Assembly: GCA_949317995.1 (NCBI GenBank)
Contig: OX439037.1
Span: 17,410,324-17,474,323, forward strand
DNA from: Acholoe squamosa
Lineage: Eukaryota; Annelida; Polychaeta; Phyllodocida; Polynoidae
Direction of reading: 5' to 3'
DNA length: 64,000 nt
The notes beneath the pieces are model-generated. The model did not search any database. It was not told where the DNA came from and was given only the letters and a program-made list of their open reading frames with translations. The position numbers were made by a program, and so were the translations under genes. This document shows, piece by piece, positions 1 to 64,000 of the stretch. How positions within the stretch are numbered: the first letter of the stretch is position 1; every line of letters begins with the position of its first letter.

Positions 1-2560
1 AAAATGTTTACGCAGTAGAAACTAGTATTAAATGACTGAAAACTTTTCTAAGACCACTGGTTTAAACAAACAGGAAAATCACTTACAGTGAAGTCACAAT
101 AATCCAGTATTAATTCTCATGAGATCAGATATGTAATACTGTATCTGTCCTTAATAATCCAGTCCAACTCAAACAATAATTTTCAGCACCTAACCAGAAA
201 ATGATTTTGAAACTAAGACCACTGAAAACTTAGTGTGCAATAAACCTTTCTAAATCCAACTCAGACAATTTCCAGCACCTAACCAGAAAATAATTTCCCC
301 CACTGAATACCTAGTCTGCTGAAATCTTTTTTGAGTCCAACTCAGACAATTTCTAGCACCTTACAAGAAAAGGACTTAGAACATTTTTAAGAATAAAACC
401 ACAGGTTTGGGGAGGTAGGTGAAAGGGATCAAACCTGAGTGACTTGAGAGGATGGTAAGGGGAGGCATAAGACCGGTAGCAGACCTCAGGGGAGCTGGGA
501 GAATGGTCAAGGGAGAATGGTTAGGAGAGGTAGGAGCTAGCATTGAGTAGCTGAAAACTTTTCTAAGACCACTGGTTTGAAACAGGCAGTAAATTTCTAT
601 GAGTAAAATCATGGAATACCTAGCCTGCGAAAACCTTGTCTAGAATAATTTCCAGCACCTAACCAGAAAATATTTTCCCCCGCTGAATACCTAGTCTGCT
701 GAAATCTTTTCTGAGTCCAACTCAGACAATTTCCAGCACCTAACCAGAAAATAATTTCCCCCACTGAATACCTAGTCTGCTGAAATCTTTTCTGAGTCCA
801 ACTCAGACAATTTCCAGCACCTTACCAGAAAAGAACTTAGAAAATTTTTAAGAATAAAACCACAGGTTTGGGGAGGTAGGAAAAAGGGATCAAACTGACT
901 GACTTGAGAGGATGGTCAAGGGGGGTATAAGGCCGGTAGCAGACCTCAGGGGAGCTGAGGGAATGGTCTAGGGAAAATGGCTAGGAGAGGTAGGAGCTAG
1001 CATTGAGCAGCCCTAAGACCACTGGTTTAAAACAGACAGGAAATTACCTAGCCCGTAAAAACCTTGTCTAGCATAATTTCCAGCACCTAACCAGAAAATA
1101 ATTTCTCCCACTTAATACCTAGTCTGCTGAAATCTTTTCTGAGTCCAACTAAGACAATTTCCAGTACCTAACCAGAAAATAATTTCCCCCGCTGAATACC
1201 TAGTCTGCTGAAATCTTTTCTGAGTCCAACTCAGACAAATTCCAGCACCTAACTAGAAAAGGACTTTTAAGAATAAAACCACAGGTTTGAGGAGGTAGGA
1301 AAAAGGGATCAAACCTGACTGACTTGAGAGGATGATCAAGGGAGGTATAAGGCCGGTAGCAGACCTCAGAGGAGCTGAGGGAATGGTCTAGGGAGAATGG
1401 CTAGGAGAGGTAGGAGCTAGCATTGAGCAGCTGAAAACTTTTCTAAGACCACTGGTTTAAAACAGGCAGGAAATTTCTATGAGTAAAATCATGGAATACC
1501 TAGCCCGTGAAAACCTTGTCTAGCATAATTTCCAGCACCTAACCAGAAAATATTTTCCCCCGCTAAATACCTACTCTGCTGAAATCTTTTCTGAGTCCAA
1601 CTCAAACAATTTCCGGCACCTAACCAAAAAATAATTCCTAAGACTGAACCCACTAAATACCTAGCCTGCAGAAATCTTTTTTAAGTCAAGCTGGCACAAT
1701 ATTCCATCACCTAACCAGAAAATAATTTTTGAAACTAAAACTAGTAAGTACCTAGCCTGCAGAAATCCTTTCTAAGTCCAACTCAGGCAATATTTTCCAG
1801 CCTAACCAGAAAATAATTTCTGCTTACAGTGTGGAATGTCTAGAATGTCAACACGATCATTAATCTTTGCTATTTACTCACAGGCTGGAATGTCTAGAAT
1901 GTCTGCCTAGTCATTAATCTTCATTGTTTACTCACAGTGCGGAATGTCTGGAATGTCTACACGACCATTAATCATTGCTATTTACTTGCAGTGTGGAATG
2001 CCTGGAATGTCTACTTGATCATTAATCTTTGCTGTTTACTTAGAATGTGGAATGCCTGAAATGTTTACGCAGTAGAAACTAGTATGAAATGACTGAAAAC
2101 CTTTCTAAGACCACTCGTTGAGACAAACAGGAAATCACTTACAGTCAAGTCACCATAATCCAGTGTGTAACAATCCAGTCATTCACCTTCCAGTGTTAAT
2201 TCCTATAGGATCAAATTCATAGTACAGTATCTGTCCTCAGACAATTTCCAGCACCTAACCAGAAAATAATTTTTAAGACTGAACCCCCTGAATATCTTGC
2301 TTGCTGAAATCTTTTCTAAGTCCAACTCAGACAATTTCCAACACCTAACCAGAAAATAATTTCTAAGACTGAACCATTTCCAGCACCTAACCAGAAAATA
2401 ATTTCTAAGACTGAACCCACTGAATACCTAATCTGCTGAAATCTTTTCTAAGTCCAACTCAGATAATTTCCAGCACCTAACCAGAAAATAATTTCTAAAA
2501 CTAAACCCACTGGATACCTAGCCTGCTGAAAACCTTTCTAAGTCTAACTCAAAAATGGAC
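1..2560. repeat. AT-rich satellite: ~81-bp repeat with a ~2.06-kb higher-order period
   Basis: A unit of about 81 bp containing TTTCCAGCACCTAACCAGAA and CTAGTCTGCTGAAATCTTTT recurs many times (for example at about 661 and 742). It is interrupted by a longer GGAGGTAGG-rich segment at about 391, 851 and 1270. The first ~180 bases recur from about 2057, so the whole block is itself tandemly repeated with a period near 2.06 kb. No coding potential is seen; the short frame at 376-612 lies in the repeat. Confidence 0.85.
1828..2056. repeat. ~54-bp tandem repeat (GTGTGGAATGTCTAGAATGTC type)
   Basis: Four to five diverged copies start near 1829, 1882, 1937, 1990 and 2044. Each has TGGAATGTCTGGAATGTCTA followed by CATTAATC and TGTTTACT. 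The array lies inside the larger satellite unit. Confidence 0.8.
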
Positions 2561-2969
2561 TAACCTAAAGGCATAGTCTCAGCAATGCACCATGTCCCAA
2601 TGTAAGATGGTCAGTGATGCAAGCTGTGACTACGGCAGGCCTGCAAACTCCTTGTCTTATATAGGAAACCCAAAGCCATAAGCTCCGCCCCCTTGTGAAT
2701 CTCAACCAATCAGCATCAACCAATCAGCACTCAGTCTCATGTTAAAATCAAACCAGTGAGCTAAATAGTCCTCTCTGAAAACAGTTATTTCAGCAAATTT
2801 AGGCTATATAACAGAGAAAATTGTCAAACCTATGAATAATTAGCAGAGTAATAACAAGCAAGAGTGTTTCAATTGTCTCAAATACCTATAATTCAACCAT
2901 GAAAACAGTGGAAAATTGGCGGAAGATTACAAGGTGAAGCGGTTCTAATGGGAAAGTTCCAGAAAGTAA
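2561..2969. other. Gene-free spacer with two CCAATCAGC words
   Basis: No ORF or repeat of note is seen. Two CCAATCAGC words occur side by side near 2705-2730, as in CCAAT promoter boxes, but no gene start follows. I assign no function. Confidence 0.4.
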
Positions 2970-4840
2970 ACAGTGAAGACTGAGAAAATGAGGGATTTCA
3001 CTGATTTTCTTGCGGGAACTCCATCTGTTATGGCCTTAGTTGCCTGTTTGCATCGAATTAAAGTCATATTTGACCCGACAGCGCCGGAATTTCGCCGAAA
3101 CGATCGTTTTCGCCGTGCGCCCGTACCTAGAGCATACCACAGGGGGTGGTACTTAGAGTAGACAGGGCTGGGGTTAAAGGAAATGACCCATAGCTGGTTG
3201 CTGACGAGTGGAATCTCGCACGTAAAAAGAAAAAGCTGCCAATTTCATGCGAGTTTCTATCAATTATGGTCTTATTTGCTTGTTTGCATCGAATTAAAGT
3301 CATATTTGACCCGACAGCGCCGGAATTTCGCCGAAACGATTGTTTTTGCCGTGCGCCCGTACCTAGAGCATACCACAGGGGGTGGTACTTAGAGTAGACA
3401 GGGCTGGGGTTAAAGGAAATGACCCATAGCTGGTTGCTGACGAGTGGAATCTCGCACGTAAAAAGAAAAAGCTGCCAATTTCATGCGAGTATCTATCAAT
3501 TATGGTCTTATTTGCTTGTTTGCATCGAATTAAAGTCATATTTGACCCGACAGCGCCGGAATTTCGCCGAAACGATCGTTTTCGCCGTGCGCCCGTACCT
3601 AGAGCATACCACAGGGGGTGGTACTTAGAGTAGACAGGGCTGGGGTTAAAGGAAATGACCCATAGCTGGTTGCTGACGAGTGGAATCTCGCACGTAAAAA
3701 GAAAAAGCTGCCAATTTCATGCGAGTATCTATCAATTATGGTCTTATTTGCTTGTTTGCATCGAATTAAAGTCATTTTTAGCTCCATAGCGGCGGAAAAT
3801 TTCGCCAAAACGATCGTTTTTGCTGTACGAACAATTTCCTTTAAGGTGTCACCACCCTAAATTGGACCACTTCCAAATAGTCCCTTCTGAACTTAGTTAT
3901 TTTGAGGAATTTGGCCCCAAGGGAAGGGAAAGAGGGGCCAAACCCATTGTTATTTGGTATCAGAATGATGAGTAGGAGTGTTTCAATAGGCCCAGAATAT
4001 TTTTTGTTCAAAACATAAATTCAGTGGAAGTTTATGGGGTGAAGGGGTCCTGATGTGTATTCATGCGCTGATCAGGCCTCACCATGCAAAAATCACTACC
4101 TGGTTACCATGGCAATTTGCCCAAAATCTAGCCTGACTATGTTCATGTGGACCTATCTTATTTTTTTCTCCATTTCATAAGCTAAAATATGGTGTAGGTT
4201 GCTAAGCACTGTGAGAATTTTAAGTATATTTAATATCAGGTCAACGGTGGAAGACCTGTGATTTTTCGGATGGTCACAAGGCATTTGGGGTGGTGACATG
4301 CTTACTACTCTAAGTACCACCCCCTGTGGTATGCTCTAGGTACGCGAGCATGGTGAAAACGATCGTTTCGGCGAAATTCCGGCGCTGTCGAGTCAAATAT
4401 GACTTTAATTCGATGCAAACAAGCAACTAAGGCCATAACAGATGGAGTTCCCGCAAGAAAATCAGTGAAATAGCTCATTTTCTCAGTTTTCACTGCATGT
4501 TTACTTTCTAGAACCTTCCATTTCACTCGCCGGCTACCAGCTATGGTTCATTTCCTTTAACCCCAGCCCTGTCTACTCTAAGTACCACCCCCTGTGGTAT
4601 GCTCTAGGTACGCGCGCATGGTGAAAACGATCGTTTCGGCGAAATTCCGCTGCTGTCGGGTCAAATATGACTTAAATTCGATGCAAACAAGCAAATAAGA
4701 CATACTAAGACCATAATCGATAGATACTTGGCTGCTATTTCTTTTCACGTGCGAGATTCCACTCGCCGGCTACTAGCAATGAGCCCGTACCTAGAGCATA
4801 CCACAGGTGGAGGTACTTAGAGTAGACAGAGCTGGGTTAA
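2970..4840. repeat. 236-bp tandem repeat with inverted copies (foldback structure)
   Basis: The word GACCCATAGCTGG recurs at 3185, 3421 and 3657, exactly 236 bp apart. The units are nearly identical and include CATACCACAGGGGGTGGTAC. After a ~450-bp spacer the same unit appears reverse-complemented at about 4305-4780, and a short direct copy closes the block near 4785-4840. Direct and inverted copies could form a large cruciform. The ~70-residue frames here are repeats of the unit, not genes. Confidence 0.85.
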
Positions 4841-4914
4841 ATAGAAAATTCCAAGAAGGAAGGTTCCATAGAATTCTACTGCGTCTTTCTGTTGTGTGGG
4901 AAACGTACCCAGTC

Positions 4915-7740
4915 GGCATATGATTTATATTCTTGTTTATCCTAAAGTCTGGGAAAGTAACTGACATTTGACCCTGGATCCTTAGCTCTGTAAAGGTAGG
5001 TCATGATACAAAACTGCATCATACTCACCAGTCACAATATAGTGATAAAATATAGTAATAAATTGCTAACATATCAACCTTCTTGGAAATTACATAAAGT
5101 GCCTTTATTAAAAATTAGCTGATACTCTCACCAACACTGTATTAATGCATCTTAACAATCAATGTGCAGTGCTTTCATGCACAAGCAACCCTTAAAGGAT
5201 TTTAGCGTCATGGGAAAACAAACAGATGTTTAACCAACACAGGGGTGCATGACACTCAATATTCAAAGTGATGCAATGGTGTGCTGTGTTACATTAGTTA
5301 ATGTGCTAATACAGCATGCCTCATTAACAATTTATATAAAGCTTAAATAAGATATAGCTAGCACTTTTCTAGCATTTTAGATATAGCTAGCACTATTTTA
5401 GCATTTTATCAATGTACCGTCATAATCTATAGCCATAACGCATTACTGCATCAGCAGCACTTAAATGGTAAAGGAAAATTTATTGCTTTGTCCTAAAGAA
5501 TAAGATTCTTCCAGTGACGCAGTGAATAAACACCAGTTCACTGATTTAATGTCAATTTAGATATGTCTAGCTAGTAGTATAATGATTACATTGTACAGGG
5601 AAACAAAAATATCTAAGTAAATATCCAAATTTTGACTGAAATACATAATCTTAATTGGAATTCAAGCCTATACCTAAGCTTATATTTAAAGCCTTGCTTA
5701 TATTACACCCGAAAGACTTCTTAACCAGGCTTATAAACGAGGCATGCTTATATATTGGGGCCAGGCTTATATTTAAAAAAATACGGTATATCAAGCATTT
5801 TAAGCCTCTAAAAGGTCTACTACGGCTTATAGCATTTTCAGGATTGTCAGGGTGCGGCTTATAAACAAAAATACCCCGTCAAGCATTTCAAGTCTCTGAA
5901 AGGTTTACTGCGGCGTATAGCATCTCCAAGATTGCCGGGCGAATCTAAAATGGTACCCTCAATTTTGACTGAAATACATAATCTTAATTTGAATTCCAGC
6001 TTATTTTTAAAGCATGGCTTATATTACACCCAAAAGACCTCTTAACCAGGCTTATAAACGAGGCAGGCTTATATTTGAGGCCAGGCTTATATTATAAAAA
6101 AATATGGTATATCATGCATTTTAAGCCTCTAAAAGGTCTACTACGGCTTATAACATTTTCAGGATTGTCAGGGTGCGGCTTATAAACAAAAATACCCCGT
6201 CAAGCATTTCGAGCCTCTAAAAGGTCTACTGCGGCTTATAGCATCTCCAAGATTGCCAGGGTGCGGCTTATAAACAAAAATACCCCGTCAAGCATTTCGA
6301 GCCTCTAAAAGGTCTACTGCGGCTTATAGCATCTCCAAGATTGCCAGGGTGCGGCTTATAAACAAAAATACCCCGTCAAGCATTTCGAGCCTCTAAAAGG
6401 TCTACTGCGGCTTATAGCATCTCCAAGATTGCCAGGGTGCGGCTTATAAACAAAAATACCCCGTCAAGCATTTCGAGCCTCTAAAAGGTTTACTGCGGCG
6501 TATAGCATCTCCAAGATTGCCGGGCGAATCTAAAATGGTACCCTCAATTTTAACTGAAATACATAATCTTAATTGGAATTCAGCTTATTTTTAAAGCCTG
6601 GCTTATATTACACCTAAAAGACTTCTTAACCAGGCTTATAAACGAGGCAGGCTTATATTTGAGGCCAGGCTTATATTATAAAAAAATATGGTATATCAAG
6701 CATTTTAAGCTTCTAAAAGGTCTACTACGGCTTATAACATTTTCAGGATTGTTAGGGTGCGGTTTATAAACAAAAATACCCCGTCAAGCATTTTAAGCTT
6801 CTAAAAGGTCTACTGCGGCTTATAACATCTCCAAGATTGCCAGGGTGCGGCTTATAAACAAAAATACCCCGTCAAGCATTTCGAGCCTCTAAAAGGTCTA
6901 CTGGGGCTTATAGCATCTTCAAGATTGCCAGGGTGCGGCTTATAAACAAAAATACCCCTTCAAGCATTTCAAGCCTCTAAAAAGTTTACTGCAGCTTATA
7001 GCATCTCCAAGATTGTCAGGGTGCGGCTTATAAACAAAAATACCCAGTCAAGCATTTCGAGTCTCTGAAAGGTTTACTGGGGCTTATAGCATCTCCAAGA
7101 TTGTCAGGGTGCGGCTTATAATCAAAAATACCCAAGCATTTTAAACCTTTTGAGTTGATACATAAATTTAAATTTAAAATGGTACCCTCAATTTTAACTA
7201 AATACATAATCTTAATTAGAATTCTGGCCTATACCCAAGCTTATTTTTAAAGCCTGGCTTATATTACACCTAAACAACCTCTTAACCAGGCTTATAAACG
7301 AGGCAGGCTTATATTTGAGACCAGGCTTATATCAAAACAAATACAGTATATCAAGTATTTTAAGCCTCTAAAAGGTCAACTGCGGCTTATAACATCTTCA
7401 AGATATTGAGTGTCATGCACCCCTGTGTTGGTTAAACATCTGTTTGTTTTCCCATGACACTAAAATCCTTTAAGGGTTGTTTGTGCATGAAAGCACTACG
7501 CATTGATTGTTAAGATGCATTAATACAGTGTTGGTGAGAGTATCAGCTAATTTTTAATAAAGGCACTTTATGTAATTTCCAAGAAGGTTGATATGTTAGC
7601 AATTTATTACTATATTTTATCACTATATTGTGACTGGTGAGTATGATGCAGTTTTGTATCATGACCTATCTTTACAGAGCAAAAGATCCAGGGTCAAATG
7701 TCAGTTACGTTCCCAGACTTTAGGATATAAATCAAATGCC
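4915..7740. mobile_element. Foldback-type element with ~330-bp inverted arms
   Basis: The left arm (about 4915-5268) is matched in reverse complement by the right arm (about 7402-7740). Both include TGCATGACACTCAATATT and its complement and the word TGACATTTGACCCTGG. The interior is almost entirely an 88-bp minisatellite. No transposase is present. This is the structure of a non-autonomous foldback DNA element that has accumulated tandem repeats. I could not define a target duplication. Confidence 0.75.
5720..7150. repeat. 88-bp minisatellite
   Basis: The junction GCGGCTTATAAACAAAAATA recurs at 88-bp spacing (tataaac at 6181, 6269 and 6357). Four to five near-perfect copies lie at about 6181-6530 and diverged copies on both sides. 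The 69-residue frame at 5655-5864 lies in this repeat and is not a gene. Confidence 0.9.
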
Positions 7741-7995
7741 TTGCTACAATGCACCTAAATTGATTATCTTAAGTATAAGAAAAAATGAATAGGGATTATA
7801 TTAAACATTAAAGTGGTCACTAATGCATTGATGCATCATACCCATCGGTTGTGGCCTAGCAAGTAATATAAACTTCACTGAGGGATTGCAAGGGTGTGGC
7901 TTATAATCAAAAATACTCATACGGTTGGCATAATACTTATGCAACAATAAAATGCCCTTATCCAAAATAATAGGTATTTTCTGGATATTCAAAAA

Positions 7996-8048
7996 ATATA
8001 GGTCTTCTTTGGATATTTTTTTAGAAATATCCAAAGAAGACCTATATA
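7996..8048. repeat. Perfect hairpin, ~22-bp arms
   Basis: TATAGGTCTTCTTTGGATAT is followed after a short loop by its reverse complement ending CCTATA. The structure lies immediately left of duplication copy A. Confidence 0.85.
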
Positions 8049-9084
8049 TATACACTTCTATGAAAGCAAGACCTGACATAAGATTACTAGTTTCTTTGCA
8101 ACTGTAACTCAATTGCCTTCAAAATTTGGATCAATTTAGTGTCTACAACACCCCTCTCAAAAGACCACTCAATAGTGTTAAAGCATTAGCTTTAGCTTAG
8201 ATAAGTAATTAACCCAGGGTAATTAACCTGTATAGAATGACACTCGCTCTACCGTGTATAACAGAAGGGGTAACTATATAGCTTCATCTACAGAAATATT
8301 ATTTGACTCTGTGTTAATCAGAGTGAGTTATTATCTGTTACATTCTGTACTAGGTTGTAGTTAAGTATGTGATGTGACTATGTTTACTGCACCTCTATAT
8401 TGACCTAGCTGTTCATTTCTCACTTTTAGTATCTCAATATTTATGTAATGATTATCTAGCCTTTACTCAGAAAAGGCAAGAAAAAGACACAATTAGGAGA
8501 TTATGTGTCTTGTATTCATTAAAAAGAAACAAGCAAATTTCAAACACTTCACAACACAGACAACTCCCCCAGAATTTAGTTTCCTCCATCACATATTTTG
8601 TACAACCTTCATAAGATTATAAATACCTTATAACCAAATAGCTATTGAATTCAATCCTCCCTTATAAAAGGTGTAAAGTCAGTTTAAGTCACTCTATCTT
8701 CACCAAAGATATGGCTTGAATAAAAAAGGGCACAGTTGAAGTTAGTCTCACTTTGGATAGAACTAGAAATGTTTTTTTCTCCATGTCACTAAAGAGATAA
8801 TATTCACTCATAATTTGGTTTCCTCCATCATGATTTTGAAAAACCAATAATTCCTCCACCTACAGATATGGACAAGATACCTCTGTAATTATCTTCAGTA
8901 TACTCTAATTGGTATATGGTGAAATGTTGAGTTATATTCCAAATGTTTAGAGACATTTTTCCAGTTTCTTCCATTTCTACTTTTAGGCGGACAAAACCTA
9001 TTTCTTCTGGATGTTTTTTTTTCATGGTTTTTACCTTTTTTTTTCGCACTCTGGAAGAAACTTCCCAACCCTGCACTCATTAGA

Positions 9085-9995
9085 ATTCATTAATAATTCA
9101 AAATAGCTGCCCTATACACAGGTATGGTTCTAAATGGCGTAAATGGATTCCCAGATATCAAAATTGTGACCCATCCTAACAAAGTGGTACTGAAGTCGCA
9201 CATTTAGAAGCCTAGATATAGTCTTCTCAAGTGGTATAGTGTCAAAAAAATCAGAATTTTTAAATTTGATATTTTAGCATTTTTCCATCCTATGGTAAGA
9301 TATCTCTGAATTTAAGCCCCAAATGCCTAAAAGACATAGCTATAGTTTTCTTGGTTATTTAAAATTACATAGGAAATATGTAGGATTTATGAATTACTAT
9401 ATGTTTAATATGTCAATTATCTCAGTTTAATTTAATTTTAATTCATCCGACTTAATTTACCGACAGAAGATCCATAGAGGACCAGCTGGTTCAAATATGC
9501 AAGTGTTATATACCAAATGAACAGCTGATCAAAGCTTTTGGTGAGCTCTAAATGAATATGCCAATAACTAAACATTTTGTCTGTGCGACTTCTGTACCAT
9601 TTTGTAAGGATGGGTCACAAATGTACTTTTAGGACTTTATTTTGTGTTTCTTTGCTGATAACAAATAAAGGTGTTCCTTTTTCAGAATCTTTATAGCACT
9701 ACATAAGGTAATTAATGACTGCCATATACATGGTTCTAAATGGCATCAATGGATTCCTGAGCCTCACAAATGTACTTTTAGTACTTTATTTTGTTTTTCT
9801 ATGTTGATTTGAAGTGGAAATATTCGTTTTTTGACATTCTATGGCATTAATTAGGGTTAAAACCATTAATAATTCAAAATGACTGCCACATACAGGGTTC
9901 TAAATGGCATGAATGGAATCATGGGCCTCAGAGCTGTACTCCTAGTACTTTATTTTGTTATTCTATGCTGATCAGAAGTGGAGATATTGTCTCTT
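9085..9995. repeat. Diverged ~150-bp repeat inside duplication copy A
   Basis: The phrase GGTTCTAAATGGC with TGTACTTTTAG(T/G)ACTTTATTTTGT recurs near 9128, 9730 and 9897. A more diverged copy lies at about 13015-13150. The block is present in both duplication copies, so it predates the duplication. Confidence 0.7.
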
Positions 9996-10615
9996 GAGGG
10001 GGCCTAGCAGAAGTAGTGCAGCATGAACATGGTAAGATAAAATGCATTTACTTGTAGATGTACTTTTGTACCCAATAAAATACTTTAGAAAAAAAGGTTT
10101 TATAACTGTGATAATCATGATTCCGTAAATCAAGATTTTTTGATTTGGTAGGTATATCACTGACACTCCTAGTAAAAAAAGACTTTTGAAGTTTTGTGAA
10201 TTTATAATACAGGACCCCTAGCTACTAGGTCATCCTAGTTTGAGCGAGATATATGTATGTATATTATGAGTGGCCACACACAATAAATTCAGAATGATTA
10301 ACATGCTGAGGATTTTCAAAGAAGGGTTGTGACTGTTTAAGTGCTGTGCCTGTGCCCTAGAGCAGGACATAATTATAGAGCATGACATACTATCATTTCA
10401 GAGGTGTCTATTCAAATTCAACACTACATCATAGTGTGACTTTTTTAACTGGAGAACCCTGAAGGGTACATTTAGCTAAATAACAGCCACTATTAGTCAC
10501 CACTTTTTATTTTTACATATTAGGGGCTGATTATACTGACCAGTGGTGGGTCACTCTTGACAATTATCCTAGTCATAGGGGTCGTGAGCTACAGTATAAT
10601 GTTCTGCAGTGTCCC

Positions 10616-10975
10616 CCAGATGTTAGCCTTATAAGGTACACACAATTACACAGAGTGTCCTTATGAGGTACACACAGTTACACAGTGTGTCCTTATGAGG
10701 TACACACAGAGTTACATTGTGTCTTCATGAAGTACACACACAGTTACATTGTGTCTTTATGAGGTACACACACACACACAGAGTTACACAGTGGATCATT
10801 ATGGGGTACTCTGATGTTAGCCTTGTGAGGTAAACAGACACAGTTACACAGTGGGTCCTTATGGAGTACTCTGATGTTAGCCATGTGAGGTACACTGTAT
10901 CTTCCTATGAGGGACACACACACAGTTTGACAGTGTGTCCTTACAAGGTACTTTATGAGGTAACTGAAAAGTACC
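10616..10975. repeat. Short tandem repeat of TTATGAGGTACACACAGTTACACAGTG type, then (GT)n
   Basis: Units of about 35-40 bp mixing TGAGGTACACACA and AGTTACACAGTG run across the interval. A (GT)n tract follows at 11078-11102; it is shorter in copy B (about 16567-16584). Confidence 0.8.
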
Positions 10976-12259
10976 TCATAAGGCCAACGTCATAAGGTGC
11001 TTCTCTCCTCGTAAATGGAGGTAACCTCATAAGGGTACATCACAAGGAATTTACCTCACAAGGACCAATTGTGGGGATGTGTGTGTGTGTGTGTGTGTGT
11101 ACGGGGGGTGTAGCTGGTCTGGGAAGATGAGGACATTCAACCTACACATGCAGCACCTCTCCATACTAATCCACCACATCACATGAATCGTTGGGGGAGC
11201 TCTTCAGTCAGTGAAAGCCAACAGAACTTCTGAGTATTAGTCTGGCAATATCTGACCACTGCGTACTAGATCTACTAATAGTATGAGTGTGAAAGTGACC
11301 ATGCCTTCCTCATCATATTATATACCTCACACAGTAAGTGTGGCGATGTCCGGTCTGAAGTACTTAACACCACAAATAGGCTGCCTGTGGCCACCACTCT
11401 ATAAGTACATGTGCACTCAGTGGCTATTTTGAATTCATTTCAAGGAGAATTAAAGGCTGATCTCTCTGTCTATATCATATATGTCACGCAAACAATATTA
11501 TGACCTGTGGAAATTTCGCTTTGCACCAGATTAGAATGCTCTGAATCTTCTGGACAAAATGCCTCCATGTTAAAGCACAGTTTATCTATATACCCATAGA
11601 ACACACACTCACCATATGCCTTATGGGGACTCTACCAGTAATGTCAAAACAGGAAGTCAGGTAGCAGTTTGGGGGGAGGTTTTTGTTTAAGTGTTTTATT
11701 AAGGTTCACAGAAATTATGTAAACACATAACCTGTCCTCAAGCTTGGCAAAGCCGTTATGATGCTCAGGCCTTCTTTATAGGTGACTTATTCAATCGATT
11801 TAATAATCAGTGTAATGGCATACAATGTTACATGTCACATAAAGACCACTCATAGTTATATCTGCACAATGTAATATAACACATAATGAGATGGGGATGA
11901 ATGAGGAGTTCATGTAATGGTGTAGATTACACGGTACCAATGTATAATACAAACAGTCTGTTTCATTTCAATGCACCACACACATATCTGTCATTAACCA
12001 GGTATACATGGAAGATTCATACATAGCTCTCATAAGAGGACCCAGCACGCAATCAAAGTTTATCATACAATTCAAAAAGAGTGTGTATACTAGACAAGTA
12101 TGGTATATTCATCATTGATGTTACATTTAGGATAATCTCCTTTAATTTCTTCTTTAAAGACCTCTTTTTCCTTAATCAGTGTATACTTTATCTTAAGCTT
12201 ATTCCATCTTCTAATGGCCTCCTGGTGGAAACTCTTATATACAATCGGATTCCTGGATA

Positions 12260-12353
12260 CCCAGCTAGCACAACTTGTGCAATTTACATCATTCTTACGT
12301 GAAAACTCATGTGATTTACGTAAAAAAGACATCATTTGGATTAGCTAGCAGGG
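12260..12353. mobile_element. 94-bp palindrome-ended insertion in copy A only
   Basis: The ends are CCCAGCTAGC and GCTAGCAGGG, flanked by TA on both sides. Copy B lacks the segment (its sequence runs TCCTGGATATCC). This fits a tiny MITE with a TA target duplication that arrived after the duplication, or precise loss from copy B. Confidence 0.6.
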
Positions 12354-12366
12354 TATCTTTTGAATG

Positions 12367-12683
12367 TGTAGTGTTCTACCCCTCGATGTTCAATCGAATC
12401 TTTCGATAAACAACGAAGAACAACTATTCAGGTTCCAGTTAAAACTTTATTGTCTAATAACACATAGGCATCAGCCGTTCTCGATCACAGTTACAGGTGG
12501 CAGAGTTTGAACTCTATAACAGGTTCGACACTAGGCCTTCTAGTGTCTACAGTTGATATTTCACATACACCCCCTCTGTGCAGCAGCACAGAGGAGTACT
12601 AGAATATGGTAGCCGGGCAGCCGCCAACCATCGCTCACGATGGTCAGTCGGGGTTGGACTGACCTTGAGGAAGGCCGTACAAC
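12367..12683 (-). mobile_element. Truncated Ty3/gypsy LTR
   Basis: It starts TGTAGTGTTCTACCCC directly after AATG and matches the first ~317 bp of the LTRs at 17748 and 38315. It stops at GGCCGTACAAC, lacking the last ~150 bp. The insertion point is the same as that of the LTR in copy B. A gypsy element was therefore present before the duplication, and copy A later lost nearly all of it. Confidence 0.9.
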
Positions 12684-13250
12684 ATAGTATTATCTCTTGT
12701 TTATGCTGAATTTGCTGAAGTTGTTTTGTTTCAGATATTCCCTAGGTTTCGGTGTAGCACCAATCATCCCTTCTAGTCTGTACCAAGCCTTATGTGCCAT
12801 ATACAGCCATGTCACTCCATATGCTTTTAGATATACCGGCACTGTGATGCATAGTATGCTGCCTCTTCATGAAGCCTTCTCTGATATCATCAGGCATTTC
12901 ATACATGAACCTTGAATAGTGCATCCCTTGCATAATGAATGTTACCAGCAGCAAAAGGCATTGGAATAATCTCATCTCATTAGACAAAATTAATCAAAAA
13001 TGGCTGCCACATACAAAATTCTAGCTAGCATAAATAGTTCCAATGACCTGAGAAATGTACTTTCGGAACTTTAAGTTGATTGGAAGTAAAGATACCCTTT
13101 TCGATATCTTTATAGTTTTACACTCATTCAGGGCTGGATTTCTTCCCGGATGAAAGGTTTTTCTTCCTGGACAGTGGAAAAAAACCTGGAAGAAACCTAT
13201 TTTGTATGGTAAATTCACCTGCTATGGTGAAGAGACAGACTGATGAGGAT
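12684..13250. other. Unique spacer between duplication copies
   Basis: No recognised gene. Overlapping frames at 12697-12915 (+) and 12790-12987 (-) have no family resemblance. The part from about 13000 is a diverged copy of the GTTCTAAATGGC repeat. Confidence 0.5.
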
Positions 13251-16200
13251 CTATGAAAGCAAGACCTGACATAAGATTACTAGTTTCTTTGCAACTGTAA
13301 CTCAATTGCCTTCAAAATTTGGATCAATTTAGTGTCTACAACACCCCTCTCAAAAGACCACTCAATAGTGTTAAAGCATTAGCTTTAGCTTAGATAAGTA
13401 ATTAACCCAGGGTAATTAACCTGTATAGAATGACACTCGCTCTACTGTGTATAACAGAAGGGGTAACTATATAGCTTCATCTACAGAAATATTATTTGAC
13501 TCTGTGTTAATCAGAGTGAGTTATTATCTGTTACATTCTGTACTAGGTTGTAGTTAAGTATGTGATGTGACTATGTTTACTGCACCTCTATATTGACCTA
13601 GCTGTTCATTTCTCACTTTTAGTATCTCAATATTTATGTAATGATTATCTAGCCTTTACTCAGAAAAGGCAAGAAAAAGACACAATTAGGAGATTATGTG
13701 TCTTGTATTCATTAAAAAGAAACAAGCAAATTTCAAACACTTCACAACACAGACAACTCCCCCAGAATTTAGTTTCCTCCATCACATATTTTGTACAACC
13801 TTCATAAGATTATAAATACCTTATAACCAAATAGCTATTAAATTCAATCCTCCCTTATAAAAGGTGTAAAGTCAGTTTAAGTCACTCTATCTTCACCAAA
13901 GATATGGCTTGAATAAAAAAGGGCACAGTTGAAGTTAGTCTCACTTTGGATAGAACTAGAAATGTTTTTTTCTCCATGTCACTAAAGAGATAATATTCAC
14001 TCATAATTTGGTTTTCTCCATCATGATTTTGAAAAACCAATAATTCCTCCACCTACAGATATGGACAAGATACCTCTGTAATTATCTTCATTATACTCTA
14101 ATTGGTATATGGTGAAATGTTGAGTTATATTCCAAATGTTTAGAGACATTTTTCCAGTTTCTTCCATTTCTACTTTTAGGCGGACAAAACCTATTTCTTC
14201 TGGATGTTTTTTTTCATGGTTTTTACCTTTTTTTTGCCCTCTGGAAGAAACCTCCCAACCCTGCACTCATTAGAATTCATTAATAATTCAAAATAGCTGC
14301 CCTATATACAGGTATGGTTCTAAATGGCGTAAATGGATTCCCAGATATCAAAATTGTGACCCATCCTAACAAAGTGGTACTGAAGTCGCACATTTAGAAG
14401 CCTAGATATAGTCTTCTCAAGTGGTATAGTGTCAAAAAAATCAGAATTTTTAAATTTGATATTTTAGCATTTTTCCATCCTATGGTAAGATATCTCTGAA
14501 TTTAAGCCCCAAATGCCTAAAAGACACAGCTATAGTTTTCTTGGTTATTTAGAATTACATAGGAAATATGTAGGATTTATGAAATACTATATGTTTAATA
14601 TGTCAATTATCTCAGTTTAATTTAATTTTAATTCATCCGACTTAATTTACCGACAGAAGATCCATAGAGGACCAGCTGGTTCAAATATGCAAGTGTTATA
14701 TACCAAATGAATAGCTGATCAAAGCTTTTGGTGACCTCTAAATGAATATGCCAATAACTAAACATTTTGTCTGTGCGACTTCTGTACCATTTTGTAAGGA
14801 TGGGTCACAAATGTACTTTTAGGACTTTATTTTGTGTTTCTATGCTGATTACAAATAAAGGTGTTCCTTTTTCAGAATCTTTATAGCACTACATAAGGTA
14901 ATTAATGACTGCCATATACATGGTTCTAAATGGCATCAATGGATTCCTGAGCCTCACAAATGTACTTTTAGTACTTTATTTTGTGTTTCTATGTTGATTT
15001 GAAGTGGAGATATTCGTTTTTTGACATTCTATGGCATTAATTAGGGTTAAAACCATTAATAATTCAAAATGACTGCCACATACAGGGTTCTAAATGGCAT
15101 GAATGGAATCATGGGCCTCAGAGCTGTACTCCTAGTACTTTATTTTGTTATTCTATGCTGATCAGAAGTGGAGATATTGTCTCTTGAGGGGGCCTAGCAG
15201 AAGTAGTGCAGCATGCACATGGTAAGATAAAATGCATTTACTTGTAGATGTACTTTTGTACCCAATAAAATACTTTAGAAAAAAAGGTTTTATAACTGTG
15301 ATAATCATGATTCCGTAAATCAAGATTTTTTGATTTGGTAGGTATATCACTGACACTCCTAGTAAAAAAAGACTTTTGAAGTTTTGTGAATTTATAATAC
15401 AGGACCCCTAGCTACTAGGTCATCCTAGTTTGAGCGAGATATACACTGCAAAAAAGGTGTTTAAAGATACACACCAAATTTTCTCAACACCAATATTTAA
15501 ACATCTAAACACTTGAAGTGTTTAGGTGTTTAGCTTTTAAACACTTATTCTCAAACACCTAAACACTGAAGTGTTTAAGTGTTTAGCATTTAAACACTTG
15601 GTTAAACACTTCCTAGTTAAACGCGTTTAAAATTAAACACGTTTAACACCTAAGAAGTGTTGAGAAAAGTGGGACAAATAAGTGTTTAACCAAGTGTTTA
15701 ACTTCTAAACACTGGTGTTTAATCCCTAAACACTGTTTTTACAGTGTATGTATGTATATTATGAGTGGCCACACACAATAAATTCAGAATGATTAACATG
15801 CTGAGGATTTTCAAAGAAGGGTTATGACTGTTTAAGTGCTGTGCCTGTGCCCTAGAGCAGGACATATAGAGCATGACATACTATCATTTCAGAGGTGTCT
15901 ATTCAAATTCAACACTACATCATAGTGTGACCTTTTTAACTGGAGAACCCTGAAGGGTACATTTAGCTAAATAACAGCCACTATTAGTCACCACTTTTTA
16001 TTTTTACATATTAGGGGCTGATTATACTGACCAGTGGTGGGTCACTCTTGACAATTATCCTAGTCATAGGGGTCGTGAGCTACAGTATAATGTTCTGCAG
16101 TGTCCCCCAGATGTTAGCCTTATAAGGTACACACAATTACACAGAGTGTCCTTATGAGGTACACACAGTTACACAGTGTGTCCTTATGAGGTACACACAG

Positions 16201-17747
16201 AGTTACATTGTGTCTTCATGAGGTACACACACAGTTACATTGTGTCTTTATGAGGTACACACACACACAGAGTTACACAGTGGATCATTATGGGGTACTC
16301 TGATGTTAGCCTTGTGAGGTAAACAGACACAGTTACACAGTGGGTCCTTATGGAGTACTCTGATGTTAGCCATGTGAGGTACACTGTATCTTCCTATGAG
16401 GGACACACACACGGTTTAACAGTGTGTCCTTACAAGGTACTTTATGAGGTAACCGAAAAGTACCTCATAAGGCCAACGTCATAAGGTGCTTCTCTCCTCG
16501 TAAATGGAGGTAACCTCATAAGGGTACCTCACAAGGAATTTACCTCACAAGGACCAATTGTGGGGATGTGTGTGTGTGTGTGTGTACGGGGGGTGTAGCT
16601 GGTCTGGGAAGATGAGGACATTCAACCTACACATGCAGCACCTCTCCATACTAATCCACCACATCACATGAATCGTTGGGGGAGCTCTTCAGTCAGTGAA
16701 AGCCAACAGAACTTCTGAGTTTTAGTCTGGCAATATCTGACCACTGCGTACTAGATCTACTAATAGTATGAGTGTGAAAATGACCATGCCTTCCTCATCA
16801 TATTATATACCTCGCACAGTAAGTGTGGCGATGTCCGGTCTGAAGTACTTAACACCACAAATAGGCTGCCTGTGGCCACCACTCTATAAGTACATGTGCA
16901 CTCAGTGGCTATTTTGAATTCATTTCAAGAAGAATTAAAGGCTGATCTCTCTGTCTATATCATATATATCACCCAAACAATATTATGACCTGTGGAAATT
17001 TCGCTTTGCACCAGATTAGAATGCTCTGAATCTTCTGGACAAAATGCCTCCATGTTAAAGCACAGTTTATCTATATACCCATAGAACACACACTCACCAT
17101 ATGCCTTATGGGGACTCTACCAGTAATGTCAAAACAGGAAGTCAGGTAGCAGTTTGGGGGGAGGTTTTTGTTTAAGTGTTTTATTAAGGTTCACAGAAAT
17201 TATGTAAACACATAACCTGTCTTCGAGCTTGGCAAAGCCGTTATGATGCTCAGGCCTTCTTTATAGGTGACTTATTCAATCGATTTAATAATCAGTGTAA
17301 TGGCATACAATGTTACATGTCACATAGAGACCACTCATAGTTATATCTGCACAATGTAATATAACACATAATGAGATGGGGATGAAAGAGGAGTTCATGT
17401 AATGGTGTAGATTACACGGTACCAATGTATAAAACAAACAGTCTGTTTCATTTCAATGCACCACACACATATCTGTCATTAACCAGGTATACATGGAAGA
17501 TTCATACATAGCTCTCATAAGAGGACCCAGCACGCAATAGTTTATTATACAATTCAAAAAGAGTGTGTATACTAGACAAGTATGGTATATTCATCATAAA
17601 TGTTACATTTAATCTTCTTTAATTTCTTCTTTAAAGACCTCTTTTTCCTTAATCAGTGTATACTTTATCTTAAGCTTATTCCATCTTCTAATGGCCTCCT
17701 GGTGGAAAGTCTTATATACAATCGGATTCCTGGATATCCTTTGAATG
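13251..17747. repeat. Segmental duplication, copy B
   Basis: Direct repeat of 8058-12366 with scattered substitutions and small indels. It differs by carrying the 303-bp MITE at 15444-15746 and lacking the 94-bp palindrome of copy A. It runs straight into the 3' LTR of the full gypsy element. Confidence 0.95.
15444..15746. mobile_element. 303-bp MITE with CACTGYAAAAA ends
   Basis: The left end CACTGCAAAAAAGGTGTTTA pairs with the right end, whose complement is CACTGTAAAAACAGTGTTTA. The flanks show a TA duplication, and copy A has the empty site (GAGATATATGTATG). The interior consists mostly of AAACACTT/AAGTGTTT words in both orientations. TA target and CACTG ends suggest a Tc1/mariner- or ISL2EU-related non-autonomous element. 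No protein is encoded. Confidence 0.85.
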
Positions 17748-18821
17748 TGTAGTGTTCTACCCCTCGATGTTCAATCGAATCTTTCGATAAACAACGAAGA
17801 ACAACTATTCAGGTTCCAGTTAAAACTTTATTGTCTAATAACACATGTGTAGAGGCAAGGAGAAAGGGTGCTCCGTGCTAAAAGTCAACTTTAAAATTCA
17901 AATAATTAGCTTTACAGTGATACATAGCATGAGAAGATACTCCTTTTAGTTTTTGAGGAATGGCTTGCTAGATATGGGTAGGTGTGACCATTTCAAGAAT
18001 GTTAATAAGCTTTATGTCTATTTGGTCATGAGATATATAGCTAATTAGCATAATTTATGCTAATTAGCTAAATTCGTATAAATTTTTATTCTTTTGGCCA
18101 TAACTTTTGATCTAGAAATGGTATTTTCATGTTGTTTTCGCCATAGTAAACCTTGTGGGATGTTTCTTCAAATGGAATCATTGATTTTCCTATTTAGAAT
18201 GAAAATCATGTTTCCATGGCAACAGAAATCAACAAAAATGCCTATTTTGGCCAAAAAACATTCTTTTTACATGCCAAATTTGGAACCTTTCCACCCAAAA
18301 TAAAACGTTTTATCAAAAACCATTGAATTCTCCATAAAAAAGTAGCCTATAACAGTTTTAGTCATATTTTTCCTATTCTAGTCCATAGTGGTACCCCCTG
18401 GTGGCTAAATCTGGTACTAAATCCCGCAGTAACTGTCCTTTCTGCTTGCTGGCTCACACATAGGCATCAGTCGTTCTCGATCACAGTTACAGGTGGCAGA
18501 GTTTGAACTCTATAACAGGTTCGACACTAGGCCTTCTAGTGTCTACAGTTGATATTCCACATACACCCTCTCTGTGCAGCAGCACAGAGGAGTACTAGAA
18601 TATGGTAGCCGGGCAGCCGCCAACCATCGCTCACGATGGTCAGTCAGGGCTGGACTGACCTTGAGGAAGGCCGTACAACGGCCTTATATACACCGGAGTC
18701 GAGGGCCACGTGACCAAGTGGTGACGTGGCGCTGGACTCCAGCGCCCCCAGGCGTTGGGTAATAGAGGTGCTCTCAACGTCGCACACGAAGGTACCTCGA
18801 AGACGACGCGGGACCACCACA
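17748..18821 (-). repeat. 3' LTR of the gypsy element (interrupted)
   Basis: It starts TGTAGTGTTC and ends CCACCACA in plus-strand reading. Without the 609-bp element 5 and its 6-bp duplication it is 459 bp, matching the 468-bp LTR at 38315 apart from one 9-bp gap. It contains a TATATAAGGCC promoter-like site on the minus strand and the hairpin CTCTGTGCAGCAGCACAGAG. Confidence 0.95.
17847..18455. mobile_element. Element 5: 609-bp non-autonomous DNA element in the LTR
   Basis: ACACAT flanks both ends (17841-17846 and 18456-18461), and the two other LTRs show the intact site. The ends carry imperfect inverted repeats: GCAAGGAGAAAGGG near the left end against GCAAGCAGAAAGGA in the complement of the right end. 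It contains the palindrome GCTAATTAGC...GCTAATTAGC at about 18045-18075 but no gene. The 6-bp duplication and CAGAAA-type ends resemble elements 3 and 4. Classification is open. Confidence 0.8.
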
Positions 18822-18835
18822 CCACCCCCCTCTAG
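18822..18835 (-). other. Polypurine tract of the gypsy element
   Basis: Read on the minus strand this is CTAGAGGGGGGTGG, directly upstream of the 3' LTR. It is the expected primer for plus-strand DNA synthesis. Confidence 0.85.
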
Positions 18836-19416
18836 ACTGAAACGAGGTCTCTGAAAATTCAGAGATCCCGGATCAGTCTAAACAATTAGATAATAATATG
18901 AACTACTGGATCCGTCGACATAGTCGACAGAAACAGTAGAGGAATATATAGAAATATAGTTTCTACTGTACTGTAGAAAAAAAAATTATTAGCACAGTTA
19001 ATTATAAGGCATTGCTCCATCCAACGTAGGAGACCAGTGTCGAAACACTGCTTCACGACCTGCTCCTGGTCGATCCGAGGACGGCACGACCGGGTATGGC
19101 AACCGGGGTCGTGTCGTTTCCTCCCTGTCTCGTTGAGAAGCTCCTTCCAGTGTAGGAAGCCCATCGATAGTGTACAGTACTACTATGATGGTCCTTCGAC
19201 CGTGAGACCGAGGATGTGTGGCACCACCGGGCCCTAAGACCAGGGTGGCATCGGATCCACACAGCTTAGCAGGGAGGTCCGGGGACAGGAAAGGTACCCC
19301 CACTCGTGGAGGGTACACCGTCGTCCGGGAACAAGTTCCCGGGGGTTCCGTGCTGACATCGAGACTCTGTTCGATGTCAGCGATCCAAGCTAAAGAGGAG
19401 GAGCAGTAGTATTATA
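18836..19416. other. 3' untranslated part of the gypsy element
   Basis: This lies between the 702-codon ORF and the polypurine tract. Several overlapping short frames exist on both strands with no family resemblance; I treat them as chance. No further signal is recognised. Confidence 0.4.
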
Positions 19417-21525
19417 CTACTGATCCTCCGAGATGGACCCTGTAGCGGCGTCCATTTCAGCCTGCTCTCCGTCAGTGCGCTCATCCTCATGTGAAGCACT
19501 GGCGGCTAGCTGGCCTGAAAACGTCGGCGACTCCGGCAATGGGGCCACACGGTCCATTGTCGTACTCCAAGCCTCGTTAGAGGTCTCGGGTGCATCCCGG
19601 GAGTCTCCCTCAGCATCTGAGTGGAGAACGGCCGAGTCTGCTGAGTCGCTTCCGTCGTCGTCGTCGCTCTCCCGACCTTCAAGGTCGTCCTTGTCTCCCT
19701 GGTCAGGGGGAGCCGTTGGAGATTGATCGACGACATCGACGTCCCCGTCTATATCCATCGGCTGTTCCGCCTTGGCAGGTTCTACTGCTTGGGCGGAAGC
19801 CGACGGGTCCGGGCAGACGGCTACACTTGCCGGGGCCAGAGGTGTGATGCCATGAAGATCCGGATGGATCCTCGGTGACACCACTCTCTGAACCGGTGGC
19901 AGTGTAGGCTCGGTGGCTCCCGAGAGGGTTATCAAGGGAGCCGAGGAGGAAGGCCGGGCTGCTGGTGGGTAGACGGAGGCACCGAGAGACCTACCCGGGG
20001 TGTCAGGCTTGTCATGCACCACCTGCTCTCGGCCCAACATCGTCATAGCCGAGCTCAGACTGTCAATCTTTGGAGACAACTCTCTCAAAGGATTCGTCTG
20101 AGCCGCCAGCGTCCTGACGTCAGGGACCACTCCACCCTCGACGAGGTACCTCTGCGCTTCGCGAGAGGGCTCAGTTCGAACGGGCTTCAGGGTTCGGACG
20201 CCATGGTGCTTGTCCTTCATCCATTCCGAGAGTTGGACCCCGAAGACTCTAAAGAATTCGCGGTCGATTTCCTCCCAGCCTTCTATGATACTATCCCTCT
20301 TGGTAATATCATATTGGGCCTGTGACTCAAAGTTATTGAGACGCGTTCGGACATCGGTCAGACGAGAGTCCATCTCCATCTGAACGGTCTGGCGCGCCTC
20401 ATCCCTAAGAGCCGGAAGGAGCTCGTTACGGATGGCCATGTTTGTTCTATCAAACAGGCCGAACAAGTAGGCACTCGCTTCCTCACGGAATGCCTCACCG
20501 AAATTGTCGATAGCAGGGCTACCCGTCATCTGTAGAAGTCCCTTACAACGTTCCACGAACGTCTTGGGGACCCCACGTTCGACGCCATCGCCGTATGCAG
20601 GCTGTGCCAACTCCCAACGCAAGGTTGCTGTCGGGGTGTCGGCGCCTGTCACGACGTTGGAGAAGGTAGCTCCTGCTGCCGAGGTCAGTGTCGCGCCTCC
20701 CACGTGAACACGCGGCATGGCAGCTGGGGTGCTGCCCTCCGCCGGGTTGTCGATCACGACCACTCCGAGATTCCACTGTTTTGCCTCCAGTTTAGCACCA
20801 CTGGTGCTCGGTTTGGCCGAACAGGTCGAAGCAGTCTTCGACTTTTTAGGAGCCAGGGCCGTGGCGGCTTTCGATGCCTTTTTGGGCTTCGAGGGAGCAG
20901 CCTGCGGCTTAGGCTTCTTAGGTTCAGTCAAACCGGCAGACTTTCCAGCCTCTGTAGAGTGGGGCCTCTTGTTCCCACTCGTAGAGGCTGTCGGTCCTGG
21001 GTCTCGAGGACGACTGGCCTCCCGCTTCTTCCGTTGCTCTACCCTGAACTCGGGGTAGGCACCGTAGAAAGCGGGCATCAGTTCCGGTCTGATATACAGG
21101 CGCTTCGTAGACGGGGTTGCGGGGGCCATCCGCATCCAGTGTCTAGTCGGCGCGCCTGTCTTCTCATTCCGTTCACACTTTCCAACCAGTGTCTCCACTA
21201 GTTGGATAGCGCCCTCGGCGTTGTACTTATGGGGCTGCTTGTACGACTTGAGATGACGCGCCATCAAGCCCCTTCGTGAGGTCACGAAAGGAGGAGAGGT
21301 CGGGTCATCAGGGTCCTGATAACATGGAATGGTCTTTTCCACCTTAACACAACCGAACTGCGGACGGATGGCCCGATGCTCTTCAACCAAGTGTCGTATA
21401 CGCGAGGGGGAACCCCTTACGTGTGCAGTTCTCGAAAGCACACTGCTGCCCTGGATTGAAGATGCGCCATGCGAACCCAATCCGCTGTTGCTCGGGCTGC
21501 GAAACCCCCGACGAGTCTGAGGCAT
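19417..21525 (-). CDS. Gypsy 3' ORF, part 2: hypothetical protein (702 codons)
   Basis: I do not recognise the family. It sits where env or an accessory gene lies in some gypsy elements, but no signal peptide or membrane segment is evident. A Lys/Pro/Ala-rich basic tract (about residues 165-245, with KKPKPQAAPSKPKK) precedes a predicted helical middle (about 320-420) and a Ser/Asp/Glu-rich acidic tail with DGDVDVVDQSP and ESDDDDGSDS. The true N-terminus is probably not the first Met: residues from about 45 (HLVEEHRAIRP) look like the continuation, after a one-base frameshift, of the protein ending at 21383. Nuclear or Gag-like nucleic-acid binding is possible from composition only. Confidence 0.6.
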   Translation of the reverse strand: MPQTRRGFRSPSNSGLGSHGASSIQGSSVLSRTAHVRGSPSRIRHLVEEHRAIRPQFGCVKVEKTIPCYQDPDDPTSPPFVTSRRGLMARHLKSYKQPHKYNAEGAIQLVETLVGKCERNEKTGAPTRHWMRMAPATPSTKRLYIRPELMPAFYGAYPEFRVEQRKKREASRPRDPGPTASTSGNKRPHSTEAGKSAGLTEPKKPKPQAAPSKPKKASKAATALAPKKSKTASTCSAKPSTSGAKLEAKQWNLGVVVIDNPAEGSTPAAMPRVHVGGATLTSAAGATFSNVVTGADTPTATLRWELAQPAYGDGVERGVPKTFVERCKGLLQMTGSPAIDNFGEAFREEASAYLFGLFDRTNMAIRNELLPALRDEARQTVQMEMDSRLTDVRTRLNNFESQAQYDITKRDSIIEGWEEIDREFFRVFGVQLSEWMKDKHHGVRTLKPVRTEPSREAQRYLVEGGVVPDVRTLAAQTNPLRELSPKIDSLSSAMTMLGREQVVHDKPDTPGRSLGASVYPPAARPSSSAPLITLSGATEPTLPPVQRVVSPRIHPDLHGITPLAPASVAVCPDPSASAQAVEPAKAEQPMDIDGDVDVVDQSPTAPPDQGDKDDLEGRESDDDDGSDSADSAVLHSDAEGDSRDAPETSNEAWSTTMDRVAPLPESPTFSGQLAASASHEDERTDGEQAEMDAATGSISEDQ

Positions 21526-22248
21526 TCGTGATATTCTCGATCATCGAGACATACCAGTCAATGGCATGACTATCATCTGAATACCATTCCTCGTCGTCAC
21601 TACCATCCTTTCCGACGAGACTAGGGAGTACCACTTGACCGTTCTTGCGGTAGTCCTGAAGCTTGGTCAGTGGCCTGTCATCGACGTACTCAGTACGTCC
21701 CTTGGCAGTGATCGCTGACAGCCGCTTCCACTCATCGACAGCCTTGGCCGTGTCTGGGGGTGAGGATACGGTGCTCTCCACGGAACCGGCATCGACCTCC
21801 GACGGCTCGGTTCCAGGTTCCGGGGGTGCAGTAGACTCGCTACTCCTTTCCCGGGCTGGAGCCTTCTTGGCTGCGGATTCCTTCTTGCTACCTTCCTTCT
21901 TGGGCACCTTAGGGATCTTGAAGTCTTTCAAGGTGCCCTTGGATGCCTTCGATTCAGTGGGCTTCTTGCCCTTAGAACCTGAAGGGGTAGCACTTTTCGA
22001 TGGAGCAGGTGTCGACGGCTCGTCGACCTCCATCTCATCAGGGGAGGAGTCCCTCGAGGCGGCAGCAGCCGCCGCGACTTTCAAGTCGCGCTTCTGCTGC
22101 TTAGATGCCTCCTTCGCCTTCCGGCGGAGCTCCTTCTCCCGCTCCTGGGACTCGGCCAAGGCTTTCTGTGCATCCTCGATCTGCTTCAGAAGAGCTGCAC
22201 TTTTAGCCGAGGTAGACTCGAGCTCTTGCTTGGGTCTGGTCCTCTTGG

Positions 22249-22279
<31 letters not shown>

Positions 22280-22348
22280 CTTCTTCTTCTGCGACTTGTG
22301 GCTCGCCGAAGAGCTGTACCCTGACTGCTCGTCGGACGAGGACCCCAT
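21383..22348 (-). CDS. Gypsy 3' ORF, part 1: Lys-rich hypothetical protein, frameshifted
   Basis: The open frame reaches 22756, but the Met at 22348 (MGSSSDEQSGYSSS) is the likelier start: upstream the frame has low-quality Arg-rich content overlapping a short GC-rich repeat. The protein has a run of 13-14 lysines encoded by (CTT)n at about 22250-22290, then a coiled-coil-like stretch (LLKQIEDAQKALAESQEREK) and a Lys/Ser-rich linker. It ends in CAFENC(T), which with HLVEEH in the next frame would make a C-x4-C...H-x4-H finger. This suggests one ~1,000-residue protein broken by a single indel near 21400-21450. Family unknown. Confidence 0.55.
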
Positions 22349-22734
22349 GGTTCTTCCTGAACTGCTGGGTTCCACCAGGGAGAGAGAAGACTCCGGGTCT
22401 CGAACCGTTCTCAGACGGCACGAGACGTCGAAGAGGATCTTCGAGGTATTTCGATCCGCACTCTGGCGGGTCAAAGCCTCGAAGGTGCCTTCGATGTACC
22501 TCGAACCGCACTCAGGCGGCTCGAGGGACCGAAGACTGGAGCCTCGAGAGAACACGAACCTGCGCTCACGCAGGTCGTGTCCCTCGCCACTTAGGCAGGG
22601 GAGACCTCCTACACTCAGGTAGGAAGTCCCTGGGGCGGAGCGTACCAGCTGGAATAATCTAGGCTTAGTCCAGCTTATCTGCGTCCGACTCTTACGAGAA
22701 GGCCGCAGATGTGACCTCCGTGGTGTGCGACGCG

Positions 22735-22830
22735 GCCTTTTATCCCTGTGGCGCACGCCTCTGATTGGAGGAAGGGCCTACGTGACCGAGGAGGGCGAAC
22801 CCTATTGGTCCACAGCGCATCACGCCATGA
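22735..22830 (-). promoter_or_regulatory. Internal promoter-like region for the gypsy 3' ORF
   Basis: On the minus strand two CCAAT boxes (GACCAATAGG near 22802 and CTCCAATCAGAGG near 22768) are followed by GGGATAAAAGGCC near 22740, like a TATA box. This lies about 390 bases upstream of the chosen Met at 22348. It is separate from the LTR promoter. Inference from motif spacing only. Confidence 0.45.
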
Positions 22831-22949
22831 CCAAATAAGGTAATGCTCAAAAAATAGAACGACTCACTCTCCCCTCACCGTCACGCTCTGGTTCTCCAGT
22901 CGCAATGTTTGCATATGCCGTTATTTCCTATGCGGTCTATGGGTTCCAA

Positions 22950-24945
22950 CACTATTAACATGGATAATCTGGGCACCCCCCCCTTCTTTTAAAAGGGCAA
23001 GGGTGAATCCAATACCCAAGCCCGGTAATATAAAGTTAATCACCAATTGGCGGCCGATATCACTATTACCTGTACCTTCCAAAATTGCGGAAAAAATAAT
23101 GTATTGCCATATAAATGAAATTCTAAATAAGAAAAATGTTATTTCTGCAAAACAATTTGGTTATCGATCAGGACTGGGGACTGCAGATGCAGTCTTCAGA
23201 CTCCTGAGCGATATCTATGAAAATAGAAATACAGGCCATTTGACTGGAGTTTGTTAACTTGACCTACGTAAGGCGTTCGATTGTGTTAATCACGCCTATC
23301 TTGTTGAAATTTTAGGACAACTTGGTTTACATGACACAACACTCAATTGGCTAATGAGTTACCTAACTGGGAGAAGCCAGTATACTAAAATTGGTTCCTT
23401 TGTTTCTAATGAAGCCCCAGTACGATTTGGTGTCCCGCAAGGGTCTGTATTGGGACCGCTCTTGTTCATACTATATATAAATGATGTCAGTGATGTTCTT
23501 GCTGATTGTAAACATCATCTTTATGCAGACGACTTGGCAATATACAGCTCAAACAACAAAATTGAAACTATAACCAATAGGTTACAAACGGCATTAAATC
23601 GATTATATCCTGGTTTGTAACCAAGAGGCTTACTGCTAACACGGATAAATCCAAAGTTGTGTGGTATGGTTCATGCAAAAAGTTACCAAAGTCCAGGGGC
23701 CAAAAACTATATTTGTATAACAAATAACTTGAAACTCTAAATAACTACTGCTACTTAGGATTAAAGTTAGACAGTCTATTGAGTTTTGAACCTGCACTAA
23801 AGGATTTAAATAGTAAAATTAACCACCGTCTTTTTAGATTCAGTAAATTCAGAAACATGTTATCTGAAAAAGTTGCTGTAACAGTCTATAAAACCACCAT
23901 AATGTCTGTTTTTGATTACGCTTGTTTTGCCTACGAGGGGGCTAATGAAGGCCTGTTAAAAAAGTTAGACAGAATGCAGAAGAGAGGCCTGAAAATTTGT
24001 TTCAGTGGTTTGGATCTTAATGAAGAAGAGCTCCATGAACGGGCTAATATCCCACTCCTGATGAGGAGACGACAAGAATTATTGCTTAGCTTCATGTACA
24101 AATTATCAAGAAATCCAGATTGGGTCAATGAGGAAATCAGAAGGCCAGGTATGAGGTCAGAATCAAATATCAAGATAGTCATTCCCAGAGCATGTAACAT
24201 GGGATTCAACAACTCGCCCCTATATAGAGGAGTTGAGTTATGGAACAATCTCTGAGCTGATGTCCAACACAGTGAAAGTAAACTTAAATTTAAAGCAAGA
24301 ATTAGGCAGATACAAGGCTTGTCCAAGATGATGTTAATGGGTGATGAGCTGAATGAGCTGGATGAGTAATATGAAAAAAGATACAGGTTAGGGAGCTGTT
24401 GAAAGACTACACCTTATCCTGATTGAGTAGAGGGAGCTGTTGTTTGCTGACTACACCCTCTATTAGAATTTATTCATGTGGAGCTGTTGAAAGACTACAC
24501 CGCATGAATTTCATCCATGAGCTCACAGTGACTATACTCTCATACTGTATATCTGCTGATCATCTGTTTAAGATATGTTTTGTACCTACTGATCTGTCCA
24601 TATATATCCTATTGGTATAGTGTAATACATGCTAGTATAAAACTTGTTGATAGTAACAAACTGGTGTACCATGCCTGCTGCCCTTCTTTTTGAAATTTTA
24701 TTGTAAGATTATAGAGGTTGCTATTTGTGTACATAGTATATACTGTTTGTTATATAGATTTTATTTTTTCTGTTTATATTATTGTTCTCATTCTTCATTG
24801 TATAAATTTCCATCTTTATTCATTGATCTACGTGCAAACAACCACTTAATGTAATAACTGAACGAGGATTCACATTATTGTCTAATTTTACCACTTTCTG
24901 TATGAATAGTGACTTGACAATAAAACATTTTCAAACTTCAAAAAA
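22950..24945 (+). mobile_element. 5'-truncated LINE (CR1/Jockey-type), inactive
   Basis: Reverse transcriptase pieces lie in order on the plus strand: NPIPKPG and NWRPISLLP (about 23005-23070), AFDCVNHAYL (about 23272), GVPQGSVLGPLLF (about 23431-23470) and the catalytic YADD (about 23523). The C-terminal part with LDRMQKRGLKICFSGL follows (23779-24255). Stops and frameshifts (for example near 23255 and 23620) break the frame. The 3' end is ACAATAAAACATTTTCAAAC with a short A-run near 24941. The 5' half is missing, as is usual for LINEs. Clade placement is tentative. Confidence 0.85.
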
Positions 24946-25515
24946 TCAGACTACCGGGATTAAAAAAAATGGTTCCAATATGGATCTACCCTTCGGGGCA
25001 GAATCCACCAGCCTATGCTGGGAACCCATCCTCACAGTCAAAATAAAAATCGGAGGCCCCAAATTTCCATGTTTCTAGCATCAGGTTGTATCAAACTAAG
25101 AGGCAATCGCATGACTTCTCGTTGTGTAATTTTTTATTCACCGTCGGCTTCACGTCCACAGACAGATTTACTCAAGATTTTTAAAGCCTCGTTAAAAAAA
25201 CAGGTTAGTAAAGCTGCTGCTTAGTATTGTGCGAATCATCGATTACTGAGTAGGGTTTAATCTAGGACTTTTCCTGATTCTAACCTTTACCGTTGGAACG
25301 AGTGTTGAGCCTCGGGGCGGGTTACTATCACCCCCTCCTAGCCCGCCGTCCTTTGATGTGGCTTGGCCGACCGGGCTATTAACCCGTTTCCGTCGGCGTC
25401 TGCCTCCCATCACTTGTGACGGTGTGGATGCAGGAGCCAGAGTGTTTGCTCTGGGTTTCCTTTCATCCTCGACACTCGCTGACCGTTCCTTTGATGAGCC
25501 TTGGCGCTTAAGCCT
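24946..25515. other. Unassigned gypsy-internal segment
   Basis: A GC-richer stretch between the LINE tail and the integrase tail. Frames at 25015-25224 and 25358-25549 are short and unrecognised. It probably belongs to the gypsy element, as both sides do. Confidence 0.35.
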
Positions 25516-26394
25516 CGCTCAAGTCATAGGTCCGGCCTGGAGTGACTGATCTTTGACTTCAATCGAAACGTTTCGATGTGAAGTTTGTTCAATCGTTAGC
25601 ACCTTCGAGGGGGGGTCGGACTTCCGACATCCCTTCAAAGGCTGTTTAGATGTTTTCGACTTATCTCGACGAGCCGGTCGACCACGGCGCCGCTTTGATG
25701 GTTTACTGGCATCCAACACCTCCACCTCGCTCAGTTTTCGAGCCTTTTGCTGTCGTTTTCGATGACCCTGCGTAGTTTGTTTTTTAGACTGAACTTCCGG
25801 TCGCTACCTTTCGATCTCTATTTCGACTTGTCCAGAAACAGACTTAGCCCTTTTTGTAGCCTTACGAGAAGGTGAATCATCATCAAGTTGTGGTTGCAAC
25901 AACTCGACAGTTTGTGATAGTTCTACGCCCAACCACCGGCGCACTCTATCAACATTGCTCTTTTGCAACTGCCTGCGGGATGATCGAAGTAATAATGTCG
26001 ACTCAGAGAGGACAGAATCCACTACGAACGGCCCACCCCAGTTGGGAGCAAGCTTCATAGCTGCCTTGGGGGTGTGGTACCTCACCACCTGTTCCCCAAC
26101 TGAGTACCTTCTCTGCTTTAGCCCATAGTCATACCCGACCTTCTGGCGTTCCGCAGATTTACCTAGATTTTCTCTTACCATGCTGTAACTCTCTCTCAAT
26201 CGGTCTCGAAGTTGTTCCACGAAAGTGACGGAACAAGGGACTTCGAGTGGGTTCTCGATTGAGCCAAAAATCACATCCACTGGCATGAGAATTTCTTCCC
26301 CGAAGACCATCATATTTGGACTGCATCCAGTAGAACTGTGTTCAGAGCTGTTATATGCGGACACCACATACTTCGCCTGTTCATCCCAGTCGTC
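25516..26394 (-). pseudogene. Gypsy integrase, C-terminal part
   Basis: The frame 25804-26415 continues the integrase that is cut at 33650. It has HMDDWDEQAKYVVSAYNSS and STGCSPNMMVFGEEI, the conserved block after the catalytic Glu in Ty3/gypsy integrases, then a chromatin-type GPF/Y-like segment (NWGGPFVVDSVL). The first few residues of that frame come from the terminal repeat of element 1, not from integrase. Past the stop at 25804 a shifted frame (25519-25725) encodes a basic tail with KRRRGRPARR, like an AT-hook; it is likely the original C-terminus. Confidence 0.85.
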
Positions 26395-26782
26395 CATATG
26401 GTCGATAGGCACCACTTGTCGTCATTTGGTCATTCTGCCTTCTGTGGTTAATAAATCAGTGAAAATAATATATACACCTGTCATTATCATTCATTCTGAT
26501 AGCCCAGGGTTAGAGCTACATGGGGAACCCTAGTTTTCCATACATCTGAAGGATATTTTGGGAGTGAGGGGCCTAGAACTACCCAAAAAAACTCGTTTTT
26601 TAGGCAAAAAATCGAAAAATCCACATTTAGAGATAAATAAAAAAAAAATTACTGGTAGGAGGGCCCATAGATATTTCTAGGCAAATGTATAATTAGTCTA
26701 AGAAATTTTGAAGAACTTTTAGGTATGTATAGACTTAGTTATTTATTTTCTGTAATAAGAAATGTGGTTGGTTAATTTTCGA

Positions 26783-27193
26783 GGCGATTCGTCTCACGCC
26801 CAAAGATGGGGGTCTAGCTATAATATACACACAGTGCATGGTCTATCTATACCATCCATTTTCTCTGCAAACTTATACTTGTATATGAGAAAAAGAAAAT
26901 TAGAGTCTGGGTCCTGCAAAGAGCAGAACAGAATGATTGATGTACGGTGGGGTAGTCTGGGGCTGAAGCAGAGGGCGAATCGTCTCACGCCCTCAATTTC
27001 TATATATATATCCAAATTTTTTAGGGTTTTTATATTTAACCATCCTTATTCATATCACAAAGCACCTACATATCAAAGGTATAAGACATGTCAAGGGCAT
27101 TTTCCTGCTAGCTCCATAGCAATAGATATCACTATACAAAGGCAGAGGTCGACCCGGAGCGAATCGTCTCACGCCCAGCGATTCGTCTCACCC
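26783..27193 (+). repeat. Element 1 word cluster, left (four copies)
   Basis: Copies of GGCGAATCGTCTCACGCCC or close variants start at about 26783, 26974, 27157 and 27177 (the last two adjacent), all in the same orientation, upstream of the ORF1 transcript start region. Confidence 0.95.
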
Positions 27194-27240
27194 CCTGGCG
27201 GTTTTCGCTAGAACTAAACCTATGACCCGCCATCTGGTGT

Positions 27241-27308
27241 AAAAGACAGGAACGTTACGGACGCAGGCGCTTTGGAAGTTTGTCGCCGGTCGACTAAACG
27301 TTTTCAAG
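27241..27308 (+). promoter_or_regulatory. Probable 5' noncoding exon of ORF1
   Basis: A GC-richer stretch ends at TTTTCAAG followed by GTAAGAAAT, a good splice donor. The intron would run to TTCTTGCAG before the ORF1 Met at 27737. Two word copies in reverse orientation (27526-27544 and 27686-27704) lie within this intron. Confidence 0.45.
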
Positions 27309-27736
27309 GTAAGAAATTGATGAAAAATTATGCTTTAAACCATTAATTTTCAAGAAATTTGATTAAATAATGTAGAAAACATGCTATAGACTGTATTGAT
27401 CGAGCTAAGTGTGGTAATTAGGGCTGTAAATCACCTCAGCAACATGTAAACATTACGCTCGGCCGATCTGGTTCACTTTCTGCCGTTAGTCTTATGTAAA
27501 ATGAAGGCAGAGGTATGTCAGTGTCGGGCGTGAGACGATTCGCCTGTCTCAATGAAGTTTGTTTGTACTGCATATTTTCTGGTCTGACCTGGCCTGGCAT
27601 TACCATATCATAAAGAATACTAACACACACCCTGTCTTGTCCATTTGGTACACTTATCCCATGTTAGGCATAGTCTGTAGGTGTCGGGAGTGAGACGATT
27701 CGCCCATGTATGTTTTTTTATAATCTATTCTTGCAG

Positions 27737-28948
27737 ATGCCTTACAAAGACCCAAAATCCCCAGCGGCCTTGGAGAGTGCTCGTAAACGGTCGAAGAGGT
27801 CTTATGACAAGAAAAGACAAACAGAGGAGAAGAAGATGGCCAAGAGGTTGTCAGATGAGGTAACTTTACCTGTTATGTAACTTAAGGAAGTATATTGGAA
27901 GTATATTGACACTAAGTTATCACTAAGAATTATTATTTTATTATGATTCTTAAATTATCTTATTCTTATTCTTTCAGAAATACAAACCAAAGAGGAAGGG
28001 CATTGATGAGCTGGACCCAGAGCTCCAGGAACGTCGCCGCGAATCAAAGAGAAGGTACAAAGCGAAACTGAAAAGGGCCAAAGGTTTGTACCTGTACTAT
28101 GAGTCCTGTTCCAATAATAATAATGATCATGATAATAATAATAATAACAACAACAACAATGATAATAATAATGATAAATAACAATAACAATGATAATTAT
28201 GATAATCAAATGATAATTATAATAATGATAATAATTTAAGTCTTGTCACTTTTTATAATATTTTAAATGAAGATGCTGCACGTGAGGCCGAAGCCGAGGC
28301 AGCACCTGAGGCCGAAGCCGAGGCAGCACCTGAGGCTGAAGCTGAGGCAGCACCTGAGGCAGCACCTCTGCCAGCACCTGAGGCAGCACCTCTGCCAGCA
28401 CCTGAGGCAGCACCTCTGCCAGCACCTGAGGCAGCACCTCTGCCAGCACCACAACCCGAAGAGCCCGTAGCTGGACCTAGCCACCAAACTCCAACTCCAA
28501 CAAAAGGCAAAGGGAAAGGTAGAGGGAAGTCGTCCCGTAGAGTGCAGGGAGTGGAGGCAGAGCCTGCCCTACCCCTTCCCGAGAAGCGGCGTAAGCCAGA
28601 TCCTGGCTCTGCTCGGTGAGTAAAACATAAAATTTATTTCCCCCCATCTTTTATTTGTAATACATGAAGCACCTTGTCATTTCATTCAATTTTTTTTTTT
28701 GTGTGTGTCTATGTTGTTTTTTTTCTGTTAAAAAGAATTTTTCCTTTTCTTCCAGCAAACATTTCACAAGATCAAAATCAACTCCCCCTGTTAAGCCCCT
28801 GCCCTACCCCCACCCCATTGCTACCATGGAGAATATTGTGGACAGGACCTGGGAAGAAGGGAAGAAGAAGAAGAAGAAGCCACTTTCTCCCACTAAAAGT
28901 CCGAGGACGAAATTTGCCCATTCTCTAAACCTGAGGAAGAAAAATTAA
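27737..28948 (+). CDS. Element 1 ORF1: spliced basic protein, likely DNA-binding (254 residues)
   Basis: Four coding exons fit both frame and GT-AG rules: 27737-27859, 27978-28083, 28273-28615 and 28756-28948 (765 nt with the stop). The N-terminus (MPYKDPKSPAALESARKRSK) and exon 2 are rich in Arg and Lys and probably helical, like the basic N-terminal regions I associate with proteins carrying the ORF2 signature in other animals. Exon 3 is dominated by an EAAPLPAP-type low-complexity repeat; exon 4 ends in a KKKKKK-containing tail. The second intron of this set is a (GATAAT)-like microsatellite (about 28110-28245). Role is inferred: binding the repeated 19-bp word or assisting transposition. 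It could also be spliced to ORF2. Confidence 0.7.
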
Positions 28949-29215
28949 TATTTAACTGCATTTAACATAATCTAAGAAAGTTCTTATATATATACATGTA
29001 TGTACAGACAGCAAGGTGCTTCTATTTAAGAGATGTAAGATGTAACATGTACACAGATATTTAAAAGTCTATATATATATATATATTTTTCTACCCAAGA
29101 AGAAGGAATGGCCTAACTTATATAAATGCTGTAAATGCTATAAAAGTACTATATTAGATCTATTAAAGTCATTTCTCTCACCTTTAATAAAAGGTATTTC
29201 TCGTTGAACCATAGC

Positions 29216-29480
29216 GTTATGTGTTTGCTTCATGATTTTTTTAGGTCTTAACTCTATCCAGGAAACATTGCACAACAGGAGAATCGTCTCACGCCCGAAC
29301 GGTCCCAACCTCTGGTTAGAACCGTCCACCTTTTTCCCATACATCTGCTGCTGCAGGCGAATCGTCTCACGCCCGAACGGTCCTAACCACTTGAAAGAAC
29401 CGTCCACCTTTTTCTTATATATTAGCTGCTGGAGGCGAATCGTCTCACGCCCGTGTGTTTGGTCATTTCTTTGGTAGTAA
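29216..29480 (+). repeat. Left copy of the ~260-bp direct repeat flanking ORF2
   Basis: It begins GTTATGTGTTTGCTTCATGA and holds three copies of the 19-bp word (29279, 29356, 29434), each but the last followed by GAACGGTCC...GAACCGTCC, an imperfect hairpin. It is repeated at 32470-32735. Confidence 0.92.
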
Positions 29481-29498
29481 CCCTTCTCACATAGAGAT

Positions 29499-32243
29499 TT
29501 GACTCAGTTCTTATGGTTCACTTCTTTTATCAATTACAGTCTTGTTGTCGCCTTGCCGTTCTCTCGCCAGAGTAAGGCAAGGGCAATGAAGAAGGAGCTG
29601 GATGCTGCACAACAGGAAGTAGCACAGCTACGTAAGCAGCTTGCTTCAGCAGCTGCTGCGGCTATGCGTCATCAAGGTGACCCAACCACTCCAAGGGCCG
29701 CAAGTGTACCGCGGCAACCTACCACTCCAAGGGCCGCAAGTGTACCGCGGCAACCTACCACTCCAAGGGCCGCAAGTGTACCGCGGCAACCTACCACTCC
29801 ACGGGCCGCAAGTGTACCGCGGCAACCTACCACTCCAAGGGCCGCAAGTGTACCGCGGCAACCTACCACTCCACGGGCCGCAAGTGTACCGCGGCAACCT
29901 ACCACTCCAAGGGCCGCAAGTGTACCGCGGCAACCTACCACTCCAAGGGCCGCAAGTGTACCGCGGCAACCTACCACTCCAAGGACTGCAACTCTCCCAC
30001 CACCATCTAAGCAACAACCTCGTCGTCCAGTAGTGAGATTCTTTCATGCGCTGAGAGGAGAGACCCCACCTCCTGGGTTTGATAATCATGAACCAGCAGA
30101 TCCACAGGTGATCCCACCCCCTGGTTTGGAGGGTCATGAACCAGCAGATCCACAGCCACAAGTGGAAGCTGCACCGGTTGAACCAGCACCAGCTCCACAG
30201 GCAATCCCACCCCCTGGTTTGGAGGGTCATGAACCAGCAGATCCACAGCCACAAGTGGAAGCTGCACCGGTTGAACCAGCACCAGCCCCTGCATCCCCAT
30301 TGACACTTACGATGAACAACATGGAGGAATTGAACATCACTCCGACAAGTGATAGGGTGAAGGCCTTCCTCACCCTACAAATTGCTGCCAGCCAGGTGAA
30401 GGCGAGTTCTGTTGATGTGAAGAAAGGCCTGTTCCGGGAGCCTGTGGCCGGCAAAAATTATCATGGAACACTTGGCTTGCTCGCGGAGACCGTACAAATT
30501 TCTCGTGATTATATATGGAAAGAGAAAGAGCCGAGCACCGCCAGAATCGATAAAAGGGAGGCCACTAAACAATCTATTATTGACTTCATGAAGCGTGACG
30601 ATAACTCTTACATGTTGCCAGACAAAAGACACCAAACCAAAAATCAGCAGCGTTACGCTCTTGGAGATACGTTAATTAATCTACATAGGAAGTACTGCTC
30701 AGAATTCGAGAACATGACCCTAGAGTATTCCACCTTCAGGAGAGCCAGACCATGGTACATCAAACTCAATCACTTCCTAAAACGCAGCGTCTGTTTGTGC
30801 AAGGCACATGCAAATATGTCACTTATGATGGACGCTGTTCCAACCCTACCGAAGAGCACCACTGCCATGACAAACAACTATACTGATGAGGCCATAGAGA
30901 TGGAGCTTCAAAAGATGAACAAGGAGATGGTCTCATACAAGCAATGGGAACGGGTGAGCAAGAAGGTGGAGAGCATAGTTGACAAGAAAATTGTGACCAA
31001 GGAAGTCCATCACACTAAACTAGTCACCAAGTCAGAACCAAAAGAGGTGTTCATAAAGACCTTCCTTGCTGCCCTGCCAGGGTTCCGTGCACATTGTGGC
31101 AGAGTTGAGGCGCAGTACCGTGAGATGAGGAGGCTGGAGGAAAATCTGCCAGTGGGCCATGCTGTCATTCTAATGGACTACTCCGAAAACTGGAACTGTG
31201 CCTATCTGCGTGAGATCACCTCAGCCTACTATTCGAAGGATCAGATAACCATACATCCTATGGTGGTGAAAATACGATCACCAGAAGGCCTCCTCATAAC
31301 TCACACATACGTAGGTGTGACATCCGTTACCTCCCACTCCTTTCCAACTACCTTCACATTCATACAGAAACTTATAGAAGATATCAAGGCATCATTTTCA
31401 TATGTGACATCCATACACTTCTGCACGGACAGTCCCTCCTCACAGTACCGTAATAGGCACGTGATTCAGATGCTTCTAAGGTTTACCAGTACCTTCGGCC
31501 TCGTCGCAGCATGGAATTGGCTCGAGGCCGGGCACGGGAAAGGCCCCTGCGACGGGGTCGGAGGAGCTATGAAGCGCCTGGCTGACCGCATCGTAAAGAC
31601 CAATCAGATCATCCAATCGGCAGACAACTTTGTGGAGAAGGTTGCACCAGCAACCAAGGTCCAACTTGTCCAGGTTACATCCAGGGAAGTGATGGAGTCA
31701 ACAAAAGAGGTTGAGGACTGGGACAGCCCAGGTGTGGCTGGGCTTATGGAAATGCACCAAGCATGTGCTTTCCAAGATGCCATCTATGTCCGGCGCACCT
31801 CATGCTACAGAGCTTGCTGCATGAGCACTGGGCAGCTTGTACCGGGGTGTGCCGGATGGTACAAGACCAAGGTTGTGGCAAAGGAGGAGGAAGACGTCTG
31901 TGAAGACTCGGATGAAGAGTTCGACTTTGAGGGGGAGTCAGGCTACGACACTGAGGACGAGCTTCCTCTAGCCCATCTCCCCAACTCTGAGGACAGCTCT
32001 GAGGAAGACACCCCTCTTGCCAACCTCAAGGCCAACATGGAGGATGACCTCCCTCTTTCTCAGGTGAAGGCACGACTTGCTGCTGAGAGTGACAACGATG
32101 ATGTCCCCCTCCCTCAGCTAGTTAGGTCGAGGGTAGCCAAGTCGAGGGCAACCAAGTTGAGGGCAACCAAGTCGACCTCCGCCAAAACCAAGGCCACCAA
32201 GGAAGTCCAAGTACATCTCCGCAGGTCATCGCGGAAGAAGTAG
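29499..32243 (+). CDS. Element 1 ORF2: candidate DD(E/D) transposase (914 codons)
   Basis: Part of the N-terminus may be intronic: TTTATCAATTACAG at about 29525-29538 is a good acceptor, and the Met at 29586 (MKKELDAAQQEVAQL, coiled coil) is an alternative start. Then come about nine copies of a 12-residue repeat (TTPRAASVPRQP; 29686-29990), two to three copies of a PPPGLEGHEPADPQ repeat, and the conserved body. The body has RPWYIKLNHFLKRSVCLCKAH, ILMDYSENWNC (D560), CTDSPSSQYRNR (D644) and WLEAGHGKGPCDGVGGAMKR (E676, D685). The order and spacing fit an RNase H-like nuclease. From memory, similar unnamed proteins occur across cnidarians, arthropods and deuterostomes, but I cannot tie them to a named superfamily. 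The C-terminus is acidic, then Arg/Lys-rich. Confidence 0.8.
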   Translation: MTQFLWFTSFINYSLVVALPFSRQSKARAMKKELDAAQQEVAQLRKQLASAAAAAMRHQGDPTTPRAASVPRQPTTPRAASVPRQPTTPRAASVPRQPTTPRAASVPRQPTTPRAASVPRQPTTPRAASVPRQPTTPRAASVPRQPTTPRAASVPRQPTTPRTATLPPPSKQQPRRPVVRFFHALRGETPPPGFDNHEPADPQVIPPPGLEGHEPADPQPQVEAAPVEPAPAPQAIPPPGLEGHEPADPQPQVEAAPVEPAPAPASPLTLTMNNMEELNITPTSDRVKAFLTLQIAASQVKASSVDVKKGLFREPVAGKNYHGTLGLLAETVQISRDYIWKEKEPSTARIDKREATKQSIIDFMKRDDNSYMLPDKRHQTKNQQRYALGDTLINLHRKYCSEFENMTLEYSTFRRARPWYIKLNHFLKRSVCLCKAHANMSLMMDAVPTLPKSTTAMTNNYTDEAIEMELQKMNKEMVSYKQWERVSKKVESIVDKKIVTKEVHHTKLVTKSEPKEVFIKTFLAALPGFRAHCGRVEAQYREMRRLEENLPVGHAVILMDYSENWNCAYLREITSAYYSKDQITIHPMVVKIRSPEGLLITHTYVGVTSVTSHSFPTTFTFIQKLIEDIKASFSYVTSIHFCTDSPSSQYRNRHVIQMLLRFTSTFGLVAAWNWLEAGHGKGPCDGVGGAMKRLADRIVKTNQIIQSADNFVEKVAPATKVQLVQVTSREVMESTKEVEDWDSPGVAGLMEMHQACAFQDAIYVRRTSCYRACCMSTGQLVPGCAGWYKTKVVAKEEEDVCEDSDEEFDFEGESGYDTEDELPLAHLPNSEDSSEEDTPLANLKANMEDDLPLSQVKARLAAESDNDDVPLPQLVRSRVAKSRATKLRATKSTSAKTKATKEVQVHLRRSSRKK

Positions 32244-32446
32244 ATGATGCTTGTGTACTAGTGTATTTACCTTTCATCCATCCTGAGCATTTCTCCATGA
32301 GCCTCCACTTGTATTCCCTGGTGGACAGGTAGGTCCGGCTTCCCCATTTGTGTGGTGCGGCCAGGGGACTGGTGGAGACTTATGAAGGAACGCTCAGGAT
32401 GGATGAAATTTTGTATAAAGTTGTATATATATATGCTTCTACGACA

Positions 32447-32735
32447 GGAGAATCGTCTCACGCCTGAACGTTATGTGTTTGCTTCATGATTTTTTTTAGG
32501 TCTTAACTCTATCCAGGAAACATTGCACAACAGGAGAATCGTCTCACGCCCGAACGGTCCCAACCTCTGGTTAGAACCGTCCACCTTTTTCCCATACATT
32601 TGCTGCTGCAGGCGAATCGTCTGACGCCCGAACGGTCCCAACCACTTGAAAGAACCGTCCAACTTTTTCTCATATATTAGCAGGCGAATCGTCTCACACC
32701 CGTGCGTTGTGGTCATTTCTTTGGTGTTAACCCCC
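32447..32735 (+). repeat. Right copy of the direct repeat flanking ORF2
   Basis: From about 32470 it matches 29216-29480 closely, including three word copies (32533, 32611 with one change, 32683). A further word copy at 32447 precedes it. Microsatellite (TAATAG)-like sequence follows at about 32825-32885. Confidence 0.92.
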
Positions 32736-33041
32736 CCCTGTAGTAGTAGTTATACCATTATCGGAGAATTGTATGTTGTACCCTGTACACACCCCTTGCA
32801 TGTATTAATCGTTAAGAGAGGGGTAATAATGATAATAATAATAGTAGTAATAATAGTAATAGTAGTAATAGTAATGATAATGATGAAATGTTACGCAGTT
32901 AATAAATGTTATTACATGTTCAACTGTTGTTCAACTATCATCCTTTCATAGCCCCTTTATGGTGAGAATCATGTTTGGTCATTTCTGGGGGCTTAACTGG
33001 GGGCTTAACTGTCCTGCAGTGTTGGTACCGTCATGGGGCTA

Positions 33042-33454
33042 GGGCGTGAGACGAATCGCCTGTCGGGGCGATTCGTCTCACGCCCTGGACAGGAGCTCTA
33101 GTGGTCTGATGCTTTCAGGCAGGCCTAATAACGATATAGCAAGATGAACTCATGGTCATACCTTACTTATTCATAAATAAATAAATAAATTTATTCCATT
33201 TTACATTTAGTTATGGTATTTGATAGGAAGGGGTGTAGGATGTACTGGTGTTTCCTCGTACCACATAAAATTTCAACATTTTCTCTCACACTGCAAAATG
33301 ATGGACATCAAAGCCAATGTATATGTTTTATGGTCCATATTATCAGGTTAGCTGTCTATTTTCATAACCATTCGCAATAACTAAGTTAGATAATATATTA
33401 CAAGGTCTTAAGGCATCCCACAATACACAGGGTTAGGGCGTGAGACGAATCGCC
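33042..33454. repeat. Element 1 word cluster, right subterminal (three copies)
   Basis: A reverse copy (33042-33060) and a forward copy (33067-33085) form a near-perfect palindrome around TGTCGG; another reverse copy lies at 33436-33454, about 170 bp from the element end. The stretch between 33100 and 33430 shows no gene. Confidence 0.93.
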
Positions 33455-33655
33455 CCGTCACTTTTCAATCTTGGACATGCCTTCTTCACCAGGGTGGTGT
33501 AAGTAGAGTTTTCATATTTAACCTACCCCAATATGTGGATGTTATGGTCCAATCCCTGTAGTATACACACAAAAAAACTTTAACATGTCCTACTATATTT
33601 ATTCTGGGGCCCCTCCCACCCCAAATGACGACAAGTGGTGCCTATCGACCATATG

Positions 33656-34647
33656 TTTGTCTACCAACATAGACTCTGAATCAATGTTCTATTGAACCTT
33701 TCTACCTGACCATTGCTCTGTGGTCTGTACGGATTGGTTCTCTGTTTTACAATTGTCAAATATTCACACATCTCAGAGAAGAGTCGAGACTCGAATTCTC
33801 GACCTTGGTCGGAATGCAGAAGCAACGGGACTCCAAAGGTCAAAACCCATTCGTCCACGAAGGCCTCTGCACAGGTCTCTGCTGTGTGATTTGGTAGGGG
33901 AATAGCGCGTACATACTTGGTGAAGTAATCCTGGATTACTTACATGCAAGTATTCTTGTTTGGCGTGGGTGCAAATCCCGAGATGATATCCATAGCTATC
34001 CTCCCGAATCTCACCCCGAACAACTCTTGGTGCAGAGGAGACTTACCCATGCCCTCGCCGGGCTTTACCAGGCAACAGGTAGGACAATGCCGAACCGAAC
34101 GACCTATGTCCTTTCCCATTCCGGGCCAGTAATATCTCCTTTTCACTTTTTCGAGCGTTCGTTTACGACCAAAATGTGCCGCTGTTCGGTGTCCATGGCA
34201 AAAGAAGAGTACCTCGCCCCTCAGTTGGCGTGGTACAACTACTTGAATCGTGCGTCTAGCTCGACCCGCCTCGACTTTCCAACGACACAACAAGCCTTCA
34301 CGGAAGGTTAATAGAGGCCATTGCCCTACTAATTTTCGTACCTCGGCGCTCTCGATTGATACATCAGGCCTAGTGGGTTTAGCCCCCTTAACTAGCCATT
34401 CAGCAACTCGTTTGATGTCGGCGTCCGCTTTCTGAGCATCAATGAGTTCATCGAGAGACCAAAATGCAACACCCACCCGGCTGTCTACTAAACTACTTAC
34501 AGCTGCCAAAACAGCATTATGACTGCCGCAGTCTGTGCAATCCGACCTCTGGCATAGCCGCACAGGGATACGACTAAGACCATCGGCGTTTAGATGCTTG
34601 GCCCCACTTCGATGTTCGATCTTACAGTTTTCGAGACCGAACTCCAA
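33656..34647 (-). pseudogene. Gypsy integrase, N-terminal and catalytic part
   Basis: The HHCC zinc module is complete (HRTAAHFGRKRT ... HCPTCCLVKPG), followed by the first catalytic Asp in FGRIAMDIISGF. An in-frame stop breaks the protein next to CM (about 33944). The frame then resumes with the second Asp (HSDQGREF) and the Glu (PQSNGQVERFNRTL). A one-base shift occurs just before the CATATG where element 1 is inserted. The upstream end of the 33940-34647 frame includes the RNase H tail (NADGLSRIPV). Confidence 0.9.
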
Positions 34648-35149
34648 AAGGTGGGCCAGCCACCTCCCATCATCCCTTCAGCTTCTTTGAAATTCAGGAG
34701 CCATTTCAAAGACGAATGATCGGTATGGATAGTGAAGTTACCACCATAGAGGTAGTGCCTAAACTTCCTGGTGTACACGACAACCGCCAGCAGTTCCCTT
34801 TTGGTGGTGCAGTAGTTCCATTGTGTTTTACTTAGAGTGTTGCTAGCAAACGAGATCGGGACCTCTGCTCCATCCTGCACTTGGGATAGAACAGCCCCGA
34901 TCGCAGTATTACTAGCGTCAGTGTCGAAGATAAAACGACCGTCGGGTGTGGGGAATCGAAGTACAGGTGTCTCCTTGAAACCACCCCCGTATCCAACATC
35001 TCCTTAAGTTGTTCATCCGCCGCAGCTTTCTTGCTGAGCAGAATCCTTCTATAAGGGACTCGGATAGGTTGTGCGTCACCCGTGTCGATGTTATGCAGAC
35101 ATCGATCGGTGCGCTCTAACGGTTCATCTGGGGATTTAAAGACATCCAC
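34590..35149 (-). pseudogene. Gypsy reverse transcriptase/RNase H with the RT palm deleted
   Basis: The RT start is present (QPIRVPYRRI, LKEMLDTGVV), but the sequence then jumps near 34985 straight to the RT/RNase H linker (ETPVLRFPTPDGRF in a shifted frame) and RNase H (DTDASNTAIGAVLSQ, then TDHSSLKWLLNF). The fingers-palm core including the YxDD motif is absent. Another frameshift separates RNase H from integrase at about 34650. Polymerase activity is impossible from this copy. Confidence 0.9.
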
Positions 35150-36189
35150 ATGCTTACGTAGCTTTGCTCCAGTCTTTCTTCTGGCTGGGTCAGGTGGGTG
35201 TCGCCATACATGTCTAACAGCCAGGTAGGGAGCTTCCCTGTGCGGGTGCTCGCGATTTCCGCCGTCTCGATGTCTGCAGCTTCTTGCTCGAGACGCATCA
35301 TCACTGATCCTACATCCTACCTTCTGTCAGCGTACTGTATAGTACCGACCACCTGGCCTTTCTCCAGGACAATGTCTCGATTCAGTGGATTACAGACGGG
35401 AAACACTGTTCGACGGACATTGCTGACAAGGGCAGCCTCACCAACCAACCCAAAACTTCTCAGAGTTTTCAGGTCGGGTTCGACTATGCCCTGTCGGTCT
35501 CTTTTCAGACCGTCGGATTTTACCAAGACATCGCACCGATGTCTGGCAGGTATCCTAGTGGTCTGTGCTACTGAGGCTATCGATGACACTCTCTTCAGTT
35601 TACACTGATGGTGCTCTTCTACCGGCTCGGTCATGACCAATTGACCCGTCCTTGGGTTCAGGATCATACCGTATAATGCCGCGAAGTCGAGCCCCAGAAT
35701 GCCATCGTCAGCCACATCGGCCACTATTGGGCTAAACACATAGTGGGTCGATGCGACCTTAAGAGGTAGAACCAATCGACCATAGGTCCGCATTTCGGCT
35801 CCAGACGCAGTGCACGCCGTTATTCCCTCGTAGAGATTATCTGACGGCACTACTAACGTTTTCGCGAGTTCCCGAGAGACAATGGTGTGGCTGGCACCAG
35901 TATCTATTAGGAAGTCTAGAGAACGCCCTCGAATCTCCGCAGACAGGTACCATTGTTTCCCCGACAAGGGGGCGGTTCCTGCTAGCATTCTCAACCCTAC
36001 GTCAGTACTCAGATCGATCCCTCTCTTCTTCAGAAAAGAGAGACAGGGATCATCTGAGGAAAGCTCTGTTGCGCAGACTCTGGCCAGCTGCCGCATCAGG
36101 GCTTCTCTCCCGGCGTCGACTTTCACTTTCGATCCAGTCGAACCCTCGACCTCGAAGTTTGGGCTGCCAGCGCCCTGTTCCTTGGCCAT
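35116..36189 (-). pseudogene. Gypsy aspartic protease region
   Basis: The 290-codon frame at 35317-36189 has the retropepsin signature FLIDTGASHTIVS and the downstream DGILGLDFAALYG, as in Ty3/gypsy proteases. After its stop a shifted frame (35116-35304) links to the RT start, so at least one indel separates protease from RT. Confidence 0.9.
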
Positions 36190-36572
36190 TGATGCTTTTT
36201 CTACACCAACATCTTCGGAACCCGACCGGTGATCAACCAGTGCTGCTGTGGTAAAGGGCTTGGACGGCCCTACCGGGACCTTACGTAGTTCCCTCGAATC
36301 TACTGTCTTCTGATCAGGAGTGCCAGAGGTGCTGATACCTTGGCTTTTCGATGGTCGGGGAGCTTGATTGCCACGTCGAGCCGCCCGCCTCAGTTTTCCG
36401 TCGCGTCAGGTGGTATTCCTTTAATCGGCTCGGGGCAAGTTCGTGCGAAATGCCCCTGCTTCTTGCAGTTCCAACACTTGGCGTCGGACGGAGGGGTACT
36501 CGGCTTCTCCGAGCTAGTAACAGGGGCATCCCCTCCCTCAATAACCCTGAGTAAATTCTTCAATTGACTCAC
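36190..36572 (-). pseudogene. Gag zinc-knuckle segment, out of frame
   Basis: The frame 36390-36572 encodes a CCHC knuckle, CWNCKKQGHFARTC, characteristic of gypsy nucleocapsid. It follows Gag directly but in another frame, which indicates either programmed frameshifting or decay. The rest to 36190 is broken sequence leading into protease. Confidence 0.85.
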
Positions 36573-38254
36573 GAGAAGGTCTGTTCCTGTACCTTGGGTT
36601 TGGAGGCCTTGTTTGGTGTTTTCGATTTACCAGCGGATTTCTGACTTTTCTTAGTCTTACTCCCCGCCCCGGGCTTCGAGTATGAGGACACTTCCCCCTG
36701 TCCCTTCTCGACCAAAGCGGCGTCGGCCGACGCCGACAATGCATTTGTCGAGGTAGGATTCACCAACTTCGGCAGGAGTTGTCGTTTCCGCAACAACTCG
36801 TCTGCCAAGTCCATGAGATCCTTGAGGGACATGTAAGTGCGCCATTCTCGAAGAACGTCTTGTTGTAAATCAACGTCATACAATCCTCCTATGAACAACT
36901 GGTTGACTTTGGTTATGAGCCATTCAACCGAGAAGTCCACACCTGGATAGGCATCGCCGGCAAGACGTCTCAAAGCAAAGCCATAGGCTCTAATGCTTTC
37001 GTTCTTGCCCTGGCGTCTCTTCTCCATTGTGACAATGGGATCTTGGAGGCTAGAAGTCATGGCTTCTGTTACCATGTCGACCAGTCCATCCAAAGTCCCA
37101 TCTCCATGCTCCTCCCATAGCCACACAGTATCAGCTGCGGGGCCATTTTGGAGTAACATGAGGAGTTGAGCTAATGCCATACTCGAGGTCCACACATTTA
37201 CTCGACGGACGTGATTGAATCCGTGGTACCAACGGAGCCAATCATCCTTCCATGTAAATGGAGGGCACTCGACTGACCTAGTTCGGGCTGGTTCATGCCC
37301 GAGAGAGATATTTTCAAACATTCTGCTTGATCTCCTGACCTGATCAAGAGCGAATGTTGTACCTCTTCTAGGTATTTGATGGTCCATCCCCATGTTTCTC
37401 ATAGTCGTGTCTGCACGACTATGATTCATCCCCCAGGGGTTACCGGAATCGGCGTCACTCAGGTGCGAAGCCTTGAACCTGATATCCCTATATTTGGGTG
37501 GATCAACATGTTGTTGGGTCGTGGTAGGGGTCGAGAACTGCCCGATCACTCCACTTAGACCATTGGTGCCCGGCATCGAAGGAGCTGGTTGGTTCCGACG
37601 TGACCTCGAATCCACTTTCGAGATGTCGTCGATTGCCCCTACCATTCTATCTATCTCAGCCTGCTGTTTTGAACGTTCCGCCTGTCTTAATTCCGACACT
37701 AGGAATTCCAGGCGGGCATGTTCGGGCTTCGAGAGATCTCGTTGCTCGCTGATGGCAAAGAGCTGCTTGACCTCCTTCATGGCACGATCAAGCCACTCTC
37801 TGTAGTCAGGGTTTTCGACTAGGTCCTCTTGAGTGGCAACTCTAGTAGTGCTGCATTCACTACTTTGTTGCTTCTCTCGAAGTCTAGCGGCACGCAATTC
37901 CGATTCCGTCTGCTCCTTCAGACGTTCCTCGAGTGCGAGTTCATCACCAACTTCTTTATTCACCCTGGCTTCATCAGCCTTCCTGCGAGACAATATCTCT
38001 CGTCGGAGCTTATCCATTTCTCCACGCATGGCTCCCAGAGTATCCGAATCCTTCTGATCTTTCAGTGATTGGGCTACTAGGGATTCAGATTTCAAGGAAT
38101 TAAGCTCGGCCTCGTGCCTCGCTTTTTGTTCCATTAGAATCTGATACTCCGCCATTTTGTTTGCGTGTTCGATTCGTTCCTCACAGCGACGACGCATTTC
38201 TGCCTCGTCCCTGGCTAGAGCATCCTCGTCACCTTCATCCAAATGACCCTGCAT
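36569..38254 (-). CDS. gag: Gypsy Gag (561 codons)
   Basis: The first ~200 residues are strongly charged and heptad-like (ARDEAEMRRRCEERIEHANK onwards), predicting a long coiled coil. The capsid-like part around residues 330-500 includes WKDDWLRWYHGFNHV and ESIRAYGFALRRLAG, typical of retrotransposon Gag. The Lys-rich C-terminus ends just before the out-of-frame knuckle. It starts about 60 bases after the 5' LTR, just beyond the primer-binding site. Gag packages the element RNA. The frame itself is open. Confidence 0.9.
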   Translation of the reverse strand: MQGHLDEGDEDALARDEAEMRRRCEERIEHANKMAEYQILMEQKARHEAELNSLKSESLVAQSLKDQKDSDTLGAMRGEMDKLRREILSRRKADEARVNKEVGDELALEERLKEQTESELRAARLREKQQSSECSTTRVATQEDLVENPDYREWLDRAMKEVKQLFAISEQRDLSKPEHARLEFLVSELRQAERSKQQAEIDRMVGAIDDISKVDSRSRRNQPAPSMPGTNGLSGVIGQFSTPTTTQQHVDPPKYRDIRFKASHLSDADSGNPWGMNHSRADTTMRNMGMDHQIPRRGTTFALDQVRRSSRMFENISLGHEPARTRSVECPPFTWKDDWLRWYHGFNHVRRVNVWTSSMALAQLLMLLQNGPAADTVWLWEEHGDGTLDGLVDMVTEAMTSSLQDPIVTMEKRRQGKNESIRAYGFALRRLAGDAYPGVDFSVEWLITKVNQLFIGGLYDVDLQQDVLREWRTYMSLKDLMDLADELLRKRQLLPKLVNPTSTNALSASADAALVEKGQGEVSSYSKPGAGSKTKKSQKSAGKSKTPNKASKPKVQEQTFS

Positions 38255-38300
38255 GTCGAACTTAAGCTCGCAGTACCTATGCAGACTAAAGTTAACAACT

Positions 38301-38313
38301 GGTCACGGCACCA
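38301..38313 (-). other. Primer-binding site (tRNA-His type)
   Basis: On the minus strand TGGTGCCGTGACC begins one base inside the 5' LTR. It is complementary to the 3' end of animal tRNA-His (which ends CACGGCACCA). The assignment uses remembered tRNA sequence. Confidence 0.75.
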
Positions 38314-38314
38314 G

Positions 38315-38782
38315 TGTAGTGTTCTACCCCTCGATGTTCAATCGAATCTTTCGATAAACAACGAAGAACAACTATTCAGGTTCCAGTTAAAACTTTATTG
38401 TCTAATAACACATAGGCATCAGCCGTTCTCGATCACAGTTACAGGTCGCAGAGTTTGAACTCTATAACAGGTTCGACACTAGGCCTTCTAGTGTCTACAG
38501 TTGATATTCCACATACACCCCCTCTGTGCAGCAGCACAGAGGAGTACTAGAATATGGTAGCCGGGCAGCCGCCAACCATCGCTCACGATGGTCAGTCGGG
38601 GCTGGACTGACCTTGAGGAAGGCCGTACAACGGCATTATATACACCGGAGTCGAGGGCCACGTGACCAAGTGGTGATGTGGCGCTGGACTCCAGCGCCCC
38701 CAGGCGTCGGGTAATAGAGGTGCTCTCGACGTCGCCCACGAGGACCACGAAGGTACCTCGAAGACGACGCGGGACCACCACA
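38315..38782 (-). repeat. 5' LTR of the gypsy element (468 bp)
   Basis: TGTAGT...CCACCACA with AATG duplicated outside. On the minus strand GTATATAATGCC near 38634-38645 is the likely TATA box. It is about 98% identical to the 3' LTR. Confidence 0.96.
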
Positions 38783-38886
38783 AATGTATCTCAGGCCTTA
38801 TTGCTGCCTAGTATTCCTGGATCTAACTTTATGCATTAATTAAAAAAGATGTGTGTCAGGTCTATCTTCCAATTTCTTACATTTAC

Positions 38887-39172
38887 TCATATCACGAGCC
38901 TTTTCTTTTCTAACCTAACCTTGTAAGCAATTCTTAATGCCCTGTTCTGGATTAATTGTAAATCTTGGGCATATGTTGCTTGGTGGTTGTCCCATATGAT
39001 ATCCGCATAGCCAAATATTGGTAGGATCTTACTTTTATACAATTTAATTGCACCTGGTACATCAAGATATCTCCTAATCTTTGCTAACTGGTGCACCCTA
39101 AACTTGACATTTGATTTGTTTTTTTTTGCCTCTGCTTATCAAAAGAAAATCCATCACCAATCAATACACCAA
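38887..39172 (-). pseudogene. LINE fragment (RT thumb/C-terminal region)
   Basis: The minus-strand frame has RVHQLAKIRRYLDVP-like sequence, KSKILPIFGYADIIW and LQLIQNRALRIAYKV, the classic C-terminal block of CR1/Jockey-type LINE ORF2. Upstream, broken sequence encodes LGVLIGDGFSFDKQ before it is cut by element 4 at 39172. The gypsy element lies 100 bp downstream of it. Confidence 0.85.
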
Positions 39173-39363
39173 GGGCTCCAGAAAATGTCAAATTTTAAGA
39201 AAAAGTGATCAATTTCTTGAACTACCCTTAGACTTTTAAAGTTTTGCATGTCTGTGGAGGAGGTGATAAACCATGAGAATACTAAATATTATGAAGTTAG
39301 GATTTTTCCATAATTTTCTATTTTTGAGATCAAAATGCATATGATTTAATGATAAAAAAGGGT

Positions 39364-40545
39364 TTTACGTTCATCAGATCTGATTAAATGAGCTAAAATT
39401 GTGAAAAAATGTTTTTTAAAATAAATACCATGAAATATATTCTCTGGATCCTGATAGAGATGTGTCTCTTACATGCCCATAATATCATTTATATTTTTTT
39501 TTCCTTTTGTTTCTACATCTCTTGTGTCATAATTAAGATATCAGGTAAATTGAAAAAAGGGTGTATTCAATCTGAATACATATCAAAATCCTTGTAAACA
39601 ACAAAAAGAATATAATTTTACACAATGCTCCACTAATTGAGAATAGGAAATTACTGTATTCACTTGTATTGGCTATGCCTAAAGATATTTTTTTGATCTA
39701 CTTATGCATTATAAAGGATTTTCTCTTCGATAAGTGCATATTCTAAATCCGCTGAACGTAATATTTTTGGGAAAATGAGAAAATATTATGAAATATCTCC
39801 TAAAAGAACATAATTATCCAAAAGATTCATATCCCATAATGATTACAATGATTTTCTCAGCCATGCTGTTTGTTTAAAATTTCCTTAATGGATAATTTTT
39901 GCCATATGTATGCTATCATCAGTTTATCCGATAAACGTAACAGGCCGATGAACTTAACACAATGAAAAATAAGGAAAAAGGTATCAAATATCTGCCTGAA
40001 AAACAAGTTGATACAGTGAGGAAGTCAAAGGTTTACCTTGGTTATATGCAATATCATCATACTTAGAGCCATTATTGAAATTTCCCCATTTCAAAAATAT
40101 CTGATGAACGTAACATCACTTGAAATAAGGGACATGTAGCTTTGGTCTTAATGGATAATATAGAAATTATACAAATATTCTTATGAATTTTGAGTAGAAT
40201 TGTCATGTTAATGACACAAATGTGACCTACTAAATTGGGTTGCTCAAAAATATATACAACTACAAAATATCTTATATTGCATTAATGCTTCAAATGATCT
40301 GATGAATGTAACATAAATCTGATGAACGTTACATAAATCTGATTAACGTAACACTTATGATTGTGTTCATGTTACAGAAGAATGATAATCTACATTGACA
40401 AAAATCTTACACTAGCTCATGCAGTGCACTACTAGGGTACCCAATTGATATTTGTTTTCATTCTTCTAGAAGAATTAGGCATATTACAGCCAAATCATCT
40501 ATGTGAATCCGATGAACATAACATCAATCTGATGAACATTACATC
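39364..40545. repeat. Element 4 repeated word (about ten copies)
   Basis: Variants of AATCTGATGAACGTAACAT occur near 39364 (reverse), 39745, 39925, 39943, 40097, 40298, 40317, 40337, 40507 and 40527. Three are in tandem at 40298-40353. Substitutions concentrate at the CpG (AACGT to AATGT or AACAT), as expected for methylation decay. Confidence 0.88.
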
Positions 40546-41164
40546 ACCATTTAGTGTCATTTATCATACTTTTAATTGGAATTTCAAAAATCAAATGATA
40601 TGTTGCTGTTGAGCCCCAAATTATCCCTCGGAAACCTAAGCGGTTCCGGAAACCTACGAGAGGTGGAGTCATGCATGCACAGTCAGTTCAGGAAAACGCG
40701 GCATCAACAACAGTCAGTTCTTACAGTTCACCACTGTTTAGCCTGGTAAGTACAGTTCTCCTTGTTATTTAGTATTCCTGCTTCAGGGAACCTTTATGAA
40801 AGTACTCTGCAGCCCTTGTTTCCCCCCGGAACCTTGGACGTTCAGCAGAAACTTAATTATTTAGGATTTTGAGTGCCTCCCGCCTGGATCGACCCCGGGA
40901 ACTAGGTCATTGTGGCGTCCTTCTCCCTAGGCTGTCCCAGCTCTGGACCAACCTGCAACCCCTGGTGCCAAACTGTCCAGTTTTACACTAATCAGAGCCT
41001 TAATGATCGATTTGCTGCCCCCCGGCAGCTCACAGATCAGTCTAGGAGGAGTTATTCGCCCTGGTAGCCTCTAAATTGCTCACATTCGCTAAGAAATCGC
41101 TCAGTTGACCTCGTCCCCCGACGACCTGAGCTGGAACGACACCCCTTACGCATGGCCGAGCCAG

Positions 41165-41465
41165 ACCCTCGCCGCCGTGGCCGAGCGGGTTAAGGCGCTG
41201 GAATAGTTCCTCCATTCGCCGTCTTTTGGGGCGGGCTCCACTGTACATCTGGACGTCGCGGGTTCGAATCCTGCTGGCAGCGCAGTAAGGCGCACAGACG
41301 CGTTCCGCTGTCGGAAAATGCAGGTTCGAACCCCACCCTCGGCGCACTTCAGGACGCCGTGGGTTTGAATCCTGCTGCCGGCGCAGTTAGGCGCACAGAC
41401 GCGAGCCAGACCTTTACCGCCGTGTACATCAGGAGATCGTGGGTTCGAATCCTGTTATGAGACAG
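41165..41465 (+). repeat. tRNA-derived (SINE-like) sequences in the DIRS leader
   Basis: GTGGCCGAGCGGGTTAAGGC is a pol III A box as in Ser/Leu tRNAs, followed by B boxes GGTTCGAATCC at about 41260, 41325 (GGTTCGAACCC), 41360 (GGTTTGAATCC) and 41440. No tRNA can fold fully, because the anticodon region is disrupted and long. This looks like a tRNA-derived SINE or degenerate tRNA cluster. Confidence 0.7.
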
Positions 41466-41552
41466 TTATAACTATATAATAGAAAACTTTAATTGTAGAA
41501 GTATTGGTTTCTTCAATTTACTAATAGAGCCTTCTCTGCTTGTTTACAGAAA

Positions 41553-42714
41553 ATGAGTGGAAGGAAGACCGGTAGGTGTGCTACCCGTAGCCATGCTATG
41601 AGTGACACAAGCTCCACCGATGTTGACGCCGCCACCGAGACGCTGGTGACGACGAACCCTAGCAACAACACCACTGACACCCAAGGTGTCGGGGCTGGGG
41701 GCAACACGGCGACACCAACGCCGTTCGACCTCTCGGCCATATTTCAGGTTCCCAACTCGGGTATGTTCATGGGCCAGATGCTGTCATGAATGATGATGCT
41801 GATGATGCAGGGTCAGGCTCAGGCCACGACCCAGGAAGAGGAAGACACGGCTGAAGTTATGGAACCAGAACCAGCAGCTTCTAAGGCACTGCCACCGGGC
41901 AAGCTTCATTACCTGATGACGGTGAGGATCGTCAAGGAGAAGGAGAAGTCCAAGAAAGGGAAGGAGCTCTTGCCACTAGTGAGTGACCTCCTCGGGTCGC
42001 TCTTCTCTGAGAAGAGGACATGGGCGGACCTCGACCTCGTTCACGGGTCGTATCCGCAGCCAGACAACGCGGCCAAGCTAGTAGCACCTGACCTGGAGCC
42101 TGCACTGCAGGCACTGCTGAACAGGCTGGGCAGCGCTGAATACCTTAAGAGGGATGAAGCGCTGAAGAAGCTCCAGATGCATCTGGTGAAAGCGATGTTA
42201 GCTTTCCAGCCAGTAATCAAACTGTGGCTCTCTCGAGGATAGTCGGACTCTAAGTTGGATGACTGCGGATAGTCATTCATAGATGGCATGCAGCTGATCG
42301 TCAGCACGATCAACACTCGCCGAAAGGATCTCCTCAAGCTGGTCATCATGCCCATGTATGGGGAACACCTCCTGAAGAAAGCAGGCAACGATCCTAAATA
42401 CCTGCACGGTGGTAACCTTGAAAAGGCCATCAAGGAAGTGGATGCAGTCCATAAGATGGCGGAGAAAAATCCCAGCCGAAGACCGCCCCCGGGAAGGCCA
42501 AGCCCGCTCCGAAGCCGCAGCAACGAAGGCCGTACCCACCAAATGGCCTAACAACGCTCAAATGGCTATGGCCATGCAGGGGATGAATTTCCCCCGAATG
42601 CCCATAGTCTTCCCGCAGATGGGCTACAATATGGCACCCCGGTTCAGCGCCCCACGCAACCCTCGGCCCCCGGCCCCACCCGCTGCAGCAGCCGGAAAGA
42701 AGCCGGGTTTTTAG
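41553..42714 (+). pseudogene. DIRS Gag-like ORF, broken
   Basis: The frame starts MSGRKTGRCATRSH at 41553, hits a stop at 41787, and continues (41790-42242) with an acidic segment and a helical region (KGKELLPLVSDLLGSLFSEK, LEPALQALLNRLGS). After a stop and a frameshift, 42288-42714 adds MQLIVSTINTRRKDLLKLV and a Pro-rich basic tail. Position and composition match the first ORF of DIRS/Ngaro elements. At least two lesions. Confidence 0.75.
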
Positions 42715-42725
42715 AAATAGGGCCC

Positions 42726-44480
42726 TTGGAGGAGCAGGCAAGTCCCCTTACATTTATTCACACTGCTAAAAACCTTGTAGCTGGGAGCATATCGAGATTT
42801 GTCAGCCAGTGGGTGGGAATAACTAGAGACCCCTGGGTACTGGGCATGGTGAAAGGGATTTCCATACCGTTCGAAGACCTCGTACCCTGTCAGGACAGAA
42901 TGCCCTTCCCTTATGTCTTAGGCCCTGATAAGGAGGTCCATGTCAACAAAGAAATAACCAAATTGCTGGACAAAGGGGTAGTAAAAATGGTCGAACCGAC
43001 AGAGGGTCAATTCATCTCAAATGTCTTTGTCAGGCCAAAACCAAATGGTGACTTTAGACTCATTTTAGATCTCTCGAAAATGAACGAATCGGTTAAGTAT
43101 GAACATTTTAAAATGATCAGCCTGAATACAGCGATAGAGATGATGAGACCCAGCTGTTACATGTCGTCCATTGACCTTAAAGACGTTTATTACTCTGTAT
43201 TAGTCAGAGATGAAGATAGGAAGATTCCTTTGGAACGATAACCTCTATGAATTCCAAGCTATGCCCAATGGGCTAGCTTGTGCCCCTCGCATATTCACTA
43301 AGATTCTTACCCCAGTGTTCTCCAATCTCAGGGAGATGGGACATGAGTGTTTCCAGTACATACATGATTCTTTCGTACTGGGGGAAACAGAGGCACAATG
43401 CAGGGAGACGACCGACAAACTAGCCCAAGAACTAGATAGGTTGGGGTTCGTAGTGCATACAGGGAAATCAGTTTTTGAGCCTACGCGGAATCTAATTTTC
43501 CTAGGGTTCCACCTAGACTCTGTCACTATGACAGTCCGGCCTACTAAAGAGAAGGTTGAAAAATTCACCATGGCTATCTGGAACCTAGCCAATACTGATG
43601 ACCCCTACACGATCAGGGACATAGCGGGGATTGTGAGCCTCATGACTTCTCTCTCGCCGGGTGTCCAATATGGCCCGGCACACATAAAGGGTCTAGAAAG
43701 AGAAAAGAACCTTGCCCTTGAAAGGCACAAGGGCAACTTCGATTCACCCATGGTTATTGGCGAGGAAGGTTTAGAGGATATCAGTTGGTGGCTGGAACAC
43801 CTCCCCACAGCTTCCAAGCGCATTCGAAATGAGGGGGCAGACTTTGAAATCATAACAGATGCCTCTGGTACAGGGTGGGGTGCCCACAGGGGTGCCACTT
43901 CCACCAAAGGTATTTGGAAGGAGGAGGAGGTAGACCTCCACAGTAACATTCATGAGCTAACAGCCATTAAATTAGGCCTGAAGCACTAGTGGCAGAGAAC
44001 AGGGTCAATGTGAAAATAAGAACTGACAACACTACATCACTGGCTTATGTCAGAAAAATGGGTGGGGTTAAGTCTGAACCATGCAATAAGATAGCCAAAG
44101 AAATTTGGGAATGGTGTGAAGAACAGGACATTTGGCTAACAATAAACCACATCCCGGGGAAGGACAACGTCCTGGCTGACTACCTATCTAGACACTTCTC
44201 GCATGACCTAGAGTGGGAACTAAGTGAAAAGATTTTCAAAAAGGTGTGTAATATCTTTAGCAAGCCTGAAATAGATCTCTTCGCTTCTCAGTTAGGCGCC
44301 TGGGAAATTGACGCTATGTCAATAACTTGGATGAATAACTATATGTACATTTTTCCTCCTTTCAGCCTCTTGGGGCCCGTGATACAGCGGATCCGGCTGG
44401 AGCGGGTGAGAGCCATCCTGATAACACCAGACTGGCCGGGACAGCCCTGGTACGGCAGACTACAGCGGTCCGGGTGGTGA
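42726..44480 (+). pseudogene. DIRS reverse transcriptase, RNase H and methyltransferase-like region
   Basis: RT motifs run across two overlapping frames (42726-43241 and 43210-43989): NVFVRPKPNGDFRLILDLSKMN, SIDLKDVYYSV, then MPNGLACAPRIFTK. The catalytic box reads YIHDS instead of YxDD, so the first catalytic Asp is replaced by His. RNase H follows (ITDASGTGWGAH ... DNTTSLAYVRKMGG, IPGKDNVLADYLSR), split by a stop at 43989. The end has EIDLFASQLGAWEIDA and FPPFSLL, the linker typical of DIRS elements. Inactive. Confidence 0.92.
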
Positions 44481-44539
44481 ATGCTCAGGTTTAGGAAGGC
44501 CAAGGGCAACCTCTGTCATCCGGGGAAGCCGGCCAACAA

Positions 44540-45480
44540 AGAGTGACTGTCGGTGACCCCGCTCTTGGCATTTCGGACATTCTAAGAGCAGAACTGTCTC
44601 ACCAGGGATTTGATGGCCACACCATCGAACTTATCACACAAGCCCGTAGGCCCGCCACACGGAAGACGTACAACACATACCTTCGTAAGTGGTACGCCTT
44701 CTGTGCGGAGCCTGACACATGAATCCTCCAACCGGCGATCCAACGAGTGTGCAAGTTCCTGGTGAAACTGGCCAAAGACAAAAACGGCTACACCGCGCTA
44801 AACGCTGTTTGTTGTGTGCTCTTGGCCATTCTGGGCGACTTCCAAGGCCAATCAGTGGGCCAGCACCCCTATGTAAAGCTGCTTCCGAAGGGGGCTTATG
44901 AGATGAATCCACCAGCCCCTAGATACCAGGAGTTCTGGGATGTGAGGAGGGTTCTAGACCTCCTACAAACCTGGGACAATGGCACCACCGCACTCAGGGA
45001 GCTCTCCATGAAACTGGCCACTTTGCTCCTCTTAGTCACATCACAAAGAGGCCAGACCATCGTCAACCTTTCCATCCAAGATCTGAAAATGGGCGACAAG
45101 GTGGTATTCAAAATGACAAGGCTCCTAAAGTCTAACAGGTTGGCGGACCCCCTCAACACGATAGTCCTGAGGAAGTTCGACCAGAACCCTAGGGTGTGCG
45201 TTGTTAGGTGCCTAGAAGAGTACCTGAAACACACCCAAAACAAAAAGAAAAGAGCGACAAAAAACTCTTGGTCAGCTTGGTCTCGCGATACACTCAGCCG
45301 TTGGATCATGGTCGTGCTTAAAAAGGCTGGTATTGATGTCAACCAATACAAGCTTCACTCCACCAGAGGGGCCTCTGCCTCAGGCATCCTTAAAGTTGGA
45401 GGCAGGCGGAGTCTTTCATGAAGTACTACCACAAACCAATCAAGGACGTGGTAGGGGGAAATGCGCTCCTCGAACAGTGA
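44540..45480 (+). pseudogene. DIRS tyrosine recombinase
   Basis: Conserved residues are visible: the first Arg in TSQRGQTIVNL (about 45040), HSTRGASAS (His and second Arg, about 45355), and the nucleophile Tyr in MKYYHKP (about 45420), the last after a frameshift. It would integrate the circular DNA copy. The N-terminal part (SHQGFDGHTIEL, about 44600) is broken by stops near 44720. Confidence 0.9.
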
Positions 45481-45985
45481 CTGTTTCTAGAGACTAAGAA
45501 ACTACTTATACCACTTCTTTCAAGCAACACCTTGGGTTAAATATAGATTTGATACTAAAAGATTGTGTTTGGTTTTCTGTTGGGGGATTCAATTGCTCTG
45601 AAACTCTTGTAGGTTTCTGGAAACGCTTAGGTTTCCGAGGGATAATTTTGAAATTATTCGAGACTTACCTGTAAGTTGAGGTATAATTAAGATTATACCG
45701 CGGAACCTAGCGGTTCAGGGAATATACGCCCTACCCGCCCTCCCTCAACTTACTTGTAAACTGGTCAAGTGGACATTATTTATAATAATGAAAATAATCA
45801 GGGGGATATGGCCTACACATCCCAGTATATATTCTATCAGTTGTAGGTTTTCATCCCCCAACAGGCTCTTAAGGACTGACTGCGCATGCGCAACTCCACC
45901 TCTCGTATATTCCCTGAACCGCTAAGTTCCCTCGGTATAATTTTAATTATACCTCAACTTACAGGTAAGTCTCGAATAATTTTAA

Positions 45986-46580
45986 AATTATGCACAATGT
46001 CAACTGAATTTTTTCTTTATCTGCCTTATATTTATATAAAAAAACAATTCCCCAAAGAAAACAGCCTTAAAAGGGTCACTTTCCTACCCCTCTTTAGGCC
46101 TCATTTAAGATATTCAGGTTTTTGCACATCTGCTCCAATATATGGGTGTCAGACTTCCCCTTACTGCAAAAAGACTAACGGAATATCATTTTATATATTT
46201 AAATAATCACTTCTTTAAGTAAAAATGTGATATTTTGAGGAAAATTCTATTTCTAAAGATTTTCATCAAATATTGAAATAATTTGAAAATTTTCTTGAAA
46301 ATCAAGGGTGATGTAGAGAAGCATCTATTTAATGGGTCGTATAAATTGCAAAATGGCTAATCATATTGTGAATAGAGAAAAAAAAAAGAATGAAAAAGAT
46401 TGCCTTTTTTATTCAATGTGGGATAATTCTGGAAAAAACAGGGAAAATATAATTAATTTTTTAGTTATTCAATAAGTACTAATTGAGATCTTTGAAACTA
46501 TGCTGTTTATATCAGCTGGAATGATCTTATGACAGAATTATTAAAGAAAACATGACAAATTTGCTTCATGGACATTTTCT
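45986..46580. other. Right arm of element 4
   Basis: AT-rich sequence without a gene between the DIRS end and the right inverted repeat. I could not find the GATGAACGTAAC word here. Confidence 0.5.
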
Positions 46581-46589
46581 GGAGCCCCA

Positions 46590-46590
46590 C

Positions 46591-46634
<44 letters not shown>
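46590..46634. repeat. (TA)n microsatellite
   Basis: About 20 TA repeats directly abut the right flank of element 4. Confidence 0.95.
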
Positions 46635-46636
<2 letters not shown>

Positions 46637-48300
46637 CTATAGATAATATTAATGTGGGCAAGTAGATATATTATGTATCATTCATGTAAATATATAATTT
46701 ATGCTTCAGTAGGTATAATATCCCAGTCAACTAGTACACAGTTATGCATTTAGGGACTACATTAGAAAGATATATGTAATATTGTGGAATAAATGCCATT
46801 ATAACTATAGATACATCTGACTACACATAGAACACCTACAGAGTTACCTATAGTGTTTTGATAGCAATTCCTCCCCTATAGCTATTGGTTGTAATTGCAT
46901 ATACAAGTAAATATATGAGTTATATACCATTTTGAATACATTACAAATATATCTGTATTTGTTAGTTTAGGATCCAACCATTATAGAAATCAGAATGTAC
47001 ACATGTATGTTTCTGTCTTAACTGGGGTAACACCACAGGCCCTGGCACTCAGCAGGTGGTACATCACTTACCACAGTGACCTCAGTGTCAGTCTGGTCTG
47101 CACTGACTGTCCCAAATACATGTATACTTTAACAGTCTAGGTATAAAGGACAACGTCCAGGGTAGCCATAGGTTTGATATTTTCAATACACAGTGTACTA
47201 TTCTAATGAAACTAATTAAGACAGCATATCTGGTGATGTAGTCTATATGCTGATGCATATTACACAACCCCTACAGTGGGTCTGTTTTGCCATTTAGGCT
47301 TTATACTAATACTATTAACCTACAGCATGGTGTGGATAGTGACAAACATAGGTTATAAACGAACATGGTAATATATATGTAGTCTATACAGATTATGTTT
47401 AATGAAGTCCCTACTGTGGATGTTTCATACCTCTCCCTACTCTCAATATTGTGGTCATGTGGAACGTCTTTGCAGTGCATTGGCACTGTCAGTAATTATT
47501 TTTTACTGTCATTGATTAAAATCAATTAGCCACATGCTGATCTTGTAATATAATGCATATTCTAATACACATATTGATAAGGTCATATATAGGATATCCA
47601 GATGTATAATATACCCCTGCTATTGATATGTTTTGAAACCTAGCAGTTCAATGTCTATGCCACTAGAAGACTTGGTACACTACCACTGATTACACAACAT
47701 GCACTTTGGGTGTATCTTGGCCTTTAGGCTGTGAGTAGTTTGAGGCAGAGTCAGCAGCTTCTGTAAGGCCTGGCAACAATTTAAGTGCTGCTGCTAGAAA
47801 TGGAGATGAATATGTTGCCTCTGTTCTCTGCTGGTATCCCAGGGGCAGATACTGCTCATTTTGTGGTGGGTTTTTAAAAGTTACTAGAGAGTGATCATTA
47901 TCTTGAGTCATTATGTTAGCATCACTGTTCTGGGTGTGTTGGTAATTTTGTACAGTGGGTGCTTGGTGTGCAGTAGCTGTAGAGTAGACAGGGAGGGGGC
48001 TGCTAGTGATAGGTCACTGCTGTTTAGTTGCCCCTGCTGGATGTATAGTTGTAGTGGTGACATCTGTGGTGGGGGTGACTAAGGGGGGGGGGTAGTACTG
48101 ATGGGTGGGGGTTGACCCAGATAACAAAGATGAGACAGGCCTGTAGTGGGCAGCACTTAGAGCTACCCTTCCAGTCTTCTATATTCTATGGTCCAGGTTA
48201 GGGTGGGGAGGGGACAGCACGTGGGGTGGGGTGGGCGGGGGTGAATAGATGCTATGTAACCCATACCTGATAGCCAGACACATGTTAGGGGAGTGTCACC
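46635..48300. other. Intergenic region upstream of arginase
   Basis: No recognised gene or transposon. One minus-strand frame at about 47690-48020 is listed separately. The part from 48060 to 48240 is G-rich. Confidence 0.5.
47690..48020 (-). CDS. Possible terminal exon, Gln/Ser/Pro-rich (uncertain)
   Basis: The frame ending at 47690 can be extended upstream of its Met (47911) to about 48020 without a stop, with protein-like composition (NPPQNEQYLPLGYQQRTEA, PFLAAALKLLPGLTEA). AACAGCAG near 48020 could be an acceptor. No domain is recognised and no partner exon was found. It may be chance. Confidence 0.25.
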
Positions 48301-48304
48301 TTTA

Positions 48305-48395
48305 GCGTCATTCTGATTGGTCAGACCAGATGCCTTGCTTACCGCATCGTCAATACCGGATGGAATATAAAAAGCTGGATTTTGAAACGGCGCAG
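48305..48395 (+). promoter_or_regulatory. Arginase promoter elements
   Basis: An inverted CCAAT box (CTGATTGGTC, about 48311) lies ~55 bp upstream of AATATAAAAAGC (about 48364-48375), a good TATA box. Transcription would start near 48400, giving a ~50-base leader before the Met at 48452. Confidence 0.7.
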
Positions 48396-48451
48396 ATATA
48401 TCTGCGACATCATACAACAAATCAAAAATCTATAAAGAGAGTTTTCCAACA

Positions 48452-51400
48452 ATGGCAAGTAGGAGAATTTTACGGATTATAATGACTCCTCATTTGGGCC
48501 TGAGGCATGCCCCAAAAAGATTCCAGTGCACCTCGACCAAAAGCAAACAAATTGGTGTTCTGGGCGTCCCTCTACAGAAAGGACAAGTAAGAAATTTACT
48601 TCCACATCCACATAGGATAAGTTTGATAAACACTAAACCACAAAATACCACAGCTAGGAATGTTGAAATTCATGGTCACAAATCATAGAAAGTGTGCATA
48701 TGGCGCCTTACATGTAATTCGCCCAGACATGTGCCCAGAAAAAGAATTCTTATAAGTATGCTTCTTTTACAATAGCAAGGACACATCTGACCTAAATGAT
48801 AATGTAATTTTTTAATCTACTCATCAAAATAGTCTGGACCTGAGATTTTCATGGAGGTATGAAGATTGTTTCAGTAGGAAATTAAGCGCTTAACATGGCT
48901 TGTAGCTCAAATGTCATTCTCCCAGACACAATTTCCCCCAGACAATTTTGGTCATTTTGAGCACATTTTACCCCTCTGGAGCACAAAATATGCATATGGG
49001 ACCATCAAAACCCATATGTAACATGAAGATCTCATCCAGCCTGACACTTGAGCCAAAGAAATAGAGGGGGAAACTAAAATTCGAAGAGTAGGGGCTGGAA
49101 TACATCCAAATTTGTCATATGGGTCAATCCACCGAAAGTGGGCACCTGGGTCTTTTTTGGATACAGGGGGCTGTAAAATAAGAAGTAAGTGACCATTCTT
49201 CTTATTTCTGTTTTCATTTCAAAGAAAACACCTGCTATTTTTTTAGATATGGTGGCCCAAAGTTCAAAAAAGGCCGAAAATTGCCTTTTTTATTCAATTT
49301 CCACCTCATCCCAGGGTCTATACAATAAAGCCAAACAGCAACAGACCAATATAATTTTATCTATTCCGTAGTGGGGGCTCCTATCTAACATTTTCATGTT
49401 GTTTGGAGGTGCTCTAGTTGGCATTCCTTTTCCCCTGTTCATTTCTATAACCAAATACAGGTGCTGTAATGGGCGTGAGCAAAATGAAAGTAAACTGGTA
49501 GGCCTACTAAAACACTACCCTGAATCTTCTTATTTCCCACCAAGATTAGGGTCATCATAGGGGATTTTCTGGTACAGAAACTTAGGGTCTACTTGCAGGC
49601 ATGACTGTGCAGTACACATTCAAGTATTTTCAAGTCTATTTTGCTCACAACCATTATATTCAAATTTCTGCATCCAGGACAAATACTATCAAAGTTTTCT
49701 TTCTTTCAACAAGCCTAACTTGAAGATCTATTGTTAATAAGTCATTTAAAAAAAAGACTGGAGTCTCTACATGCCTTGGTTATGCCAAAAAGAGGGGTTA
49801 ACTGACAGATGTAATGGGCGTGAGCGTAATGGGGGTGAGCATAATGGGCATGAGCGTAATGGGCATGAGCATAATGGGCGTGAGCGTAATGGGCGTGAGT
49901 AAAATGCACTGCAAGCATGTTGGCAGGCTTGATGCATTCCAAATGCATCCTATAAGTATTCTTAGATTATTTTTATTGCCTAGATTAACTCTGGGTGAGG
50001 TTATATTGCTGAGTTGCTGTCTGAAGCCTGGGAAAGTTGTTTCGCTCATGCCCATTATGCTCACGCCCATTACATTCATAATATTTCCTTATGTATTGTA
50101 AATATCCATCTTTTTTTCCTATTTTTTTTCATAGTGTGTCTTTGGGACCTTTTGTCAAATATCCTAACTGAAAATCATGTAGTTATGACAAATATTTTTG
50201 TGATGTAGAGAAGAATTCATTTTGCTCACGCCCATTACATTTTCATAATTTTGAATATTTGCAATAAAAACTGACCGCTTGGGAGTTAATGACTTGAATG
50301 AACCTTTCCTAAGAGCCAAGATATAGGGCCATCAATAAAATTAAGTTTTGTGATCTAATTCTTAGTTTTTAAAAATTACCCTCTACCATGGACAAGTGCC
50401 CATTTTCAGTGGGTTAACCCATATGCAAACCTTCTATGATTTTCGACCTTATAGTTTAAACTTAGAAACGATGTCACATACAAAGTAACACAGCAACAAC
50501 TTGATCAAGGAAATGTTCTCCACCTGATGCACTATACTATACTGCATAGGCCTAAAAATGATCATAAATCATCGATACATTTAATGATCATGGCAAATGA
50601 TACCTAGTTTTTGACAATGAAAAGGGACATTCTTTTTAATCTTGGAATAATGGGAACTATTTTTCAAAAGATAAAGTTGCCATGTGTCACTGTAATCATG
50701 TTGATAGTGGATGAGAAACCCATAATTTACAATGATGTTAACTTAATCTTTTTCTCCTCCTTTTTACAACGATTGTCATACTATCAAAACATTGTTTGGT
50801 GAAGTGCATTCTGCATTGCCAACCTTCAACTGTCATTGCAGACAGGCATTTGGAGTTATCTAGGATTTTTTAAACACACAGCTGTAAAAAACTAATAGTA
50901 ATTCTAAAGGAGGGCATTTCTCAGTAATGTTAATAAGCATCTTTAAGGATCATGTCCTCCTGACCGCTGAGCTCAATGGCAGAACGCGGAGGATTTCTGA
51001 CGCAAGTATTATGAATGTCCCGTGTACAGCTCCCTTATCAAATATGGAACACCGTGCTTGGTTGATCATATAGAATAGAATAACATGTATAATGGGTCAG
51101 GGCGCCAGAAAGCAGTAGGTTTTGTGTTTTTGGGTCATTTTGGACTTTTATGGCTCTGGTGAAAGAAGTTGTGAACCAATCTTGACTTACATAGACTCAT
51201 TTGATAGAGAACACTTAGGGCTATCAGAAAAATGTAAATTTGTGGTCATCCATCAAAAACTGTAGGACTTATAGCCTGCCGAAGTGAAAAAACGGCCAAA
51301 TTTGTTCTTTTTTCTTACTGTTTTTATGTTTTACATGTGTCCTGTATTGAATAAAGAACACTATAGAGTATCCCAAAGTTATTTTTTGTATTGTATATGA

Positions 51401-54400
51401 TCATAGGTATCATTTCCATGAGGTTTGGACATGTTACTAAGTGAGAATTTTTCATGATGTGTCTTTTTAAAATGGAAATCTGTAATGTGTAACGTCCGGT
51501 ACCTAAATCTAAATCGGTTATAAAATATGGAAAAAATAAAGCTTAAAAATCTTTGTTATTACCCATATGAATGGCCCTATTATCCTCTACTTTGGTGAAG
51601 AAATTCTGTGTCTACCAGCATTTGTCTCCATATGAGAGCAGCTTATTTGAAATAATTCTGATAAAAGTACCGGACGTTATGTAACGTCCGGTACTTTTAT
51701 CATCATGTAGGAGGCAGTCTACTGTGAATGCATAACTCAAATTTTGTTCCATTCTGTAATTGAAGTCAATAATAGACATATTGGTCTTGGTATTTCTTGT
51801 GTTTGTTATGCATAATGGGACATCCTTATATTACTGAAAGCAGCTTCAATTACTTTGGTACCGGACGTTACATGACACAAAACCAGCTATGAAAATGGAA
51901 CCAGATGGCCTAGATCGGCATATTTGGTCTTTTGAGCTAAGGAGATGTACCTTGACAATTTTGTTAAGGTTATATAAAGTAGTTAGAAAATTAGTTTTTC
52001 AGGGCCTTCAAGGCCAAAATCTTACACTTTTTGATGACCTGACCCGTATTCTGCTAGGCTGACCCTTTATTTTTCAGAGGAGAAATGGTGTAGATAAAGG
52101 TCCTGACTCCCTTCGTAAGGGAGGACTTCTAGAAAAGCTTGAGTCGACAGGTAAGTCATGCACCACTTGCTGTGTTGCGAATTCAAGGGCCTTTTATAAG
52201 TTTCAAAACCTTCAACTAAAGTGGGGGCTCCACTAAGCGATTTTTTGGAACATTCTCATGTGTCAGTGTCTAAGGTATAGGCTGTTGACATACCTAAACT
52301 GTAAACATGAGATCTAAAGTTGTAAACATGAGATTTGAGGGATCACTTGTAGTCACAGGGAGTGTATTTACCTATAGGTCTGTTTATATCTCCTCCAAAC
52401 CTGAGACTGAGATGTCACACTGATCAGGTAGGGCTAGGTCCCCTTCTGCTGTATAAACAATACTACTGTACCATAATATATAACAATGCAGCAGTCCAAC
52501 AACAACCAGTCCTGTAAAAATCAATATTTACATAACATCAGCTTGATTTACTAAACAAAAATATCTTTATGACAATAAAAGCATGCCTGAGATCGCACAC
52601 ATTCACATCCCCAGATAAACAAATAGCTCCCCCAACATACAATTTCTACCTTGCAATGACAACAAATATCATTCTTTAGTCTGTGTTTGAGTCCCATTTT
52701 GTGAGAATAGCTGCAATTCTCTGCAAAAATGGCATAGTGGAGCCTCACCTCAAAGCTCGTGACGATATACTTGTCTGATGAACTGTGCATACGCCACTAA
52801 TAAGATAACAGGGTGTTCATAAAGGACTTTTGCATTTATTTTGTTGTGTATTATTAAATGATGTCGGGATATTGAAAAACGCCCAATCGATGTGAATTGT
52901 TTACGCCAATAAAGAAACAAATACAATATAGATAAACCGATACACGTCCTACACAATATTCAAAGATCCTCCAATGTTTCAGGTTCATTTCTAAGTAGGG
53001 GCCTATCCAAGATACATTTATCATATGGATAGCTGCATACCTTCTCCTGTCTGTAAGAGTGAAAGCCGGAGGGGGCGAATCGACTAATCCACAAACAGGA
53101 AGTCTACATATGAAACTTTATCGGGTTAATCCGCAATCTATCTAATGATTTTATCAACCAATCAGACAAAAACAATTCCCTTCACCCAATGCAGAATTTT
53201 TTGGATACATTGCCTAACACCTGGTACCAATAATGCTGGTTCTTATGAGTGCCAGTAGTGCTACATCAAGCAATGCCTGACCATCATTGCTTAATCGCTA
53301 GGTACCAGATTGAGCAGTGCCCGACCAACTGGGCGTCCACACTGAGGTTCTATTTACCTGTCATGACACATCACCCAAGTTAGCTACGACCTCGACTGCA
53401 TGGATAATTGTTATCAGGGCCATCCATGAATAACCATGTTTGGGGAACAGAGCCATTCCTGTATAGGGGTGGCCATCTTGAAATCAGTTATGTAACTGAC
53501 CCCGACGGCCATCTTGGATCTGGCAGAGGATTGTGGGTAATCTCTTATCTTCCCCTCTACCCACTGAAAACAATGGGAATCGATAAGACTGATAAGCTGC
53601 TCCTCCCTCTATCTTAATCACCTTAAGTACCTGTCCATTGTTTTAGGTGTGAATGGAGGGGATTAGCCCCATAGGGAGACAATGGTTTGGTTTTACTCAG
53701 CCAGGATTATATGTTCCCCCCTTAGAAAACTTCTTAATTTTAATTTCTCCTGTTTTTGAAATACTAAGTCTAAAATAAGCTTATATTGTTTAAGTTTAAA
53801 GTATTTGCTATCCAAAGGTATATATTTTTTTTGAATATAGCTTTATATAGACCATTATGAAGGGCCAACCAAAGTAAACTGTACAAAGAGGCCAACTGCT
53901 AATCTAGCCCCCGACTACGTGAGCCACCTATCTAATTTGTGTAGTACTAGCAATGGCTCTGCTCCCTTGTAGGAGGCTCCGACCACCATCAACTTCCACG
54001 TGACGTCATTTATGGACGGCCCCTCATTGATATGATCACTTAGATATCTCCCTCTCAATAGAGTGTTTACATCTGCATCAATACGTGTTTATCGTTTTAA
54101 GGATTAGTACCCGGTGTTTCTTATCGAGTCTTTGATATCGAGTCGTTGATGACAGCCATTGGCATAGAGGGGCTGTTACTAGAGATGTTCTTTAATCATT
54201 GTGATAATAATGTAGTTTACTTCGGTAACTGACACTGAGGAAAAATTCATCAAGACATATACATTTATAGCAATCCATATTTTTGTTTAAGGTCATTCAG
54301 TGACGGACTACGGAGATCTCCAGTTTGAGCAGTTTGAAAATGACCATAAAGTGTTCAACATGCATAACCCTAGAACAGTGGGAGCTGCAAACAAAAAGGT

Positions 54401-55440
54401 AGGCTATCATGTGTACATCGACAGAGATCGGTCACGTATCGAGACATAATAACACTTTTTTTTCTCTAGTTTGGTCCAGTTAGTTTTATTTTCATTTCCG
54501 CAAGTTAAATTTTTGTTTCAGCAACTTTATTTTTGTTTTCGCAACTTCTTTTTCTTTTTTTTAGGGATTGACTTCATAACTTTGGTTCTGTTAGGAATAT
54601 TTGAAAAATACTTTCGCTATTGGAAAGCCCAGGATATGGCCATTAGCTGGGACATATTTGGAGGGCAACTTTCTATTTTTCGTTTTTGCAACTTTTATTT
54701 TGTTTCTGCAACTTCTTTACAAACAAAAACTGTCCATTTCTTAAAAATAAAAACGACCAAGTCATGGAGACAAAAGTGTAAGTTGCGAAAACAAAAATCT
54801 AACTTGCGAAATCAAAAACAAAAGTTGCGGAAACGAAAATCAAAAGTTGCGGAAACGAAAATGAGAAAAAAATGTGTAGAAAACAGATGTCCTTTCCAGG
54901 TCTCGGTAGTTATCCCATGCCAACATGGGCAAATGTTTTATCTTCATATCTACTTACAATACTCAGTGATATGCACTCAAAAAGGAATTTGATTTTGTAT
55001 TTGGATCATTTCAGTAGCTTGGCAACCTCCTCACAGTATTTGACTCAGCGGTCAAAATTTAGAATAAGAAAGGGGAATTTTTAAAAGAAAATGATACTGC
55101 AAATGGTCCAGTCCTATATTTTCACTTCAGATGGTGTGATTCATGCACTTCCAGTTCAATTTTCTCGCTTGCAGATTTCCAGCTGGGTACAAAAGATCGT
55201 TTCATCTGAGAAGACATGTTTGACGCTAGGTGGTGACCACAGCATGGCTATCGGTACCATACATGGTCACGCCCAGGTGAACCCGGACCTTACCTTGGTG
55301 TGGGTAGATGCCCATGCTGATCTCAACCCACCCCTGGCATCAGCCAGCGGCAACCTACATGGCATGGTCTTGTCTTTCCTGCTACGTGAAACTCAGAAGT
55401 ACATCCCAAAGCTCGACTCTTTCAGTTGGATTAAACCATG
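48452..55440 (+). CDS. ARG: Arginase, exons 1-4 (5' part; continues beyond the window)
   Basis: Arginase hydrolyses arginine to ornithine and urea at a two-manganese centre. Exons 48452-48586, 52078-52150, 54292-54398 and 55175-55440 join in frame with GT-AG sites. They cover about 194 residues of the ~320-residue family. The first ~30 residues are basic with few acidic residues (MASRRILRIIMTPHLGLRHA), like a mitochondrial presequence, so it may be an ARG2-like mitochondrial form. Family blocks follow: IGVLGVPLQKGQ, GVDKGPDSLRKGGL, NPRTVGAANK, LGGDHSMAIGTI and VWVDAHADLN, with the His and Asp metal ligands present. Exon 4 ends within a Cys/Trp codon after WIKP. The donor there is GTCAGT, with unusual C at +3. 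The second ligand cluster (DxDxxDP) should lie beyond 64000 or has been lost. Introns 1-3 carry DNA elements. Confidence 0.95.
49116..50425. mobile_element. Element 2: 1,298-bp non-autonomous DNA element in arginase intron 1
   Basis: CATATG flanks both ends (49116-49121 and 50420-50425). The inverted ends GGTCAATCCACCGAAAGTGG and, complemented, GGTTAACCCACTGAAAATGG agree at most positions, with differences mostly C/T. The interior has about ten copies of TAATGGGCGTGAGC words. No gene is present; the ~70-95-codon frames over the word array are artefacts. Confidence 0.85.
49460..50245. repeat. Element 2 repeated word (TAATGGGCGTGAGC)
   Basis: One copy at about 49467, six in tandem at 15-bp spacing at about 49812-49906, two reversed at about 50045-50078, and one reversed at about 50222. 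Copies vary mainly by CG to CA. The core GGGCGTGAG is identical to that in the element 1 word. Confidence 0.92.
51094..52065. mobile_element. Element 3: 972-bp non-autonomous DNA element in arginase intron 1
   Basis: The left end GGGTCAGGGCGCCAGAAAGC and, complemented, the right end GGGTCAGCCTAGCAGAATAC form imperfect inverted repeats. Flanks TATAAT and TTTATT agree at four of six bases, so the target duplication is uncertain. Four copies of TAACGTCCGGTAC lie inside, two of them as a head-to-head palindrome. No gene. Confidence 0.68.
51490..51871. repeat. Element 3 repeated word (TAACGTCCGGTAC)
   Basis: Forward copies at 51490 and about 51681; reverse copies at about 51667 and 51858. The middle pair forms AAAAGTACCGGACGTTA with its complement. 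Confidence 0.92.
52151..54291. other. Arginase intron 2
   Basis: About 2.1 kb with no recognised gene or transposon. Short frames at 52551-52956 (-) and 53408-53617 (+) show no family resemblance. Confidence 0.6.
54475..54870. repeat. Repeated word GTTGCGAAAACAAAAA in arginase intron 3
   Basis: Copies in one orientation lie at about 54490-54560 and 54680-54720, and in the other at about 54775-54860 (for example AAGTTGCGGAAACGAAAATC twice). The two clusters face each other around a ~60-190 bp centre. No clear terminal repeats or target duplication were found. The 173-codon frame at 54471-54992 runs through this repeat and is rejected as a gene. Confidence 0.7.
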
Positions 55441-55499
55441 GTCAGTGAGCATATTTGTTCCATCTAATGGTTGCAAGTAGTATATGCATGCAAACTCAG

Positions 55500-55985
55500 T
55501 GCATAGCTTCAGCTACTAACTAGGTCATGACCCACTTGCAGAACGGAAGTGACCCCATTTGACCCAGTTTAACCAATCAGAAGCCTGGATTTGACAGGAA
55601 GTGATGTCACAAGGTCACAACCTAGTTTTTTCGACCAATCAGGGAGCTGGAATATATATCATGACCTAGTTACATAAATTACATATATTGCACAATACTT
55701 TGATTTGACCTACTTACAAACTGGAGGTGACCTCACTGAAACGTATGAGCTACGCATGAACAGGTATTGTGCAATGGTTTATAAAATTGCACAATTACCA
55801 TGATGAAATAGCAAATGGGTATTGTGCAATTGCTGAGAAAATGCACAATAATGACTGATGAAATAAACAGAGAGAATTGCACAACAGTGGGGACCAAATG
55901 GGGTTTCAGAGGACACAGTCGGAGGGGAACAAAGGCCTCATTTGGTTACCCACGGTTGTGCAGTTCTCTCTGTTTATTTCATATA
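55500..55985. repeat. Repeated word GGTATTGTGCAATT and inverted repeat in arginase intron 4
   Basis: Copies and complements of ATTGTGCAATT occur near 55688, 55763, 55787, 55820, 55842, 55876 and 55953. ATGAAATAAACAGAGAGAAT (about 55857) is the near-complement of 55958-55982. CTAGGTCATGAC and TCATGACCTAG lie at the left. This resembles another small DNA element, boundaries uncertain. Confidence 0.65.
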
Positions 55986-56223
55986 TTAAAATATAACACA
56001 ACTCTTTAATTTTCATTACAGGGTACTTTTATTAGACACAATATTTACATATGAACCCGATTTTTCCATTACTGGGATGTGCACAGATACAACAGAAGCA
56101 TTTGTTGTGTGTAAATTTACTTGCTTGATACCAGCTTTGACCTGTGAGACTAGTTTTGCACGTGTTGTGGAAACAATAACTGTTCAGTTTAGCTATGTTA
56201 GCTATAGCATGTTCAAACAAAGC

Positions 56224-56899
56224 CTATGCCAGGAAGTAAGTTTCACCAGGTCCTGGTGAAAGACTAGATAGAAAACCATCCTTGAAGTTTACCTCAAACG
56301 AGAAATGATTTTTCACTTTAGGTATACTTAAGGCATGAAGCTCCAACGTGACCTGTAGACATGTGAAACAAATGGTTTTAGCTATAGCAGATACTCGTAG
56401 TTTACAGTTACACTGGCAAAACACCCCTACAATGGGAGTACACTCTAACTGCTGCATGGTAACAGCAAACTTTTTCACACTTCCTAAAGTGTACCTTGTG
56501 TAGTGCCTTGGACAGTTAGGTTCAGTGTGTAACTGGTATACACCCATGCACTAATCTTGCGTTATTAAGTTTACACTTTTCACTCGACAATAGTGCATGC
56601 AGTTCCTGTACGTGTCCCAAAAAGCTGAAGAGAAATATTTGTACATCTTAACACTAGTTAAACAGTGGTCAACAGTGTCTGGTTCAGCTCCTCTAAAATA
56701 ACCAATGTTTTCTGCAGGTATTACTTGCCTAAAAAAATTTCTGAACATCCACATGCAATAACAGTAACACCATTGTCAGGTGTTACAGCAGAAGCTTTGC
56801 TGTGCAGAGCAACAATTTGTAGAACTGGCCACATGTAATATTCATAAGGCGGAGTTTCTGTATTTTGTTCTACTATCATTGCCTCTAAAATTGCCATGT
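56224..56899 (-). pseudogene. Unknown Cys-rich Polinton-associated ORF, broken
   Basis: A frame from a Met near 56899 (MAILEAMIVEQNTETPPYEY) passes a frameshift at a T-run near 56735 and a stop at 56548, ending at 56224. It would encode about 220 residues, including CQCNCKLRVSAIAKTICFTC. No family recognised. It may be a Polinton accessory gene or the remnant of another element. Confidence 0.45.
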
Positions 56900-57580
56900 T
56901 AAATAATGACTTAATCTAACCAGATATGAACTGTTACAACCAGTTATCTGGTGAAGTTGACGCAAAGAATAAACCTTGTAGTTTTTTTTTGTCAAATACA
57001 TCCAAGTTGTTTTCTTTAGCGCCAGATTTTTTTTTTTTGTGAACTTGATTAGTTTTCCCTTTTTTGAATAGTTTTTTTTTTGGGGTGATTAAGTTCACTT
57101 TTGCGTTAACTTTGTAAAATGTTTATAAATTTTTTGATAAATGTTCATTTTTGTTGCACTGTATGATACTTTAACACATGTTTCTATGGGGGGGAAAAGT
57201 TGTTTTTTTTACACAAAGTGTTTGTTTTTATTGAACAAAATGTTCAAAAAATGAACAAAATATTAAAAAAAAAACTTTTTAATTCAAAAATGTACAACTC
57301 TAAGTAAAGTGAGAAAAAGAAAACTAGAGGTAGACAAACATAAGCAAAAGCCATTGTTTAAATTGAGAGGGGTAAGGTGCTTACTCAATCTTCACACACC
57401 TTTTTTTTATATACTGATAACTTAACCCTTGTTTTTTTTAGAGTAGGTAGTAACGCTGTGGTTAACTACTTTAAATCCTTTGTTAACTACCATGACAACA
57501 TTTTCACTGTCCAGCACTTTTTTAAACTTTTCAGTAGTTAAGGTGTTTTGATTTTGAATTACACCTTTGCAACTTAGTTT
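56900..57580. other. AT-rich spacer
   Basis: T- and A-rich runs, no gene recognised. It lies between the unknown ORF and the polymerase C-terminus. Confidence 0.5.
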
Positions 57581-57589
57581 AATGGGCAC

Positions 57590-60561
57590 TTTTTAGCCAG
57601 TGCCTATATAACATTTGGAGTTCAAGGCAGTCATTTCATCCCCTTCCCACTCCACTTTGAAAAATCTGGGGGTTCTTTTGTCAAACAACCCGGCTCTGGC
57701 AGCAGGGTTGATGTAACCATAAGTTACCCAATGCTTTGGTTTGAACATAGGTTTCTCTGTGGTGAGAATTTTTACAAGATTCAGAGGGCAATCATTTGTG
57801 ACTTTCTCTAAAGAAAGCCTCAGGTTTTTCAGGGATTATCACACCTTCTAGATTCTCTGCACTCAAAGCAAAGTAGAATCTGTCGGTGTCCATTTCACAC
57901 ATTTCAAAGTCTTTTTCGTCTATGTACTCAAGAAATAGAATGCAAACATTTTAAGTTTGGCATATTGGTACACCATGAAACCTTTTTTAACCGGAAGGTC
58001 TTGGGTGATGGAGGTAGGTAAACAAGAAAGTTCTCCCGTGTATCACTTAAGTCTTGTGCATCTTGAACTGACCAGTGCAAGGCTAATCGTTTTGCCTTAG
58101 AGGGGGACATATACTTTGTTTGAACAAAGTTTTGCTTGTTGCATATGGTTTTACTGTATGACCCATTTTCAAGCACCTTGTAAAGATCTGAAAGAATTTT
58201 ACAGTCCACGATTTCATCACCTTTTCTCCTAGCTCTGATTACTTCTTCCATAAAGGGTAAAAAAGTCTTTTCTGGGGTGTATTCTACAAGGAGGTTGACA
58301 GTGGTTACTACCAAACCTTTTTTCAGATACCACTGTAAGAGAGGAGTTCCCGTTTCGCGTTTAAGCTTACCTGTGGCTTCCAAGAAACGTCTCATATGGT
58401 CAACTATGTCTTTCCTGCCTACTAGACAGTTTTTAAATATAGGTGTCATTTTACTGAATTTGTTTTTCAAGTGCTCAGGTGTTTCTATGTCCAATGGATG
58501 AGTCCAAAAGTTGTTCCAGCTAAATCCCCTCTTAGTATTTCACTTTTTCTTCCTTGACACGATGGTCTTTTAACTTCCCATTGACTTTTTGTTTTTTGAC
58601 ACAAGTCATTTGTTTTTTCTCTCATCCACATACACTCGTACTGTTCAACTACCTCATACCCCAACATTTTCAAATAGAGGGTAACTAAGGCAGTTTTTTT
58701 TGGCTTTTTCTTCTAGCCATTCTCTTTCTTGTGGATTTTTTAAAACCGACTTAGTAAGGTGACACACGTGACCATGCCAGTAGCACCCATGAAACTGATA
58801 TATTTTCTTTTAAGCTGGAACAAAGCCGTCCACCTTTATTTTCCTTGAACCTAAGCTAATCTCCCCATAGTTGTATTGATGTAAAATGTTTAGGTTGTCT
58901 GTTAAAGCTTTGTAATGTTACCATTCTGTGGCTGAGTAGCTGATTTGTTGACTACACACTGCTTGAAAATCATTTTCTTTCCTACGCACTACATAAAATC
59001 CTGTGCAGTGAGCTTCTCCCATACACTTTAGGTACAAGCTTTTAGGGTCCACCCCTACTACATGTTTGCAAACTTTGCTTTTGGGACAGTATTTCTTTTG
59101 CCTAATTTGCCTTTTCCCACTCTTGTGATATCTGTGAAAGATGATAGAAGGACCCCCAACTAAGTTGCGTCTCAGGAAGGAATGTACATCCTATTCTTTT
59201 TCACCTAAAAGGATGTAAGGTGTGGCGTTAGGAGCAGTGTTGTTAAAGAGAAACTTCAAGGTAAGGCCAGGTAAAGCACATCTTTGAACCCCGCGTTCTA
59301 TGACAAATTTGCTGTGTTCGTTTATAGCCAAAACAAATGGTTTCACGTCCAAGTTGTTGAAATATATCAAGTAGTCCTTAATAGGTTTTATGTTGTTTTC
59401 TGACCAGGCCTTTTGACAACTCTAATATTCTTCTTTGGTTAACCCACAACCTGAGAGAGAGCTGTAAAAGCATGACCTTGAAGGAAGTTTTGTGTTTTCT
59501 ATTTTTCTTACATTGTCCATTCACTCGTATGGAAAAAAGCAATTTTCAGCACTACCTTTAAGGAAGGCTTTAAGGTAGTTGGCGTAGGAATACCCCGGAG
59601 CCAGGTAGTTGAACATGTCAAAGAAAAGAAGGTGACAATGTACACTGCTATGTATTGATCGCACCTCTTTATGGTGTTCATTTCTGACTTGTCTGTCTCT
59701 ATAAAAAATGAATGAAATTCTTTTTTGGTCAAATAAAGATCATACTTGCCAGAGTTGAAACCTAGAACAGGTCCTTTTTCTATGTAGGCAAGAAGACAAT
59801 TTTTAACTTTAAGTATGTGATAACCTTTGTTTTTTTCGCCTATTTTTTTGGTTGGACAAACTTTGGAAGCTTGAACTTTTAATTCTTTTTCTTTTTCTGC
59901 AAGAGTGTTTAGTTCATTCAAAACCTGACTAAATTTCTCTTTCACAAACTCCCCAATTATTTTTCCCAAGTTGTTTATGTACTCCAACACAGTCTTAACC
60001 AAAGGATCGTCTTCCCTGTTTGAACTTCTAACAAAGCACACAGGTTCTGTGTGTCCTGGAAAATCGGAAGCTACCCTGGCAGAAAGGGGTATGTGTTATT
60101 TTCTATCACAGTTTTTTTCATATAACTTCAGGTTTAACGAAGTAGCTTTCAAATTCAAAAATAATCTTGTAAGGATATATTTTTGTTTCAGGCTCAGAAA
60201 CTATTCCCAATTCCTCTATAAGTTGAAAAACTGTTTTGGCTGGATTGTAAACTCTGCCTTTGTACCTGAAGTTCACTTTTGTGCAATCTTTTTTCACCCC
60301 ATTGTGTTGTTTGAGAAGGAAACTATAAGTAAAAACTTTATGGCACAGTTCACAGAGGTAAAACCTGCCATACAGTCCCAAGTTTGTAATCAAACTTACA
60401 TGGTTCCTGTACAGGTTTAAGTTCATAATGTTCTTTCCTGAACACATTTTTGACCTTATAATTTTAACCTGACCTTTTTTAACTCTAACTAGTGGCTTTG
60501 CCACTAGAGTTTGAAGCAATGGACTTTTAAATATAACATTGATGTCGTTTTCACGGCCCAC
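57590..60561 (-). pseudogene. Polinton protein-primed DNA polymerase B, central and C-terminal part
   Basis: Read on the minus strand: a Cys/His finger (CELCHKVF, about 60375), an exonuclease motif GFNSGKYDL (about 59755), polymerase motif A with GVDPKSLYL (about 59055), a motif B region (KTICNKQNF, about 58135) and motif C with MDTDRFYF (about 57885). The tail YINPAARAGLFDKRTPRFFK (about 57650-57710) is typical of Polinton enzymes. This order and the YDL, DxxSLY and DTD residues define the family. Multiple stops and frame changes (for example 58500, 58680, 59430) separate the parts. Confidence 0.88.
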
Positions 60562-61255
60562 TGTGGCCTGTTTTCAAGGCCCACTGTGGCCTGTTTTCAC
60601 GGCCCACTGTGGCCTGTTTTCATGACAAAGTGTGTCTGTAGTGATGTGGCGTAGTGACGTGACGTTGCCTAGTGACGTGACGTTGCCTAGTGACATGACT
60701 TTGCCTAGTGACATAACGTTGCTTAGTGATGTGATCTTTTGTAAAAAAGAGATCACATCACTCTCACAGCAGATTCTCTTGAAGGTTTGAGTTATTGTTT
60801 TTTTTCTAATTTCTCGGAAACTACAGATATGATTTCTATGTATGAGGTATTGAATTATTGCTATCAATGCATACACTACAGGTGATTTAAGATTGAGAAG
60901 CTAAAATTTAGAACAAAACTGAGGAAGGGCCGGTATCTTTGAATAGAGATCCAAGATGGCGGACATTGCAGAAAAAAAGTACAAAATAGTCTAGATCCTT
61001 TGATGTTCTGTTCTGAAAACCATTTATATTTCATTGTAAATGAAGCCTAAGGTTTAGGTGGTAAGTAGAAGTCTAATAGCATATGGGCATATAAGAACAT
61101 TTAAATCCTTGAAAGCGTTTTGAAAAATCGAGTTAACTTTGAGAAAATTACATGGTAGCCTCTACTTCCACTGATTCTTGACAAGCATTCAAGTCTATTT
61201 CAATGAGGGAGGGTACCAGCAAAGAAGAAATACTGTTTTTAATATAGTGTAAAAA
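60550..61255. repeat. ~700-bp insertion in the polymerase gene with two tandem arrays
   Basis: Three copies of GGCCCACTGTGGCCTGTTTT (about 60554-60622) and then five ~19-bp units of GTGACGTGACGTTGCCTA type (about 60650-60735) break the polymerase frame. The polymerase-like sequence resumes near 61260. The middle has CCAAGATGGCGGAC. Probably another non-autonomous element; ends not defined. Confidence 0.6.
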
Positions 61256-61259
61256 TTTG

Positions 61260-62158
61260 AAGGGAAAACATTCTTATGTTCACTTCAAACACCTTTTCTA
61301 ACCTGTCTAAGTCTTTAAAGTTAACGCCCTCAAAGATTTCATTGTTGACACCTGGGTAGGCTTTAGGGGAAACTCTTGAGTTTTGTTTAAAGATCCATAC
61401 AGGAAGTGAGACAAGCATCTAAATAAGCACAAGTTCTCTTTGTATCCTCTTTTGCTAGAGAGGTCTCTGTGAAAGTGCAACATACCTCTTTGCCTTTAAC
61501 CTGGAGGAACAGTCAACATTCGACCCAAAAGAAGGTCACCTTCAGACACCCTTAACAGGGTTATATTGGCGTTCATGTTGCCTACCACCCTCCATTCAGT
61601 TGATGATCTGTAAGTGTCTTCTTTTATGACATTTTTTTTATTAAATCAACACACTCTGCAAAGTCTTTTTTGTTTTTTATCAAAAGGTTAGGGACATGAT
61701 AACTGTCACTGTCATAAAACAAAGACAGGTTGTTGGCAGAAGCATGAAAGTACATAACCTTCTCTTCTTCATCGTCTAAGGAAGTTAATATCCTTCCAAA
61801 AGAGACAGCAATTTTGTAGGACAAAACTTGATTTTCATGAATAGATGACAGCATCTGTCACCTGTTTTGTACCCAAGTCTTTGTCTAAACTTGTCATCCT
61901 CACATTGTAAACTTTACCAAGGACAGCCAAACCCGAGGCTATGGATTTAAAGTTGTCACGGTAGTTATTTTTATATGAAAATTTTTTTTCTAGTTCCTTT
62001 GGAACAAAGGTGCTTTCTGTAAAAATTTCTCTTTTACAAGAGGTGGAGTTACATAGAGTTTTACCACTGTTTTCAACAACAACCAAACGCGGGGGTCTAG
62101 GTGTATTACACATGGGACAGTTCAGGGTACAAACCTTTTTAATTTTTTTCGAAGGCAT
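61260..62158 (-). pseudogene. Polinton polymerase N-terminal region, broken
   Basis: The Met near 62158 begins a Cys-rich segment (MPSKKIKKVCTLNCPMC), followed in other frames by MLSSIHENQVLSYKIAVSFG and, near 61400, CLFRCLSHFLYGSL and FEGVNFKDLDRLEKVFEVN. The last block matches the N-terminal region upstream of the finger in Polinton polymerases. I infer one gene with several frameshifts. Confidence 0.6.
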
Positions 62159-62546
62159 TTTGCTTTCTTTAATATCTCTCTGCTTCTTTTTCTCACTTTA
62201 CTGCATTCAACTACTTAAACCTAACCTAACTAAACCTTATGTACATCAAAACATTACTCTAACTGAAAATACATGTACATGTTAAAGATATAAGGAGGAG
62301 CTCTTGACCAGACACAAAAAAAATTGACCACTTACCCTTTAACGACTGTTGAAATCTGTAGAGTCTGTATCGTTTTCAAGAAAAGGTCTCACACGTGTCT
62401 TAATGTCCTCCAAATGGAGACACGGTGTGACCACAGTGTGTGGCAGAGGTGGGCATTCGGAAGCTAGATGAGACTGAGGCGTTCATCTCCTCTATGTAAC
62501 TGTTGGTTCCGATATGCACCTTTGGGGTGCCCTTGTAGAAATTAAC

Positions 62547-62960
62547 CTAAACAAGAGCCTTTCCTCCACGATGGTCGGTGCTGGCCTTTTTCAAGCTCAG
62601 GACCAGGTTATCCGCCTTGGTCTCTCCTACGGCTGCTTTTTGAAGAAGCTCCTTGTAGTGGACAAGGATACGGTCGACTTGGTTTACAAGTTCCCTGTAC
62701 TCATGTGCGTGCAAATTAACACACCGTTCATAGGGTTTGTTCAGGTAGGATCTAAGGCAGACAGCACTGATGCTTGGCTCTCTGTATATCTCTATCATTG
62801 GATCAAATTTGGGGATTAAATTGGGGTTAAGTTTGCATAAGCTTAACCTTATCTCTACCCCAGTTCCCTCCAACCATGAAATCACAAATGAAGTACTCAT
62901 TTTGTGGAAACATAGAGAAATATCCCATCCCAGCTGTCTGACTGCAGCTTTAAACAGCAT
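62547..62960 (-). CDS. Unknown small Polinton ORF (137 codons)
   Basis: The frame is open with protein-like composition (QLGWDISLCFHKMSTSF, HEYRELVNQVDRILVHYKEL) and lies between the divergent polymerase and ATPase genes. The family is not recognised; a structural or DNA-binding Polinton protein is possible. Confidence 0.5.
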   Translation of the reverse strand: MLFKAAVRQLGWDISLCFHKMSTSFVISWLEGTGVEIRLSLCKLNPNLIPKFDPMIEIYREPSISAVCLRSYLNKPYERCVNLHAHEYRELVNQVDRILVHYKELLQKAAVGETKADNLVLSLKKASTDHRGGKALV

Positions 62961-63070
62961 GGTTTTTTTTGAGGTAGCTCTTTATGTAGAAGGTTTAAGA
63001 GAGGTTTTACCTGACTTAAAAGACACGACTGGCGTACCTTTGGTCAGTTTGGTTTAAGCTTTCATTCACT

Positions 63071-63600
63071 GTGGATCAAAAAGTAGAAGAGGTAACTTTT
63101 GACCCACGTCTACAAAGTCCCTTCACTATGATAATAGCTGGACCTACTTCTTGTGGTAAAAGTCAACTTGTTTTCATGTTAATCAAAGAGATAGATGAGT
63201 TAGTCACTCCACGTATACACGCTATTTACTACTGCTACAGTCAATGGCAAGATGACTTTGACGAAATAGTCAAGTTAGGAGTTAAGTTCAACAAAGGTCT
63301 TTTATCAGAGGATTTTCTTTTTGAGGAGGAAAGAGATGTAAAAAGACACAGACTCATAATAATAGACAACAATAGACATGGATTCTGAGTATGTTCCTAT
63401 CATCATGAAGCTTTTCACGGTTGGATCACACCATCAAAGTTTAAGTGTAATTTTTATTACTAGAAATTTTTTCGTAACAACCCTGCCTACATAATTTTGA
63501 GCTTTAACGCTCACTACCTTGTGGTATTTAAAAACCCTAGAGACATGAGTCAAATAGGACACATCAGCAAACAAGCCTACCCTGGTCAAAAAATTCTTTT
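63071..63600 (+). pseudogene. Polinton packaging ATPase (A32/FtsK-HerA type), broken
   Basis: The Met at 63071 leads to a Walker A motif, IIAGPTSCGKS (about 63137), then YYCYSQWQDDFDEI and a Walker B-like RLIIIDNN. The acidic residues that should follow in Walker B are replaced by Asn. A stop follows at 63386. Downstream, in other frames, come GSHHQSLSVIFITRNFF and VVFKNPRDMSQIGHISKQAYPG, the conserved C-terminal half. It would pump DNA into capsids; this copy is dead. Confidence 0.87.
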
Positions 63601-63749
63601 TGACGGAGGTATATAACTTAGAAACACGCGAAAAAACATTTATATATCCTCCTGGACTTTAAACAGGCCACACCTTAGAGTGAGGAACAGCATCACCACG
63701 CCTTGGAAAACTTTGGTGTTTATCCCTAAAACTTCCTCTTCCAAAAAGA

Positions 63750-63985
63750 AAACAATAGGATGGTGAAAAATACTGAAAGATCCAAAAACCAAGGGGGGTT
63801 CACACTCTTAAGGAAACATTACCACTTGTTGAAACACATCTCTAAATTATCCACTACTGATTGCTCCCACGTCATAAAAGATTTAAGTGACGAGGTGATA
63901 AGGTTAACCCTTAGATGCCCAAGCGCGCTTAAATGCGCGGTTTTGGGCTTAAATGCATGCATATTGAAAGAAATTATCATCCAGA
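63750..63985 (+). pseudogene. Small Polinton ORF remnant
   Basis: A plus-strand frame has MVKNTERSKNQGGFTLLRKH and HLLKHISKLSTTDCSHVIKD, similar in length and position to a small Leu-rich protein that follows the ATPase in many Polintons. Recognition is weak. Confidence 0.4.
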
Positions 63986-64000
63986 TACTTCTACTGGTCC

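Follow-up and report, generated by a model that had tools for sequence, protein, structure and literature searches.

A recently mobile DNA transposon that encodes a probable DDD transposase and carries an array of dispersed 19-mers in the annelid Acholoe squamosa

Introduction

A stretch of 64,000 nt from the genome of Acholoe squamosa (hereafter the window, whose coordinates are used throughout) contains a gypsy element that is interrupted by a large insert with inverted ends. An earlier note, made from the letters of the window, proposed that this insert is a complete DNA transposon that may belong to an unnamed superfamily. The locus therefore raises the question of what kind of element it is, how its genes are organized and whether it stands apart from the transposon groups already named.

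Results and discussion

Borders, target site and copies of the element

Comparison of copies within the genome strongly supports a complete, recently mobile DNA transposon, here called family A, with the following borders.

26400 to 33650, forward strand: complete transposon of family A (7,251 bp), its ends and target duplication examined across 19 copies
26400 to 26429, forward strand: left terminal inverted repeat, 30 bp, GGTCGATAGGCACCACTTGTCGTCATTTGG
33621 to 33650, reverse strand: right terminal inverted repeat, 30 bp, perfect
26396 to 26399, no strand: left copy of the target duplication, ATAT
33651 to 33654, no strand: right copy of the target duplication, ATAT

The inverted ends are perfect, as had been claimed, and measure 30 bp (GGTCGA...) instead of the proposed 29 bp. 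The hexamer CATATG is present on both sides of the insert; as a target duplication, the role given to it by the earlier note, it gives way to 4 bp when copies are compared. The same 4 bp flank both sides in 18 of the 19 family A copies having both ends, with one mismatch in the remaining copy (20 copies were retrieved; L022 and L023 were left out because no exact right end was located in them). These 18 matched flanks comprise 15 ATAT, two GTAT/ATAC and one ATTA/TAAT, so that the three non-ATAT targets are also duplicated. In many copies the left and right flanks agree over these 4 bp but not at the bases immediately beyond them, which rules out CATATG as the duplicated sequence. A 2-bp TA duplication was dropped after the same comparison. 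The window copy alone would fit IS3EU, either with CATATG as a 6-bp duplication or with ends TATGG...CCATA, given the ends TAYGG..CCRTA and 6-bp duplications described in the relevant portions of PMC12730594 and PMC10045372. The comparison of copies refutes this assignment, since the duplication is 4 bp and TA is part of the target, and the transposase gave no rve match; we give IS3EU practically no weight.

Removal of the insert had been said to restore the gypsy integrase. With one CATATG counted, the frame is indeed continuous across the junction (...MLVDK/HMDDWDEQ..., flanks translated separately, with the slash at the junction). This holds at the junction only and not for the whole copy, since the host gypsy carries stops and a frame change upstream.

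A search of the A. squamosa genome for further copies, which the earlier note had suggested, found the left 600 bp in no fewer than 40 copies, a lower bound because 40 of 415 candidates were scored. Two copies on different contigs (L016 and L027; 7,342 and 7,341 bp) show zero base differences, and the median pairwise divergence among family A copies is 0.36%. The transposase core lies inside a long open frame in 18 of 19 copies. A genome search with the core protein gave at least 23 matches at 99-100% that cover the whole query without stops, among 80 matches listed (79 scored of 1,545 candidates). The family A copies are thus young and recently spread and, being nearly identical, make the element a candidate functional transposition system of animal origin.

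ORF2 carries a probable transposase core

ORF2 holds the motifs quoted in the earlier note, whose D560, D644, E676 and D685 correspond to D531, D615, E647 and D656 of the ATG-started protein P0001. The putative catalytic residues are located as follows.

31176 to 31178, forward strand: first catalytic aspartate, putative, D531 (DYSENW), 121 of 121 alignment rows
31428 to 31430, forward strand: second catalytic aspartate, putative, D615 (DSPSSQYRN), 120 of 121 rows, one Glu
31551 to 31553, forward strand: likely third catalytic aspartate, D656 (GHGKGPCD), 121 of 121 rows, with E647 as the alternative

E647 is also conserved in 121 of 121 rows, and a DDE triad is therefore kept as an alternative to DDD. 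D656 is invariant in alignments A2 and A3, whereas E647 is invariant in A2 and conserved at 90% or above in A3. In the alignment with Pfam family DUF7869 (PF25273), D656 stands opposite an invariant aspartate, and where ORF2 has E647, DUF7869 shows no conservation of an acidic residue. D656 is thus more likely to be the third catalytic residue than E647. The motifs suggest an RNase H fold for the core. Elsewhere, ORF2 contains a 36-bp minisatellite, a Cys-rich stretch and an acidic/basic tail.

The Pfam search proposed in the earlier note was run by hmmscan with P0001 (E ≤ 1) and returned no match, to DUF7869 and rve included. For ORF2 relatives (30 and 57 members), none of the families displayed was a transposase model (25 of 112 displayed in the latter). 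The ORF2 profile scored 31.5 against DUF7869, compared with a mean of 2.4 and a maximum of 12.7 for 100 column shuffles and 0.97 for the reversed profile, and the alignment spans 410 columns with the three aspartates in register. Using full alignments, hhalign gave E 0.002-0.008 and a probability of 5-13%; with columns defined by the first sequence it gave a stronger result (E 6.4e-6, 68%). A BLASTP comparison of ORF2 with a DUF7869 protein gave no hit. The two families share one motif order: DYAQQ, DNCxGQNKN and GHTKFxPD in DUF7869 correspond to DYSENW, DSPSSQYRN and GHGKGPCD in ORF2. ORF2 therefore looks like a distant relative of DUF7869, to which belong proteins in insects that we take to be those called Sola2. 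The same genome contains 63 DUF7869 matches (89 candidates scored), and the ends of these elements were not readable from 3.5-kb loci.

Placement among known transposon groups

The published definition of Sola combines a DDD transposase with a 4-bp duplication (in the part of PMC10741241 that describes the group). The element matches this definition in its 4-bp duplication and would also do so in its probable DDD triad, and its size and inverted repeats lie within the ranges given there for Sola1, Sola2 and Sola3 (size 2-9 kb). Judged by this published description, the element is most likely Sola-type.

The claim of an unnamed superfamily is consequently not supported as stated. A version of it, in which the ORF2 clade forms a separate superfamily that is sister to the DUF7869/Sola-type group and outside every named one, draws on the Pfam results above, on a literature search that found no recognised description of the clade, and on the names of its members: the few named matches among 120 listed, from Branchiostoma, Haliotis, Mytilus and one bacterial MAG, are all "uncharacterized", "hypothetical" or "unnamed" proteins. 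Nevertheless, DDD with a 4-bp duplication already defines Sola in the description available, the profile link to DUF7869 speaks against isolation, and Repbase may well include the clade, as it is found in well-studied animals. We regard a separate superfamily as doubtful.

Other groups were rejected on specific features. The stretch from D615 to D656 measures 40-41 residues in 121 of 121 rows, and in P0001 it lacks both the CxxC and H(3-4)H expected between the second D and the last residue in EnSpm/CACTA and Transib and the C/DxxH required in hAT, P, MuDR, Kolobok and Dada. The 4-bp, mostly ATAT duplication rules out Mariner/Tc1 (TA) as well as piggyBac and Kolobok (TTAA). The ORF2 protein alignment had no relatives in the genome contig and viral contig collections, and the element end sequence had no match in the latter.

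Proposed gene structure

Two apparently intact genes had been described. The open ORF2 is borne out. For the pair, splice signals together with a second family in the same genome (family B, below) point to what is probably one spliced gene with two products instead of two separate genes.

27737 to 27859, forward strand: proposed exon 1, coding part (MPYKDPK...), basic, GT donor, phase 0; splice signals and family B counterpart
27978 to 28083, forward strand: proposed exon 2 (KYKPKRKG...), basic, phase 1 end; splice signals and family B tblastn match
28273 to 28615, forward strand: proposed exon 3, rich in Ala and Pro, tail GKGKGxGK, ending in phase 2; splice signals and family B tail alignment
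28756 to 28948, forward strand: proposed exon 4 with stop, end of the short product (254 aa, ORF1); splice signals
29540 to 32243, forward strand: proposed exon 5, ORF2, in-frame join to exon 3, 1,091 aa

Since exon 3 runs in frame into ORF2 and family B has matching exons, exons 1-3 would probably join either ORF2 or exon 4 by alternative splicing of one gene. The family B peptide, taken without the few residues at the exon joins, aligned with a score of 207, which 0 of 1000 shuffles reached (highest shuffle score 117). For exon 2, the best tblastn match in family B lies at the expected place (E 0.004; the next, unrelated match has E 0.019), and the exon 3 tail aligned with a score of 121 that was reached by 0 of 1000 shuffles. 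A PFSR/PFSK stretch directly follows the place of the acceptor in ORF2 relatives and in family B. A basic N-terminal profile built from 19 relatives picked by pattern had no significant match to ORF1.

A dispersed 19-mer array and its counterparts in sister families

The non-coding parts of the element contain 16 copies of one 19-mer, GGCGAATCGTCTCACGCCC, which the earlier note had missed (expected 0.00 from 100 shuffles).

26783 to 27195, forward strand: four copies (26783, 26974, 27158, 27177)
27526 to 27704, reverse strand: two copies (27526, 27686)
29278 to 29452, forward strand: three copies upstream of ORF2 (29278, 29356, 29434)
32447 to 32701, forward strand: four copies downstream of ORF2 (32447, 32533, 32611, 32683)
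33042 to 33085: two copies in opposite orientations (33042 reverse, 33067 forward)
33436 to 33454, reverse strand: last copy, 196 bp from the right end
29215 to 29483, forward strand: left member of a direct repeat of about 270 bp that brackets ORF2, 94% identical
32469 to 32733, forward strand: right member of this repeat

In the rest of the window the 19-mer has no occurrence at four or fewer mismatches, one at five and seven at six. A search of the genome contig collection gave three bacterial matches, taken as chance.

Two sister families in the same genome, B and C, have ORF2 sequences 53% and 50% identical to that of family A. Each carries a different 18-20-mer of its own, and many of these sites correspond in place and orientation, with 14 copies in B and 12 and 16 in two C copies; site numbers are thus not equal across the families. 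In family B, one of two copies has an identical 4-bp duplication and the other has one mismatch. The A and B motifs have none in common at four or fewer mismatches, and BLASTN of the non-coding DNA between families gave no match. With a tolerance of 35 bp, picked after the distances were known, the A and B layouts share eight ordered same-strand sites, a result reached by 0 of 20,000 random layouts; when the test is limited to the 3' side, the match is weaker (352 of 20,000).

We read the motifs as putative binding sites for a protein that the element itself encodes; the specificity of this protein would have changed while the layout was kept. Two other explanations were considered. Motif arrays could be neutral internal duplications spread within the element by recombination, and some copies do derive from block duplication, as 6 of the 16 sites lie inside the 270-bp repeat. 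The other 10 have unrelated-looking flanks and sharp edges, and positions and strands agree between families without a BLASTN match in non-coding DNA, which makes this origin very improbable for the array. The sharp edges would suit any DNA-binding protein, including a host factor acting on an insulator, a silencer or a small-RNA target, and the three copies directly upstream of ORF2 occupy a possible regulator position. A single host factor would not explain three families of one genome with three motifs, many at the same places, and we consider it unlikely.

Proposed mechanism and comparison with known systems

Recognition by the element's own protein forms part of a broader explanation that we consider probable: a recently active cut-and-paste DNA transposon, most likely Sola-type, with a probable DDD transposase and a two-product gene whose protein binds the 19-mers. 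One pre-mRNA would give two products, a short basic protein from exons 1-3 and exon 4 and the full transposase from exons 1-3 and exon 5. The part common to both products, or the N-terminal region of ORF2, would bind the dispersed 19-mers, loading protein along both arms and beside ORF2 and helping to pair the two ends. The DDD core would then cut at the inverted repeats and insert the element at ATAT, where it makes a staggered cut of 4 bp. The bound protein may also regulate transcription, as TNPA does on maize En/Spm, where one gene likewise has alternative products.

The element is probably related to a known group, and its motif array, on set places, differs in signal between sister families. 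A bolder proposal, on which we are evenly divided, is a superfamily of animal transposons with a lattice of 12 to 16 putative protein-binding sites, many constant in position and orientation, in which the site sequence is replaced wholesale throughout the lattice between families of one genome, so that the lattice serves as a self-recognition code barring sister transposases from each other's ends. Three families with three motifs and one layout in one genome would offer a natural experiment on changes of DNA-binding specificity in a protein that has to fit a dozen or more sites at once. Furthermore, a family of proteins lacking a Pfam name can now be tied to a transposon whose ends and target are exactly defined and which was apparently active not long ago.

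In organization the element resembles En/Spm and other CACTA transposons, in which alternatively spliced transcripts of one gene encode a large transposase and a small protein that binds DNA, the latter at family-specific motifs repeated near the ends (as described in the relevant portion of PMC2613891). The likeness consists of the two-product gene, proposed here from splice signals, and the family-specific repeated motifs. CACTA elements differ in their CACTA ends, in the 3-bp duplication of the element in that portion of PMC2613891 compared with 4 bp here, and in having motifs near the ends, whereas here they also lie on either side of the internal exon ORF2. For Galileo (P superfamily) and piggyBat, which belong to other superfamilies, the accounts available describe several sites for the transposase inside the element, comparable with the putative sites here; those of Galileo lie in long inverted repeats, unlike the sites of this element.

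Element borders and target duplication

The insert lies within a minus-strand gypsy copy and has perfect inverted ends, and because CATATG is a palindrome, its ends could not be fixed from the window alone. Twenty genomic stretches were therefore fetched, and the 18 with both exact ends were compared together with the window copy (19 copies; L022 and L023 were left out); further copies with the same ends are what the earlier note proposed to look for. The outer bases of CATATG were unlike between the left and right sides in many of the 19 copies. The inner 4 bp were alike in 18 (15 ATAT, two GTAT/ATAC and one ATTA/TAAT), and the remaining copy, L016, was one base off. Since the inner 4 bp agree and the outer bases vary, the duplication is 4 bp instead of the CATATG first proposed. 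The inverted ends remain perfect, as described, but are 30 bp long and not 29.

Element borders from the 19-copy comparison
26400-33650: complete element; 30-bp ends beginning GG; 4-bp duplication

Recent spread in the genome

Of 415 candidates found in the 1.48-Gb genome with the left 600 bp of the element, 40 were scored, giving a minimum of 40 copies. The element has spread recently, with a median pairwise divergence of 0.36% and a maximum of 1.2% among the 19 copies; L016 and L027, on different contigs and 7,342 and 7,341 bp long, showed zero base differences. In 18 of 19 copies the frame of the ORF2 core stays open, with 837-944 codons from one stop to the next; the exception, L030, is a 5-kb deletion copy. 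A genome search with the core protein listed 80 matches (1,545 candidates, 79 scored), at least 23 of them stop-free over the full query at 99-100% identity. Other listed matches reached 77-97% identity or were partial, and stops were frequent among these; a further 16, sharing 50-53% identity, were taken for other families. At C9:73103720-73124378 of the same genome, a full copy is followed by four truncated ORF2 matches at 99% with approximately 6.4-kb spacing, probably a tandem amplification.

Dispersed motifs and a partly shared site layout

With up to three mismatches allowed, 16 copies of the 19-mer GGCGAATCGTCTCACGCCC are present (0.00 expected), with sharp edges, always within the element and never in the proposed exons. 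Among the 19 copies of this family (family A), 13 hold 16 sites, five hold 15 and the deletion copy holds 12. Two sister families, B (L042, L043) and C (L044, L045, whose left end lies outside the fetched stretch), carry motifs of their own. Family B has 14 copies of GCGTGGTCACGTCTACGACC, and GGCGAATCGTCTCACGCCC and GCGTGGTCACGTCTACGACC are each absent from the other's family at up to four mismatches. The two family C loci have 12 and 16 copies of TAGACCCGAGAGAGACCC; allowing up to three mismatches, neither the window nor L042 contains this motif.

Motif sites by distance from the element end, with strand (family C strands are those of the scanned motif once reverse-complemented, an orientation picked to fit)
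Family A, left end: 383+, 574+, 758+, 777+, 1126-, 1286-
Family A, right end: 196-, 565+, 590-, 949+, 1021+, 1099+, 1185+
Family B, left end: 382+, 562+, 726+, 744+, 1107-, 1447-, 1472-
Family B, right end: 186-, 549+, 910+, 930+
Family C, right end: 189-, 547+, 911+, 963+

Families A and B share eight ordered same-strand sites within 35 bp, a tolerance chosen after the distances had been seen; 0 of 20,000 random layouts did as well (2 of 20,000 for the 5' side alone, 352 for the 3' side alone). For the 3' match with family C, 427 of 20,000 random layouts did as well in the case of A and 1 of 20,000 in the case of B. The ends of A and B are identical in all four at 20 of the first 30 columns, and the sole BLASTN match between the families (E<=1e-3) is one 97-bp coding piece. 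The site layout is partly conserved, with much of it retained while the site sequence switches as a set. The dispersed sites would be bound by the element's own protein.

Gene structure

GT donors and AG acceptors are present at proposed exons 1-3, and the end of exon 3 is in phase 2. Joining exon 3 to exon 4 would give an early stop and a 254-aa product (ORF1), and joining it to the ORF2 exon at 29540 would be in frame. The residues directly after the 29540 acceptor match a PFSR/PFSK stretch found at or near the start of at least seven of 30 aligned relatives. A similar exon series is present in family B; alignment of exons 1-3 scored 207 where the best of 1000 shuffles scored 117, and for exons 1-2 alone the figures were 89 and 77 (0/1000 shuffles reaching the score in each case). 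For exon 2, the best tblastn match to family B (E 0.004) fell where the exon was expected, ahead of an unrelated one at E 0.019. On the basis of these in-frame joins, the relatives' PFSR/PFSK stretch and the family B exons, we read ORF1 and ORF2 as two products of one gene through predicted splicing, favoring this over the two separate genes suggested earlier. The proposed pair resembles tnpA and tnpD of En/Spm, described as products of one gene (PMC2613891).

Repeats around ORF2
About 29682-29990: 36-bp coding minisatellite in ORF2, unit PTTPRAASVPRQ
29215-29483 / 32469-32733: direct repeat of ~270 bp on both sides of the ORF2 exon, 94% identical, each member holding three 19-mers

The minisatellite varies between copies from 1 to 10 uninterrupted units, and L042 and L044 have other repeats at the same part of ORF2.

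The putative transposase and its affinities

The core retrieved 143 protein matches at E<=1e-3 (7,999 candidates scored, 120 listed), and a profile search 206 at E<=0.01 (8,000 scored, 120 listed). Among the matches listed, five 90% clusters exceed 100 sequences (392, 255, 209, 119 and 104), as expected for a multicopy element, and the few named relatives are uncharacterized, hypothetical or unnamed proteins (Branchiostoma, Haliotis, Mytilus and one bacterial MAG). We found no description of the ORF2 clade among the papers listed by the literature searches, several of which showed part of their hits and which covered few subscription journals. Over 121 alignment rows of the ATG-started protein (P0001) and its relatives, D531, D656 and E647 are conserved in 121 and D615 in 120; in a second set of 57 relatives, the three aspartates are invariant and E647 is present at 90% or more. 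The protein would have an RNase H fold and act by cut-and-paste chemistry. A possible Tudor-like C-terminal domain, below the Pfam cut-off, occurs in P0122, P0124 and other relatives (PF21743 in 4 of 57), and the window's ORF2 seemingly lacks it.

Pfam gave no match for P0001 and no transposase model among 19 families for 30 relatives (E<=0.1), for six relatives at E<=5, or among 25 of 112 families listed for 57 relatives. As worded, the suggestion of an unnamed superfamily lacks support; ORF2 matches no Pfam family, yet its profile resembles DUF7869, a family with DNCxGQNKN and GHTxxxxD motifs (PF25273; 63 matches in the genome). BLASTP of ORF2 against a DUF7869 protein detected no similarity. 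Profile-profile alignment of the full alignments gave E-values of 0.0079, 0.0054 and 0.0021 (probability 5-13%), and first-sequence columns only gave a score of 31.5 (E 6.4e-6, probability 68%, 410 columns), with 100 column-shuffle controls averaging 2.4 (maximum 12.7) and the reversed profile scoring 0.97. We take the two as distantly homologous. In the full-alignment comparison, the three aspartates are in register with DUF7869 and no conserved acidic residue stands opposite E647, which lends support to a DDD triad. The literature searched did not mention DUF7869.

The triad is probably DDD, as in Sola, which a review characterizes by a DDD transposase, a 4-bp duplication, lengths that in most cases lie within 2-9 kb, and inverted repeats 11-1124 bp long (PMC10741241). 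By description, the element fits Sola in size, inverted repeats and 4-bp duplication. The other superfamilies compared fail on the duplication or the signature.

Other features of the window

Judging from translations, two further regions hold open frames.
42552-45418, plus strand: reverse transcriptase-like, then tyrosine-recombinase-like frames, as in DIRS-type retroelements
57931-60573, minus strand: frames that may encode a DNA polymerase B of Polinton or virus type
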